From positions 58,489,233 to 58,553,232 of the forward strand of contig CM046853.1 in NCBI GenBank assembly GCA_025617745.1: 64,000 nt of DNA. Direction: 5' to 3'. Position 1 is the stretch's first letter; each line of letters starts with the position of its first letter. Positions 1-64,000 of this stretch are shown here, one piece after another. The translations under genes were made by a program, and so were the position numbers. The notes below the pieces were generated by a model that was not told where the DNA came from, made no database searches, and was given only the letters and a program-made list of their open reading frames with translations. The stretch is from Heliocidaris erythrogramma. Lineage: Eukaryota > Echinodermata > Echinoidea > Camarodonta > Echinometridae.

Positions 1-1353
1 TTCAACTCTTACATCCTGCACCCTTAATTAAAGGGTACCAGTCACCTAAAAAAATAATTTGTGTTCAGCTGGAATGCATAAAATCAACCTTGTGAATCTT
101 TACCTGGCATTATATGAGTTCACGGTTAAGGGGTATGAAGAACAGTAAGGGAAAATCCAATTCCACTCATCGAACCCAAGTCGGAGTTGGGTTCCGTGCG
201 CCCCCTATTTTAAACGAACGCGTACGGGTGCGGCGTGTTGGGGCTGCTGCTTTTAAACCGCTTGAAGTTCAAATTTGGACTATTGCTTTTTAGGGTTTGT
301 TAAAACCCAAAAAAAAATAAAAATAAATACAAAATAAAAATATATAAATAATTAAATAAATAAATAAATAAAATAAAATAAAAATTAAATGGGTAGAGTA
401 CAGAAAATTCTATTTGTAATATTTGTATGTATTACGTGCTTGGAAAGAATGATTAATAAGTTTGAAAACGGTTGCTTAAAAAACTTTTTTTTACATAGGG
501 AATTCTTCTTCATCATGACTGAGATTTTTTTAAAGCTGTTACAAGTAAGGAATAAAAAGACCTCAAATGTTAAAAATGGGGGACCGTACGTACCTTTTTT
601 TTTGTAGAGTGCGCTGAAGGAACACTCTTAACTAAAGTTGCGGAATTTGACCTTTTACGTTACTGGTTGTGCCTCTCAGTGGCTCAGTACATAATATTAC
701 TTCTCATTTAAGTAATTATGTTAGATGTGAACTAAGCTAGTGATGGAAGTGTACCCTTTCCTTCCCCAAACGGCTGGCGGTCGTAAACCCAAACGACCTG
801 CCACTTCGCGTACAAGCCGCCAATTATTCTGACCCTAGTATGATGTTGTCAAAATATATCAATCATTCATCAGGTTGGACATGAAAAATGAATGGATCAT
901 GTTAACACATCTCATGAATTTCATCCATATATTCTAAGTAAACATCAGGTATTCTGAATGAAGTTCTTACAGCCACAGATAAGACTTCCTACTGTCTTTG
1001 GCGTTTCACTTCATCCTAGTAAAGCACGGAAACTATATTGTTGTTTTGTTTCTTTGTTTTGGGTTTTTTTTGGGAAGCGTCTATTAGGAAAGGAAATTAG
1101 GCCTACTATCACAAAGACATAACAAAGGTTGATTATTTCAAATGATTGCTGTAACATTGGTAGCTGTGTTTGTCGAATATAGAATAGAAAACGCAGATGC
1201 GCGCTAAACGGAGACTCTAAAGCCCGGCTCACATGAGGCGTCATTCGATTGGTCAATAGCTGCGCTAATCGAGCCTGTTGAGGCAACTTTTCATTTTGCA
1301 ATCACTTTTTGTTAACGATAGAATAGAGCGAGTTGCTATTTGTCTATAGGCCT
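1..1353. other. Intergenic, no gene recognised
   Basis: No ORF with recognisable homology and no convincing exon pair is visible on either strand. The stretch holds an A-rich simple repeat (309-389) and otherwise unique-looking A/T-rich sequence. Short open frames here have no recognisable domain. Confidence 0.5.
309..389. repeat. A/T simple repeat (AAATA/AAAT type)
   Basis: A nearly pure run of A and T built from AAATA and AAAT units. It could be the decayed tail of a retroposon, but no body is recognisable next to it. Confidence 0.7.
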
Positions 1354-3062
1354 ACTAGTGCTGTAATGAACGTAAATCGTCTGAAAACGTGAAATGTGCT
1401 AAAATTGCACATTTTGCACTTATGGCCCTACCCTAAAAGTGGACTTTGAAACAACTTTCGGTAATCACAAAGTGGATTTTTACATTTAAAAAGTCTATTC
1501 ATACCTTTAATATCTTTGTTTTCACGAAGTTTTCTGAACGAAAACCCGGAAGTCTTGCGATCGCGATCACCAATTTCGATCGTGATAGCATGACTGTGAC
1601 AAATTTCTGATTTTTCATCGCGGAAACATCGTGAACATCAATATTTTGAAGATAAGAACAGTTTTTAAATGTACAATTCCATTTTTAATGATTGAACATT
1701 GTTCCAACTTTTCTTTTTAGGATACTATTACGTGATTTTCTCACTGCAAAATGTGTTTTAAACACATTTTCGCCACAGGTTTGTTACAGGTTAACTTAAG
1801 TCCCACCCTGATAGCAGAGACTGGTCAAAATGACGTCTTAATGACGTCGTGTCTCACGTCTTAAAGACGTCAGATAATTACGTCAATAAGACGTAAATTT
1901 GCACCTTCGTTTGACGTCTTGAAGACGTCTTATATTGACGTAATTTTGACCTCTTTCTAGTCAAAGGAGACGTCTTTATGACGTCCTGAAGACATGTTTA
2001 TTAACAATAGAAGAAGACGTCATAAAGAGGTCTCTTTTACGTTGTGTGCTATTCATACTGACGTTTTAGAGACGTCTTAAAGACATCTTAAAGATTATCC
2101 TTTTTACAATTACTTACCACATTATCACACTGTTTATTTTAACATTTTCCTATTAATCTAAAATTCTTTATCTTATATCCGATACCTAACTACTATACCG
2201 TTGTATCTACTTTACTATATATAGGGACTATAGTGTAGCACTTGTTAATTGATTGAATATCACGTAATAATCTTGTCCTACAAAACTGGCAAAAGGTCTT
2301 GTAAATTATTCTGACGTAAATGTCATAACATTGCCCTACAAATTTGACAAAAATATGTCGTCATTACTGATAGATGGCATTTTGATGTCAGTCTATGACC
2401 TGTTGAAGGGAAAGTCCACACGGATAACAGGGTTTAATACAGAAGCAGAGATATAGGAGAAACAGCTAGGTCAGTAAAAGAGTTAACAAATTCCGATCAA
2501 AAATTAGGTTATTTATCCCCAATCCCCCCATCCTTCCTTTCACAATGACAACACATCAGAATATGGCAATTTTGTTTATATAATTTTATTTATTTTATTT
2601 GATATTATTTTCAGTATCACGTAGGCCAACTGATCACCGCCAGAGCTTCCCAGCTTTTGTAAAAATATCGTTTATTTGGTCATACCAAATGGCTATAAAA
2701 TGGTCTTTGAAATATGTCATAAAGACGTCGTACTATCGTTGTTAATTTTGATTACAAAAATGGCAAAGTATTGTCTTTGAGAGACGTCGTAAAGACGTCA
2801 TAATTACGTCGTCTTTACTGTAGAAATATGACGTCTTCACAAGACGTTATAAAGACGTTGTAATGACGTTGCATACACGACGTATGATGACCAGTTTAGA
2901 CCAGTTTACGACGTCTTGAAGACGTCAGTCTGCTATCAGGGCATAAGTTCAAAATTTTGTAGTAGTTCTAGATGTAGATTTTTTTTCTGTTAAACCGTAA
3001 CCGCCCAGTTTTTAACAGCCGTTAAACGGAAATCAAAATAAACGAGATATTACAGCACTAGT
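1354..3062. mobile_element. Possible outer TIR element hosting the GACGTC element
   Basis: ACTAGTGCTGTAAT at 1354-1367 has its exact reverse complement at 3049-3062, with the GACGTC-rich element inside. The simplest reading is an older short-TIR transposon into which the inner element inserted. Target duplications are unclear: CTATA occurs close to both ends, but not symmetrically. No coding capacity is visible. The 14-bp inverted match is the only direct evidence. Confidence 0.4.
1806..2941. mobile_element. Non-autonomous TIR element with dense GACGTC subterminal repeats
   Basis: The ends CCCTGATAGCAGA (1806-1818) and TCTGCTATCAGGG (2929-2941) are exact inverted repeats. The outer parts of both arms (about 1830-2090 and 2720-2930) are packed with GACGTC, usually in the context (A/T)GACGTC(T/A): about fifteen full hexamers plus many ACGTC or GACGT halves. 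The middle (2100-2700) is A/T-rich and free of them. Multiple short subterminal motifs in both arms are known as transposase-binding arrays in several DNA transposon superfamilies. No transposase ORF is present, so the element would have been mobilised in trans. Superfamily is not assignable by eye, because target duplications are not clean. Confidence 0.75.
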
Positions 3063-6000
3063 CTATACTCGTAGGCTATGTATACAATCAACGAACCAAA
3101 ATGACAAGATGATTTGTTGTAATTTTGGACAGCGTTCATGTGAGTAAGTCATACGAGTAAGCCTGTGAGGAATTCAAGTGTTGCGTCTGGAGACTTGGCT
3201 AAGAGGTTCACCTTGAGTGGGCTTGTTCAACAATTCAAAATTGCTCTATTGAATTGTGATAATCGTCCTTACATCTCAAAGCCCTTGGGATTAAGTTGAG
3301 ATGATATTAACATGAGAAAGTCGTATCGAGGAGGTTGTCAAATGTAACTACCCCTCGAAACTTTCTAGGAAACCATCCCTGGACAACCTATTACTAGGAC
3401 AATTACCCCTTTACATGTATAACCCCTTTGATAATACACCCTAATCATTCCTCAGAAAACTGCCCAGTGATTAGTCCAGGTGAAGTGTTTTTACACGAGG
3501 TTACAGTTTTCCAGAAGAGGGTTACAACCAACCGCAACTACTCTTGAGCTAGATAATAAAGTGGAACCAGCACATAACAAAATTCTGCAATTAAGACAAG
3601 AATACTCTTGCTTTCCTCCGTCGAACCCCCCATCAACTCACCGAAACGAAAAACTACCGCCTACACAGCCCTCCGACCTGTCGATAGACATATAAATGCT
3701 GTGAACCATCATAATCATGAACTTTGCATCTTATGAAGTTCATTATTTTTCTACAGTGCGTTTGCTCCCCACCCCTCAACCGTCTAGAGAGTGGATTAAC
3801 ACCCCTGTCAATATTATTATCAGATACAGCTACTACAACACATATCGACGGTAATCTCCCAAATGCACATCACAAGACGTAACGTTGCTTTAATGAATAC
3901 CGCGTTCATTATTCCAACATTGTCATCACCATCGTTGCGACATTACCTACATACGCGATGCCGCAAGTCATCTATTAAGAATGTTATGCCTGAATTACTT
4001 TAGTCCCAGGGCTTGCTTCTGTGTCCTGATTTGCAGTCAGTGGTAAAGCTCCTTTGTATCGGCAGAAAGCGCGAGAAATAGTGCAACAGCCAGTGGCGTA
4101 TTTACCAGGGGCACAAGGGACATCCCCCCTTCCTCATCAAATGGCCACAAAGAAGGGAAAGAGAAAGAGAAAGTATGGAAGAGGGGAAAGTAACGTGAAG
4201 AGGAGACTATATGACCCACCGCTACACCCCTTCCTGAGTCGATGGCCTTATTACCTCGCGTTTCGTCCACCTAGTAATACCGGTGAGTTCTCCCCACCCC
4301 CCCCCCCCCCCCACTCATAACACCAGTGCTCCCTCAATGGCTTAACTCCCGCTACGCTACTGGTAACGGCAAATTTACTATGTTGTTCACGCAACGTGCG
4401 TATTTCGGGAGAGATATTACAACATTACACTAAGAATGCTAAATACACCTCCTTTCTAAGCAATGAGGAGCGTTGAACTCTTAAGTCCAGGGAAACCAAA
4501 GTGCTCATAAAGGTTAAACCTAACATGCTTTGAATTTTCACATTTTATGCACCGAGTAATGACCTATAAGAAACGTGGCATAGTTGAGCACAAAAACCTG
4601 ATTTGCATATAACTGAAACTATGAAAAAAAAAACACTTTTCGTCTACACGCGAACACAAAAAGTTCGTCACTTTTAGAAAAAAGGTGTCTTTCATTACGA
4701 CGAGAATGTAATCTCAAGGACTGTCCAACACCAATGGAAATCAAGTCAGTCCATATCTAAAGAGAGAGAGTGAGAGAGAATTCAAAATGATGAAAAAAAA
4801 TAATATGATAATTACCGATTGCACGGGAGAAGGTCCTTCCAAATTCACTCTTCTATTTTCTTTGACATAATCATTTAGTATTCGTCTTAGATAATGAGGT
4901 AAAATGCCTGAAAGGTTACAATATAAACCACATTTGTTCTGACGGCCATAAATATAGCTTGTGTTTGGAAATAATGTTAAATATCCTGTTTACAATTCTA
5001 ATGGTATCATTTTCCAATCCTTCGACGACACAAGGTTAGTGTTTATTTATAACGAGTATTCCCATTTCATATTGTTGCCTCAGACTGTTAATCAAGGATC
5101 ATTTAATTTCACATTTTCAAGATGATGACACTGTCAGATGCTGCTGAATGTGTGTCCCAATCAGTTTGGACTGAAATGTCGACAGCACATTCTGAATTAA
5201 ATATAAATGGCTGATATATGATGCTGGAATTAATAACAAGAGATTTTTCTTTTATCTTCTCTGCCGAAATCTTGGAGCTCGCTGGCAATGCTGCCCGTGA
5301 CAACAAGAAATCCAAGGTCAAATAGTTCAACTGGTTTGTTTTCACTGGTCTAAGTGATTGGACTTGTCAAGAGATCCTCTTGACGCCACCCCTTCTAGCT
5401 AGTCGACAGATAGCAGGCTTGGTGATTTTATCAGTAATTAAGAATTTCTATTAATAATTTATTATAATAATTTATTTATATGTACAGTGTACTTATACAC
5501 TTATCAAGGTAAATTGAATTTTTACATATATTTTTCATATTTTCTGTAACAATATCTGTAATGCCATTGTCTTTTCTTTCTGTTGGAAATGAAATAAATA
5601 CGAATTTGGATTTGAATTTGAATGTTATTTCTTCTAACATTTTAGCCAGATTGTTATAAATAACCATTACGCTAAGAATATGAGGACGTACGAAGTGTTT
5701 CTGAAGGTTTATAAGTGATTCCATTAAATCCAATAATTAAAGTGCAAAGATAATATAAATACTTGTAAACCGAAGAGGTTAGCAAAGTGATCTATACGCG
5801 GTAAGAATTACTATTGGTTATGATTACTATATCGCACAGGTAGCCATTGCCTTTTTTAAAATAAATATTGACGATATTAAAATCAATCCATCTCCAGAAA
5901 ATTTAGAATGAAATCAATATCTACTTCATTACTCCTACCATCATCTGTAACTGTATAACCATTTAATTATCATAATTAATTAAACCATTTGAGGTTTTTC

Positions 6001-6300
6001 ATTGTTTTAATCTACTTCCATATGGTATCTATCATTATTAAGAGCTTTCAGACCGTTCAAAACACCTTCTATGTATTCACCTTTTCACATGACACATTTT
6101 TTTAGTTTTGCAATAAGTAAGAAATGGAGAATCATAACAATTTACGCTAGTGAGTTAATCTGGCCCTCATGAATCACTCCGTGATTGCTTTAGTTGCATG
6201 CTTTGACTTTCTTTATTATTTACTCCTCTTGTTTAATCTCTTGGTTTCGCAATATCAGGGTTGTGACAACCGATGATGCCCTTGCTCAAGCGGTTGAGCC
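3063..6300. other. Intergenic, no gene recognised
   Basis: No recognisable coding exon, RNA gene or bounded element. It contains a C16 homopolymer at 4297-4312 and a short GA microsatellite near 4762-4780. Small open frames such as 4054-4320 overlap the homopolymer and have no domain signature. Confidence 0.5.
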
Positions 6301-6309
6301 AGTGCGATT

Positions 6310-6760
6310 GTCTGCGGAAATCCAAGTAGCAGACAAATTACCGCAGGATACCGCATGGTATTGTACATAAACGTCACAAATCCGAAGAACGCTGAAAGGT
6401 TTTAACCTGTCTTGTGATGAAAGTTGATTCCCAGCCTAATCGCAGCCTTACCGCGCATATCCGCAACATACCGTATAAGTTCACGGTGGTTTTTGTTATC
6501 ATCTTTTTGCTTTAAATTTTGTCCCAGTAGTCCAGTCCAGGCGGCAGAAAACCGCCGACAATCGCAACTTTCGCAGGTATTACGGTCTTCTGCGATTATA
6601 GATTACAAAGTATTGTGCAGATAACTCGTATACAAATGCAACTTGATATGCAACTCATGATACCATTTTCTGGGGTTCATTTGCGGTTTGCCTGCGATAA
6701 GTCTGCGCCTTTTATACGTTTATGTGCGATGAGAAAAAAAAAATCTTTATCGCAGATGAT
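6310..6760. repeat. Possible element rich in CCGCA/TGCGG motifs
   Basis: The stretch contains repeated CCGCA, TGCGG and GCAGA words on both strands, with GTACATAAACGT near 6362 and ACGTTTATGTGC near 6716 in inverse orientation. This resembles the subterminal-repeat architecture of the elements at 1806-2941 and 27506-28660, but the ends are not defined. Confidence 0.3.
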
Positions 6761-8829
6761 CACGTACACAGATGATCACATCAATTATAGTCTCGGTCAT
6801 AGGCGTGCCGAGGGGGAGGATTTTGGGGGTGTTTAAGGTGCTCAACCCCCCCCCCCCCCCGGTCGCCTCTTCAAAAGTGCTATCAGCATATACGTGGGAG
6901 TTGCTAGCAAACTGTAAACTCATAAGTTTTCTTAAATGCCCTATCGGCGAATCACCAAATTGTATGAACACTTTTATTATATAGGCCTTTTTGGTTAATT
7001 CTTTTTTTAATGAAGCTTTATCGGTAAATGATAACATATTACAACCTTTTTTAGTTCGGCAGATTTAGCACTACGTATCCGGTGGAAAAGGCATTTTTTT
7101 AATTGCTACCATTGCTATTCATATTATCTGAAGATCTTTAAAACTGTCCGCATTGACTCAAATATGAGGATTTATCTTCTATTTCGTTTTTAGCCTGGCT
7201 GTCCACAAAACTGTTGGCAACTCTTTCTCATTACCCCCCCCCCCCCCCCTGCGTCCCGCGCCTCCTTTATTCTATCGACACCTTTATCGACAACATTCGT
7301 GTATACGGCTCTCCTCCTACTTCTGAACATGCTGAGAGACTGGTATAGTCGTGTTCTCTTACGAGGCCGGAGTTGTGGCCTCCATCCTGCATCAAGTAGC
7401 GCTCGATTATCTGGGGCTTTAAGTAGGCTTATCCCCCGAACATAGATCATTTTCACAAATAACTCTTCAAAAGGATGTCCTTGTTTACACTTCTTATATC
7501 GTATAACGGACGCATGCACTTTCTTTAAGAAGATGGTAATGATTGAAAAAGAGGGGCTCGATATTCTTGCCGCCATAAGTGTGGACACCTTACATTTTAT
7601 CGATGCGGGATGATGTTTAAGCATCTTGGTCTAATTAAAGGATTTCCGATGTTTTGCCCTTATGTTGCCATGCACTCGTGGGCTCCGATGAAAACCAGTT
7701 CATGTTGATTCAGTCTACCCTTTCAAAATATGTGAACTAACTGAATAAGTAAAGAAACATATAAATGAATATATAAATGAATAAATAGAAGAATGAATAA
7801 ATAAAGAAATAAATAAATAAATGTACACTAACTTTCATTTTCGTTGTGCTACCATTCTTCAAATGTTTGCATAAAGCGTACCAGTCATGTCTTTAGGCAT
7901 TTCCAAAATATGCTTCTCAGTGACTAAAAGTTTGAAGAAAAAAAGCATGTGTTTAAAAATGACTAGAAAATATTAAAGTCCACCAGAAGAAATGTATAGT
8001 CTATGTCAATAGTCCGTGACAATTCAATGGATATAATATTTTAAAAGGTATGAACTTCTACATTGAATCTAAACTTTTCTGAACTACTAATTAACCTGCA
8101 GAGGTTCAACAATTTCAGAACAAATAGATGTTATATCGTAATAATATACAAAAACGGAATACCAAATCATTGTAGTTTACAAACCGACATTTTGGCGCTT
8201 TCTAGAGCATTCGTACCCAGATAAATGCAGCAACGACTGAAAAGCGTCGGTATTACTATAACAGTAAATATATTTTCAAAAATGGGGTCTTTATAAACAT
8301 TTGGGGGTAAAACAAATGTAAGATGGACGTCATAATCGTCAAAAGGACCAAAATACTTTTGAAAGGATAAGACAAATTTTAAAAATTAAAAGTGGAACGT
8401 CATGCCTATAATAGGTTGACAGCAGCAACTAAAAGCACTATTTGTAGGAATCATGAACTTCAGTGCCACGAAGTTATACTAACATTATCACAAATAGAAT
8501 TTTTAAGACCATTTATCAATCATAAAGCTTCTTTCCATTGTTCACACTCAGACAAATTTTGATATGTTATATTCAAATTTATAGTTTTTATGAAGCTGTT
8601 TTGAATTTTTTCAAGAAAAAATGGTCTTTAGGGGTCCAAAATATGCGACGCAATGTTGAAATGTAAGACGTAACTCATTGCCGTATGAGATCTGAACTGG
8701 CCAAGGGCGTCTTGCAATCAAGATCGCGTCTTTAAGATTTGCGTTGAAGAGTTTGAGTTGCGTTTAAACGCAATTTTTTATGCAAGACGCCCAAATCTGA
8801 TATTGAATCCCTTATTTTTGAACAGGGGA
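6761..8829. other. Intergenic with homopolymers and an A/T repeat
   Basis: No gene recognised. C homopolymers lie at 6846-6860 and 7234-7249, and an AATAAATGA-type A/T simple repeat at about 7740-7822. The 144-codon minus frame at 7190-7624 encodes no recognisable domain, and its C-terminal part contains the homopolymer, so it was not called as a gene. Confidence 0.5.
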
Positions 8830-8930
8830 ATAATAATAATAATATTCCGCTTTTATATAGCGCCTAATACATACATCGATGATGTCTCTCAGTGCTTTAC
8901 AGATATATTATTACCCCGGTCATCGGAAAG
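8830..8930 (-). repeat. SINE-like 3' tail fragment
   Basis: Read on the minus strand the segment ends in GCGCTATATAAAAGCGG followed by (TTA)n. Essentially the same tail type (GAGCGCTATATAAGTGG then TTA units) closes the complete tRNA-derived SINE at 36150-36416. It is therefore probably a 5'-truncated SINE copy or a retroposon sharing that tail. Confidence 0.5.
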
Positions 8931-11900
8931 CCTTTATTCTTATATTTCAAAATGGGTTCATGAGTTGTGATGTTAGATATCATGGAACATTGTTTGTATC
9001 CAGATGAATAATGGTTTAAAAAAATGTTTAATGATTGAAAAAGTTTGTTCCTCAAGATTTATTTGTAATGCGTGTGTTAAACATGACAGCCTCCAAAAAT
9101 TGAGACTGTTATTACACGAAATAAATAGTGTTATGTAAACAAGAGCGTCACAATGAGAATCACAAAGTCCGCGGTTGGATTTTGATCTTATTTTGTGACA
9201 TCAATATGGATTCATTTTGAACTCACCTGATCTTATTTCGGTATACATCGGCAAATCTAAAAATACAATCTGGCTGACTTTTAAATTAGCAAATATCTTG
9301 TATTTTCATATTGAATACATGTGATGTTCTACGACGTGCAGGTAAAATTGGCTATCCAGGTGAGTTCTGTGATTCTACCCTCTCCGCCCCCTCCCTCATT
9401 TTGATTGAAAAATATGTCAATTGATTTTTTTTAAATGAATTTTTGTAATAATATTACAATTAATAAACGAACTCTTTTTTTTAGATACCTGTATGTTACC
9501 TGACTTTGGGGATTTTCTTTCCTTGAAACAATACTTTGCCTAGAAATATGAGGCTAGTTTCTCTTGATATTGCGTTATCCTTTCATGACCCATCGGTGGT
9601 TGTTCCAAACTCTAAATATTTGATGAAGTGGACTTGACGCAGCTCTAAATGAAAAGAAATTGTTTTGCAGTTATTTTGAATTGAAAAGAAAATATCATAA
9701 TCGTGATTTTGGTATGGCCTGTATGGTTGGCATGCTTATGATTCCTTGTCATTGTAAATATATATATACATGAAAATACGATTGAATAACGGTACGATTG
9801 GTGCTACGTATTTTGTAAGTGGGTTTGGCATATTGTACAAAATATGTTATAGCATGTTCTTGTACATACCAAATCAGCTCTAATAATGGGGCAATATGAA
9901 CATGATTGTTTTTACATTGAGGGTTTTCATAATACAATTTAACGAAAAGTGCTTTGCTATGTAGATGTGCTTGTTATCTTCTTTACTATAGAGATAAGGA
10001 TTTGGCAACTTCTAGTTGGGAATGCCAACAAGTATGACGGCAGTAAGAAAAAAAAATATTGATTTGTTTATACGTCTGTAAATAAAATAGCATGTTGTAG
10101 ATAAAATAAATACTGTCATAAGAGTTTGGAAATTGAAATACCGTGACCTTTGCATATCATTACGCACAATGCACTCGCATAACACGTGTCAACCCCTGTG
10201 CATTCAGTATGCTGTTGAAAACATGACAAGAAATATGGATAGAAAATGAAGCTAATGCTGAAATGCAGAACCTTCCTGGCGTCTTTTGTTACGAGTAAAT
10301 GTCACAATTCTCGGGGCAGGATTATCGATTTGCTTTTGAATTGACTGCAAGCCACGTCTTCCGCTTGGTTTAAGATAAGTGATTTCTTTTAAAGAGGATT
10401 CTACAAATCAGAATAGGTAATCTGGTATTGGTTTTCGAACACAAGGACCGCATCCTACCAGATGCACAACTCTATCGACATTGCCAAAATATATATCGAC
10501 ACTCGTATTTCCTGTCATTCTGTTGTTTTTTAATGTATCCTTAATCTTATGTAATTTTGTATTCCCTTCGTTCATTTCTTTCCACAAAGGACATGTCAAA
10601 AGGCGTCAAATTTGTCACAGCTCAAACTTTTACCTCACCAAATGTGTATGCTCCAAAGAATACGAATAGACTCATTAATTTCCATGCTATTTTCCCCATT
10701 TCTTCAATCAATTTTTTTAAATGATCAATCACGAATTAAATCGGTACTAAAACACTCGAATCTAAATATATCGTGTTTACATTCGATTTCCCGAAATTCT
10801 TTAATCAAAAATCACACAAAAGGTAAACATGGTAAAGGTTAACACGTTATAGTGTTGTGTTCGGATTTTCCCTAGGCAGGTGGTCATGAAAAATTGTACA
10901 CGGACATAAACATTCGTATTAGAGTCCTTGAGAGATTTTTATAATTCGCATCGAATGTGGCTTAAATAAATTCGCTAGGTTTAAACTAGTACTACAAAGG
11001 ACATTAAAAAATATATATTTGATATTTTCATGAACAAAAAGAACCCAATTAAGTTGATCAACAATTAAAGAGCTATGACTTGTTCCGGTGGGGGATTCTC
11101 GCCTACTATATGAACAAAACAAATGCATTTCACTTTCGTTTTACCGCTATGATTGACTATCACCTTTCCCCCCAAGAAAAAAATGGAATTCTTTCTGAGA
11201 TCAAAGCCGAAAGGTACTTTCAGGCACATTAACATCTCGTTTTTTCTCAGTTAACATGATATTGGTTGACATTATACCATACACATGAGCGAAATGGACT
11301 TTGATTATTGTATCGCGTATTAAATTGACTAATTGTTGTTTATAATAATATTTGCGTTTTCACAAGCTCGAAATGGGATCACATATGGCTTTGTGATAAA
11401 TTGGACAAGGAGTTAAGTTACTAACTAGTGATTGGTTTTACTTTTACTACCTATGTATTACACTTTTTGATAGTATGATGGATGTATTGTTTGAATTTAC
11501 CGGGAACATATTATGCATAGAGCAGTTTTAAAATTAAAGGGTTGTCCTCTTGAAATCTAAACGAAAATAATGATAAAAAATTATAATTATAATATCCTAA
11601 TTGATGACAAACTGCGTGGGTGTGATTTTAGGTACCATGGAAACATCGGACGCCGAATTGCACGTTTTTAGGCTGCAAACGTAGTAAAAGACATTGAGAA
11701 AACTTTCGTTTAAAAGCGGCGTTGTCTCATACGTGGTTCAAAATTATTCTATTTGTTATAACCAAATTTTATATATTAAATTGTGTATGTTCTAAATTTT
11801 GAGTGACAAATTAAGGTTTATTCTTTTTTCCGTTTTCCTCTTTTATTGTAATTCAAGGAATCATGTTCATTACACCCGGGATACAATGATTGCATAGAAG

Positions 11901-12721
11901 GCCACTTGCATCCATGCCATTGAGGGAGAGACAGAATTAAAGGATATATTGCTTAAAACAAACAAGGCTAAGTCATGCGTCATTCTTCACAAATATTAAA
12001 TATACTGTTCGTTATTATACCAATGTTTTATATCACAATGGGTTGATCATCGTGATTTCAATATTGAACTCCCAGCCCACGGACTGCGGTTCCGTTAATC
12101 CACCTCGAAAACAGAGAGCTCGTGGACGGGGTGGAACATGATCAATCTGGAAAACTTATTTATTTTCAATCAAGCCCGGGAAAATAAGAAGCAAAAAGGT
12201 CAATATTGCATGAAGGCGCCCTCCGTGGATTATTGCAGTCTCTCCGATCAAATAAAAGAGATGTGAAATAAAAACGGTGGAGATTAAACGAACGTTATGA
12301 GCTCTCCAATTTCATCATCGTCATTTCCAGTTCTAGTTTGGACTTCCTGGCGTGGTGGGCAATGATCACGTCATCAGGTTTGGAGAAGCATTGGTCGTCG
12401 AGCAATTTCAAAGTGTTTTTAGCCGTTTTTCTTTGTTTTGTTATATTACGTAGAAAAGTTCGAATGAAATCATCAATGTCAAGAGTTACATTTGAAAATG
12501 ACCGCGAGATTCAATTTATGCGCCTTATTCACTGGGATATTTATATTTCATACAATTTAGGACAACGACATTTCTTTGTGAATTGAGCGTTAGTGGATTC
12601 TTTTTTTTTTAGTATCTCTCATTCTTTACAAGAAAGCGCAAGTCTTGAAAATCTACCATTCCCATGCAGCTCCCAATCAATTATCATGCTTATAGAGATT
12701 TGTGCTTTTAACCAGCTAAAT
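8931..12721. other. Intergenic, nothing recognised
   Basis: About 3.8 kb of A/T-rich sequence on which I see no conserved exon, no RNA gene and no clear transposon boundary. Open frames are short and of low-complexity composition. Confidence 0.45.
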
Positions 12722-13090
12722 ATCTCTTTGTCTTTCCGTCTCTCACTCACTCTCCCTATTCTCTCTCTCTATATATATTATATATCTCTTTATCTCTCCC
12801 TCTTCTGAGCGGAGTTATCGCTTACTCTTTCAGCCCTCCCCCCCCCCCCCCCCCCCCTTTATCGACTTCTCTGTTTTCTTTTCTTTTTGACTTTCTCTCT
12901 TTCTCGCTTTTTGAGTGTGTTTGCGTGTGTGTGCTTCTCTTTCTCTCCATCTCTTCTATATCTCACCCTATTTAATTTGCACTCTCTTTCCCGACTTCTC
13001 TTTTTCTACTTTCTTACACACTCTTTCTCTCCCCCTCTCTCTTCCCCCTCTCTCTCTCTTTCTCTCTCTCATATCTTCACTTCAAGTCTA
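12722..13090. repeat. Pyrimidine-rich CT tract with C20 homopolymer
   Basis: Plus strand is dominated by CTCT, TTTCT and CCCTC runs, including a C20 homopolymer at 12838-12857. Such polypurine/polypyrimidine tracts can adopt triplex (H-DNA) structure. The overlapping serine/leucine/phenylalanine-rich open frames are composition artefacts. Confidence 0.75.
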
Positions 13091-14105
13091 TAATTCTCTG
13101 TTGTTTGTTTGGAATATTTATTGCATTCAGTCACCAAGCATTTACACCTTATCCACTATCCACTGATAATACATTGTTGATCTTTCAATGGACAATATTA
13201 TTATATTATTATTTTGTTTATTGTTATAGTTAATAACCTTTCCTATTTATGTTAAAGCTTATATATTCTATAGACAAGGGAGATTGGCAGTGTGCGGTAA
13301 TTATCGCGAAAAGTTACAATACGTTGGAAACACACAGCAGAAAAAAGCAAACACCCATTATATTCATGGAAATATTTAACATCATTCACTAAATTACCAG
13401 GGCCATTTCTACAAGACGAAAATTAAACCAACTACTTATTACTGGCACGTCCGTGGCAACGTATGGCTGATTTTATTTTCGAAAGTTTTTGAAATAAGAA
13501 AGCAGGTGAGAAAGAGGACTTAATTCTGGTTCCTGTCTGGAAGTTACTTATGACACCAATCCCAAGCTTGAAATGAAGACTGTACGTCAAATACCTAAGC
13601 TTCACCGGAGAAATAGAAAAATGAACCCTTTGAAATGCCGGACTTTATTTGCAATTGAGATTTATCATTTCGTAAGAGAGCATTTTTAGGACTGCAGATT
13701 TGGAAACTTTGGAAGTAACGATCCTAAATGTCAACTCAAATGCGGCACTTGGGTGAATAAAATATCCCTAGCGGCACTTTCCGGTAGACTCTGCGCTTTG
13801 AGATGTTCAAATGGAAAGTTTATTCTTACTTTTCATTGGAAGGGCATGCAGGGATTATATGAATACGAGCTAGTAAGACAGAGAAAATTTAAAAAAAAAT
13901 ATTTCTTAAGACATTCAGCTTGACCTCTAATCCTTAAAAGTTTTTGATATTTCATGGCTGCCTCTCCTCATAATCCTAATTGTTTAATCATAAGTAGTTG
14001 GAGATTAGACCAGCTACATTTAAATTAATTGTTACGCGATGTTCTTTTATTTTCTTGCGTACTTGAGGAAATAGGTATTTGAAGGTTAAGGCAGATGGAC
14101 CTATA
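13091..14105. other. Intergenic, nothing recognised
   Basis: No coding or mobile feature can be supported between the CT tract and the mariner-like foldback element. Confidence 0.45.
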
Positions 14106-15561
14106 CAGTGCGTACCAGAAACAACTTAACAGTCGGATAAAGTCTCCTCAAATAAATAATTTCAAATATTTGAACCAAAATGTCATACCTGTGGATAGCC
14201 TAGGGTCTCCTCCATTAAATTGTACTAAAAGATATGACAATATTTTACGCTTCAGTGAGCAAAGACCACTTTTGTGAAAAGGTACAAAGTCCAGACTTGA
14301 CAAGAATTGCTATTTGTTCTGGCAGGTATCAACAAAGTTAAAGACCTCAGCCTGACCGAATTTTGAAATATACCCTTTATTCATCCACGGGGAGCTATAT
14401 ATTTTCTGAACAAATTGAAACCAACTTCATGAGATTCCGTTTCCTGTGGAATGAGTAACAGCGTCCCAAATGTTGAGCCCCGGTGGTTTTTCTGACGAGG
14501 GCCCCGTCTCTGAGGAACGCTACTTTGCGGGGGGTGAAAATTTGATGACGACATATCGTGTAGACGCACTCGGAGCTGTATACATGACATGTCGTCACAC
14601 GTCTAGCGACCCCCTGCAGTTTCCTCTGTTGTTACGCCATAGGGAGGGGGCGGACCAAAAAAAATTATCTTTTTTATTTTTTATGGATAAACGGAGACGA
14701 AAATTTATGAATACCCAGGGTAATTATATTCTTTGTTTACTAAGCTTTACGTCAATATATGGTTGTTTTGGGTCAGGCTGAGGTCTTTAACATTCATGGT
14801 TAGGCTTAGGCATTTTCATATTTTGATCAATAATAGACAATGTATGAAAGAACGGGATTTGTTTTCCGTATGTCTTACGCATTTCATCAACAGTTTTATA
14901 CTTCAGTGAGCAATTAACTAATTTATTGAGTGTTTTGAAATACATGTATTAAGTTTGGCAAGTCTTTTTTTCAAGCTGGCTTTTTTAGTCAACCATAAAG
15001 TTTTGATGGAATATGCCAGTACATACAGAAAACAAAGCTTATTCTTTCATATATTATGATCAGAATATGAAAACTTGTAAACCATTTCAAGACTCTCAAC
15101 TTTGCTGATACCAGCCAGGACCATAAAAATACAAATTTTTGTCAACCATGGATTTTGCACCATTTCACAACAATGGTTTTGCTCACTGAAGCATAAACTA
15201 TTGTTAGATGTTTGGTGTCATTTGATAGGAGGGACCATCAGCTATCTATAGGTATGAACATTTCATGAACATATTTCATGAAATGTTCATTTGGGGAGAC
15301 TTTCCCCAACAGTCAATTTTTAACGGTTCTCAAATGTATTCCTGCCAGAACAAATTTATTTTTGTCATGTCTGAAATTTGCACACCTTCACAAAAGTCAC
15401 TTTTATCACTCAAGTTTAAAATATTGCCATATTTTTTTTTGTCTCATGCGATAGAAAAGACTCTAAGCAATTTACAGGTATGAACATTTCTTACAGATAT
15501 CTTTAAATATTCATTTGGGAAGACTTTTTCCGACTGTTAACTTTTTTTCTGGGACGCACTG
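14106..15561. mobile_element. Mariner/Tc1-like foldback element, copy 1
   Basis: Left end CAGTGCGTACCAGAAACAAC and the right end, read in reverse, CAGTGCGTCCCAGAAAAAAAG form terminal inverted repeats flanked by TA dinucleotides, the target site of Tc1/mariner transposases. The inverted arms continue inward, including AGACCTCAGCCTGAC (14342-14356) and its complement at about 14773-14787, but they are unequal. A non-palindromic core of about 400 bp at 14365-14770 has a different, G/C-richer composition. No intact transposase is seen. A related copy lies at 38620-39620. Confidence 0.7.
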
Positions 15562-16049
15562 TATGTAGCGCGAACAATACTAATGTGTTAATGTTTGATT
15601 GAAAATTTAGACAAAATAGGACGCAGAGAGTGATGCTTAATCGCGTCTTTCAACACAGGGATACAATTTCCTTTTTTTATCGCATTCAGTAGAAAAAAAT
15701 ACATTAACCTTTAACGTGAGCAGTAGATGACAAATTAATTTACATTGATTTTGTTTAAATTATAATCCTGTAACTGGCGACAAGTAGACCATTTTCTTCC
15801 GTTGTCATTAGCAAGATATCCCCCGCCTCCCAATTTAATGATTCTAAATTGATAAAAAATATATCCCCCTTTTAATTTGCTCCGTCGAAAGCGCGTTGAA
15901 GATTAGGGCAAATTTGCTAAAAGAAAACTGGAACAGAAATAAGGCGGTGTTTCATTACCCCCTCGATACCCTATCCTTAAAAGACAGCTTTGACTGGCTA
16001 TTCTGCTAATTTGACATCCATGAAAAAGAGGCAAGGGTGGCAATTTGGC
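15562..16049. other. Spacer, nothing recognised
   Basis: Short unique-looking stretch between the mariner-like foldback and the LINE remnant, with no feature I can support. Confidence 0.4.
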
Positions 16050-16990
16050 CCACAATCACACACACACTTTTTTTTTCTTGTCATAATTTTTTATTCCTTG
16101 ATTCAGTTTTTCAAAATGAATATTAATTAAGCATTGATTACACAATATAATTCAACAATGGCACTAAACACAATACAAATTATATGTTTCCATAACATGC
16201 CATTCATGAATAAACAACAACAGTACAATTTAACTGGACAAGGTACAATTTAACTGGACAAGGTATAGATTAAAACCTGATAGGTGCAAATTCAAAGTAT
16301 ATAGGCAATTGTAATAATAAATATATTTTTAAACTGTTTGTGATATTATCGTGTATGTCCTCCTTCCGTCCAACATTTAAAATAATTCAATTTCTTTAAA
16401 TGTAGACTTAACTTATTTCGAGCTATTGCTTTTTTACGTTCATTATCTTTACTATCTAGAAGTACATTTTAGATTTCTTTCTTTGTTGGAGGCGTTCCTT
16501 TTGATCTCGCATTGTATATTATATATTTTATGAGTATAATTAAGTGGTTAATGTACATATGCTATTCTGTTTTTCCATCTAACCCAACCAAAATTTCCTC
16601 CCATTTTAAAGTATCTAAGTGCATCAATTTCATTTGTTCCCCTATTTCTTACCACACTTTTTAAAACAAATTGACACTGTCCTTTCCACAGAAAGAACAT
16701 AAGTTAGATGATATAAAGCCAAATTGATAGAGTTTATCATTACAATATAGGATACTATGTAATAATCTAAACTGTAATTCACGTAAGTTACCATCAAAAG
16801 TGCATAATTTCGGGGTCAAAAAGGAAGTCGCAAATCCAGATGTATTTAAGTGTGCTATTTCTGCGTGTCTAAACGCGAAGGTTTCCTTTATATCATTTAT
16901 AAAGATTTTAATTTAGAAGTCAGTCCTTCATATGATATTATTTTATAGCCTACTTCATACATTAATTCCGAGTAATTCATCGGCGCGCGC
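16050..16990 (-). pseudogene. Decayed LINE retrotransposon, C-terminal RT-protein region
   Basis: Translation of the minus strand across about 16920-16660 gives a string resembling the region downstream of reverse transcriptase in L1/Tx1-like LINEs: LRELQFRLLHSILYCNDKLY followed by a Cys-pair segment (SSNLCSFCGKDSVNLF). Further downstream (16650-16350) a recognisable but interrupted continuation includes LKWEEILVGLDGK. Frameshifts and stops break the frame, and the 3' end runs into a T-rich plus-strand segment near 16068, consistent with a poly(A)-type tail. It is a 5'-truncated, inactive copy. The clade assignment is by eye only. Confidence 0.6.
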
Positions 16991-17013
16991 GCGCACACAC
17001 ACACACACCATAG

Positions 17014-17044
<31 letters not shown>

Positions 17045-17046
17045 TA
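16983..17046. repeat. (CG)n(CA)n alternating purine-pyrimidine microsatellite
   Basis: A CGCGCGCGCG block passes directly into CACACACA, is interrupted once (CATAGA) and resumes as (CA)n. Strict purine-pyrimidine alternation with a CG core is the classical Z-DNA-forming pattern. Confidence 0.85.
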
Positions 17047-17321
17047 CGTTCCCTCACGCAAGCGCACACACGAATATTTAAAAAAGGAAAATTATAACCT
17101 TCTTTTCAGTCACGTTTTATAAATTCTCTGTGTACTGTATCATATTCTGTTTCCCTTTTCCACAAATGTTAGTGTATAGGCTTAATATAGGTGTAGATAA
17201 ATCGGCCCAATTATTTAGGGGTCTTTTTTCTCGGCACTACGGGTTTGATGACAATTTTTTTCAATAAATGACGGGGATGAGGTAAGATTTGAACCCAGTC
17301 ACACCAACGAGACCGACACCA

Positions 17322-17453
17322 GGGCCCTGTTTCATAAAACTTGTTATCATTTGTATGACAAATTCGCTCTCAGCCAATCAGATTTAAGGATTTCAGTAGC
17401 TTGTAACAATTATTGTAACTTGCTATTGATAAAAAGTTACATGAAACGGGGCT
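17322..17453. mobile_element. Short palindromic MITE with CCAAT core, copy A
   Basis: Ends GGGCCCTGTTTCATAAAA and ATGAAACGGGGCTC are inverted relatives. The core contains GCCAATCAGAT (here in the opposite orientation to the other copies). Related copies are at 26715-26844 (core shared, arms different), 38039-38185 and 59086-59234. There is no coding capacity. Confidence 0.7.
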
Positions 17454-18339
17454 CAGACCGACTACAGATCGAACAAAAAATTACGTTTCCTCAAATGGCC
17501 AAGAATCGGTTGGGTTGGACTCTGTTTTGAAATCCCGGCGTTTGGTAGTGACTGAGGTATTGTGGGTTCGATAGGATGACAACTTCTGTATCGTAGGCTT
17601 CCACTTTAATCGAACTCACACAAGAAAGAACCCAGATATAATCATTCAAACTTCACATAAAAATTGGCTCTTTAATCAATTCTTCAATATACGAAGCATG
17701 CAACATCTTCAACCGTTATCGTGCTAAGTTAATTCTATAACAGACAGAGAAAAACAAATTTGTTTTCAATCATACAAAACAGTTCAAACAAATTTTCATC
17801 ATTTTACCTTGGATTCGACATCCTTAAGATGATCATCATCTTCATCCCCATAGCATAGTAAACAAAGCGATGCTAAGAGACAAAATAATCATGACCAAGA
17901 GGATTTAAAACAAAATGGGGTTTTATTATACCAGTAAAATCTCCACTGTTCTAACTTGTCATCCACAGGAAATACATGGAGATGATTTATCACTGAACTT
18001 TAAAAAATAACAAATAACTTTTATAAAACAGGCCCCATCATAATTGTATATTACTTTGATAGGAAAAGTAATTAAATATGAACAAGAAAAAGAAATGTCT
18101 ACCCACAATCATGCAAATGGTGAGCGTACATTTTCATATGATTATTCTGCAAAATAATCATAAGATAAATTTTATCACCATGTTCCACAAATATGTTTGA
18201 CGAGAGCATTTCTAACTATTTAAAGTATACAGTCCCAGAGGCGGTTGATTTCCCAGTTTAACGTATCAAAATGATAACTATTGTGCTTGAAACTCTTCAA
18301 AATGTCCTTTCAAAATAGATTTAAGCACACTTCACACTA
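17454..18339. other. Spacer, no gene recognised
   Basis: No conserved exon or bounded repeat found between the CCAAT MITE and the minisatellite. Confidence 0.4.
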
Positions 18340-18945
18340 CCTCTGAATATTGGCGATAAACCTATGTCGGGTCAATTTATAATACATTCGTAACATCGCG
18401 ATGTTAACATAGGCTATTCCAACGTAACCTTTAAATACTATTAAAATCGCGATGTCTGGACCTTTAATTTGTAAATGGGCCACTTTTAACAATAACATTG
18501 AGATGGTAGTAAATTCACGATGGGCCATTTTCCATAGTAATATTGCAATGCTATCAAAATCGGAAAGTTTGTACCGTAGTGTAAATGGGCCTATTTCCAC
18601 GTAATACATTGTGTATTGTGATGCTCGTAAAATCGCGATTAGGCCATTTTCCTCAGAAATATTGCGATGCTAGTAAAATCGCGATGATTGAACGGTAGTG
18701 GAGAATAGCCTATTTCAACGTAACATTACGATGTTATTAAAATCGCGTTGTCTGGAACGTAGTGTGAATGCGGTCTATTTGCACTCTAACATTGTAGTAA
18801 AATCTCGTTGTTTGGACCTTCGGCTTAATGGGCCAGTTTCAACAGTAACATTACAATGCTAGTAAAATCGTGATGTGCCATTTTCCACAGTAACATTGCA
18901 ATGCTAGTAGAATTGTGATGTTTGGACCCTATATAGTGGACAATT
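18340..18945. repeat. Degenerate minisatellite, roughly 60-bp period
   Basis: Words such as GCTAGTAAAATCGCGATG, TGGACC-TAGTGTAAATGGGCC and TTTCCACAGTAACATTGC recur in the same order about nine to ten times with substitutions and length changes. The array is old and diverged. The small frames it creates are repeats, not genes. Confidence 0.7.
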
Positions 18946-19658
18946 TCCTTTTTTCAATAAGTCAACTTACTCAGTGAAAGACCTAAGTGTTTTTTTTAAT
19001 TGCTTTATGAAAGGGGTTGATGACGACTGTCGTTTACCAGAGATATTTCCTAAGTGATGCCGTAAACAAATGACTGACACTAAATTACATTATTTACGAC
19101 TTCATAGATATATATTCCAATCTAATTCTGTAAACAATTTGTAAGATGAAATTAGTTTTGTTCATTTTCTTTCAACTTGTATACCAATTTTGTGAGGGCT
19201 TTGACATGGACATCCCATTCAAAAATATTTCCAGCTAATTTATACTTTTTCAGCTTTTTGCTGCAAAATGAAAATTTTGATAAACATTCTTTTTATATTC
19301 CTTTATATTCTCTTTTAATTACTTTGCTTGCCTGCTTGATGAAAAAATCTCATTGGAAGTAAAGAAAATGTTTGAGCATGTTAGCAAATTTGTAAAATCC
19401 GAGGACATTTCTTGGGGAAATGGACTTGTTAAAACTTGGCTCGGCAAATTTATTCCAACTCCCCTCCACATTAAAACGTTCTAGATACACAACTATCCAG
19501 AAGGCAGTGGTTCTAAAAATATTTTGACAGTTAATTCCCTTCTTTATGACAAAGCAGCAACCATCACTGAGCAAATAATTCAGGCTAGAAGTATTAATTT
19601 TCTTATATAGAAGCTTTATCTATTAAAAGAGAGATACAAAAAAGAAAAGGAGAAATTT

Positions 19659-20067
19659 CTACCGCCTCCAAGCGTCTTGGTTCGTTTTGATTTCATCTTT
19701 GATCTCCTCAGCGAGAAACGACAGATCTGTAGGATGATAATAATGAGCACGTGGCCTTAGAACATGAGCAATAAAAATATCCTTAATATCAGTCATCACT
19801 AGAGCAACCATACAGTATCTCTGAATGAAAAAAACAGTGTTTAATTGTCTGTAAAGGCAAAACCCACACACCCACCTAAATAGAATGGTTACAGAAATAT
19901 TGCTAATTGTTAGTAATTATTAAGATAATGATAATGATAAGGAGAAGTAGTAGTAGTAGTAGTAGTAGTAGAAGAATAATAATAATAATAGAAGAAGAAT
20001 GAAGATAATAATTATGATGATGATGATGATAATGATAAGAGCAATAGTAATAATGACGATGATAATG

Positions 20068-20118
<51 letters not shown>

Positions 20119-23057
20119 TAATAATATGATGGTAATAATAGGAAGAAGAAGAAAAACAGAAAAAGAAGAAGAATGATAACAATAAAAGGAGCTAGTCATA
20201 ATTTTTCGTAGTTGTAAGACTGAAATATTTTTGTCAACTTATCAACGTCATTTCGATTATTCGACTATTATTAATTTTATAAATTTCATGCGTCATCCTT
20301 GCAAATGCTTTTGTATGTCTAATTTACTTTTGATTTAGGATTTTGCACATTAGTTGGCCAGTGGATATTGAGTAACATTCTATATTGACTGTCTTTCTTT
20401 TTCTTTTACATGAGATTTGATGTAATCAAGTATTGTTTGTTGATTAGCAATTGTGCAAAGGATCTACGGGTTTGGGTCATGTATTGTTTCAAACAGATAA
20501 TCTCCCTGTTTTATACCACTGTTTAATTATAACCCCTGAACTATATTCACCCTCCCCCCCCCCCCCCCCCCCCCCCCCACTAGTCTGAACTTACCGCAGG
20601 GCGGCGGGTCTCTGCAGAGTGGTAGTGTGTAGAACTCTCTTGGAGACAAGAAACCGTCGCCGTCGATGTCATAAAGAGTGAAAGAATTCGCATGGCTGTC
20701 CTCTGAATACAGGGGGAGCTCTTCATGCCCAGATCTCCTGCCAATCATGATCTTCTTATGATGCCTCTGCGCATGCGCTGTGTTTAACGTTGTTCCTACG
20801 AAGGCCACAACTAATGATGTCAGAAGAAAGGCTGTGTAAATTTAGGAGAAAATATAAATTATAAGAGTGATCTATTTCATCATCTCATTCTCCTTTTTTA
20901 ATGGTGATTCTGATAGTAACAGGCTTTATCATATAAAAAAGTATTATTGATATGAGTATCAATGGATAGGCCTAATATTATCAAAGTTTCCTAGTTAAAT
21001 CTGACTGTCATCACGTTATCAAGATCTTTTAGCGATTCATTTACATACAAAAAATCACATTTGAACTGAATGTACGAACAATATTTAAAAAAAAACAACA
21101 TACATACAGCAACCAAGGAAACGTAAACTTCCGACAAGACCTATTTCAACCACAGGCGTAGCCAGGATTTTTCAATAGGGGGGACAGACGTGAAGTATCC
21201 AACCGCATAGCCAGGATTTCATTTTATGGGGCGTTTGTGAGCACGCGAAGAGTGCGATCCAGGGGGTGGGTGCAGGGAGGGAAAGCTCTGACGTTTTATA
21301 GCAAATTTGAGAGAAAGATAACGGCTCGTAGCACTTTTTTAAGGCGGAAAGTTATTTCGACGTCCGGACTGCTTTTCAGTTATTTGGACGTAATACTGCA
21401 CTGTAACAGGGATGGGTGCAGGGAGGGGCGAGTTTCCCCTTTCCCGCGCGAAGAGCGAAAGCTCTGACGTTTTAGCAAATTTGAGAGAAAGATAACAGCT
21501 TGTAGCAAACAATTTTTTAGGCGGAAAGTTATAGTTCGACGCCCCGACTGCATTTCAATTACTTGGACGCAATATTGCACTGTATGTAACAGGGGTTGGT
21601 GCAGAATGGGGGGAGTTTTCCCCTTCCCGAGGGGAAGCGCGAAAGTTCTAACGTTTTAGCAAATTTGAGAGAAAGATAAACGGCTCGTAGCAAACAATTC
21701 TTTTAGGTGGAAAGTTACAGTTCGACGCTCTGGCTGCTTTTCAGTTTTTGTTTTTTTTTGGACGCAATACTGCACTGTATTGACAGGGGTGGGTGCAGGG
21801 AGAGGAGAGTTATTTCCTTGTTCCCGCACGAAGCGCGAAAACGTTGACGTTTTAGCAAATTTTGAGAGAAAGCTAACGGCTTGTAGCGCCTTTTTAGGCG
21901 TTTTTCTCTCAATTCCCCCGTTGTTTTTTTTAGTGGCCCCCCTGTCTACGCCAGTGATTTAAACGTAGAGGTAACATTAAGTATTGGCAATTCAATCATC
22001 GCTTTGAATAACAAACGTGTATGTATATATATATATTGTTTATATATATATATATATACATACACACATACATATACATTTACATATATATATATATATA
22101 TATATGAATGTACAAACTACAAATAAGATACTATCTGCCTAATTAATTTGGTAGAAAATAATAACTTAGTAAAGAGCAACGAAATGTGAGAAAATTTAGC
22201 CCATTGTCACGGTCCCGACCAATGTGCATAGCACGTGGTCTCATTTTTGCATATCTGAGTTGTATGATATCCAGTAAATTTTCGTTATTTTTATACCGTG
22301 CTATCTATACCACGCGCACTTATAAACAATTCAGAATTATTTTAAGCAAGTTTCTATATCAGATTTCAAGATCATAATAGCTTTAAGGACGAGATTACGA
22401 ACTTGCGTAAGCGAAGTATTTAATGTTTTAATCAAGTAATGACAATGTAAATGGTAAAAGGCAAATTGATGTATATGTGGTTACAAATAGATATTGTGTT
22501 TAAATGTCTGCACATTTTTTATCGTTGGAAAAAATTTAAGGCTTTAGAATTAATTCCACAGAAATTATGTACAAAAGAAGCTAATACAACCTATTCTCTT
22601 GTTGACCTTCCAGTTAATCTTAAAAGGAGCTTATACAATGTATTATTTTGTTGACCTTTCAATAAATATTAAAAGAAGCTTATACAACCTATTCTCTTGT
22701 TGACTTTTCAATAAATCTCTAATCTCTCTGCAAGTAACTTAAGTGCATTAAAAAATCAATGACACAGTGATTTATCATTTAGTACAAAGGAAATATTTAT
22801 AAAAAACATTTTGACAGGTTTTAAAGGAAATTTGCAGAAGAAAAAAAATATTTCAAGCGAAATCAGTCGATCACACACCATCACATGACCGTCAAACGAT
22901 GATTACACACAAATATTACCCCCCCCCCCCTTATACAGGAAAATAGAAAATGAAACCAAAGTCATACAGAAATATAAGAAAAACATAACATTAGTGTATA
23001 TACAATTGTGAAAATGATAAAATATATATTTTTGTACTTACGTAAAGCTGACATCAT
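19659..23057 (-). CDS. Small secreted single EF-hand protein (three exons)
   Basis: Predicted minus-strand exons are 23057-23042, 20831-20595 and 19726-19659; each junction has GT/AG borders (TTAC|GTAAGT, TTACACAG|CC, TGCG|GTAAGT, CCTACAG|AT) and the phases agree, giving 106 residues. Residues 1-26 form a signal peptide (MMSALPFLLTSLVVAFVG, then a small-residue cleavage region ending AHA). Residues 60-71 are a canonical 12-residue EF-hand calcium loop, DIDGDGFLSPRE, with acidic residues at loop positions 1, 3, 5 and 12. A helical, charged tail LSFLAEEIKDEIK follows. Two cysteines (in PLCRDPPPC) flank the exon 2 end. Only one EF-hand is visible, unusual because EF-hands normally pair, so it may dimerise or pair with a degenerate second site. 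The function is unknown; a calcium-binding protein of the secretory pathway or outside the cell is inferred. The stop directly abuts a weak GT donor, so further exons are possible. Confidence 0.65.
19905..20190. repeat. Mixed trinucleotide microsatellite (TAG/GAT/TAA/GAA)
   Basis: Lies in intron 2 of the EF-hand gene. Blocks of (TAG)n, (GAT)n, (TAA)n and (GAA)n follow each other; the longest is (TAA)n around 20070-20115. The tyrosine-rich frame on the minus strand is an artefact of the repeat. Confidence 0.9.
20554..20578 (-). repeat. C25 homopolymer (G25 in the EF-hand gene's transcript)
   Basis: Uninterrupted run of 25 C on the plus strand. On the transcribed strand sense it is a G-tract starting at intron position 17 after the exon 2 donor of the EF-hand gene. 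Intronic G-runs close to donors are known splicing enhancers, and long G-runs form G-quadruplexes. Confidence 0.85.
21151..21956. mobile_element. hAT-like non-autonomous element with four internal tandem units
   Basis: Left end CACAGGCGTAG (21151) and right end CTACGCCAGTG (to 21956) are imperfect terminal inverted repeats. The flanks ATTTCAAC and ATTTAAAC match at 7 of 8 positions, fitting an 8-bp hAT-type target duplication. Inside are four diverged units of about 180 bp, each with a GGGTGGGTGCAGGGAGGG-like start, a GCGCGAAGCGCGAAA block, ACGTTTTAGCAAATTTGAGA and a GGACGCAATACTGCACTGTA end. Open frames cross the units, but no transposase domain is visible. Confidence 0.6.
22022..22105. repeat. 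(TA)n microsatellite
   Basis: Two long (TA)n blocks separated by TTGTT and by an ACACATACATATAC spacer. It lies in intron 1 of the EF-hand gene. Confidence 0.9.
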
Positions 23058-23710
23058 GGACACACTGTATATCACGTTGCTCGTATGTGTAAAAAGATCA
23101 GTTAGTTTTCTTCAGTATCAAATAAGGCTATCTATTTCAAAGACGTTTAGAAAAAATACATGTAGTAAATCAGAAGAACCGACCTTGATTGTGAACAAGT
23201 GAGCCTTGAGTTGCTACTCCCTGGCATTAAATACCATCTCCATCTTTAGTTGATTAAGAAGGCATGGTTACATAGACCCCTCACAACCCTTCAGTTTAAT
23301 TTCTTTTTAAGTCGACAAGGAAAGGGAATGGTGATTAATGGGCTTGGTTGTAGACAGAGATTTGTTGACACATCTTGCCAGGTGTTGCTATGTTGGGTCT
23401 AACTGGTTTATTTGTCGTCTCTCTACGTTCCCGCGTTACCAAGTAAGTGACCATTTACCGTCTGTTAATGACCTCAACTTGACACCGAATGCCTGGCTCA
23501 TTTCATGAAGATGTCCGAATGGTTAAACCCCATGCCAAAAAAAGATGTAATTGGTCAAGAATATAAAAATGAAAGATTCATTAAGTTATAAAAGGGACAA
23601 GGACGACACATCAAGTGAAGTACGGATACTTTCTGCCTGACGTATTGAGTTCAAATCAATATCGATATCTTCGATTATGGATTTTCTTTTTATATCATAA
23701 TCATGATAAT
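23058..23710. other. 5' flank of the EF-hand gene
   Basis: Region upstream of the predicted minus-strand start codon at 23057. No clear TATA box or other promoter element can be assigned by eye, and a further non-coding 5' exon may exist. Confidence 0.3.
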
Positions 23711-23970
23711 GTAGAGGTGTCGTGGTCTAGTGGATACGTCATCAGACTAGGGATCACATTGGTCGCGGTTTGAGTCTCAGCATCAAGACATCCATCTACA
23801 TCTGTCACTCTGTACCCAGGTGTATATACCTTGTAGAAAGTGATTTCTTGAATAGTTCCAGCTCATTGGGGCAGGTGGGCTGAAACCAGGGTAATAATAG
23901 TACTTTGGATAGGCATTGGATGGAAATGTGGGCAATAGCAATGTAGCTATTATATTATCGTCATTATTAT
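23711..23970 (+). mobile_element. tRNA-derived SINE, copy 1, tailing into a TAG microsatellite
   Basis: Starts GTAGAGGTGTCGTGGTCTAG, an RNA polymerase III A-box-like tRNA 5' half, followed by a B-box-like GGTTTGAGTCT about 40 bp downstream. The body includes CATCTACATCTGTCACTCTG and CCCAGGTGTATATACC. The B-box is mutated relative to copy 2. The 3' end gives way to TTATTATTAT and then the TAG array. Confidence 0.75.
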
Positions 23971-24071
23971 TATATGTAGCAGTAGTAGTAGTAAGAATAG
24001 TAGTAGTAGTAGTAGTATAGTAGTAGTAGTAGCAGCAGTATAGTAGTAGTAGCAGTAGTAGCAGAGTAATA

Positions 24072-24118
<47 letters not shown>

Positions 24119-24129
24119 ATAGTATACTA

Positions 24130-24226
<97 letters not shown>

Positions 24227-24266
24227 ATAGTAGTAGTAGTAGTAGTAGTATAGTAGTAGCAGCAGC

Positions 24267-24318
<52 letters not shown>

Positions 24319-24413
24319 ATAGTATAGTAGTAGTAGTAGTATAGTAGTAGCAGCAGTAGCAGTAGTAGTAGTAGAAGTAGTAGTAGTAGTAGTAGTAGTA
24401 TAGTAGTAATAGT
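23971..24413. repeat. Long (TAG)n microsatellite array
   Basis: About 440 bp of TAG/AGT repeats with rare TATAG and AGC interruptions. The poly-threonine/tyrosine/leucine frames across it are artefacts. Confidence 0.95.
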
Positions 24414-24509
24414 TACAAATTGCAGTGTAAAAAATCTTCATTCAAGATGTTTTAAGCTTGAATACAAAGTGTCAGTACAACATGTCAGTATTTTCATAAA
24501 CCTAGCATT

Positions 24510-24526
24510 GGGGGGGGGGGGGGGGG
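24510..24526 (+). repeat. G17 homopolymer
   Basis: The only long G-run on the plus strand; the fourteen other G/C homopolymers of 10 or more bases in the window are C-runs. Confidence 0.9.
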
Positions 24527-24881
24527 TCGCCAAACTATTATTGATGTCATCGGACTATTACATTAATTGATATTAATCACTGTTTGAATACCAAGATGGA
24601 ATATTTGGACATGTCATGCTCTCAAAATAAAATGATTTACTCATGATTGGCAGATTGCATGAATATAATTTGTTTGGACTAATTTATCAGGCTTGGGGTG
24701 ATAGTTGCAGTGCAGCTGCTGAGGGTTAATGTTCACTGTTTTTTTGAAGCTCTCATGACGATAATGCAATTTTTATTATTTTTTTTTTGTGTGTGTTTTG
24801 CCATGCTTCAAAGACGCCGAATTGCAAAATATTAAAAGAGAAAAGTGTACAACTTGTACTCCCACGTCGTTCTCTAGATTT

Positions 24882-24918
<37 letters not shown>
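24882..24918. repeat. (CT)n microsatellite
   Basis: About eighteen uninterrupted CT units. Confidence 0.95.
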
Positions 24919-24922
<4 letters not shown>

Positions 24923-25008
24923 ACTAATTTGTGAACATGATATATTTAGAAGATAAAAGTTTAGTAGCTGTTGAATAAACATTTTGACGATTCGATCGAC
25001 AATAGAAG

Positions 25009-25206
25009 AGGATACGTCATCAGACTAGGGATCACATTGGTCGCGGTTCGAGTCCCAGCATCAAGACATCCATCTACATCTGTCACTCTGTACCCAGGTG
25101 TATATACCTTGTAGGAAGTGAGTTCTTGAATAGTTCCAGCTCATTGGGGCAGGTGGGCTGAAACCAGGGTAATAATAGTACTTTGGATAGGCATTGGATG
25201 GAAATA
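25009..25206 (+). mobile_element. tRNA-derived SINE, copy 2 (5' truncated duplicate of copy 1)
   Basis: Begins at GATACGTCATCAGACTAGGG and matches copy 1 almost base for base to GGCATTGGATGGAAAT. It keeps an intact B-box (GGTTCGAGTCC) where copy 1 has GGTTTGAGTCT. The A-box half is missing. Both copies run directly into TAG arrays, so this looks like local duplication of a SINE-microsatellite unit rather than a second independent retroposition. Confidence 0.75.
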
Positions 25207-25226
25207 TTAGTAGTAGTAGTATAGTG

Positions 25227-25271
<45 letters not shown>

Positions 25272-25441
25272 TAGTACTAGTAGTAATAGTAGTAGTACTA
25301 GTAGTAGTAGGTTATACTACTAGTAGTAATAATAGTAGTAGTAATAGTAGCAGTAATAGTAGTAGCAGTACTACTAGTAGTAGTAGTAGTAGTAGTAGTA
25401 TCGTCATTATTATTAGTAGTAGTAGTATAGTGGTAGTAGTA

Positions 25442-25480
<39 letters not shown>

Positions 25481-25580
25481 TAGTACTAGTAGTAATAGTA
25501 GTAGTGCTAGTAGTAGTAGGTTATACTACTAGTAGTAATAATAGTAGTAGTAATAGTAGCAGTAATAGTAGTAGCAGTAC

Positions 25581-25651
<71 letters not shown>

Positions 25652-25652
25652 A

Positions 25653-25702
<50 letters not shown>

Positions 25703-25735
25703 ATAGTAGTAGTAGAATTGGTGGTCGTAGTAGAA
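25207..25735. repeat. (TAG)n microsatellite with ~205-bp higher-order repeat
   Basis: TAG repeat in which a landmark (CTAGTAGTAGTAGGTTATAC) appears twice, about 205 bp apart (near 25299 and 25507), showing an internal tandem duplication. The polyserine plus-strand frame and polythreonine minus-strand frame are artefacts. Confidence 0.9.
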
Positions 25736-26039
25736 ATAGTAGTATAATTAGGGTCTACTGCAGGCCGGTTCAAAAATATAATTTGAATCCTTTTCAAGTA
25801 ACAATTAGGACTTCGCGTGAAAACATATATGAGTAAGGACAATTGAATGTACCACGAGTCGTGCATGCCGAAATAGGAGTTGTTTTTCTTTTACGTCATG
25901 TTGGCTTGATGTTCCCCAAAACAGGATGCAGATCAGCTGAATCTATAGCAACGAAGTAATGCTCATTTCTTGTACTTGGCATGCGCGAACACACTTGGAA
26001 GAACAACATCAAGGTATTCTGGGGGTACTCGCTTTTCCA
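25736..26039. other. Spacer, nothing recognised
   Basis: Short stretch between the TAG array and the TTCCGAA repeats; no supported feature. Confidence 0.4.
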
Positions 26040-26510
26040 AAAGTTCATAATATTCTGAAACGCAAATTTCTTGTAAGAGGGATTCATAATTCTGAAATGA
26101 AATATGGTTCATAATTCCGAACAGTAATTACTCCAAAAGTTCGTTAACTCCGAAAATGAAATAAAGTTCATAATTCCGGAATATGATCAAAGTGTTCGTA
26201 ATTCCGAAAAAGAAATAAGGTTCGTAATTCCGAAAATGATATAAGGTTCACAATTCCGAAAATGTGATAGGGTTCATAGTTCCGAAAATGACATAGGGTT
26301 TATTATTCCAAATGTCCGTAATTTCGAAAAAGATACAGGGTTCTATTTAACTTTTCGGAATCATGAACCTTCGGAAAAATGATCCTTCAGAATAATGGAA
26401 CCTTCGGAATAATGCATCCAATGTTCGGAATTATGAACCTTTTTTCATTTTCGGAAGTATAGGAGATTTTGTGTTTCGGGAATTACGAACCTTCGGAAAA
26501 ACGAGTGCCC
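26040..26510. repeat. Array of GGTTCATAATTCCGAAAA words in inverted halves
   Basis: From 26040 to about 26340 the words TTCATAATTCCGAAAATGA or TTCGTAATTCCGAAA recur on the plus strand about eight times, 20-35 bp apart. From about 26350 to 26500 the complements (CGGAATTATGAACC, CCTTCGGAA) follow. The whole is an imperfect inverted array, and it probably belongs to a non-autonomous DNA element whose ends I could not fix. Confidence 0.7.
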
Positions 26511-26714
26511 CCAGTACGACTGTAGGCTACATTTACAACAACAACCAATAAAATTTCCTTCGGGATGGAGTGGTTATAGACGTCCCTAAATACTAAGGTC
26601 AGTATTTCCTTTCAAATTAATGGACCAAATTTCGTGAGAGGTCACAGGCGAGGCTGTACATTACCAAAAATATAAAAACTGATAAAATTTTCCATCGGGA
26701 AGAGAGTATCATTA

Positions 26715-26844
26715 AGCGTTTCATCAAGCGTTTTGTCAGTGATCTTTACCGACAACTGTTATAAGCTACTGAAATTCTTGCATCTGATTGGCTGAGAGCA
26801 AATTTGTCAGTAAAAATCACTGACAAAACGCTTGATGAAACGCT
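26715..26844. mobile_element. Palindromic MITE with GATTGGCTGAG core, copy D (variant arms)
   Basis: AGCGTTTCATCAAGCGTTTT (26715) is the inverted repeat of AAAACGCTTGATGAAACGCT (to 26844). The core GCTACTGAAATTCTTGCATC then TGATTGGCTGAGAGCAAATT is the core of the copies at 38039 and 59086, but the arms differ, so this is a sister family sharing the centre. Confidence 0.7.
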
Positions 26845-26878
26845 CCCCGGTTCTCGGAATCTGCACTTGCTAAACTAA

Positions 26879-27054
26879 TGGGGTGTTGCAAGAAAGTTGC
26901 GATTGATTGCAAGTTGCAACTGATCGGTACTGACCAATCAAAATCATTGTTGCAAGCGCATCTTCTTGAATGGGCAGACCCTGAACCATTCAGAATGGTT
27001 GTTCTAATTTGCTTTACAATTTGCAATTGATTGCAACTTTCTTGCAACACCCCA
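26879..27054. mobile_element. 176-bp MITE with TAA target duplication (PIF/Harbinger-like)
   Basis: Terminal inverted repeats TGGGGTGTTGCAAGAAAGTT (left) and its complement AACTTTCTTGCAACACCCCA (right) are perfect over 20 bp. TAA flanks both ends (26876-26878 and 27055-27057). A 3-bp TAA/TTA duplication is the hallmark of PIF/Harbinger elements. No coding capacity. Confidence 0.75.
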
Positions 27055-27379
27055 TAAGATACACTGGAAACAGATCCATTATTTTAAAAACTATGGACTC
27101 AGGATATCCGCGGTTACGCTTGCGTATATTATTAAATAATGATTCATTTGGTCTCAAATAACGTGGCATATATAGCTTGGGATTTTATCTCCCGTAGCAA
27201 ACAAACTAAATTTAGCCTCATGCCCTGTCTTATAAGTTTAAAAATATCTATATCATTGATATTATTTTCAATATCCTCCTCACAGTGTACGCTTTCTTTC
27301 ACTTTGTAACTGCATGACATTACATATTGTTTTCCCCATCAATATTTCTCAATGAATTGTCCTGCTGCCCCTCGTGATC

Positions 27380-27500
27380 AATAAATCAATCAATAAATAA
27401 ATAAAATAATAATAAAATAAATACATGTAGATAAATAAAAAAAATTAAAGAATAAAATGAAATAAATAAATAATTTAAAAAAAATTAAAACAGAAAAAAT
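27380..27500. repeat. AATAAA-type A/T simple repeat
   Basis: A-rich run of AATAAA/AAATAA units immediately left of the CATTCAAATTCG element. Confidence 0.8.
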
Positions 27501-27505
27501 AATAA

Positions 27506-28660
27506 TATAGGATTTCTCGGCCAACTTCGTAAGCTTTTCATTCGTTTTGATACATTGGTCATTCAAATTCGCGAAATACCGACGTAGGCTTGAGAATGTC
27601 ATTCAAAATGGTACTTCGTTCATTTGAATTACTTCTTTGGTCAATGGAATTTGCACTTGTGTCATTCAATTTAACAACCGGTTACAAATGCGCAGTTTGC
27701 ATTCAAATTCGTCAACGCTGGCAAAGTGGACCGGATCATTCAATTTCACACCCGGTCATTCAACATAACAAAGTTTTCATTCAAATTCGCCTATCATTAT
27801 GGTATATGCACATTTTTCTCATCTAACAAAAGTGAGCTTTATTCTTTATCAATATCCGGTGATGTGTTTAGGAAATAACTCCTTGCATACCACTAGGGTC
27901 ATGGGTATCAACAGGCGGGGGGACAGGGGGGACAGGGGGGACATGCCCCCCCCCCCCCCCCCACCCCGCGATTAGGATGGTGATTGTGATTATGACTGTG
28001 GTAGAAAGACTACATATAAATATAAATGGCCCAAAAGAGATCATGACCACCGAATAAATTTTCAACACAAAAAAATGAACGAATAAACAAACATGAAAAT
28101 AAAGCGATGTCCCAGCATGTAATGTCCCACACCACACACTTTGCTAATTCTACATGTCGGTGATGTGACTTTGTATAAAAAAAAATATATATGATCGTTC
28201 AGTTGCTAAATAGTGTTGATTTAGTGGGTATACAACCCTAGTGGGAGCAAGTGAAATGTTTGTTGCTCACTATACCGTATAATTTAAAATGAATATAGCA
28301 CGGAACGAAGCCAGCGGATTTATATGAAGACTGTGTGTGATTAACACGATTAACGTGTTTATTTTGTCTGCAAAGCGTGTGAAGTTGTACGCAAAGAAAT
28401 GAATTTGAATTCACGGACTGAGGCGTTATTACGTAATCGCAAATCGTCTCGCTTTAATTTGAATGAAAATTCTCCAAAGACGAAACACGTTTTAATTCGA
28501 ATGCAAACAAAATGTTTTTGAATGACAGTTTTATGAAATCGAATGCTAAAAAACGAATTTGAATGATAAAACACAGCTACGGTGGCAGTATGGGTGAATT
28601 TGAATGCACATAAAATGAATTCGTGTGGCCAGCTTACGAATTTGACCGAGAAATCCTATA
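27506..28660. mobile_element. TIR element with CATTCAAATTCG subterminal arrays
   Basis: TATAGGATTTCTCGG at 27506 and CCGAGAAATCCTATA ending at 28660 are exact inverted repeats. The left arm (27540-27790) contains about eight CATTCAA(A/T)TTCG-like words. The right arm (28380-28640) contains about six complements (CGAATTTGAATG). The middle includes a C17 homopolymer (27946-27962) and unrelated sequence. The architecture copies that of the GACGTC element at 1806-2941: perfect short TIRs, directional short-word arrays in both arms, inert middle. No transposase. Confidence 0.75.
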
Positions 28661-29073
28661 TAATAAAGTGGAAGGAACGTCTTTGATACCGGACCTGCGA
28701 ACTCCTCGACAAAAGTAAACTTGAAAACAAAAAGAAGTAAAAGAAGTAAACCCGCACGTAGATGGCGGCAATATTCAGAACCGAATCGTACGCCTAAAAT
28801 CCGAAACAACATCAAGAACTATATTAATTCCCACTTTTAATTCAAGAAATAATTATGGCAAAACGATAAATCGATTTCGATGCACTGTACTTAACCCGGG
28901 ATTGACATCTAAATTTTGATAAAGAACAATATTTTCAACATTTAAAGGGAAATTTCATTCATTTTATCCCAAAAGAATATTTGCAAGGGAATCAACCGAT
29001 GATGGTTAGATTTCTTTTAAAATTCACTTCCAATATTCAGGGCTCAAAATTCAACTAAATGTACATGTAGATC

Positions 29074-30027
29074 CTTAAAGATCACATTACAAGAAAATCA
29101 CAAATATAGCAATTAATGTGTCACTAGAAACTGGGAAGCTTACAGATGGCAATCGTATAAGTTTTATGTCAACTGCGTATCTGATGATTATAAAAACAAC
29201 ATAAATAAAAGCTCTTCTAAGCATCTGAAATATCCGAGGATTCGCCAGAAATATAGCGATGTTTTGATGTCGTCACACGAGGGATCAATCCTGCTTAAGC
29301 AGACGACGTCCTATAATGAATGAACGTAATTGCAATGCAATTATATATCAAATTATAAAGAGTTTGGTATATTTAACATGACCTTATTTCACACCATTCT
29401 AAAAGGGAAAGTGAAACTGATTCTGATAACTAAAACTGTTTGATTGTAAATAAACAGGAGAAGGGTCAATGATCAATGAAATAAACCCCATTTTCAAATT
29501 GAAAAGCCCTCCGAATAATAGCATGGATGGTATTCGTTCCCTCTTGAAACGCCGAACATGCCCCGGTGCAAGCAGCTGAAAATACAATGGCGTCTTATTT
29601 TGTTTACAAGTGACCGATTCCTTTATTTTTTTAACGCTGCATTTTTCATCAAAATAATACCATACACGAAGTTAAGAGTGAGGCAACAGACTAACATTAA
29701 GACTGACGCTAGTCAAGTAAGAGAAATAAGTGAAGAGGAGATGACAAAACAGGCACTGAAAAATGTGTAAGATGTTATGGGACATCGTCTGCTTAGACAG
29801 GACTGGCCCCTTGTGTGTCGTCACACATCTCAGCAGCGTTCGAGGAGCTCTTCAGCTGCTATATCGGGGGCTGTATTTTACCGTTTTATAATTGATAATA
29901 ATCATTACTTCAAATGTTTCCAAGCGTTGAATTTGGATAACCTTGTTTAATTTATGCCATATATGCAATAAAAAGTATTAAGCCAATATTTACTTTGATG
30001 GAATTTTCTTGTAATGTGATCTTTAAA
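29074..30027. mobile_element. Foldback element, about 950 bp
   Basis: TTAAAGATCACATTACAAG (about 29075) is matched by CTTGTAATGTGATCTTTAA (about 30008-30026). Further inward CTGCTTAAGCAGACGACGTC (29291) is matched by an inverted relative at 29787 (GACATCGTCTGCTTAGACAG), and GTCGTCACACGA by TGTGTCGTCACACA. Arms are diverged, so the element is old. No supported ORF. Confidence 0.6.
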
Positions 30028-31837
30028 CGAAAAATACGGTAGGTCACAACCGGGGTCACAATCAACGATGGTCGGAAATTTTAACCCATTAAGAAAGCCA
30101 TTTATGCATTATACCTTATATTAATGGCGTGCAAAACTATGAGAGCCTGAATGCAAGAGAGCAGTGTTTTTGAGGCATTTTAAATACTTTACCGGTAATG
30201 ATTTAAAAACACTTTTCATTACCAGGCACTTTACCCTAGACTGGGGGGTGTAATTTTTCTTCCTTTTCTCCCCTCTTGATTTCTTTATTTTTTATTCTTT
30301 TTATTATAATTGTTCTTCGCCTCCTCAAAGTGCACATGACCCCACTGCCCCCCCCCCCCTTAAATACCGCGCAGCATAACTGCATTCAGTCTAGTCACAC
30401 TATCATCAGACATCATGTAGCCGGGTGCAACAATGAATACCACAAGATTTGTATTTGTTTTCTCTCCCCCCCCCCTCCCTCTCTCTCTCTCATCTATCTC
30501 AGTTTATTGCTCTCATTGACACTTTTCATTCATGTTTTAATACATTTACTTTGTATACTATACCAGGGCTCTCTTACCATGGAATACTTAATTTGTCTCA
30601 CAGCAAAATCCTTTCTGCTGAACGTTTGTAGAAAACTCATTCCCCACCTTTAATGTTGTCTTACATCCATTATTGTGCCATAAAATGAAGTATTTATAGG
30701 CGTATCCCCCCCCCCCCAAGAATTTGGAATTATCATTATTTGGATGCACCTCATAATGGGAAACGAGGTGTCAATTTTACACTTTGCACGGTCATTAAAA
30801 CAATGTCAAAATTCTTGCTCTCTTGCGGCCAATTTAGAAACTGAAAAGTTTATATCTGGTAAAGACGTCAGCGAGAAGAAATTTGCAAGAAACTCTATAT
30901 CACCATGTTTACCAAGTTTGGACACTGTTGTCAAAAAAATGTTTCAATATGAACTCAATTGAATAGAATGACTGCGCTTTTCTGATTCTCTAAGCAACAT
31001 ATACAAAGAAATATAAACTCAAAAGGCCACTTTTTTGTTCACAAATAATATATCACTATTTATAACAGTTAATATTTACAGTAATTTCAGACAGATTAAA
31101 GAAGAAAGGCTTAAACACTAAGACAGGAAAATCATGCTAGATCAATATTCCATTATTCACACAAGTACAGCACATCTTGGTGGACTGAAAATTGATAAAA
31201 TATAAACTTGCATATACTCTTTTAAGACTATGGAGACCTGCTATAGATATTAAAGACACTGAATACATGTATTTCCCCATGCCACACATTAACATAAAAA
31301 GTGAACATAAATATGTGCAATTTCTTCCACTGTGGGTAGAGACACCATCTTCAAATATTAGCATAGGACTCAAAGTAATAATTCATTTAAAATATACATT
31401 TCTGAAACAATATCAACACATATAGGATTGTAAAAATCATCTGCATTTTGTCTGTACTATGTGTAAAATTAACGGTTACTGGATCTTACCTTCTTACTAA
31501 GTTATCAGTTTTTAAATGCTCAGATGTCTTGAGGTCTAAAACAAAACACTTCTTCAAGCTTCGAAATAGCACAAATCCATTCCACACAAAACATAATGTA
31601 TCAAATACATGGCACAAATCAAAGACCATTTTTGATAAATATGACTTCTTACATTCCACAAGAATGCACTAACAAGACGGACAACTGCACACAAAACCAA
31701 TATGATTTTTTTATGGAACAGAATATTGGGATAATATCTCAAAATATGGTTAATCATGACATTATAGCTCATCTTTTCATATGTGCAAGGCAAAACTGGT
31801 GTGCATAACGTATTTAATACCAAATTACCCAAAAGCT
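30028..31837. other. Intergenic, no gene recognised
   Basis: Contains C homopolymers at 30348-30359, 30466-30475 and 30706-30717 and A/T-rich sequence. Overlapping frames at 31137-31841 on both strands have no recognisable domains. Confidence 0.45.
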
Positions 31838-31841
31838 TCAT

Positions 31842-32598
31842 GGGTCAATACACGTCAAATCAACCAATGCTTGTCACCCGACCCCCTTCGATTTTCTTTA
31901 AACTCGCACCAAATGTTCCTCGGAGTGTCTGACGGAAAACCCCAAAATATTTTGCCCCAAGGTCAAGTGGTTGCTAAGATACAGCCTCGCATAGCAACCA
32001 ATGCGCGTTCCAAGAAATGAGTTTTATGAAAATTATGGTTTTTTAATTGACCATTGAAGCCAGAATTTTTATCCAGTACAGCTCATTATCTGTAAATTGG
32101 AAGAACTTTATGCTCTTTAAAAGAAAAATCAATTGTGACGCAAAACTGACCTTTCGTTTCTGCGTACAAGGTCACCGAACATGGTGTCGAATTTCATTTT
32201 TGAAATTTTGGATGCATGTTTAGAGCCTCATATCTCTAATACTGTATGAGATCAGGAACTAGAATTTTGTACAGTTAAAGACTTTGACTTAGGCAATAAT
32301 CCACCAAAAAAACAGCGGAATTGGGCAAGCCGTTTTTGTGAAGGGCGCCCTCAAAGTTGGAAAAAATGAAAAATGTTCCAAGTTCAAGGTCACAGATGAC
32401 CCTTCGTCCCATCTAGGAATACCATGAAATTTTCTGTATTAATATACATTTACCAATTTTATCGGGGTCACTGTTCCCTGATAGCAAGTAATTTTCATAT
32501 ATCTCCCAAGTACTCAGTGAATACTATCATTATATAAAGTTGAAGGGGGTCGGGTGACAAATTGTCAAAAAATTGGTTGATTTGACGTGGATTGACCC
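31842..32598. mobile_element. 757-bp TIR element with TCAT target duplication
   Basis: GGGTCAATACACGTCAAATC at 31842 and GATTTGACGTGGATTGACCC ending at 32598 are inverted repeats with mismatches, continuing inward as GTCACCCGACCCCCTTC and GAAGGGGGTCGGGTGAC. TCAT lies immediately outside both ends (31838-31841, 32599-32602). The core is non-coding. Confidence 0.75.
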
Positions 32599-32649
32599 TC
32601 ATAACATTTGACATACCATGTACCTAAGACCTACATGTATACATGTATG

Positions 32650-32872
32650 ATGATGATGATGATGGTGGTGGTATTTATCTTACCGGACTGCTAAGAAAGT
32701 ATGTGCATGCTAAGTAAGCAACCAGGGGACCGATGGCTTTCAGTCTTCTCTGAGGGACTTGGTAATGAGGATTACTGCCTTACCCAAGGACACTGGTGCA
32801 TCCACTTGGTTTTTTAACGTGGGCCATCGCAGTTATAAGACTACTGCTCTACCACTGAGCCATCGAGCCATC
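32650..32872 (-). mobile_element. tRNA-derived SINE on the minus strand (different family)
   Basis: Read on the minus strand it starts CGATGGCTCAGTGGTAGAGC, the 5' half and A-box of a tRNA, followed by body sequence including AACCAAGTGGATGCACCAG and AAGGCAGTAATCC, and it ends in (CATCAT)n. The B-box is degenerate, so it is probably inactive. Confidence 0.6.
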
Positions 32873-33208
32873 GAGTCTCCTCTATGACCAATGACTTTAA
32901 TACTCATTCAATTAATGTTGACTTGAGCACAGTTTAAATGATATCCTTTCCTGACAATTTTGCTGAAGAAACGACATGTTCAAATGTACTAGAGTCAATT
33001 TTTAAAAGTGTCATTCAAAAGATCTGTAGTCATTCAGACAACATTCCAATGTATGTGGCACACAATATTTGACTGTTTGAACACAATTCCTACATATTTC
33101 ATATTTACGTACTCATACAAGCTGAATGAAATTTTCTCACTGACCTCTAGTTATCTTAAGAGAGGTGATCGCACATTGGCAGATGGACGGATAACCTGAA
33201 AACACAAT

Positions 33209-33713
33209 AGGTACGTTCACACGTAGAGCGATAGCATCGATGCTATCTAGGTTTCTAGACTATTTTGGTCATGACCAGATAGTTTTAAGACCAAACGCTG
33301 TCTGAACGCAGATAGTCACGAGATAGAAGAGAGTTGGAGCTATGTTTCGAAACTATTCTGGCAGTGAGTTTGGCAGGAGTAAATCTCAGGATCCAACGAC
33401 AAAGCATCGATGCTTTGCGGTAGACCACCCACCGCGCTTGTGACTATTTGTAATGTGAACGCAATCGCTGCTTCATTCGCTGCTATCTTCACTCGCAACT
33501 TCGCATGATATGACCCCTGTGTACAAACTTCAATACCAATTATACTCGGGTCACCGTGTGTGGCGCAGTAATTATTGTTTTGGCAGCGAGTGAGCGATGA
33601 ATAGTCACGAGTGGGTGATAGAAGCAAGTCGATCATGGCCTGTATGAACGCAATGGAAATAGTTTTGAGACTTACAAAGCATCGATGCTATGTACTACGT
33701 GTAAACATAACTA
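33209..33713. mobile_element. MITE with AGCATCGATGCT-bearing TIRs
   Basis: Left end GTACGTTCACACGTAG then ATAGCATCGATGCT; right end AGCATCGATGCTATGTACTACG then TGTAAACATAAC, an imperfect inverted match over about 37 bp. The self-complementary AGCATCGATGCT lies in both TIRs and recurs near 33403. Target duplication unclear. The minus-strand 98-codon frame inside has no recognisable domain. Confidence 0.6.
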
Positions 33714-33875
33714 ATATTTGGCGCCAATGGTTAACAATGGACGCAACTACATATCTAAAACACACTGACTGTTTGTTGTCGATATGATACATGATATCAT
33801 TTCATTCCGTACGATCAGTAGATTATCAAATTGGCACCTTTCTTGAGGCTTAGCATCCTACTCTATACTCAGTTC

Positions 33876-36800
33876 TCAGCGGAGGGCGTCTACTTTGGAA
33901 GATTCTGAGCCATTTGGATAAACCACAGACGTTGAATCTGTCTTTTCTTCTGTCTCATCCTCATCTTCACTCTCCTCAGAACTGAGAATGACAAAAATTG
34001 CAAAAAAAATACGAAAAACATTTACTAGGAATATTATTTATACAGACAATACAACACATCACATGAACATAGTTTGAAAAACGGAATAGGAAAAGCAACA
34101 GATTAGAGAGAAATTGCAATGAACTAATCAACATATAAAACTTTGAACTTACCATCACCTAAGGGGTACAGATATTAGGCCCTCATTTGAATCAGATGTT
34201 ATACAAGTTCTTATTAACAAAGTGCAAAACCATTTCCTTTCCATTGCAGCTACTTATAAACAACTGAAAAAATGTCCTTTCCTTTGTACATTAATTCATT
34301 TGTCAACGTAACATTGAACATCAAAACTTAGGTTTGTTTCAAAGTGAGAAAAAAAGGGAACAGAAGCAGTACACTGATGAAATTTCTATAAATTCATGTA
34401 CTGTTAAGAACAAATCTTTCAACTTTGAACCATGTCATCACAAGCAGTGATGGTAGATCAAAGGAAGATGATATGTACCTGTCACTTTCAGAAGATTCTT
34501 CTTCATCACTGTCATCATCATCATCATCATCATCCTCCTCCTCGTCATCATCATCATTGTCCTCATCATCTTCTTCGCCGCTCTCATCTTCACTACTGCT
34601 TCCATAAAGCTGATGATGCCAAACTAACAGAAGAGAAAATAAAGCAAAGACATTCGTATATTCAGGCATTTCATTGATTTTAACAATCCTTGATAACCAT
34701 TCATGATGATACTGTAAATGTTCAATGCATTGTTTACCAGCTTACAATATAATTCTCAAAAAAAGATGATCAATAAAATGATAATCCCATTTCTGGGGAA
34801 ATATCTGAACTGAAATCTCTAAAGCCAACAAAAAAAAAAAAAAATCCTGGGCAAATAATATGCTTGATCTGAATCATATAATTTATTTTTAAAGATAACA
34901 TTTAACAAATTCATAGTGACGAAGCTTTTCGACCTGCACTCATCGGGTCACAACGCAGGAATGAGAGAATACAAGAAAATACGAAAGTCAAGGAAGGGTG
35001 TGTACAGCGACCCGGATATGATCCGGGCACGCTAAAATAATCGAAGAGCCTGTACAAACTCCTTTTGTCGGCACTATTACTCACATTAACGAAAACTAAC
35101 CACAATCCACAAGAGCTTAAAAGCCACGACAGTTCCATGTTTAAAGGTTACAATTTTATCAATATTGCTTACTGATTCAAAATCGTAAAGCGGCAATACA
35201 GTGCAATGTGTCCCGTACAACATTTATTATATTAAATATATCTACTGGCATATATTTCATCCACAAAAAAAATATATTGTGTTATGACAATGAATAATGG
35301 TAGCAATAGCAGACAAACCACTATTCATTGGTCATATGAAGAGATTCCTCATTTTTGGATGAAATATAAAGACAAATGTCGTACAGGACACATTGCAAGG
35401 AAACAACAATGAAGCACATATTTCCCAACTTACTCTTTTTCAGCATCTCCTCAATAAGAGGTTTGAACTGTAAACACTCTGCATTATCAGGCTCATATAT
35501 AAGAACTAAAAGAGAGAAAAATGTAAGTGCGATTACACATTAATAACAAGCTCACAGTACATGTGTAAATATAACTTTTCCAAATTATATTGCAATGCTT
35601 GTTTGGCTTGCGTTTTGGAGATCAAAAGGAAATAATTTGTTGGTGAAAAAACGCATTCAATTGCAAGACAACCGACTACCCCTTCTTTAAAAATGACAAT
35701 ATAATAAACATTTTAAAAATTTATTCACACTTAAGCCTGACTATTTCATACAACACATAATCTTGACATAAAAGTAAAGTTCAAACAATTTGGGATTCGT
35801 TGCTTTTTTGCTTTTACTTACTCATTTTACAGAGCTTGTCTGCAGTCTCATAATCTTCCTCCATCACAGAATCTAGGAACTGAAAAGAAAAGAAGAAACT
35901 AAGATCAATTCACTGCCTGTACTATGAAGTCCTGATTGTCATAGGTTTTTCAACAGAAACTTCAACACAAAAATAAATGACATCTTCCAAAGTGTGACAA
36001 GAACGTGAACAATGAAGAAAAGAATTGCGAATATGTGCTATTTAAAGATACATTTTTCACACTCCTCATTCTCCTGTGCAATAACGATAACGCTGGTCTA
36101 TGTAGAAGATATTTATCGGTTGGTCACTAAGTTTGAGCTAATGAGCAGTGTAGAGGTGTTGTGGTCTAGTGGATAAGTCACCGGACTGCAAATCACAAGG
36201 TACAGGGTTCGAATCCCACCACAGCACTAACGTCCTTTGGCGAGACTCTAATCTACATTTGCCACTCTCCACCCAGGTGTAAATGGGTACCTGATATGCT
36301 TGAGCGCTAGTTACTTTGGCGGCTCGGCTATAACCAGGGTAATGATGTCTAAGAGCCATGAGCATGACTGCATGACGGATATGAGCGCTATATAAGTGGC
36401 CATTAATATTATTATATTCTATAACAGAATTTCACCATAATAGTCATCGTTATCGGTGATATGAAGCAAGCCCTTTACCTTATGTAGGAATGATAATACA
36501 TCAAGATATATCTCAGGTATGAACTTACTTCTCCCATGAGTTCGATTGGAGCAGTTGTTCCATCTTCCTCATTCTCCTCCTCATCATCATCCTCATCATC
36601 ATCTTCATTGCTGTTCATCATAGTCTTGTCAGGTTTATCCTCACCACTGTCTTGAAGGAATGGTGGAGGTCGTGCAGAGGCTCCTTTACTTGTACTGGGT
36701 TCATTAGCTATGATAGATACATGTATTAGCAGAATATTATTATTATCATAACCAATTTTAATAATTTGTATAATTTTAAGTTTACAAATGTATTCAAATT

Positions 36801-39800
36801 CATGAATGTTTCCTCCCAGAAGCCTTGGTGATGAACAGTTTTATCTACTTCTTATGTCATTAACCAGTGATAAGCATATTAGTTTGGATTTGTTACAATT
36901 ATAAAATAAATATTTAACATTTTTCAGAATACCATAGCACAAATTTATTCCTAAATATCACACAATCAACTTTCTAACCACAGAGATAAAGTGAAAGATA
37001 CATAATTTTACACACTGTAGGACCTTTACTACAAAGCTTCAGAAAATGAGACGTATGAATAATCAATCTCACTTGGATTCATTTCTGCTCGACCTCCTGT
37101 TGATACATAGTAGGAATCGGTCATGGTGGAAGAAGGGTCTTTATTCTTTCCAAATGAATCTGGAAATGTTATAAGAGCCAAATTCTTTTAGTTGATAAGG
37201 CAACATATCAATAAAACTGGTAATATTTTGTAATTACATAGGATAGAGTAACTTAATCTTGTAGTTGCCAGTAGTGCTTATTCCATAAGCACATATCGTA
37301 ACAGTCACAAGGGGCTCTCTTAGCACAGTGAGTTGGTTGGTGAACTGTTACTTAATCTGTAGCTGGTATGTTGACACGATCTGCGCTTATTTCAACTTGT
37401 CAGTTATAAAACACAAGAAGCTCCTCAAAGACAAATTTCATGATTGAGGCTTTTCAAAATCAATTATGTCACACTAGTCTGAATGAGATCTATCGCGTCT
37501 ATTCTCTTACCTTTCCTCTTCACTGCACTCCCTGACTTTCTCCTCTCTTCATGCTGTTTGAGCTCCTTGTCCTTTATGCTCAACTGCTCCATTAGATAGT
37601 TCAGCCTCTGCTCTGTACGTTCCTTCTCTGACAAAACATTAACCCCATCACCATTCCCTCCATCCACACCCATCCCTCTCACCCCCTCAGTATTATGGGA
37701 CAGTCCTCCAGTGGCTCCCAAAGTCTTGTTTTTGTTTGTATGTGTATGGCTAGTTCCATTTGTAAGAGGAGGTGTCAATCTGACAATGTCTTCTGGCACA
37801 AAGTCCCAACTTTCATTCTTTGGAATTCCATGCCTGGTGTGGAATAAGGAAAAAAAAGATAAATGTTTTTCAATCATAGATAAAAATCTTACATTTTCAA
37901 GTGAAATTGCATTGTCAATATATAAATCTATCTTTAAAAATTAATTGGCAATATTCAAGAAATAAGATTGTTATTAAGAGCATTCAGAGATGTTAAATGA
38001 TATGAGCTAAGTCACTTCTGATTCTCGGCAGTTGATCTGGCCCGTTTCATGGAATTTGTTATCAATAACGAGTCATGATAATTGATAAAAGCTACTGAAA
38101 TCGTTGCATTTGATTGGCTGTGAGCAAGTTTGTCAAAGAAATGTGGCAGTTGTTATTGATAACAACTTTATGAAATGGAGTCCAGATTTATCAAAAAGTC
38201 ACACGCATTTACAAACTCACATTTCATAGTTTCTTTTGACAGTCGTCAAAGAAACCTGTTTGTGGATAGCACTGCCAGGTCTAGCATCTTCGTGAGTGGG
38301 TGAAGGAAGATCATCCAAACTGTTGGCTCTATTAAATCCTGCATCAAGACTCTCCTGGCCTTGACATGACCTTCGACCCGATGACCCAGCACTTTGTGTC
38401 TGACGGGGGCTATTTTCAGCAGAGCCTGACCGACTGGATGGTCGATGACCGCCGCGACTGGATGCCCTTGATCCAGATCTGTCTTTGTTTGTCTCATCTG
38501 CAAGGAAACATGGTAGCATGTATTGTTTAATGTTTTGTAATGAATCTTCAATCATACACAGCAACTGATAAAAGCTGACATAATTTTCCTTTCTTTTATC
38601 TTTTCATTCTAGTGATCTACAGTGCATTCCAAAAAAAAGTAAACAGTTGGAAAAAATCTCCCCAAATAAATATTTCTGAATATTTTCAACTTATCTTAAT
38701 TCTTGTAGATAGCTGAGGGTCCGTCCTATACAATAACCAAAAAAATTCTGACTAGTTATTACGCCTGAATGATCTCAAACCACTTTGTGAAAGGGTGCAA
38801 AATTCAGACTTGACAAGAATTGGTATTTGTTCTGGATGGTACCAACAAAGTTGAGAACCGTTTGAAATTGACAGTTGGAAAAAGTCTCCCTAATTAAATA
38901 TTTCAAAATATTTTCAGGAAAATTTCATACCTGTGGTTAGCTTATGATCTCTTATATCAATTGACATTGAAATATCTCACTATATTTTATGCTTGAGTGA
39001 GCAAGAGCCACTTTTGTGAAATGGTGCAAAGTCTATTCCTGACAAATGTTTGTTGTTGTTCTGTCTGGTATGAGCTAAGTTGATAGTCATGAAAAGACAT
39101 CAAAATTTTATATTCTGATCATTGAAAGACTATTTATGAAAGAACAGATTCTGTTCAATGTATTTCCTGAAATATCCCATCAAAACTTTATGGTTGACGT
39201 ATTAAAAACAAGCCAGATGAAATTAAAAGTCTTACCAAAAGTACCATTGAAACACCCAGCAAAGTAGTTAATCACTAACTCGAGCATAAAATATTGATGG
39301 GATGTGTAAGGATATACAGAAAACATAGCCTGTTATTTCACAAATTGTCTTTAACTGATCAGAATATGGAAATTTCTAAGCCTTTACATGACTCTCAGCT
39401 CGGCTGATACAGCCAGAGCCAATATCAATTCTTGTCAAGACTGAATTTTGCACCCTTTCTCATTACTGGCCTTTGCTCACTCAAGTGTAAAATATTGTGA
39501 GATATTTTGGTGTCATGTGATAGAAGAGACCCTAAGCTATCCACATTTCCTTAAAATATTTTGAAACATTTATTTTAGGAGAATTTTTCCAACTGTGTAC
39601 TTTTTTTCTGGGACGAACTGTATATTCTAATCTCAATTTCTATTTGTATGTGACAATTACATTTTTCATCTTGTATGAAGTGTCCACCTAAAATAAAAAT
39701 AAAAGTCTATCTGTGCAAATTACATGAAAACTTTTTTGATTTCTCAATGAAATCTATATAAAAGCATATAAACGGAAGATCCATTTTGGTGGAAAGGACT

Positions 39801-42800
39801 ACCCCCAAAATGGATATCAGAGATTTTTTTGAGGAACAAGTAACACTCTACATGCAAATGTTAGCCTATTATTCCTGTTTAAACCCCCCCCCCCCCCCCC
39901 CCAGCAACATTACAAAGCTGGCTAAGGTATTTGTAAGGGTTTGTTACTTCAAAACTTCTGAATAACATATCATCTACATTGCAGAACTCCCTGCATATAT
40001 GCTGTCATCGATCTGTATGAAATCTCTTACCATCAGGTGGCAACACTTCTAGCTGGCTTCCTGATCTCTGTATGGGGGTCTGAAATCAATGGATATAAAG
40101 TACGAGGATAAAATTTCGACAGTAAGTATATTGGGAAGCTTGAAATATATTTTTACCTATTAAAATTTAGGATCGCTCTTTAAATGTTAAGTCATGACGT
40201 TAAATGAATAGACCATTCAAAGAAATATTAGGAGGAAATTAAGAATAAATGGATATAGGTCTATAAGCAAATTATTAAAATCTGGAAGGTAATTAAGGTT
40301 ATATGACATATTTCCCAGCACAAACATTTCATGTACAAACAAGTACCAATGTCCCTAAACAGGTACCATGGGAGTAGGTCATATCAAACATTTCTTGTTT
40401 GCATACCATTCACTGATGACAACTTAAACAGGTACCATATTTCTATCTTTGAACAAACCTATTTGAATTCCATTGAAAGAATGAATCCCTAATTATTTAA
40501 ATGATTCAGCATCAAATGTTATTCCACACTGACCTTTACACATAATCACATAATTCAGAATCCTCAAATTTGGTCTAATTGCTAAGCGACATGTTGAAAA
40601 TATTCTAAATGTATGTACAGATATATTCCATAAAAGTCCTAATTAGTGATGCTCACAACATTTTTAGTTAAGAACATTTTAATTGTAAAATTCTGTCCAT
40701 CTTATTATAATTTAACAATAACCCTGAATTCTAGTGTATTTAGCAATCATATAATCTTGACTCCTTTTCAGGATTGAGAGTTTTTAGATATGACCTCACC
40801 ATGTTTCTTGATCGTCTTCCTGATGGAGGCCTACATGTAGGAATGGGAGGAATGGGAGAAATAGGAAAGACATTTGTAGATTATACTGAAAACTTAGTTG
40901 AGAATAGACCATATTGTAAATTGGACAATAATTAATTATTCACAAATCACAAATAATGTAAGGCATAGTGCGCCTACGTTTGTGCGATGGCGGATGCCTA
41001 CAACTTATTGCTAGATCGCCCGAGTCGGCGCACATGTGTAACTGTGCGATTCTGATAAAGCAAAGTCAAAGTCATGAAAACATTCAACAAGAAGTTGTCG
41101 TTTGTCTAAGGTAGATCTAGCAGTACATAGTCTATAGATCTAGACCTATCAAAAAACGAGTCAAAAATATTGAGAAAAGGTCCTATAGATCTAGATCTAT
41201 TTCAGACTTTTATTCAAAAGCCTCGAAATGTTGTCTTTCATGCAGCTCTCGTCATAATTGTGCAATAGGTCCCCAGTGACTTATTTCCACGGACACGTTT
41301 TCTCTCCGAAAATCATGTCCTACCTTCAGTCGAAGCACGCGCTAAATGTATACTTCGCGCTCTTGCCTGCTGTGGTAAATGTAGGTAAAATGCGAATTTT
41401 GTTGAGTGCTAATTTCTTTCAAGCGGGGTGTAAAGTACAATGAGTTTATTTCACTTTGACATGTAGGCTTATTATTCTGCAAAATGAAATTTACACAGCC
41501 CACGTGTCATTCTGCGGTGGACTTGACTTTGGATTGGTGGATGATGCCTGTCTTATAATATTACTCTTCATATAGGTCCCCTCCATGTGTTAACTTATAA
41601 ATTATTCCATAGGCAGGGACTTAGAAGGTGACTAGTATGATAGTCGCCATCGAAGTCCCTGTCCTAAGGGGAAATTAAAAATTTAACACATGGAGGGGAC
41701 TTATATGATAATGAAGAGTAATAATTAATAGAAAGTCTCCTATTGTTTCAAGATTATATTCTGACAAATAAAATGTTTAAAAAAAGCATCAATGATTCGT
41801 TTATCATCACTACGCAACTGTCTGAAAGTGGCAGAGTGGTCTTGAAGAGGAGGGAAATGCAGGGTAAATGGATATCAACAGGTTAATTGCCATTGAACAT
41901 TGTCCCAACTTTTTTTGGGGGGGACTTCAAAGGCGGGTAATATTAGGCAGTTTGATAGTGATTTGAGAGATAAAACAAACTGAGAAATTTATGAATGCAC
42001 TGTACATGCTTCATTGCGTTATATCGTCAATGTCACTCCAGTCGATTTTTAAAAACGAAATAAATTGAGGATCAAAAGTATCACCTGTTTACTTAATTTT
42101 GTCAAATCTATCCTCCAGAATAACACTGACAAAATAAAAGGAGAATCATTATATTTGATGTCATCAAAGCTTTCTTCATGAAATGAATTGGGAATATTAA
42201 GAATGTATTTTTTTTCTGTCAAAGTCAAAGGGGGCGTACATACATGTAGTTTGTAATAAAGGCTATTACCGACGATCTAAATTGAGAATATTAAGAAATA
42301 TATACTTTATTTCTTCCGAGCTTTCCTCATTTCAAAATAAATTGAAAATTGAAGAAGAAAAATATTTTTGTCCAAAATATCCTCATTAATAAGATATTAT
42401 ATAAGGTTTCCTGATCATTTCATATCATTTATACACTGTACTGATGAAATAGATCAAAAATAATGAAAATATGCACTTTATTTTGTGAAAGCTTTCCGCA
42501 TGAAATCATAATTATGAAATAAATTCTCTTGAATCATTGCAAAATTTTAATCTTTATTTTGTCAAAGCTTTCCTCTACAAACGAAGTATAGTGAGAATAT
42601 GACATACTGTATTTTGTCAAACTTTTCCTCATTATAAAACTATATTTCCTAAATGATTTGTAATGATGAAATAGATTAACAATAATGAAAATATACAGTT
42701 TATCTCCTCAAAGCTTTCCTCATGAAATCATAGTTATAAAGTGAATTCTCGTGACTTGAGAATATTAGTCTTTATTTTGTCAAAGCTTTAATTTCCTCTA

Positions 42801-45800
42801 CTAACGGAATAAAGTAGGATTATGACATACATGTATTTTGTCAAATTTTCCTCATTCATGAAAGAGGATTGGAAAATGACGAGTTTAGGCCTATACATGC
42901 TAGTGTTCTCAAGAGCTATATCCTCAAATATTTTGTTAAACAGCTATTCTCATAAACTATACTGGTGAAATGAATCCCAAAATGATCGCCATTGAAGTCC
43001 CCCTCTCAATTAAACTGTTGATAGGCATCTACCCGCATTGCCCTCCTCTTCAAGACCACTCTGCCACTTTTAGACAGTTATCTAGTGATGTTAAACGAAT
43101 GATTGATGTTTTATACATTCATTACAATCAAAAGAATATAATCTTGAAACACTTCACACTTGAAACTCTTCATATAGGTCCCCTCCACATGTTAAACTGT
43201 TGAATTTCCCTTTAGGGGACTTCGAATTATGGAATAATTGATATTTACGCGTGGAAGGGACCTATACAGCCAGTAATTTATTGACAGTTTTCTAGTGTTT
43301 ATTTCTAGGTTCTTGTGATCATAATGACAAAAATCAAATAAAACAATACATATTAACCATTAAGATTTATTTAGGGGAGAATTAGAAGTATCCTAATGCA
43401 GAATAGATGTCGTGTAAAATAGTGTCCTATCAAAATTTTCAGCAACCATATTTCGAGAGCTTCTGTGTGTAGCTTTGCACCTTTTCGCATCGGTAACAAT
43501 ACTACACTATAGATTTCTTTAAATTGAAAATCTCACGAGTCTCAACCGTGGATTCTTCAGAAAATTTGCTGTAAATTGAGGTCCGTTTCAAATGTGTCCT
43601 AGTGGCTTCGATCACGATTAGGCCCAGCTTTCATGTAAAACTTCCTGAACTACGTGCAAAATGAATGAGTGTGCCGACATGAGCACTATTGTCTTATTGT
43701 CTTGACTAGTTTTTGCATTGTCAAAATTGACACGGCCATCTTCCTGTGTCTTTTTGTGAAAATGGCCATTGTTCTTGCTCAAATTTTGATGAAGTTTTTG
43801 ATTAGTCATAGAGAATCATTATAATATAAAGAAAAATATAAAATTGGGAATTAGAGGAATATCAATGAAATTCTTGTCAATTTCAAGATGCGAAGACATG
43901 CATTGCATAGCATAGGCATAGCCAGGATTAGCTTCGTGAATGTAGAAAAAAAAAAAAAATGGCTATACGCCTTCTACACACGAAGCTAGGCGTTATGTTG
44001 TATACGATGTAATGGCCTATAACAGGAGCGGGCGGGCTACAGGTAGCTATGACGACACACAGCTATGACGACACACAACTATGACGACACACAGCTATGA
44101 TGACGACACACAGTACACATACGTGACGATAGAGGGCGACACAGGCCGGGATATACGTGGGATCACGAGAGCGAGAGCAGTTTTGGAGTGAGACGTCGTT
44201 CGGCGGGTTATCACGGTTGTGGATACACAAGTTTATGTAAGGTAAGATCTGTATGAATGAATGTAAGTGGAATGTGCTGATGGTAGCTGGTTTTTTAAGT
44301 AATAAATTTGGTGATAAATGTACTCGACCACTAAATTGGCGACGAGGATTAAGCGGAAAGCGTGATTGAATGGAATTTTGTTGTGGAATTTTGTAGATTT
44401 GTCCGACGCGGCAGTGGGTCATATGACCAGTTGACGGCGGGAGCGCCATTTTTTTGAATTGAGGTATTTAATATATGCTGTAAATTTGTATTAGATTTAA
44501 TTTGTAATTTGCTGTGATTGGATTTAATGATAATGTTGAGATTGTTTCTGGTGGAAATTTCGAGAGAATGTTAGGTTGTTGGTTTGATTAATGTTTGAAA
44601 TGTGTCTGTATGCGTTGTAATAGTACATTGATTGCATGATTTTGTAGTGTGTTTTTGATCATTCCTGCTAGTGTTTTATTGAGACTGCCGTAGTGTGATT
44701 GCTGATGATTAATTATTTACTTGTGATATTTCAATATAATTATCTTGTATGATTAATGGAATTTGCCGATTTTCTTTTCCGATTATTATTCGGGACTCGG
44801 CCTATGGAATTCTGTTAATTTATATGCGTGTGTAATATTTGTGATTGTTGATTCTCAATTCTTGCCTTCACTGTAGTTGGCGTGATTGTCAATATTTAAT
44901 AATATTGAGAGCATATTTGTATATATATCTTTGTGTTTAGATCCTCAATTATAGAAATGGAGGGCAAGATAAAAATTAACTATTGCACACGGCAACAATT
45001 AATGACGGTTCCTGGCATTGGACCGGCATTAGCGGAGCGAATTATCAACTTGCGGGAAGCAAGCGATATTTGCCCGCTGACGTTGGGTACATTGCCATAT
45101 ATACATAATGTGGAACAAATACTTTCTTATTTTGACTTTGCGCCATATATTCCTCCACCGGAGGGTCGCCTTAATCTTTCACTGGGGGATGAGCCGAGAG
45201 ATAAAACGGCTTTTGATTTAACTCGCACAAACCCCCAGCGGGTTGGGCCCGAAGATCACCTAGCCCCTCTAAACCTCACCTTGGGGAATAGTAACCGGCC
45301 TGCTCCTAAGGCCCCCAAAGTTGTTCAACCTCAGGCAGCTATTTCCATGGGTGGGGGGAGGCAGGATAGGGATTTGGGCCAACCAACCAAATCCACATGG
45401 GGGGCAGATACCTACTATCCCCCGGGTGACCCTAGAAGAGAGGGAATACGCTTCCCAACTGGGGGTAAAAAACAAGCAGGCACAAATTTCAATGAGCAAC
45501 GGCACTCGAATATAGGCGCTATATCGCCTCCAAATTTTAAAGATCAGGTGAGGGAATGTTTGCGGGAAGTGTTGGGGGAATTTCTTCCCCTTCCCAAGCC
45601 TACCATCTCAACAGAGTCCTCACCAGAGGTGAGGGAATGTTTGCGGGAAGTGTTGGGGGAATTTCTTCCCCTTCCCAAGCCCACCGTCCCGACAGAGTTC
45701 CCACCGGAGCGGGCTGGGGAGCATCTAAATCTTCCTCAGCCCCCAGTTCCGGGTGGATTTCTGTCGGGGTGGGCTGGACAGCCCTCACAACCCCTTTACT

Positions 45801-48800
45801 CCAGGGACTTTACACCGGAGTTGTTTCCCCAATTCCGGCCTGAATTTCCCGTACCTAGCGGAACGGGGATTCGAGGGCGGTATGATCCCTATGCACAATT
45901 TCCCAACCAGTATGGGTATATGCATGGTCATACATATCCATACTCATCCCCTCCAGTCCTGCCAGCGTACCGACATGCTGACTACCCACCGGTAGCAGGC
46001 CCCCGGGGCTACCCAGTATTCCCGAGTCCGCCACCTGTTACTCGGGAGTCACCCTTGGGGCCGGACGCGGGAGCGGGACGGAACAGGGAGACCCACAATA
46101 TTCCGACGTCGGTCAGAATGCCACCACGCAAACCCGCTTTTCTTCCAAAAAGCATTACCTATAGTGGTACGGGAAGCTGGATGGCGTTCCTTACAAAGTT
46201 TCAATTGTTTGCCGACGAGAGTAACTGGGACGACACCCAAAGAAGGAATCATTTATGCTGGTCATTAGACGGGGAGGCCAGTAAATACATGGCCCTTCTT
46301 ACGGAGGGAGATCCGGATATGCCTTACGGTACCCTGGTGAAGAAATTGGAAAAGCGTTTTTCCCTTCGTGAGGAGCCCGCTGTGACTCGCATGCAGTTCC
46401 AAGGGGCATCCCAAAAAGTTGAAGAGACGCTAGTCCAGTGGGCTGATCGTCTCATGACACTGGCAGGACAAGCTTTTCTCCGTTTACCGGAGGCGTTCAT
46501 ACAAGAACAAATTGTCGCCCGATTCTGTCAGGGGTCACAAGACAAGGATGCTGGTCAGTATGTTCTGAATAGCAGGCCAAACACACTGGAGATAGCGCTT
46601 GAACGGTACAAGTGGTACCAGTACACACAGAGGACTATCAGAGGTCCCTCCAGCGGCAAGGGCGCAAAGAAGGAAATAAAACAACTGTCGGTGGACCATG
46701 ACCCGGAACCTAGTGTTCAGAGGGTCGCGCCTCCACCGAGGGCTGTTTCAGCAGAAACCAGGGTGGAATCCAGGGTAGGTACTCTAGAGACCAAACTCGA
46801 GACTATGATTGTCCAGCTCACTGCCCTTCAGGCCACAGTGCATGGATTAGCCAGCTCCATCCGGGGACTTACAGTTAGTGTAAGAGGTCGTGGCCCACAA
46901 GCTCGGAGGGATTCTCCGTACAAGTTTAGGGCCACGTCTGGCCAAGACTCAGCCACCCCCGATCGCTCGGTAGTGAGGCTGAGAGCCAACCAGGGGTGCT
47001 ACAATTGTGGACAGTTAGGGCATTTCAGTAGGGAATGTCCTGCCCCGAGGGCTGGCCGGCCAAGGGATGAGCAGACTGAGAAGGCTGCAAGAGTCGTTGG
47101 TTTCCAAGAAAGGGACGCGGAGGAGGGAAACGGACCGAGATCGGAGGGGGCGGGGAGTCCCCAGTCCGATCAGTAAGCCCTTTTTCTGACTCCCGTACGC
47201 TGGTACATCCAGCAAGCCCTATGTATGTTCCCTGGTCCCACCCACCGTGGCCGCCAGACTCGATACTAGAGCGACCAGGAATGGTACATGATCAGATTGA
47301 TTCGGAACGAACCCTGAGCGCTGCCGCCCCATCTCCTTCCGGGGAGTTGGAGGTGGTGGTATGCAGGATCTCCTCCACGTCAATGCTAAACATAGCGATT
47401 GAGATTGGTGCCGAATCTATCAATGCAGTCTTAGACACGGCAGCTGCAGTCACTATTCTTTCTGACAAAGTATTTAAACGTCTAACACCATGCCCAGCGA
47501 CCCTCAAGCAAGTAGTCCTTAAGGGTGCTGGACGGGGCATGAAGATGGATGGTCTTGTAGTCGGACCTATAGACGTTAGAATCGGATCACAAGTGATAAG
47601 TGAGCCCGTATTTGTGGCTCCCATAACAGATGAAATGTTGTTTGGGGTCGACCTATTACGAAAATATGAGGCTCGCATCAATATCTCGGATTCTATCCTA
47701 ACGTTTAACAGTGAGGATATTCCCATTGTACAGCGTGAGGAAGCGGACCAGGATGTTAGTAAAGTATCTGTCAAGGAAGAGGTTAGGGTTCCGCCACTGT
47801 CGGTGCGGAGGGTACAGTGCATTGTTGCTGCGCCCTCTGGGCCATTGTTGTTAGAACCCCAGCCCTCCATGCCTGTACTGATTCCTCGCTCTCTTCATGA
47901 AGCCGGGGGTATCATTTCAGTATACGTTATAAATCCCACAGAGGTTAGCCTGAAGCTAAGAAAGGGTGAGACCTTAGGAGAGGCTCGGGTGGTTTCTATA
48001 GTGGAACCCACTTCGGGTAACCCTACTGATGTCGGGGTAAGGAAGGTCAGTCCTTTTGGCATTTCTCCCAGCATACCCTCTTATTTGCAGGACCTCTGGG
48101 AGCGTTCAATAACCGACCTGATCCCCGATCAGCAAGAACAATTGAAGAATCTATTGATTGAATTTGAATGCGTGTTCGCAAGGGATGAGTTTGACCTCGG
48201 GAATTTTACCGAGATCTCTCATGCTATCGACACGGGGGACGCCCAACCCATAAAACAGAAAATGAGGCGAACTCCCCTTAACTTCGTTCAGGAAGAACGG
48301 GCTCATCTTAATAAGATGTTGGCCGCTGGGGTAATTAAACCCTCCATGTCAGAATGGGCTTCTGCCCCCGTGTTGGTAAGAAAGCGTGATGGAGGCGTCC
48401 GCTGGTGCATTGATTATAGGAAGCTAAACAATGTTACCAGGAAGGATGTCTACCCACTCCCTTGCATCGAAGAATGTTTAGATACTCTGGCCGGTAATGA
48501 ATGGTTCTCTAAACTGGATGCCAATTCGGCGTATTGGCAAATTAAAATCAGGAAGGAAGACCGGGACAAAACGGCCTTTGTCACAAAGCATGGGCTGTTT
48601 GAGTTCGCACGCATGGGTTTTGGGTTGTGCAATGCCCCGGCTACTTTCCAACGTGTGATGCATCTCGTTCTAAGGGGTCTTACCTGGGATATAGCCCTCG
48701 CCTTTCTCGATGATGTGGTTGTGTTGGGAACCACCTTCAGCGATCACATAAAAAACCTTAGGCTGGTCTTGGAACGTTTCCGGGACCATAAGTTGAAACT

Positions 48801-51800
48801 GAAGCCCAAAAAGTGTGCCTTTTTCAAACGAAGGGTGGAGTTTCTGGGCAGAGAGGTTGATGGCGAGGGGCTACATCTCAAGGAGGAGCATGTTAAGGCA
48901 GTGGTAAACTGGCCCCCTCCTACTTCGACCAAGGAGGTTGAACAATTCTTAGGATTAGCCAATTACCATCGGGGATTCCTTAAGAACTACGCACAGGTGG
49001 CAGAGCCGTTGTATGGACTCACGGGTAAGCACAAGTTCGGCTGGACGGAAGAGCACCAGCTGGCATTTGAGCAAGTGAAGAGCCTGATGACGTCCGCCCC
49101 TGTTCTTGTTCTGCCTAATCCAACTGACCTATTCATTCTCGATACCGACGCTTCGGCGACGGCCGTGGGGGCTGAATTGTTGCAGGTTCAGGAGGGTGAG
49201 GAGAGAGTAATTTCTTATGGCAGCCTCTCTCTTACTCCTGAACAGCGCAACTATTGTGTCACTCGCCGGGAGTTGTTAGCCGTAGTAAGGTTTACCCGTC
49301 AATATAGACATTATTTACTGGGCAAACCATTTACCTTACGGACTGACCACGGGAGTTTAACTTGGTTGCTTAATTTCAAGGAGCCCCAAGGCCAGCTGGC
49401 GCGCTGGCTTGAGGAATTGGGTCAATATAACATGACTGTCGAACATCGACCAGGTAGGCATCATCAAAATGCTGATGCTCTTTCACGGGTGCCTGACAGT
49501 GAACCTTTCTGTGAGACTTACCGTCTGGGCATCCACCCGGAAGATTTGCCTTGTGGTGGTTGCTCTTACTGCTACAAGAGACACAAGGATTGGGCCCACT
49601 TCGTTGATGTCGTGGACGACGTGGTTCCCTTAACGGGGGGACTAAGGTAGCAGGTGTTGCCCTCGAGGAAGATTTCTGTGTTACTCACATGGACATCTCC
49701 CATGAGGGGAGTATGCCCTCCTTTTTCGTAAACAATGTTCAGTTAGACGATGCCTCATCTGGAGCTTCTGATGGTCTGCCCGCTCTTCATCTAATTAAAG
49801 TCGAGCAAGAGGCAGACCCGCAGCTCGGCTACCTATGTAGGTGGCTTAAAGATAAGGTTGAACTAGACCAAGGAACTCTGTTTCTCCTTTCACCCGAAGG
49901 TAAGTTCTTATGGGTGAATAGAGAGCTCTTCACCATGAGGGAGGGAATAATCTGGAGGAAGAGAGATGATGTGGATGTCGTTGTAGTCCCCCAGTCACTT
50001 CGACAGAACATCATCCGCCTCAATCATGACCCACCCTCGGCTGGGCATGCAGGTGTGAGTCGTACTCGGGCAAAGTTGAAGTCCAAGTACTATTGGTACG
50101 GCATGTCTGAGGATATTCGAGGGTACATCAGTAAGTGTGCCACCTGCAATCAGAACAAAAAGGCCACACGCTATGGGAGGCACCCTATGCAGAGTTATCA
50201 TGCGGGGGCTCCCATGGAGCGAGTCCATTTGGATTTCATTGGGCCTTTGCCGAAAACAGCACAGGGACATGCGCACATACTGATGATGGTTGACCAATTT
50301 ACAAAGTGGGTGGAGTGCGTACCCCTGCCCTCCCAATCGGCGGAAGGTACAGCTCATGCCACGGTGTGCGAGTTCTTCTGCCGGTTCGGGTATCCTTTCC
50401 AAATATTCACAGATCAAGGCAGGAATTTTGAGAGTAGGTTATTCAAGAACATGTGCCGTATCCTGCAGATCCACAAGACGAAGACTACTCCCTACCGCCC
50501 TTCCGCCAATGGCCAAGTGGAGCGGTTTAATCGAACTTTGTTGGATGCGGTGCGATGCTACATTGGGAGGTCCCAAAGGGATTGGGATAAGTACCTACCT
50601 CAAATCGCAGGGGCCATACGCGCCACGGTAAACCGAAGCACAGGATTTACTCCAAACAGGCTTATGCTCGGCCGAGAAGTAAACCTGCCTGCTGATCTTG
50701 TTTTCACCATTCCGACATCCCCACCCAACAGGCCCATAGACGAGTATGCGACAGACCTGGCGAATGCAATGCGCCATGCTCATGCGTCAGCCCGGGCGGC
50801 CCTCAAGTCGACTCAGCGGTTGATGAAGCGTGACTATGACGTAAAGCAACATGTACGCCAATTCGAGGTCGGTGACCGCGTCTATATTTTAGATACGGCC
50901 ATAACCAAGGGGAGGTCACGGAAGTTGTCTCCCCCCTGGAAAGGTCCTGCGGTCATCACTCAAAGACTATCACCATACTTGTATAGGGTGGCCTATAAGA
51001 GAAGAGCCTTTACCCTAAACCACGACCGTCTCAAGAAGTGCACGGATAGGAGTGAAGCCCTCACGGGTGCCCCCAAAGATGTCTATTGTTTTTGTAAGGG
51101 TCCCGACGATGGATCATTAATGATACAATGTGACGGATGTAACGAATGGTTTCATGGCAGTTGTGTAGGAGTAACATTAGCGGAAAGTTTCGAAATGGAC
51201 AAGTATTTTTGTCCGTTTTGCAACAGGAACAGGTGATATGAGTCTCTGTACATTCGGTAGCGGGTCGTAAGTAGAATTGTGTTGTTTGATTTAACCACCT
51301 GTATCTTCCTTTCTGTTTTTTCCTATGCAGGTTTAGGCTATGAACAGGGACATGAAAAACACAGGTCCGGATCATCCGTCAGGTGAGGAGGAGGCTGCCC
51401 CGGCTGAGGTGCCGATTTCTTGGGAGGCCGATCCCTTGGCCCTTCCTCCACCGCCGGTCTCCTGGTTGGGGGGGAATGACTTCCCTCTTCCACCGGAGGA
51501 TTGGTTGGATGGGGAGGCTCAGGCTTCGGATGACCCATGGCATACAGCGCGGGTGGCCACCTCGCCTAATGACATGCAGTCAGACATAGGGTTGGACCGA
51601 GGCCCGCAGCAGGACGCACTGCTGCCCTCTTCCCTGGAGCCATTAGAACCGGGCGAGATCAGGGGGGACGTGGCGGTAGAATCCGATAATGTAGTCAACC
51701 TGCGGGCACGGTCGGGGATTAATCGAAGAACAATAAAACGGAGGGAGCGCCGGAAGCGGATACGTAACGCGGTACGTTCACACATGGACCCGGTTCCGCT

Positions 51801-54800
51801 TCCGGGGCCTCCTCCTCCACGATCGTCCCCGGGCCGGGGATGGGGCCGCAAAAATTCGGCTCCGTTTCCGGACCCGATGCGCTTCTGTGGTCGGGGCCGT
51901 AGTAATACCCGGCCCCACACGTCCACGGAAACCTTGGATAGGGGATTACCCATAGTAGGTGCGATGCCCCCACGACGACCGGTTGTCACCCTCTTGACGG
52001 GATTTGACAGTCACTACCATCTGGACAGGGTAAAGCGGTCCCAGAGGTTGTGTGAGCCCGTCGGGAGGCCTGACTACCCGGTGGAGGTAACCGGAGGGAT
52101 CATGAATTATTGCGACCCTTCCACATATATGAACTCCGGGTATCTCGACCGGGTGATCGAGGGGTTGCCCAGCTCTTTTGGCGTCGCGGTGGGCATCCAC
52201 CCTAAACATGCCCATCGGGTGAAGGCAGAGGAGTGGTCTGCCCTTGTAGCTGCCCTGGCTAATCCCAGGGTGGTCGGCATTTCGGAGGTTGGCCTGGATT
52301 TTTCTGTCTCGGAATCTCGCTGGCCGGCGCAGGAGGTACTCTTAGCGCGCCTCCTGGGCCTGTCAACTGGGAGGGTTCTGGTGGTCCATCTCCGAGGTGC
52401 CGTGAGTGGCAAGGGCGGTTCGGACTCGGTTTCCAGGTCGGCGCATACCATCGCGCGCCGTAAGATTGCTAGCAACTGCCCGCGAGAGCAACGCATCCAC
52501 ATCCATTGTTTTGAGGGCACTCCCAGCATTGTGGATGAGTGGATGGCCCTGTTTCCCCATGTATACTTTGGGGTGACGGGACTGGCTAAAAGGCACCTGG
52601 GTGCGAGGTCCCCTCAGGCCATGGGAATCAGGGCCATCCCTGACAATCGCCTGCTACTAGAGACAGATGCGCCACATCTGCCCGTCCACCCCCAACAATC
52701 ATGGCATACCCCAGAATTCCTGGGAGATGTCGGCTATGTCGTAGCCCGGATTCGGGGAGTCTCTCTCACCGGTCTTATGCGGGAGACGGCCGCTAACGGC
52801 ATGAGGCTGTATGGCCTCTGCTAATTTCAGGATTTTGCCAGATAAGTTGCGCGCGTTTTGTTTATTATTCCGTTTTTCCATACCAGCTCTTGCACCCCCC
52901 TGCAACCCCAATATATGTTTATGTATGTATTTATGTTTCACTTTATATGCCATATATGGAACACCATGTTATAACAGTTGCTGTGAAAATCCTCCGGTAC
53001 GAGTTTTCATACCCCCGTGGTTTTTCGAACACTTGTGTTCTCCGTATTGTTCGTTTGTTTGTTTATTGCAAATTCTATTCAGTAAATTCTATGTATTGAT
53101 TGTTTGATTTACGTGTTGAAATTTGCAGGGGTATGCAAGTCCCTCCGCCATATTCGACCTACATATATATAAAAATGTGCGCGCGTGGGCGAATAAGGTG
53201 TGCTGATGGAAATTTTAAAGATATTATTTAGAAAAAAAAATGGATGTGAAAAAACAATGTAAGAATGTAATAATTGCAGTACTTAATCATAATGTTATGT
53301 TGTGGGAAATTCATGAATATTTCAACTGAACAAAAATTTATATCAAGAAAATGTAATGATGTATAATGTTATGTTGTGGGGAATTTCTTGAGTATTTCAA
53401 CTAAAAAAAAAAAAGAAAGAATGTTAAAATGTTAATAATTTAACGGGGACAAGAGACTTCCCCCCGGCCTTTTTGAGACAACCGGGGGGAATGTTGTATA
53501 CGATGTAATGGCCTATAACAGGAGCGGGCGGGCTACAGGTAGCTATGACGACACACAGCTATGACGACACACAACTATGACGACACACAGCTATGATGAC
53601 GACACACAGTACACATACGTGACGATAGAGGGCGACACAGGCCGGGATATACGTGGGATCACGAGAGTTGGGCAGTTTTGGAGTGAGACGTCGTTCGGCG
53701 GGTTATCACGGTTGTGGATACACAAGTTTATGTAAGGTAAGATCTGTATGAATGAATGTAAGTGGAATGTGCTGATGGTAGCTGGTTTTTTAAGTAATAA
53801 ATTTGGTGATAAATGTACTCGACCACCAAAGTTATTACCCAGCAATCAGATTCCGCACGGGGTAGTACGACATGAAAAATGCCTTGAAATCACACTTTTC
53901 TGATAGTTTCCGCGACCCACAGACCCTTCCCCACAGCGTTTCCTCCTAGGGAAACGTTTGTAATGACAATTTTTTTTTGATTGACTCTAATTTTGGAAAT
54001 ATATCCATAAAAAGATGATAAAAATTTCAGAAAACTCACCAGCGTTTGCGTATCCATGCCTCCGAGGTCATGCAGATCAAAATGGCGGCACGATCGCCGT
54101 AATCGAAATCATGAAAACTATTAGGCGCCGTTTGTAAATTTATTATTTAGCTCAATTATTTACATATAATTCACTATTTAGCTCTTTTCTACGATTATTA
54201 TACGATAAAATGACATAAAGGATACAATGTTTTATAAATAATGAATTTTGCAATTTCCATTTTTTTTAAATAATGATTTTACAATATTCATCATATATAA
54301 ATAATGAATTTTGAAGTTTCCATTATTTATAAATAATGATTTCACAAATTCATTATATATCAAATATTATGGAAATTGCAAAATTCATTATTTATAAAAC
54401 ATTGTATCCTTTATGTCATTTTATCGTATAATAATCGTAGAAAAGAGCTAAATAGTGAATTATATGTAAATAATTGAGCTAAATAATAAATTTACAAACG
54501 GCGCCTAATAGTTTTCATGATTTCGATTACGGCGATCGTGCCGCCATTTTGATCTGCATGACCTCGGAGGCATGGATACGCAAACGCTGGTGAGTTTTCT
54601 GAAATTTTTATCATCTTTTTATGGATATATTTCCAAAATTAGAGTCAATCAAAAAAAAATTGTCATTACAAACGTTTCCCTAGGAGGAAACGCTGTGGGG
54701 AAGGGTCTGTGGGTCGCGGAAACTATCAGAAAAGTGTGATTTCAGGGCATTTTTCATGTCGTACTACCCCGTGCGGAATCTGATTGCTGGGTAATAACGC

Positions 54801-55020
54801 CTAGCTTCGTGTGTAGAAGGCGTATTGCCATTTTTTTTTTTTTTACATTCACGAAGCTAATCCTGGCTACATAGGCATAGGCCTATAGGGCTATAGGCCT
54901 ATCAATCACACAAGCCTACCTGCTGGACGTCGACGGTCTCACCACGGTAGAAATACCGCCAGCTCCCCGCTCGAGGACCACCATCGAATTTGGAGTGGTA
55001 CTGCCATCTCTACTCTCCAT
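33876..55020 (-). CDS. ERICH2: ERICH2-like glutamate-rich protein, eleven exons
   Basis: Minus-strand coding exons: 55020-54920, 40830-40800, 40079-40031, 38497-38221, 37833-37511, 37159-37073, 36707-36529, 35879-35822, 35505-35434, 34623-34479, 33981-33876. All junctions are GT/AG with matching phases, giving 1428 nt (475 residues plus stop). The start is MESRDGSTTPNSM. Exon 4 is Ser/Arg-rich (low complexity). Exon 5 contains SWDFVPEDIVRL and a charged, probably coiled-coil segment. Exon 7 is acidic (DDDEDDDEEENEED). Exons 7-9 form the conserved core: APIELMGE, FLDSVMEEDYETADKLCKM, ILIYEPDNAECLQFK. The tail (exons 10-11) is a long Asp/Glu/Ser tract. The core matches what I recall of vertebrate ERICH2, whose biochemical role is not established. 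No signal peptide or membrane segment. Intron 1 (14 kb) holds the palindrome and retrotransposon; introns 3 and 7 hold a mariner-like foldback and a SINE. Exon structure is strongly supported; the name is moderately sure. Confidence 0.8.
34911..35138. other. Intronic repeat-like segment, unidentified
   Basis: Segment in intron 9 of the ERICH2-like gene with GACCCGGATATGATCCGGGC and relatively high G/C compared with its surroundings. It looks like inserted repeat DNA, but I cannot name a family. Confidence 0.25.
35195..35400. mobile_element. About 200-bp palindromic MITE
   Basis: TGCAATGTGTCCCGTACAAC at about 35200 is inverted as GTCGTACAGGACACATTGCA at about 35375-35395. It lies in intron 9 of the ERICH2-like gene. 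Non-coding. Confidence 0.65.
36150..36416 (+). mobile_element. Full-length tRNA-derived SINE, antisense in ERICH2 intron 7
   Basis: The tRNA-related head has an A-box region (GTGGTCTAGTGGATAAG) and a perfect B-box (GGTTCGAATCC) about 40 bp apart. The body contains CCACTCTCCACCCAGGTGTA, shared with the SINE at 23711. The tail ends GAGCGCTATATAAGTGG followed by ATTATTATAT. It has intact internal RNA polymerase III promoter boxes. It is not a tRNA gene, because the 3' half does not fold to the acceptor stem. Confidence 0.8.
38039..38185. mobile_element. Palindromic MITE with GATTGGCTG core, copy B
   Basis: Ends GGCCCGTTTCAT and ATGAAATGGAGTCC; inner arms GTTATCAATAAC and GTTATTGATAACAAC; core GCTACTGAAATCGTTGCATT then TGATTGGCTG. 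It sits in intron 4 of the ERICH2-like gene, about 35 bp past the exon 4 donor. Confidence 0.75.
38620..39620. mobile_element. Mariner/Tc1-like foldback element, copy 2
   Basis: Left TIR CAGTGCATTCCAAAAAAAAG (38620) and right TIR, read in reverse, CAGTTCGTCCCAGAAAAAAAG (to 39620); TA flanks both ends. The subterminal sequence ACAGTTGGAAAAA is present on both arms, and extended inverted similarity runs inward (GTGCAAAATTCAGACTTGAC versus its complement near 39440). It lies in intron 3 of the ERICH2-like gene and shares ends with the element at 14106. No intact ORF. Confidence 0.75.
39884..39902. repeat. C19 homopolymer
   Basis: Uninterrupted run of 19 C on the plus strand, G19 in the sense of the surrounding ERICH2-like gene (intron 3). 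Confidence 0.9.
41571..43266. mobile_element. 1.7-kb foldback element with hairpin ends and internal tandem repeats
   Basis: The two arms (41571 to about 41930, and about 42970 to 43266) are inverted copies: landmarks TATAGGTCCCCTCCA, GTTTCAAGATTATATTCT, CATCAATGATTCGTTTA and GGCAGAGTGGTCTTGAAGAG appear in order on one strand at the left and on the other at the right. Each terminus is itself a stem-loop (GGTCCCCTCCATGTGTTAA near 41575 against TTAACACATGGAGGGGAC near 41684). The centre (about 42050-42880) is a degenerate tandem array of words such as TTTTGTCAAAGCTTTCCTC and CATGAAATCATAATTATG at a spacing of roughly 100-120 bp. Non-coding; inside intron 1 of the ERICH2-like gene. Confidence 0.75.
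43996..44335 (+). repeat. 5' LTR
   Basis: Begins TGTTGTATACGATG and ends CGACCACTAAA. The left part contains four copies of a 16-bp unit AGCTATGACGACACAC (44045-44113), a plausible enhancer array. A candidate poly(A) signal AATAAA is at 44301-44306, and a consensus 5' splice site AAG|GTAAGA at 44241/44242. The 3' terminus is not CA; it is fixed by the target duplication outside the 3' LTR. Confidence 0.93.
44242..44247 (+). promoter_or_regulatory. Candidate 5' splice donor inside the LTR
   Basis: AAG|GTAAGA matches the metazoan donor consensus at nearly all positions. If transcription starts upstream in the LTR this would be the leader donor. It could join to the acceptor at 51329-51330 (TatD ORF) or to the weaker TTTAG at 44940 just before gag. 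Inference from sequence only. Confidence 0.45.
44336..44956 (+). other. Primer binding site and 5' leader
   Basis: TTGGCGACGAGGATTAAGC begins immediately after the LTR, the expected place for the tRNA primer binding site; the cognate tRNA was not identified. About 600 nt of A/T-rich leader follow with many short upstream ATG frames. A possible splice acceptor (TTTGTGTTTAG) ends at 44940, 16 nt before the gag ATG. Confidence 0.7.
44957..47176 (+). CDS. gag: Gag with N-terminal helix-hairpin-helix and CCHC knuckle
   Basis: 739 residues from ATG 44957; the frame is open upstream to 44933, but no ATG is there. Residues 7-34 (INYCTRQQLMTVPGIGPALA and on) form a helix-hairpin-helix motif of the ComEA/polymerase type with the GIG hairpin at 20-22; HhH motifs bind DNA non-specifically. 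Residues about 60-390 are proline-rich and disordered and contain a perfect or near-perfect 27-residue direct repeat (RECLREVLGEFLPLPKPT twice, DNA period 81 bp, from 45549). Residues about 395-560 are the Ty3-type retrotransposon Gag capsid-like domain (SWMAFLTKFQLFADE, FCQGSQD). A zinc knuckle C681-x2-C684-x4-H689-x4-C694 (CYNCGQLGHFSREC) packages RNA. The last 45 residues overlap the -1 frame leading to pol. An HhH on Gag is unusual and may have been acquired. Confidence 0.9.
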   Translation: MEGKIKINYCTRQQLMTVPGIGPALAERIINLREASDICPLTLGTLPYIHNVEQILSYFDFAPYIPPPEGRLNLSLGDEPRDKTAFDLTRTNPQRVGPEDHLAPLNLTLGNSNRPAPKAPKVVQPQAAISMGGGRQDRDLGQPTKSTWGADTYYPPGDPRREGIRFPTGGKKQAGTNFNEQRHSNIGAISPPNFKDQVRECLREVLGEFLPLPKPTISTESSPEVRECLREVLGEFLPLPKPTVPTEFPPERAGEHLNLPQPPVPGGFLSGWAGQPSQPLYSRDFTPELFPQFRPEFPVPSGTGIRGRYDPYAQFPNQYGYMHGHTYPYSSPPVLPAYRHADYPPVAGPRGYPVFPSPPPVTRESPLGPDAGAGRNRETHNIPTSVRMPPRKPAFLPKSITYSGTGSWMAFLTKFQLFADESNWDDTQRRNHLCWSLDGEASKYMALLTEGDPDMPYGTLVKKLEKRFSLREEPAVTRMQFQGASQKVEETLVQWADRLMTLAGQAFLRLPEAFIQEQIVARFCQGSQDKDAGQYVLNSRPNTLEIALERYKWYQYTQRTIRGPSSGKGAKKEIKQLSVDHDPEPSVQRVAPPPRAVSAETRVESRVGTLETKLETMIVQLTALQATVHGLASSIRGLTVSVRGRGPQARRDSPYKFRATSGQDSATPDRSVVRLRANQGCYNCGQLGHFSRECPAPRAGRPRDEQTEKAARVVGFQERDAEEGNGPRSEGAGSPQSDQ
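47125..47171 (+). promoter_or_regulatory. Gag-Pol -1 ribosomal frameshift signal
   Basis: The heptamer GGGAAAC (47125-47131) sits exactly in the X XXY YYZ phase of the gag frame (codons GGA AAC). A 7-nt spacer follows, then a hairpin: GATCGGA (47139-47145) pairs with TCCGATC (47165-47171), and inside it GGGG (47152-47155) pairs with CCCC (47159-47162). The -1 frame is open from here into the protease-RT ORF. Slippery site, spacer and stem match the textbook arrangement of retroviral frameshift signals. Confidence 0.75.
47221..49650 (+). CDS. pol: Protease, reverse transcriptase and RNase H
   Basis: The first ATG is at 47221, but the frame is open further upstream to the gag frameshift site, so the ATG is probably internal. 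Order: aspartic protease with active-site LDTAAAVTIL (residues 71-80; D72, where most retropepsins have DTGA and this has DTAA); reverse transcriptase with first catalytic Asp at D433 (SKLDANSAYW) and the FLDDVV box (D497, D498); connection; RNase H with D643 (DTDAS), E684 (RREL), D709 (RTDHG) and D752 (NADALSR). All RT and RNase H catalytic residues are present. The ORF ends in TAG at 49648, but the -1 frame continues into the integrase ORF from a G6 run at 49635-49640. Ty3/gypsy by domain order; clade not assigned. Confidence 0.93.
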   Translation: MYVPWSHPPWPPDSILERPGMVHDQIDSERTLSAAAPSPSGELEVVVCRISSTSMLNIAIEIGAESINAVLDTAAAVTILSDKVFKRLTPCPATLKQVVLKGAGRGMKMDGLVVGPIDVRIGSQVISEPVFVAPITDEMLFGVDLLRKYEARINISDSILTFNSEDIPIVQREEADQDVSKVSVKEEVRVPPLSVRRVQCIVAAPSGPLLLEPQPSMPVLIPRSLHEAGGIISVYVINPTEVSLKLRKGETLGEARVVSIVEPTSGNPTDVGVRKVSPFGISPSIPSYLQDLWERSITDLIPDQQEQLKNLLIEFECVFARDEFDLGNFTEISHAIDTGDAQPIKQKMRRTPLNFVQEERAHLNKMLAAGVIKPSMSEWASAPVLVRKRDGGVRWCIDYRKLNNVTRKDVYPLPCIEECLDTLAGNEWFSKLDANSAYWQIKIRKEDRDKTAFVTKHGLFEFARMGFGLCNAPATFQRVMHLVLRGLTWDIALAFLDDVVVLGTTFSDHIKNLRLVLERFRDHKLKLKPKKCAFFKRRVEFLGREVDGEGLHLKEEHVKAVVNWPPPTSTKEVEQFLGLANYHRGFLKNYAQVAEPLYGLTGKHKFGWTEEHQLAFEQVKSLMTSAPVLVLPNPTDLFILDTDASATAVGAELLQVQEGEERVISYGSLSLTPEQRNYCVTRRELLAVVRFTRQYRHYLLGKPFTLRTDHGSLTWLLNFKEPQGQLARWLEELGQYNMTVEHRPGRHHQNADALSRVPDSEPFCETYRLGIHPEDLPCGGCSYCYKRHKDWAHFVDVVDDVVPLTGGLR
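49635..49661 (+). promoter_or_regulatory. G6 slippery run joining RNase H frame to integrase frame
   Basis: GGGGGGA at 49635-49641 is in X XXY YYZ phase with the upstream frame (codons GGG GGA), and the -1 frame is open from here through the integrase ORF. A modest hairpin follows after 4 nt (GGTAGCA at 49646-49652 with TGTTGCC at 49655-49661, including G-T pairs). This is either a second programmed -1 frameshift or a one-base loss in a G homopolymer (real mutation or sequencing error). The sequence alone cannot decide. Confidence 0.5.
49689..51236 (+). CDS. pol (IN): Integrase with C-terminal PHD finger
   Basis: 515 residues from the first ATG; the frame is open upstream to the G6 run. The N-terminal zinc-binding domain has H113, H120, C150 and C153 (NHDPPSAGH ... 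CATC). The DDE catalytic core has D182 (HLDFIGPL), D242 (FTDQGRNF) and E278 (NGQVERFNR). The C-terminal GPY/F-like module is seen at SPPWKGPAVI. A complete PHD finger follows at residues 464-515: C467-x-C469-x11-C481-x2-C484-x4-H489-x2-C492-x15-C508-x2-C511. Around it Y466, M478 and W487 sit where H3K4me3-reading PHD fingers (CXXC1, DIDO, KDM7 type) have their aromatic cage. Chromoviruses carry a chromodomain in this position to steer integration; here a PHD finger takes its place. Predicted role: strand transfer of element cDNA with targeting to methylated H3K4 chromatin (targeting is inference). Confidence 0.92.
   Translation: MDISHEGSMPSFFVNNVQLDDASSGASDGLPALHLIKVEQEADPQLGYLCRWLKDKVELDQGTLFLLSPEGKFLWVNRELFTMREGIIWRKRDDVDVVVVPQSLRQNIIRLNHDPPSAGHAGVSRTRAKLKSKYYWYGMSEDIRGYISKCATCNQNKKATRYGRHPMQSYHAGAPMERVHLDFIGPLPKTAQGHAHILMMVDQFTKWVECVPLPSQSAEGTAHATVCEFFCRFGYPFQIFTDQGRNFESRLFKNMCRILQIHKTKTTPYRPSANGQVERFNRTLLDAVRCYIGRSQRDWDKYLPQIAGAIRATVNRSTGFTPNRLMLGREVNLPADLVFTIPTSPPNRPIDEYATDLANAMRHAHASARAALKSTQRLMKRDYDVKQHVRQFEVGDRVYILDTAITKGRSRKLSPPWKGPAVITQRLSPYLYRVAYKRRAFTLNHDRLKKCTDRSEALTGAPKDVYCFCKGPDDGSLMIQCDGCNEWFHGSCVGVTLAESFEMDKYFCPFCNRNR
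51300..51330 (+). promoter_or_regulatory. 3' splice acceptor upstream of the TatD ORF
   Basis: A polypyrimidine tract (CTTCCTTTCTGTTTTTTCCT) ends in ATGCAG at 51325-51330, nine bases before the ORF's ATG (GTTTAGGCT|ATG). The ORF is separated from integrase by a stop and about 100 non-coding bases, so splicing offers a direct way to express it, as for retroviral env. Confidence 0.6.
51340..52824 (+). CDS. TatD-family metal-dependent nuclease ORF in the env position
   Basis: 494 residues. Residues 1-208 are low complexity: acidic/proline-rich at first, then a strongly basic stretch at 128-143 (NRRTIKRRERRKRIRN) resembling a nuclear localisation or RNA-binding motif. Residues about 215-494 are a TatD-like TIM-barrel hydrolase with its motifs in order: DSHYHLDR (H225, H227), VGIHPKHA (H287), GISEVGLDF (E316), VVHLRGA (H350), IHCFEGT (H389), LLLETDAPHL (D443), and the C-terminal NGMRLYGL signature. 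The metal ligands H225, H227, E316, H350, H389 and D443 are all present, so activity is plausible. TatD proteins are 3'-5' exo- or endonucleases on DNA and, for the TATDN2 branch, RNA and R-loops. There is no signal peptide or membrane segment, so it is not an envelope. It may process cDNA ends, RNA-DNA hybrids or host nucleic acid; the role is unknown. Confidence 0.92.
   Translation: MNRDMKNTGPDHPSGEEEAAPAEVPISWEADPLALPPPPVSWLGGNDFPLPPEDWLDGEAQASDDPWHTARVATSPNDMQSDIGLDRGPQQDALLPSSLEPLEPGEIRGDVAVESDNVVNLRARSGINRRTIKRRERRKRIRNAVRSHMDPVPLPGPPPPRSSPGRGWGRKNSAPFPDPMRFCGRGRSNTRPHTSTETLDRGLPIVGAMPPRRPVVTLLTGFDSHYHLDRVKRSQRLCEPVGRPDYPVEVTGGIMNYCDPSTYMNSGYLDRVIEGLPSSFGVAVGIHPKHAHRVKAEEWSALVAALANPRVVGISEVGLDFSVSESRWPAQEVLLARLLGLSTGRVLVVHLRGAVSGKGGSDSVSRSAHTIARRKIASNCPREQRIHIHCFEGTPSIVDEWMALFPHVYFGVTGLAKRHLGARSPQAMGIRAIPDNRLLLETDAPHLPVHPQQSWHTPEFLGDVGYVVARIRGVSLTGLMRETAANGMRLYGLC
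52825..53480 (+). other. Retrotransposon 3' untranslated region
   Basis: Non-coding A/T-rich region between the TatD ORF and the polypurine tract. A diverged direct repeat of about 65 bp (TAATGTTATGTTGTGGG near 53290 and 53356, each followed by a TATTTCAACT word) lies near its end. Confidence 0.7.
53481..53491 (+). promoter_or_regulatory. Polypurine tract
   Basis: CCGGGGGGAA directly precedes the TGTTG start of the 3' LTR, the position of the plus-strand primer. A mirror CCCCCGG at 53461 can pair with it (CCCCCGGCC ... CCGGGGG), giving a hairpin just before the LTR. Confidence 0.75.
53492..53830 (+). repeat. 3' LTR
   Basis: Matches the 5' LTR except for one small cluster (GAGAGTTGGGCAG versus GAGAGCGAGAGCAG) and a C instead of T near the end. 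It contains the same 16-bp repeats, splice donor and AATAAA (53796-53801). It is followed by the GTTA target duplication and then by the resumed palindrome (TTACCCAGC). Confidence 0.93.
54079..54089 (-). promoter_or_regulatory. YY1-like motif, left arm of the palindrome
   Basis: AAAATGGCGGC, the mirror of the motif at 54540. On the minus strand it reads GCCGCCATTTT and is followed outward by ATGs and a GTGAGT donor (complement ACTCACC near 54034-54040). Confidence 0.5.
54540..54596 (+). promoter_or_regulatory. YY1-like motif, ATGs and splice donor, right arm of the palindrome
   Basis: GCCGCCATTTTG at 54540-54551 matches the YY1 consensus. ATG codons follow at 54558 and 54572, and CTG|GTGAGT, a strong 5' splice site, lies at 54589/54590. 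YY1 just downstream of a start site and before the first ATG is a common promoter arrangement in animals. The same arrangement exists inverted on the left arm, so the element may be a bidirectional promoter with two short first exons pointing outward. No transcript evidence is available. Confidence 0.45.
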
Positions 55021-55946
55021 TTCCGCTCACATTTAAAGGTTTCGACACTTTCAAATCATCTCAATAACCTCTTTAAAATATATATAATCTAATGCTTAAC
55101 AACACTGTGTTGTTTTAAAAACTTTTGTCTCGAGGCTATGAATGATAAATGACAAAATTAGGTTCTTCAACTGTCAGAAAAATTGTTTACAGTCGCGTAG
55201 CTACTATTCGATATGTATGGTATCGTAGACATAGTGAAAAAAAAAGAAAAAGTGGCTCTATGAATAATATTGTAGGCCTCCAAATAAATGATTTACTTAC
55301 TGTATGAGGGGAATGTATTCTAGTAATGAATTTCTGTAATGGTTTAAAATATGTACGTTCCATCTTTTCAAAGTATAACTATAAATCATACATAGTAAGT
55401 GCAAAAAGGTATAGTGAGTATATCCTGGACTTCAAATAAAATTAATTCAGTATGAAAAGCAACTTTGGAAACATGTATCACCAAGTAAATTTACCAAAAT
55501 AGTCTATGCAATCAATTACAATTCTGATTTCACCTAGAAGGGCACGCATAACCTTATACTGGCTTTGAAAATAACATGTTTTATGATTTAAATAATTTAT
55601 AGTACTTTAAAAAAAATAATTTGAAAAGAGCAACTAACAGAAAATTAATGCAAATATCTGATTAAAATTCAGTCAGTCCATGAGAAATTAAAACACTAGT
55701 GGTGTCCCATTGCAAAAGATTTTTTTAAAAATAAGAACCATATCATGATTAATAATGGTAATAAAGTTATTCAATTCATTCAAAGGACTTTATCAACCAC
55801 AGTCTAAAAAAGAACAGACATTATGAACCAACACTATTCCAAGGTTTATATTACTTAATTTTGTTTATGGAAGGCCTATGCACCTCTTAACGACCCCACA
55901 CCTTCGTTCTCACTCTCCCTCTATTTCTCTTTCTTGTTTGCTCCCT

Positions 55947-55986
55947 CCCCCCCCCCCCCCCCCTCTCTCTTTCTCTCTCTCACTCG

Positions 55987-56022
<36 letters not shown>
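55947..56022. repeat. C17 plus (CT)n polypyrimidine tract
   Basis: C17 followed by CTCTCTCTTTCTCT and a long (CT)n block; polypurine on the gene strand. Possible H-DNA former about 0.9 kb upstream of the ERICH2-like start codon. Confidence 0.9.
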
Positions 56023-56024
<2 letters not shown>

Positions 56025-57051
56025 AATAACCACTAACACATACAACACATTTTTTTTTGTTTATCTTCTTACTCACAAGATGAATGGAACCATTACAATT
56101 TTTGCACAATAAAACTGGGATTTTCAGCAGAGAATTTAATTTCAATGTATCATTATTCATAAGAATCACATGCATGCAAAAGTAACTAACAACCATGTCT
56201 CTTCCTCGACATCGATACCTGACTTCAATTTCTGTTTAAATTTTTGATTGATGCTTGCCTTCTCCTTTTCTTTCTCATATTAAACATGTAATTAATGCTT
56301 GATATGATGAATACTTATCCTTTTTTTTTTTTGTAACAAATCATTATCAATTAACATAATTCCCCCCCCCCCACAACAAAATTAATTAATTGAAACAAAA
56401 AATGATACATTATAAACATGGTTTAACTCTTGGTGTTTTCATGAATAACAATGTGTTAAGTACAATGGGTAAAAAAGTAAAGATGAACTGCAAATACAAT
56501 GTATAAAGAGTACAGACCTTTGATAATACAATGAGCATGAAAAGAAAAATATCCATAGGGACACGAATCAAAATGTTGCATACTCAAAGAATACTGCAAA
56601 CACATTTCAACAGGATTCAACCTTTTTCAGTACATAATATGCAAAATGCTGAAATTGAATTTTTGACAGGTCAAAAAGTTAATGTCAAAGAAGCGTAAAC
56701 TTTTCAGAACATTCGTCTGAACAAAATTAAATCAATAAAACAGAGGTAAAGTGCACACACACCTTTGCCATTGTAATGCATTTTCTTATACGTGATTCAT
56801 TGACCTGCGCTTAATGTTTTTTATCTTCCTTCTTATTTTGTATAGCAAGTATCAGTGGACAGCGTGCACTTCTGTGACATTCATAGTGAGATTTCTTGTC
56901 AGATTTCTTGGGGTTTTTTTCATGATTGAGGCTATCTTACAGAATGTGTGCTGAGAAAGGATGGAATATGGATTCATATGTTGAAATCTCTCTTATCTTC
57001 GTAAGATAAGACAGTACAAAAGAATCAATAAATCTTCGATCAAAATCACTG

Positions 57052-57304
57052 GCCCGTATTCTGAACTCCGGTTTAACTTAAACCACGGTCTAAGTGTGCT
57101 TTAAACCTGGTTTAAACCTGGTTTAAGCCTGCCCTTTAAACCAGAGTTTTAGAAAATCACATTTTGAACTTTGGTTTAACTTAAACTCCAGACTAGCATG
57201 GTTTAACTTTGTACAAAATTTTAGACTGGACTTGTCAGTTTTAATTAAAGCTCTGGTTTAACTTAGACTGGAGTTTAAATTAAACCGGAGTTCAGAATAC
57301 GGGC
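57052..57304. mobile_element. 253-bp palindromic MITE with CACTG target duplication
   Basis: GCCCGTATTCTGAACTCCGG (57052) and its complement CCGGAGTTCAGAATACGGGC (to 57304) are perfect inverted repeats. CACTG flanks both ends (57047-57051, 57305-57309). The inside is rich in GGTTTAA/TTAAACC words. An end fragment of the same family is at 63618-63648. Confidence 0.8.
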
Positions 57305-58642
57305 CACTGTGTTTGGCACAATTCATCGGTGGGCCAATTTTTTCAGTAAAAATGCAATGAACAGTAAGCATATAATTTGAGTGCACGTTAAAACGAATAA
57401 GACTAAAAATTACTTAAAACGTGCATTAGAAACCAGAACCTGTAAAACTTACATACAGCAATATTTACATATGAATCTCTATCTGCATATTTGATTTACA
57501 CAAATAAATACTGTATCCTCACACAAACTATTTACAATGCACTTTTATACAAGCACACTTTAGAAATATGCATACACTGTAGATCTATGAAGTTGTAATA
57601 TTTATCCCCAAGAGATGTCATGTGAAAGTGGTACATTCCTGGATGTAACAATATAACAAATATACAATGTATATTTTATATAATAATCAGTCCCCCTGCT
57701 CAATCACCATTCTTTCTCCCACAGATATATATTTTTTGTATCTTCCTGTAAATTTACAGAAAATAATGTTTCCATTCAAGAAATTATCATTTGGTGTACA
57801 ACAATATCAGTTACCCAAACCCTGCAGTAAAAGCCTAATCAAGGTAAGGATTTTTCTCTTTCTTTCAGAAGATATATTCATTTAAACATCATTTTCTCAA
57901 TAACTCAAGAAATTTGCCGTAGTTACTCTGGAAATTAAAAACTTGAGAACTATTTGCACAATTCATGCACTAAATTCTAAAAAAAAGGACATGCAAACCG
58001 ACCGAGTTCTTTATCGATTCCTGAACAGAAATGTTCCTGTGGGACTCAACTAAAGTAAAAGTAAACACATAAAACTTTAATTACACAGGTTTCTTAAGAG
58101 TTGCATCCTTTAAACTCTAGATAGTTATATATCTCTTCAATCGATAACATAACAATCATTCTTACTATATCATACAATATTATAACCACATTGGAAAGGT
58201 TCCATAAATGATCATATAAAAATACATTGTGAAATAGTAGACTTTCCAGTATATTAAACAGGCATCAAAATTACATTCATGTATTAAACAAAGATTTGCA
58301 AGACAAAATGTCCACATAATCAACAAAATTATTTTTCTTTTGTTTGAATCTTGAGATAAGAACTGCAACATATATATTTTGACATAAAAAAGAATACTAC
58401 GATAACCAATAAATATTTCAATAATATATAAAAATTACTTTTAATTTGTGTAGAATAGAATAGGTGTGCCTATCAACTTCCTAACTATAAAGTAGATAAC
58501 TTGCCAAAAAGTGTTAAACTAGTGAATGAATCACATGAATCTCTCCTCACGGGTTCAGATAATTATCTTTCATCCTCCTATCCTTTTCTTTCCTCTTCCA
58601 TGTACACATGTTTACAGCTTCATATGCCCGAGGAAACAAAAC

Positions 58643-58648
58643 TTTATT
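58643..58648 (-). terminator. Candidate poly(A) signal of the SPPL2 gene
   Basis: AATAAA on the minus strand about 100 nt downstream of the SPPL2 stop codon. It is one of several A/T-rich candidates. Confidence 0.35.
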
Positions 58649-58746
58649 TCATATGAAAATGCTCAACTTTCCTTCTATATAATAGGAAATGATAAAATAC
58701 TGTAAATTGACTAGTTACAAGAAAATTTTCAATATGTTAGTTGTGT

Positions 58747-61700
58747 TCACTTCTCAGAACTTTCCACAGTATGCTGGTTTTGAGGGGTAGGAGGATGTGT
58801 ATCATCATCTGAGACTGCCTCTGTCACCTGAGCTCCATCAGTAGACTGTAGCGTTGCTGATGATGATGGTGTGCGAGAATCTGTCTCTGGTCCCTCCTTC
58901 TGCAGGTCAAACACAAAAATGGCATAAAAAAGAATTGAACATTCAATAATACAGTAATTTATTTAAAGCGTCACCAAAAAAAATGTTTAATCCATAGAAG
59001 ATCAAGCGATTAAATATTTGGGTTTAACCCTGTCCCAAATGTAGGTTATCACTGACATAAAGATATTTTACCTTCAACAGGTCCAGGGCCCCAGTTCATA
59101 AACATTGTTACCAATAACAAGTTACAATAACTGTTATAAGCTACTAAAATCATTGAATTTGATTGGCTGAGAGTAAATTTGTCACAGATTAGTGTAAAGT
59201 TGTTATCAATAGTAAGTTTAATGAAACAGGGCCCAGATCATTGTGATTATGTACATGTATTTGAGCATGAATATTTAGGATACTACATTCATCTATCATA
59301 CAGATTTGTAATAAAGTCCTCTCTCATGCATAGCAAAATCTAAACAAATAATGTTCTCTTGAAACACAAGTTCTGATGATGTGATATATGAATTGAAAAT
59401 ATTGTTATTCTAGTATTAGTGCATACTAAGAAGGTGCTTTGTCAATATGCTATAATCATTGTCTCCATATCTTTTCTGATATCAACTTCCAGTTCATTTT
59501 TATAAACATGCATACATACAAAAGAAGAAGAAAGCTTGGTAACAACTAACAAGGAAGAAACAAGGACAGCATACAGGTACAAAAAACATTATTTACATAC
59601 ATAAACATGATGACAATTTAAAACACAGAAAAAGACGGAAGCTAGTATCAGTAAAGGAAAACAAGGACTCGAGGACAGTACAGAAAATACAGTCCAAAAC
59701 ATAACTGCACTTTCCTCCATCAAACGTGAAGACAATTCCAAAAACACAATAAAGACAATAAAAGAAGCCCATATTAATAAATAAAACAAGGATTAAGGAC
59801 AGCATAAAGGTAGAGTAAATGGGATGGTACACAAGCCATATTACCAAATATTCAAGTTAATGGATCATACATGAAGACTTTTTAAAGACACTAACAAGAC
59901 AATTAAGAAGACTAAATTTAAATGGAATATGGCCTTCCATCAAGAAAGAATCAGAAGCAAAACAGAAGGCTGTACACTAAATAATATGGTGAAACAGGAC
60001 ACCAGGACAATGCCAACAATGTTAATGGATGTTCCTGGACCATACATGAAAACAGTTTGATACACAAAAACAAGACAATCTGAAAGACACATATGAACTG
60101 GAACAAAGCATCAGGGAAGGAAGGAAGGAAAAAAATAAGAGCCATGAGGGTAAAAGTACAGGAAAAAGTGGAATGGGACAAAGTCTCAAAATGCTTCAGA
60201 ATTTGGAGATCAATGGAAACAGCAAAGTGGATGGTTCTAACAACTTACATAAAATAGACTTGGGTTAATTGTTTATAAAGTTTCATAAAGACAGAGATAT
60301 TCAAAGAACTTAAACCACATGGAAAACACCGAGCCAGAGATTCTATCTGCATAGAAATGAAGTACAGTGGAACCTTCTTGGGACCAAGGAAATTACCTCT
60401 TTATATCAAAACCTTGTTAAATCAGGGCTAAAGACAATAGAATACAAAGAAGTGGGACCTGCAAAATTATCTTGTTATAATGATCGTGTGTTCTTTATAA
60501 CAACTGGATGCACATGCACATCACAGGAAGCAATAGGACACCACTACCACCATGAGAGATCTGATCTACACTACCAGAAGGGAGTCAATATGCAGAACAC
60601 ACTGATATTACAAGAATCTGATTCCTTACAACTTTCCTAGTCCGTCTTCTCTTTCCCATCCTTCCCTGTCATTCACAATATGTGATGGTTATTCACCGGA
60701 CCACCGCTCCAGAGCTCAGAGACCTCCTTGCGGCACACCGCTACGGCTAGGGTAGACAGGACAGTGCAGGGTACCAGGTACAGGAGAGCAGGCTGGCCCG
60801 TCTGCATTAGGGTGAGGGCTACGAAGGTGATGATCAGACCTACACCATACGCTGTGAAAGAAGAGAGAGAGAGGGAAGAAAAGTTCTGGATGATTTGTGT
60901 GCTTAGTCTTTGGTACATGTATATGGGCAAGTACAAGCTATTTTGTCCCATACATGTAAGTTAACAAGCACATCTAAGAGTTTAGTATATTTCATACTTC
61001 AATACCTTTCACCTTAAAATGAAATAGTATCATCTGCTAGAAATGACTTGTTTCATCAAAGTTATATGTGCTTATTTTGAAGAAAACTGGGACATACCTT
61101 GCACTTGCCCATATACCATATTTACATGTGCAGTATCAAAATTCCTCATTAAAACAAACACATTATGGTAAAGGAAAAGAACTGAAATCACACAGACTCA
61201 AACTTTACTACTCTGTAATACTCTTTCTATGGTGCTTTATAAAAGCTATGTTTCACTAGGCAAATCGAGTTTTCATTGGAGAGTACTCCTGGAAGTCTAT
61301 CTATTTCCAAGGTTAATCTAAACAATGGTTAATGGGTCATCAATGTAGCGTGTATAAATTTGTATGGCTCATTGGGTGCTTATAACTTAGGACAAAAAAA
61401 AAACATGCAGGCATATAAAATATGCTTAAAATAAAGGAAAAACATATCAAGTCGATTTGCTTGCACTTCCAAGCAATGCTAAATAACTAACATATTGTAT
61501 AAATAGGTATCATACATTACTCACCCACAACTGATGTAATGTAATAGATCCTAGGGGATTTGACCTTGAGATCATAGGTGTGGCAGAAACCAACAAGAAG
61601 GCCTGTCAAATTCAAGAAAAACATGGCAGTCACATATGTGTTAATAACATGAATGTGTTTACAAAACAAGTCAATATGAGACTCCTGTTCATTTATAAAT

Positions 61701-62831
61701 CTTTCTTTGAGGTGCCTGTCATAAGCAGCACATCTCCACCCCCCCCCCCCCCCCGGGTATTTGCTGTTTAGATTCATGCATCCAAGTGACCTGAAGAAAG
61801 CCACTAACTCTTTATAAACTGTTTTTACATTTTTCTGTGATTGCTGTTCTTGACCAGTATATCATGGATAATTCATAAAATCAAATTAAAATCAAATTGA
61901 AGTGTAAAACCAGATTAGAATTCAATAAGGTTTAACAGTATACAAGTGACTCCTGGTCTGGAAACGTTTAAAGAAGGAAAACAAAATAATTAAAAAAAAT
62001 AAAAATATGTTCACCAAATAGGCTAATCTTCAACATATATCACAGCCTATACCAAAACTAAATACAATGTTTAGATTTGTTAAAAAAATAGAAATTGATG
62101 CATCAAGTTCAACTCCTACAAAAATATACAAACAAAGGTAAACTATTACTAGGATTTGTTTAAATCTAATAAAAATACAATTCTTTGTCTCAAAGACAAA
62201 GAATGAGCTTCTCACCTGGTACAAGAATGTCACCGAAGCCTAGCATAGAGTAGACATTGCACACAGAAAATGCTGAATGACAGAGACGTGGCACAGTCAG
62301 CAATACAGGGATCTGGACAAAAATAAGTACAGAAATTATATTCACTTTTTCCATACTCATTCATTTAATTTCTTTTGTGAAATATTAGAAGAGAAAGAAA
62401 AGGAAATAGAGAAAAAATAACAGGGGGAAGAGAGAAGAGAGAAGAGAGAGCAAGAGGGAAAGAAGCACAGACAGAAAGAGAATGAGAATTGAAGGAGAGA
62501 TAGGGATGCACGGACAAAAAGAGAGAAAGAGAGAGAGAAAGAAAAATACAAACAGAAAGAAAAAGTGAGGGAGAGGGAAAAAGAAGAGGAAAGGGCATAG
62601 GAAAAGACAAGTAGATGAAGAAAAGAGAAGACACAAATGGAGAGCAAATGCAAACACACACACACACACAGTCAGTCAGAGAATGGATAGACATAGATAC
62701 AGAGAAACACGGAACAAAAATATAAAGGGGCAAATATATAGACAGACTAGATGACAAATGAGATAAAAAAGTACCTGTTCTGAAGCTGACTCACCACCTG
62801 TAGCTACTTTAACCATCACACTCTCACCAGT
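58747..62831 (-). CDS. SPPL2: Signal peptide peptidase-like 2 (SPPL2) intramembrane aspartyl protease, C-terminal exons (5' part outside window)
   Basis: Minus-strand exons with GT/AG borders and agreeing phases: 62831-62775, 62312-62216, 61602-61525, 60851-60697 and 58899-58747. The encoded string includes VMVKVATGG, VPRLCHSAFSV, the catalytic MLGFGDILVPG (GxGD motif carrying the second active-site Asp), LLVGFCHTYD, AYGVGLIITFVALTLMQTGQ and PALLYLVPCT, which contains the PAL motif required for active-site conformation. The last two membrane helices are visible. The final exon encodes a 50-residue hydrophilic cytosolic tail (KEGPETDSRTP ... VESSEK). The first catalytic Asp (YD motif) and the luminal domain lie beyond the right edge. 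SPPL2 proteases cleave type II membrane proteins such as TNF in endosomes/lysosomes. Reading through the exon ending at 60697 would hit a stop after ten more codons, a possible alternative C terminus. Confidence 0.9.
59086..59234. mobile_element. Palindromic MITE with GATTGGCTGAG core, copy C
   Basis: Ends GGGCCCCAGTTCATAAACA and TTTAATGAAACAGGGCCC; core GCTACTAAAATCATTGAATT then TGATTGGCTGAGAG. It lies in the last intron of the SPPL2 gene. Same family as 17322-17453 and 38039-38185. Confidence 0.75.
61739..61754. repeat. C16 homopolymer
   Basis: Run of 16 C in an SPPL2 intron; G16 in the transcript. Confidence 0.9.
62383..62660. repeat. Polypurine tract (GA/GAAA-rich)
   Basis: About 280 bp almost entirely purine on the plus strand with irregular AGAGAAAG-type units, ending in a short (CA)n. 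The overlapping Ser/Leu/Phe-rich minus frames are artefacts. Intronic in SPPL2. Confidence 0.85.
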
Positions 62832-63027
62832 CTGAAAAATCAAGGAGAAGTAGATATTCTCAAGTTCAGAAAAAATGAACATTGGCATTTGGACAAGTCC
62901 AAGTTATGTCCCATACGTTACCAAGTATTTTAGAATTTTAGTGTGGAGTTGTGAACATAAACTGACAATCAGGACAGGAATTATTTAAAGGCTAAATTGA
63001 TCACATTTTGTTCTTCAAATTGGCAAC
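62832..63027. other. SPPL2 intron sequence
   Basis: Upstream intron of the first SPPL2 exon in the window. No further SPPL2 exon (for example the one encoding the YD motif) was found to the right edge at 64000. Confidence 0.5.
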
Positions 63028-63470
63028 CAGTGTTATAGCTACGGTGGTCGGCGGTGGACGGGCCCGACCAGCACGGGGGATTTCCGTCCACCACTCCGGG
63101 TGAAAAACACTGCTTCCGACCGGCACTAATTTCACATAAGAACAGCATTAAACGTAACTGTTTGTGAAGAAACGTGGTACTTACATTCATATTTCCATCT
63201 TTATTCTTGTTTTATTTGCAATCGTACAAGAATCATGCTTTCTATTTGACAATAAATGATTATTTCTTAAAGATTTGCCGAGTTTCGTTGTCTTTTGTTA
63301 CGCACTATACTGTACTACTGTTCGTAATTTGCACATACAAATAGATATCATGTTTTACGTAGCGTATACCGGAAGCTGCTAATTGCGAGGCTCCATTCGC
63401 TAGAATGACTTGTTGCTTGTCAGTCAGTGAAATTTGAACCACCACTAAAAAGTTCCTAGCTATAACACTG
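63028..63470. mobile_element. Non-autonomous hAT element with perfect 8-bp target duplication
   Basis: TIRs CAGTGTTATAGCTA and TAGCTATAACACTG; TTGGCAAC is present on both sides (63020-63027, 63471-63478). An 8-bp duplication with CAGTG-type ends is diagnostic of hAT. The G/C-rich left arm contains GGTGGTCGGCGGTGGACG and inverted matches. Non-coding. Confidence 0.85.
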
Positions 63471-63478
63471 TTGGCAAC

Positions 63479-64000
63479 AATAGTATTTTTCTTTTAGTGC
63501 TACATGCTTCTAACGAGGTGTACAATGTAAAAAAATTTGCCATTTTTTTTCACGGGAAAATCCTGGCAGTCAGGTTCCCGGGAATGCCCTTTTATCCACA
63601 GTACATAGACTCTGCTTTAAGTTAAACCAGAGTTCAGAATACGGGCGATTGTGTTTTTCTCACAAACTTGGTTAGTAAAAACAAGGAAACTGTTAACAAA
63701 CAGTCATATTTTTTAACTGTAAATTAAAACGGAACTATGGAAACGATTTGTAATTTAATAGGGTAACTTGTTAAAATATGAGAAAATGATTTTTAAACAG
63801 TGTTTTATGTCGGGCGATTGTAAATTATACATCCTGATTTCCGGAAAACCAACAAACTTGATGTTGTTTTACAGGAACAAGACTGTAATATTGAAATAAC
63901 GGCAATAACTTGTAATTTCAAGAGCCAAAAAACCTGTAGTTTTACAGTTATATTTTTCAGTGTAATGTCTTTGAAAACAATACACATAGTTAGGAATTTT
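63479..64000. other. Intronic or intergenic, one MITE end fragment
   Basis: Contains GTTAAACCAGAGTTCAGAATACGGGC (63618-63648 region), an end fragment of the MITE family at 57052-57304 (quoted in part: CAGAGTTCAGAATACGGGC). Nothing else recognised. Confidence 0.45.

What the first reader, a model, noticed from the sequence alone, without database searches (positions are those of the whole stretch)
51340..52824. TatD-family nuclease encoded by a Ty3/gypsy retrotransposon in the env position
Seen: a 494-codon intact ORF between integrase and the 3' LTR whose C-terminal ~280 residues contain every TatD motif in order, with H225, H227, E316, H350, H389 and D443 all present. Known: TatD/TATDN proteins are metal-dependent nucleases on DNA and, in the TATDN2 branch, on RNA and R-loops. 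LTR elements normally carry env or nothing here, and I know of no described Ty3/gypsy element with a TatD gene. Inference: the enzyme could trim cDNA ends, resolve RNA-DNA hybrids during reverse transcription, or attack competing or defensive nucleic acids. Its intactness beside near-identical LTRs suggests it is under selection in the element.
Basis: partly seen in the sequence, partly recalled or inferred. Interest (0 to 1): 0.95.

Follow-up and report, generated by a model that had tools for sequence, protein, structure and literature searches.

The report
Retrotransposon carrying a TatD nuclease gene
A virus-like jumping gene, probably in a sea urchin, carries a nuclease gene of the TatD family where related elements may keep an envelope gene, and a starfish gene model and a second protein show the same arrangement, so the nuclease looks like a lasting part of this lineage rather than an accident.

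Summary

A one-off transduction is unlikely: an Acanthaster gene model encodes integrase, PHD finger and TatD, and another protein runs PHD into TatD. They belong to a family of 39 rows, window included; those with organism names are echinoderms, plus one MAG protein. The 36 rows treed form one moderately supported group beside TATDN2-like proteins.

New here: the element's best-scoring 3' splice site lies just before the TatD start, as expected for an env-like spliced gene, and the tails hold GRGRG repeats.

Corrections: pol of this copy changes frame between RNase H and integrase, and nuclease ORF3s have a precedent (DEDDy, PMC5408684). Copy number and dN/dS could not be tested. Function is inferred.

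The parts
43992..43995 (.). target-site duplication GTTA, left copy
   Evidence: empty site in the opposite fold-back arm
43996..44335 (+). 5' LTR (TG start)
   Evidence: 98.5% identical to the 3' LTR
44242..44243 (+). candidate 5' splice site AAG|GTAAGA in the LTR (inferred)
   Evidence: rank 7 of 596 GT in the element (tied with its copy in the 3' LTR), best of those before gag
44336..44350 (+). primer-binding site TTGGCGACGAGGATT; fits the 3' end of tRNA-Ser(GCT) as recalled, not tested
   Evidence: sequence; tRNA identity recalled
44957..47176 (+). gag: HHH motif at N-terminus, PNMA-like match (just under Pfam's cut-off), CCHC knuckle (first ATG 44957)
47221..49650 (+). pol part 1: aspartic protease, reverse transcriptase, RNase H
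49608..49650 (+). overlap of the two open pol frames, within which the frame changes in this copy
49689..51236 (+). pol part 2: integrase (H2C2, rve) with C-terminal PHD finger (protein residues 467-511)
51330..51331 (+). candidate 3' splice site: polypyrimidine tract, then ATGCAG|GTTTAGGCT before the ATG at 51340 (inferred)
   Evidence: rank 1 of 609 AG in the element
51340..52824 (+). TatD ORF (494 aa): mostly disordered proline-rich tail, Arg-rich helix (about residues 122-147), GRG at 165 and 184, TatD barrel 219-494
53480..53491 (+). polypurine tract AACCGGGGGGAA
53492..53830 (+). 3' LTR
53831..53834 (.). target-site duplication GTTA, right copy

Best explanation
A Ty3/gypsy retrotransposon with a PHD-finger integrase carries, as its third gene in the env position, a class II (HxH) TatD metallonuclease, acquired long ago from a TATDN2-like animal gene and kept across diverse elements. 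The gene is most likely expressed apart from Gag-Pol, from a spliced subgenomic mRNA (LTR donor near 44242, acceptor 51330), as env genes are. The protein has an Arg-rich, GRG-bearing tail that would bind RNA or direct it to the nucleus or germ granules, and a barrel that would cut RNA in RNA:DNA hybrids or trim 3' ends. Most likely role: an auxiliary nuclease that clears or trims hybrids and 3' ends arising during the element's own reverse transcription and integration. Shown: element structure, ORF, domain, ligands, relatives with the same gene order. Inferred: source gene, splicing, activity, location, role.
Against: No transcript, enzyme or mobility data. The element already has an RNase H. 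Direct linkage to integrase or PHD is seen in only 3 cases (window, P0004, P0037), all inside one 29-row part of the family tree; the other 36 family rows, the deepest ones among them, are placed by homology only. Of 120 listed relatives of the Acanthaster integrase, 1 (P0037 itself) lists TatD in the same protein; this is expected if TatD is a separate ORF but does not prove linkage. P0033 and P0034 keep the ORF with ligands lost, so catalysis is not always needed. Support for the family alone is moderate (88/64). 17 of 39 rows have no GRG. Splice scoring used consensus frequencies recalled from memory.
Confidence: 0.5

Rival explanations
1. Same gene and origin, but the nuclease is a counter-defence or rival-exclusion factor: made from its own mRNA and drawn by its Arg/GRG tail to germ granules, it destroys small-RNA precursors, hybrid intermediates of silencing, or transcripts and cDNA of competing elements.
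For: Inferred separate expression; GRG-rich tails, a motif that in PIWI proteins recruits Tudor proteins (recalled); fast-changing tails; a TATDN2-like protein (P0012) has 3 GRG too and tatdn2 works in germ cells (PMC12709183, passages); TatD nucleases serve conflict elsewhere (QatD model hits, far below NCBI's cut-off).
Against: No substrate or localisation data; the GRG-Tudor link is recalled; only 22 of 39 family rows hold any GRG.
Confidence: 0.25
2. Passenger gene: a transduced host TATDN2-like sequence without benefit to the element.
For: The rotifer paper reports no significant departure from neutrality for its ORF3s (PMC5408684, passage). P0033 and P0034 have lost ligands yet keep the ORF. 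TatD ORF GC is 0.60 against 0.376 in the window, as for foreign sequence, though gag (0.53) and pol (0.50) are also richer.
Against: 33 of 39 rows keep all six ligands across proteins down to about 28% identical to the window's; domain more conserved than tail in 12 of 13 pairs; intact 494-codon ORF in a copy whose pol changes frame.
Confidence: 0.08
3. The zinc-finger/TatD proteins are a host gene family, and a few elements captured members independently.
For: 36 of 39 family rows have no proven element context; several sit on chromosome-size contigs with gene-model names.
Against: The three element-linked cases fall in different subgroups of a 29-row part of the tree, which with a host family would need several captures into the same slot after a PHD integrase; Lytechinus variegatus alone has three divergent members (P0001, P0027, P0043).
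Confidence: 0.12
4. Not TatD, or chance similarity.
For: None found.
Confidence: 0.01

Closest known systems
Enzymatic ORF3s of bdelloid rotifer LTR retrotransposons (Juno, Vesta: DEDDy exonuclease, GDSL esterase; PMC5408684, passages)
   Same: A nuclease gene as third ORF, catalytic residues intact, shared by several elements.
   Different: Unrelated fold and chemistry (RNase D-like DEDDy against TatD TIM barrel); other hosts; 'TatD' occurs 0 times in that paper's main text.
TATDN2 (host TatD, HxH class)
   Same: Class II motif, long N-terminal extension, nearest cellular rows in the tree.
   Different: Window protein is element-borne, has HPK where the 4 TATDN2-like and 10 bacterial-labelled rows have HPH (all 39 family rows have K or R there), and scores lower than TATDN2 on general TatD models.
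env-carrying Ty3/gypsy elements (errantiviruses) and other env-bearing LTR elements (recalled; env capture also in passages of PMC12440569)
   Same: Third gene after integrase; strong 3' splice site before its start, as in spliced env genes (recalled).
   Different: The product looks like a soluble nuclease; Pfam finds only TatD_DNase in it.
Chromoviruses and PHD-integrase Ty3/gypsy elements
   Same: Histone-reader-type domain at the integrase C-terminus. Of 120 listed relatives of the Acanthaster integrase 114 carry the PHD finger (my count); 123 of 173 held proteins match the window's IN ORF.
   Different: Reader is PHD, not chromodomain; TatD added.
QatD, TatD nuclease of a bacterial anti-phage system
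   Same: TatD nuclease used in genetic conflict; weak profile matches.
   Different: Far below NCBI's cut-off (40 against 230 bits); partner Qat genes not searched for.

Membership tests
Ty3/gypsy LTR retrotransposon | LTR pair with target-site duplication | tested here: met
Ty3/gypsy LTR retrotransposon | gag, then PR-RT-RNase H-IN order | tested here: met
   pol changes frame in this copy
Ty3/gypsy LTR retrotransposon | primer-binding site and polypurine tract | tested here: met
   by eye; tRNA identity recalled, not tested
TatD nuclease, class II (HxH) | PF01026 above gathering score | tested here: met
   109.7 against 27 bits
TatD nuclease, class II (HxH) | HxH, E, H, H, D metal ligands | tested here: met
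   class definition from PMC10085689, passages
TatD nuclease, class II (HxH) | TIM-barrel fold like solved TatD | tested here: met
   (predicted model)
TatD nuclease, class II (HxH) | metal-dependent nuclease activity | not testable with these tools
   needs purified protein
TATDN2 orthology group | falls inside the TATDN2 clade of a TatD tree with TATDN1 and TATDN3 | tested here: inconclusive
   beside 4 TATDN2-like rows (1 named so by its source, 3 by me) and away from bacterial-labelled rows; no TATDN1 or TATDN3 rows in the tree
NCBI models TIGR00010, TatD, QatD, PRK10812, PRK11449 | curated cut-off | tested here: not met
   all 5 hits below cut-off
Enzymatic ORF3 of LTR elements | catalytic ORF between IN and 3' LTR of one LTR pair | tested here: met
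   ligands present, activity untested
Enzymatic ORF3 of LTR elements | present in more than one element | tested here: met
   P0037 and P0004, (integrase or PHD beside TatD; their LTRs were not seen)
Enzymatic ORF3 of LTR elements | DEDDy or GDSL enzyme type | tested here: not met
   Pfam finds only TatD_DNase; filed as a new type, not as DEDDy or GDSL

The most novel reading that the evidence does not exclude
A lineage of Ty3/gypsy elements spread over echinoderms and probably molluscs has turned a germline R-loop nuclease of the TATDN2 type into a separately spliced weapon: an RNA/hybrid nuclease sent by its GRG tail to germ granules to cut the host's silencing RNAs or rival elements, a nuclease-based counter-silencing factor of a retrotransposon.
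Probability: 0.15. Interest if true: 0.92.

Novelty: new variant of a known kind. Interest (0 to 1): 0.72.

Why it matters
It adds another, unrelated nuclease fold to the genes that LTR retrotransposons keep in the env slot, and this one seems long-lived and related to a host gene reported to resolve R-loops in germ cells. That makes a concrete question testable: what does a retrotransposon gain from its own hybrid or 3'-end nuclease when it already has RNase H? It may also explain some 'TATDN2-like' gene models of marine invertebrates as transposon genes (one such name, P0035 of Lytechinus pictus, is in the family).

Tried and rejected
Copy number and dN/dS in the window's own genome: the genome search was sent nine times and each time answered that the machine was busy or out of reach, so neither was measured. 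DNA of relatives: a viral-contig scan (105 stretches matched a pattern, 0 confirmed) and a genome-contig scan (42 stretches, 0 confirmed) gave no loci, so all comparisons with relatives are at protein level.

Not used as evidence.

A join of IN and TatD by splicing across the short gap was considered; by reading, the nearest donor joined to the 51330 acceptor would meet a stop soon, so a separate start behind an upstream leader is preferred. Chance similarity was rejected. A second model (P0005) was searched for its zinc-finger/helical domain; the best rows are barrel proteins, so that domain's kin stay unknown. Rfam and tRNA scans of the window gave 0 matches.

Literature: no paper describing TatD in a retroelement was recognised among the listings of TatD + retrotransposon (14 papers), gypsy + TatD (35, 3), TatD + transposable element (50, 27 held, 25 listed), any two of TatD, transposon, Metaviridae (51, 158 held, 15 listed), TatD + reverse transcriptase + LTR (73, 8). 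Further searches for PHD integrases, extra ORFs and TATDN2 gave the rotifer precedent only. Passages alone were read, in PMC5408684, PMC10085689, PMC12709183, PMC6962438, PMC12440569 and PMC5408686. The library is open-access full text; Repbase entries and most subscription papers were not searched.

Full report
What is there. The window holds a 9.8 kb Ty3/gypsy element. Its LTRs (43996-44335 and 53492-53830) differ by 4 mismatches and 1 gap in 341 columns; three of the mismatches and the gap lie in one short stretch. GTTA flanks both ends. The element sits in one arm of a fold-back transposon; the joined flanks occur once in the window, without mismatch, in the other arm at 54775-54812 on the minus strand, so the insertion is plain. 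Inside are gag (HHH motif, CCHC, and a PNMA match of 24.6 bits just under the cut-off of 25), protease-RT-RNase H (47221-49650), integrase with a C-terminal PHD finger (49689-51236) and the 494-codon ORF at 51340-52824. tblastn at E 1e-3 finds no other piece of these four ORFs in the window.

State of this copy. The pol frame changes between RNase H and integrase. Five relatives (P0056, P0058, P0060, P0063, P0071) match both sides as one protein, with the window sides in different frames. Whether this is damage or a programmed shift cannot be told here; since the relatives read the region in one frame, damage is likelier. The TatD ORF is unbroken.

Relatives. Three protein searches gave 24, 37 and 901 hits, the last listed to 120. 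I treat 39 rows (window, P0001-P0011, P0025-P0051) as the family and 16 rows (P0012-P0024, P0052-P0054) as outside it. Of the 39, 33 have all six ligands, 3 lack letters at a ligand (P0008, P0050, P0051) and 3 have substitutions (P0027, P0033, P0034). All 39 have K or R after the HP motif or its remnant (34 HPK, 3 HPR, 2 NPK); of the 16 outside, 14 have HPH, P0052 has HPK and P0023 HPV (my count). The window is probably echinoid (inference; nearest integrase P0063, 74%, unnamed; nearest named P0071 of L. pictus, 67%).

Linkage. P0037 of Acanthaster holds Integrase_H2C2, rve, PHD and TatD in one gene model, and P0004 holds the end of a PHD finger followed by TatD. These two alone of the 173 proteins held match both the window's integrase and its TatD. 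Gene models can join neighbouring ORFs, so this shows adjacency, not a fusion protein, and their LTRs were not seen. The two and the window fall in different subgroups, but all within one 29-row part of the family tree; for the deeper rows no linkage is shown.

Origin. In a tree of 52 domains (3 fragments, P0008, P0050, P0051, dropped) the 36 family rows are one side of a branch with support 88/64, rising to 98/96 with P0023 and 97/91 with P0052 as well. TATDN2-like rows come next (P0015 so named by its source; P0012, P0053, P0054 so labelled by me), and 10 rows that I labelled bacterial stand apart at 100/100 and were used as root. P0023 and P0048 are long branches. TATDN1 and TATDN3 were not included. 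A source in a TATDN2-like animal gene is favoured, not proven.

Expression. Scored with consensus splice frequencies that I recalled, the AG at 51330 is the best of 609 in the element. On both strands of the window 4 of 6956 AG score as high, itself included. It leaves a 9-nt leader before the TatD ATG. The best acceptors in the 100 nt before gag, PR-RT and IN score 1.08, 0.09 and -3.41 against 9.47. The best donor before gag is AAG|GTAAGA at 44242 in the LTR; stronger donors exist inside gag, pol and TatD. P0004's residues at its likely TatD start (FCFYLCRM) back-translate to a pyrimidine-rich run with AG just before ATG. A spliced subgenomic mRNA, as for env, is an inference.

Tail. Over all 39 rows, GRG occurs 56 times before the domain against 8.5 expected in 200 shuffles (maximum 19), GRGRG 17 times against 0.055 (maximum 1); 22 of 39 rows have at least one GRG, and the TatD domains together hold 5. 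The rows are related, so this is not a probability. The window has GRG at 165 and 184, no GRGRG. An Arg/Lys-rich stretch recurs in several tails (for example window NRRTIKRRERRKRIR, P0030 KKRTWRRKIRRK, P0029 HTWKRRQQRKTQRRR; read; not tested statistically). By a loose pattern 24 of 39 rows also hold a C2H2-like finger, followed in the P0005 model by helices. Of the proteins scanned none has a Pfam match above cut-off there; P0033 has a weak Transpos_assoc match (E 0.012). The pattern finds no finger in the window or P0001.

Selection. No DNA of copies was available. In 13 pairs that I chose, the domain is more conserved than the tail in 12 (exception P0004/P0025, 89% and 90%). This fits purifying selection on the barrel but does not replace dN/dS.

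How it may work. Kin act as 3' exonucleases and AP endonucleases (TATDN1, TATDN3) or as R-loop RNases (TATDN2, as reported in PMC12709183). A separately made nuclease of this class, if its tail binds RNA, could clear hybrids and trim 3' ends during the element's replication (my first choice), or act against silencing RNAs or rival elements. P0033 and P0034, without most ligands, warn that binding alone may sometimes suffice.

Known kinds. The closest precedent found is the DEDDy exonuclease ORF3 of bdelloid LTR elements (PMC5408684; abstract and passages). TatD in this place was not recognised in the listings of five full-text searches. I rate it a new variant of a known kind.

Noticed in passing
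P0151, a relative of the window's pol: An RT-RNase H-integrase-PHD protein carries a Tpt1/KptA RNA 2'-phosphotransferase domain (E 4e-43) between integrase and PHD: a second nucleic-acid enzyme taken up by this element family.
   Followed up: partly
P0033 and P0034: Two long family members with the barrel kept but ligands changed to HYDYHN and two finger-like motifs each; likely non-catalytic, perhaps domesticated.
   Followed up: partly
window 44957-45100: gag begins with a helix-hairpin-helix motif (HHH_3, E 1.3e-6), which I recall as unusual for gag.
   Followed up: no
window 45546-45707: 81-base tandem duplication inside gag, 91% identical copies.
   Followed up: no
window 53831-54798: Fold-back element with 437-base arms, 99% complementary, 94 bases between; the LTR element split one arm.
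   Followed up: partly
P0002-P0005, P0007, P0009-P0011, P0026 and others: A C2H2-like finger plus helical domain before TatD, found by pattern in 24 of 39 rows, without a Pfam match above cut-off in those scanned.
   Followed up: partly
P0160: A PHD-integrase protein of Mytilus galloprovincialis is named 'COMPASS component SPP1', apparently because of its PHD finger; probably a transposon protein.
   Followed up: no
PMC6962438 (passage): A 'TATDN2' gene model is listed among non-Hox genes, one of them pogo-like, inside the giant squid Hox cluster; it may be such an element's TatD gene.
   Followed up: no
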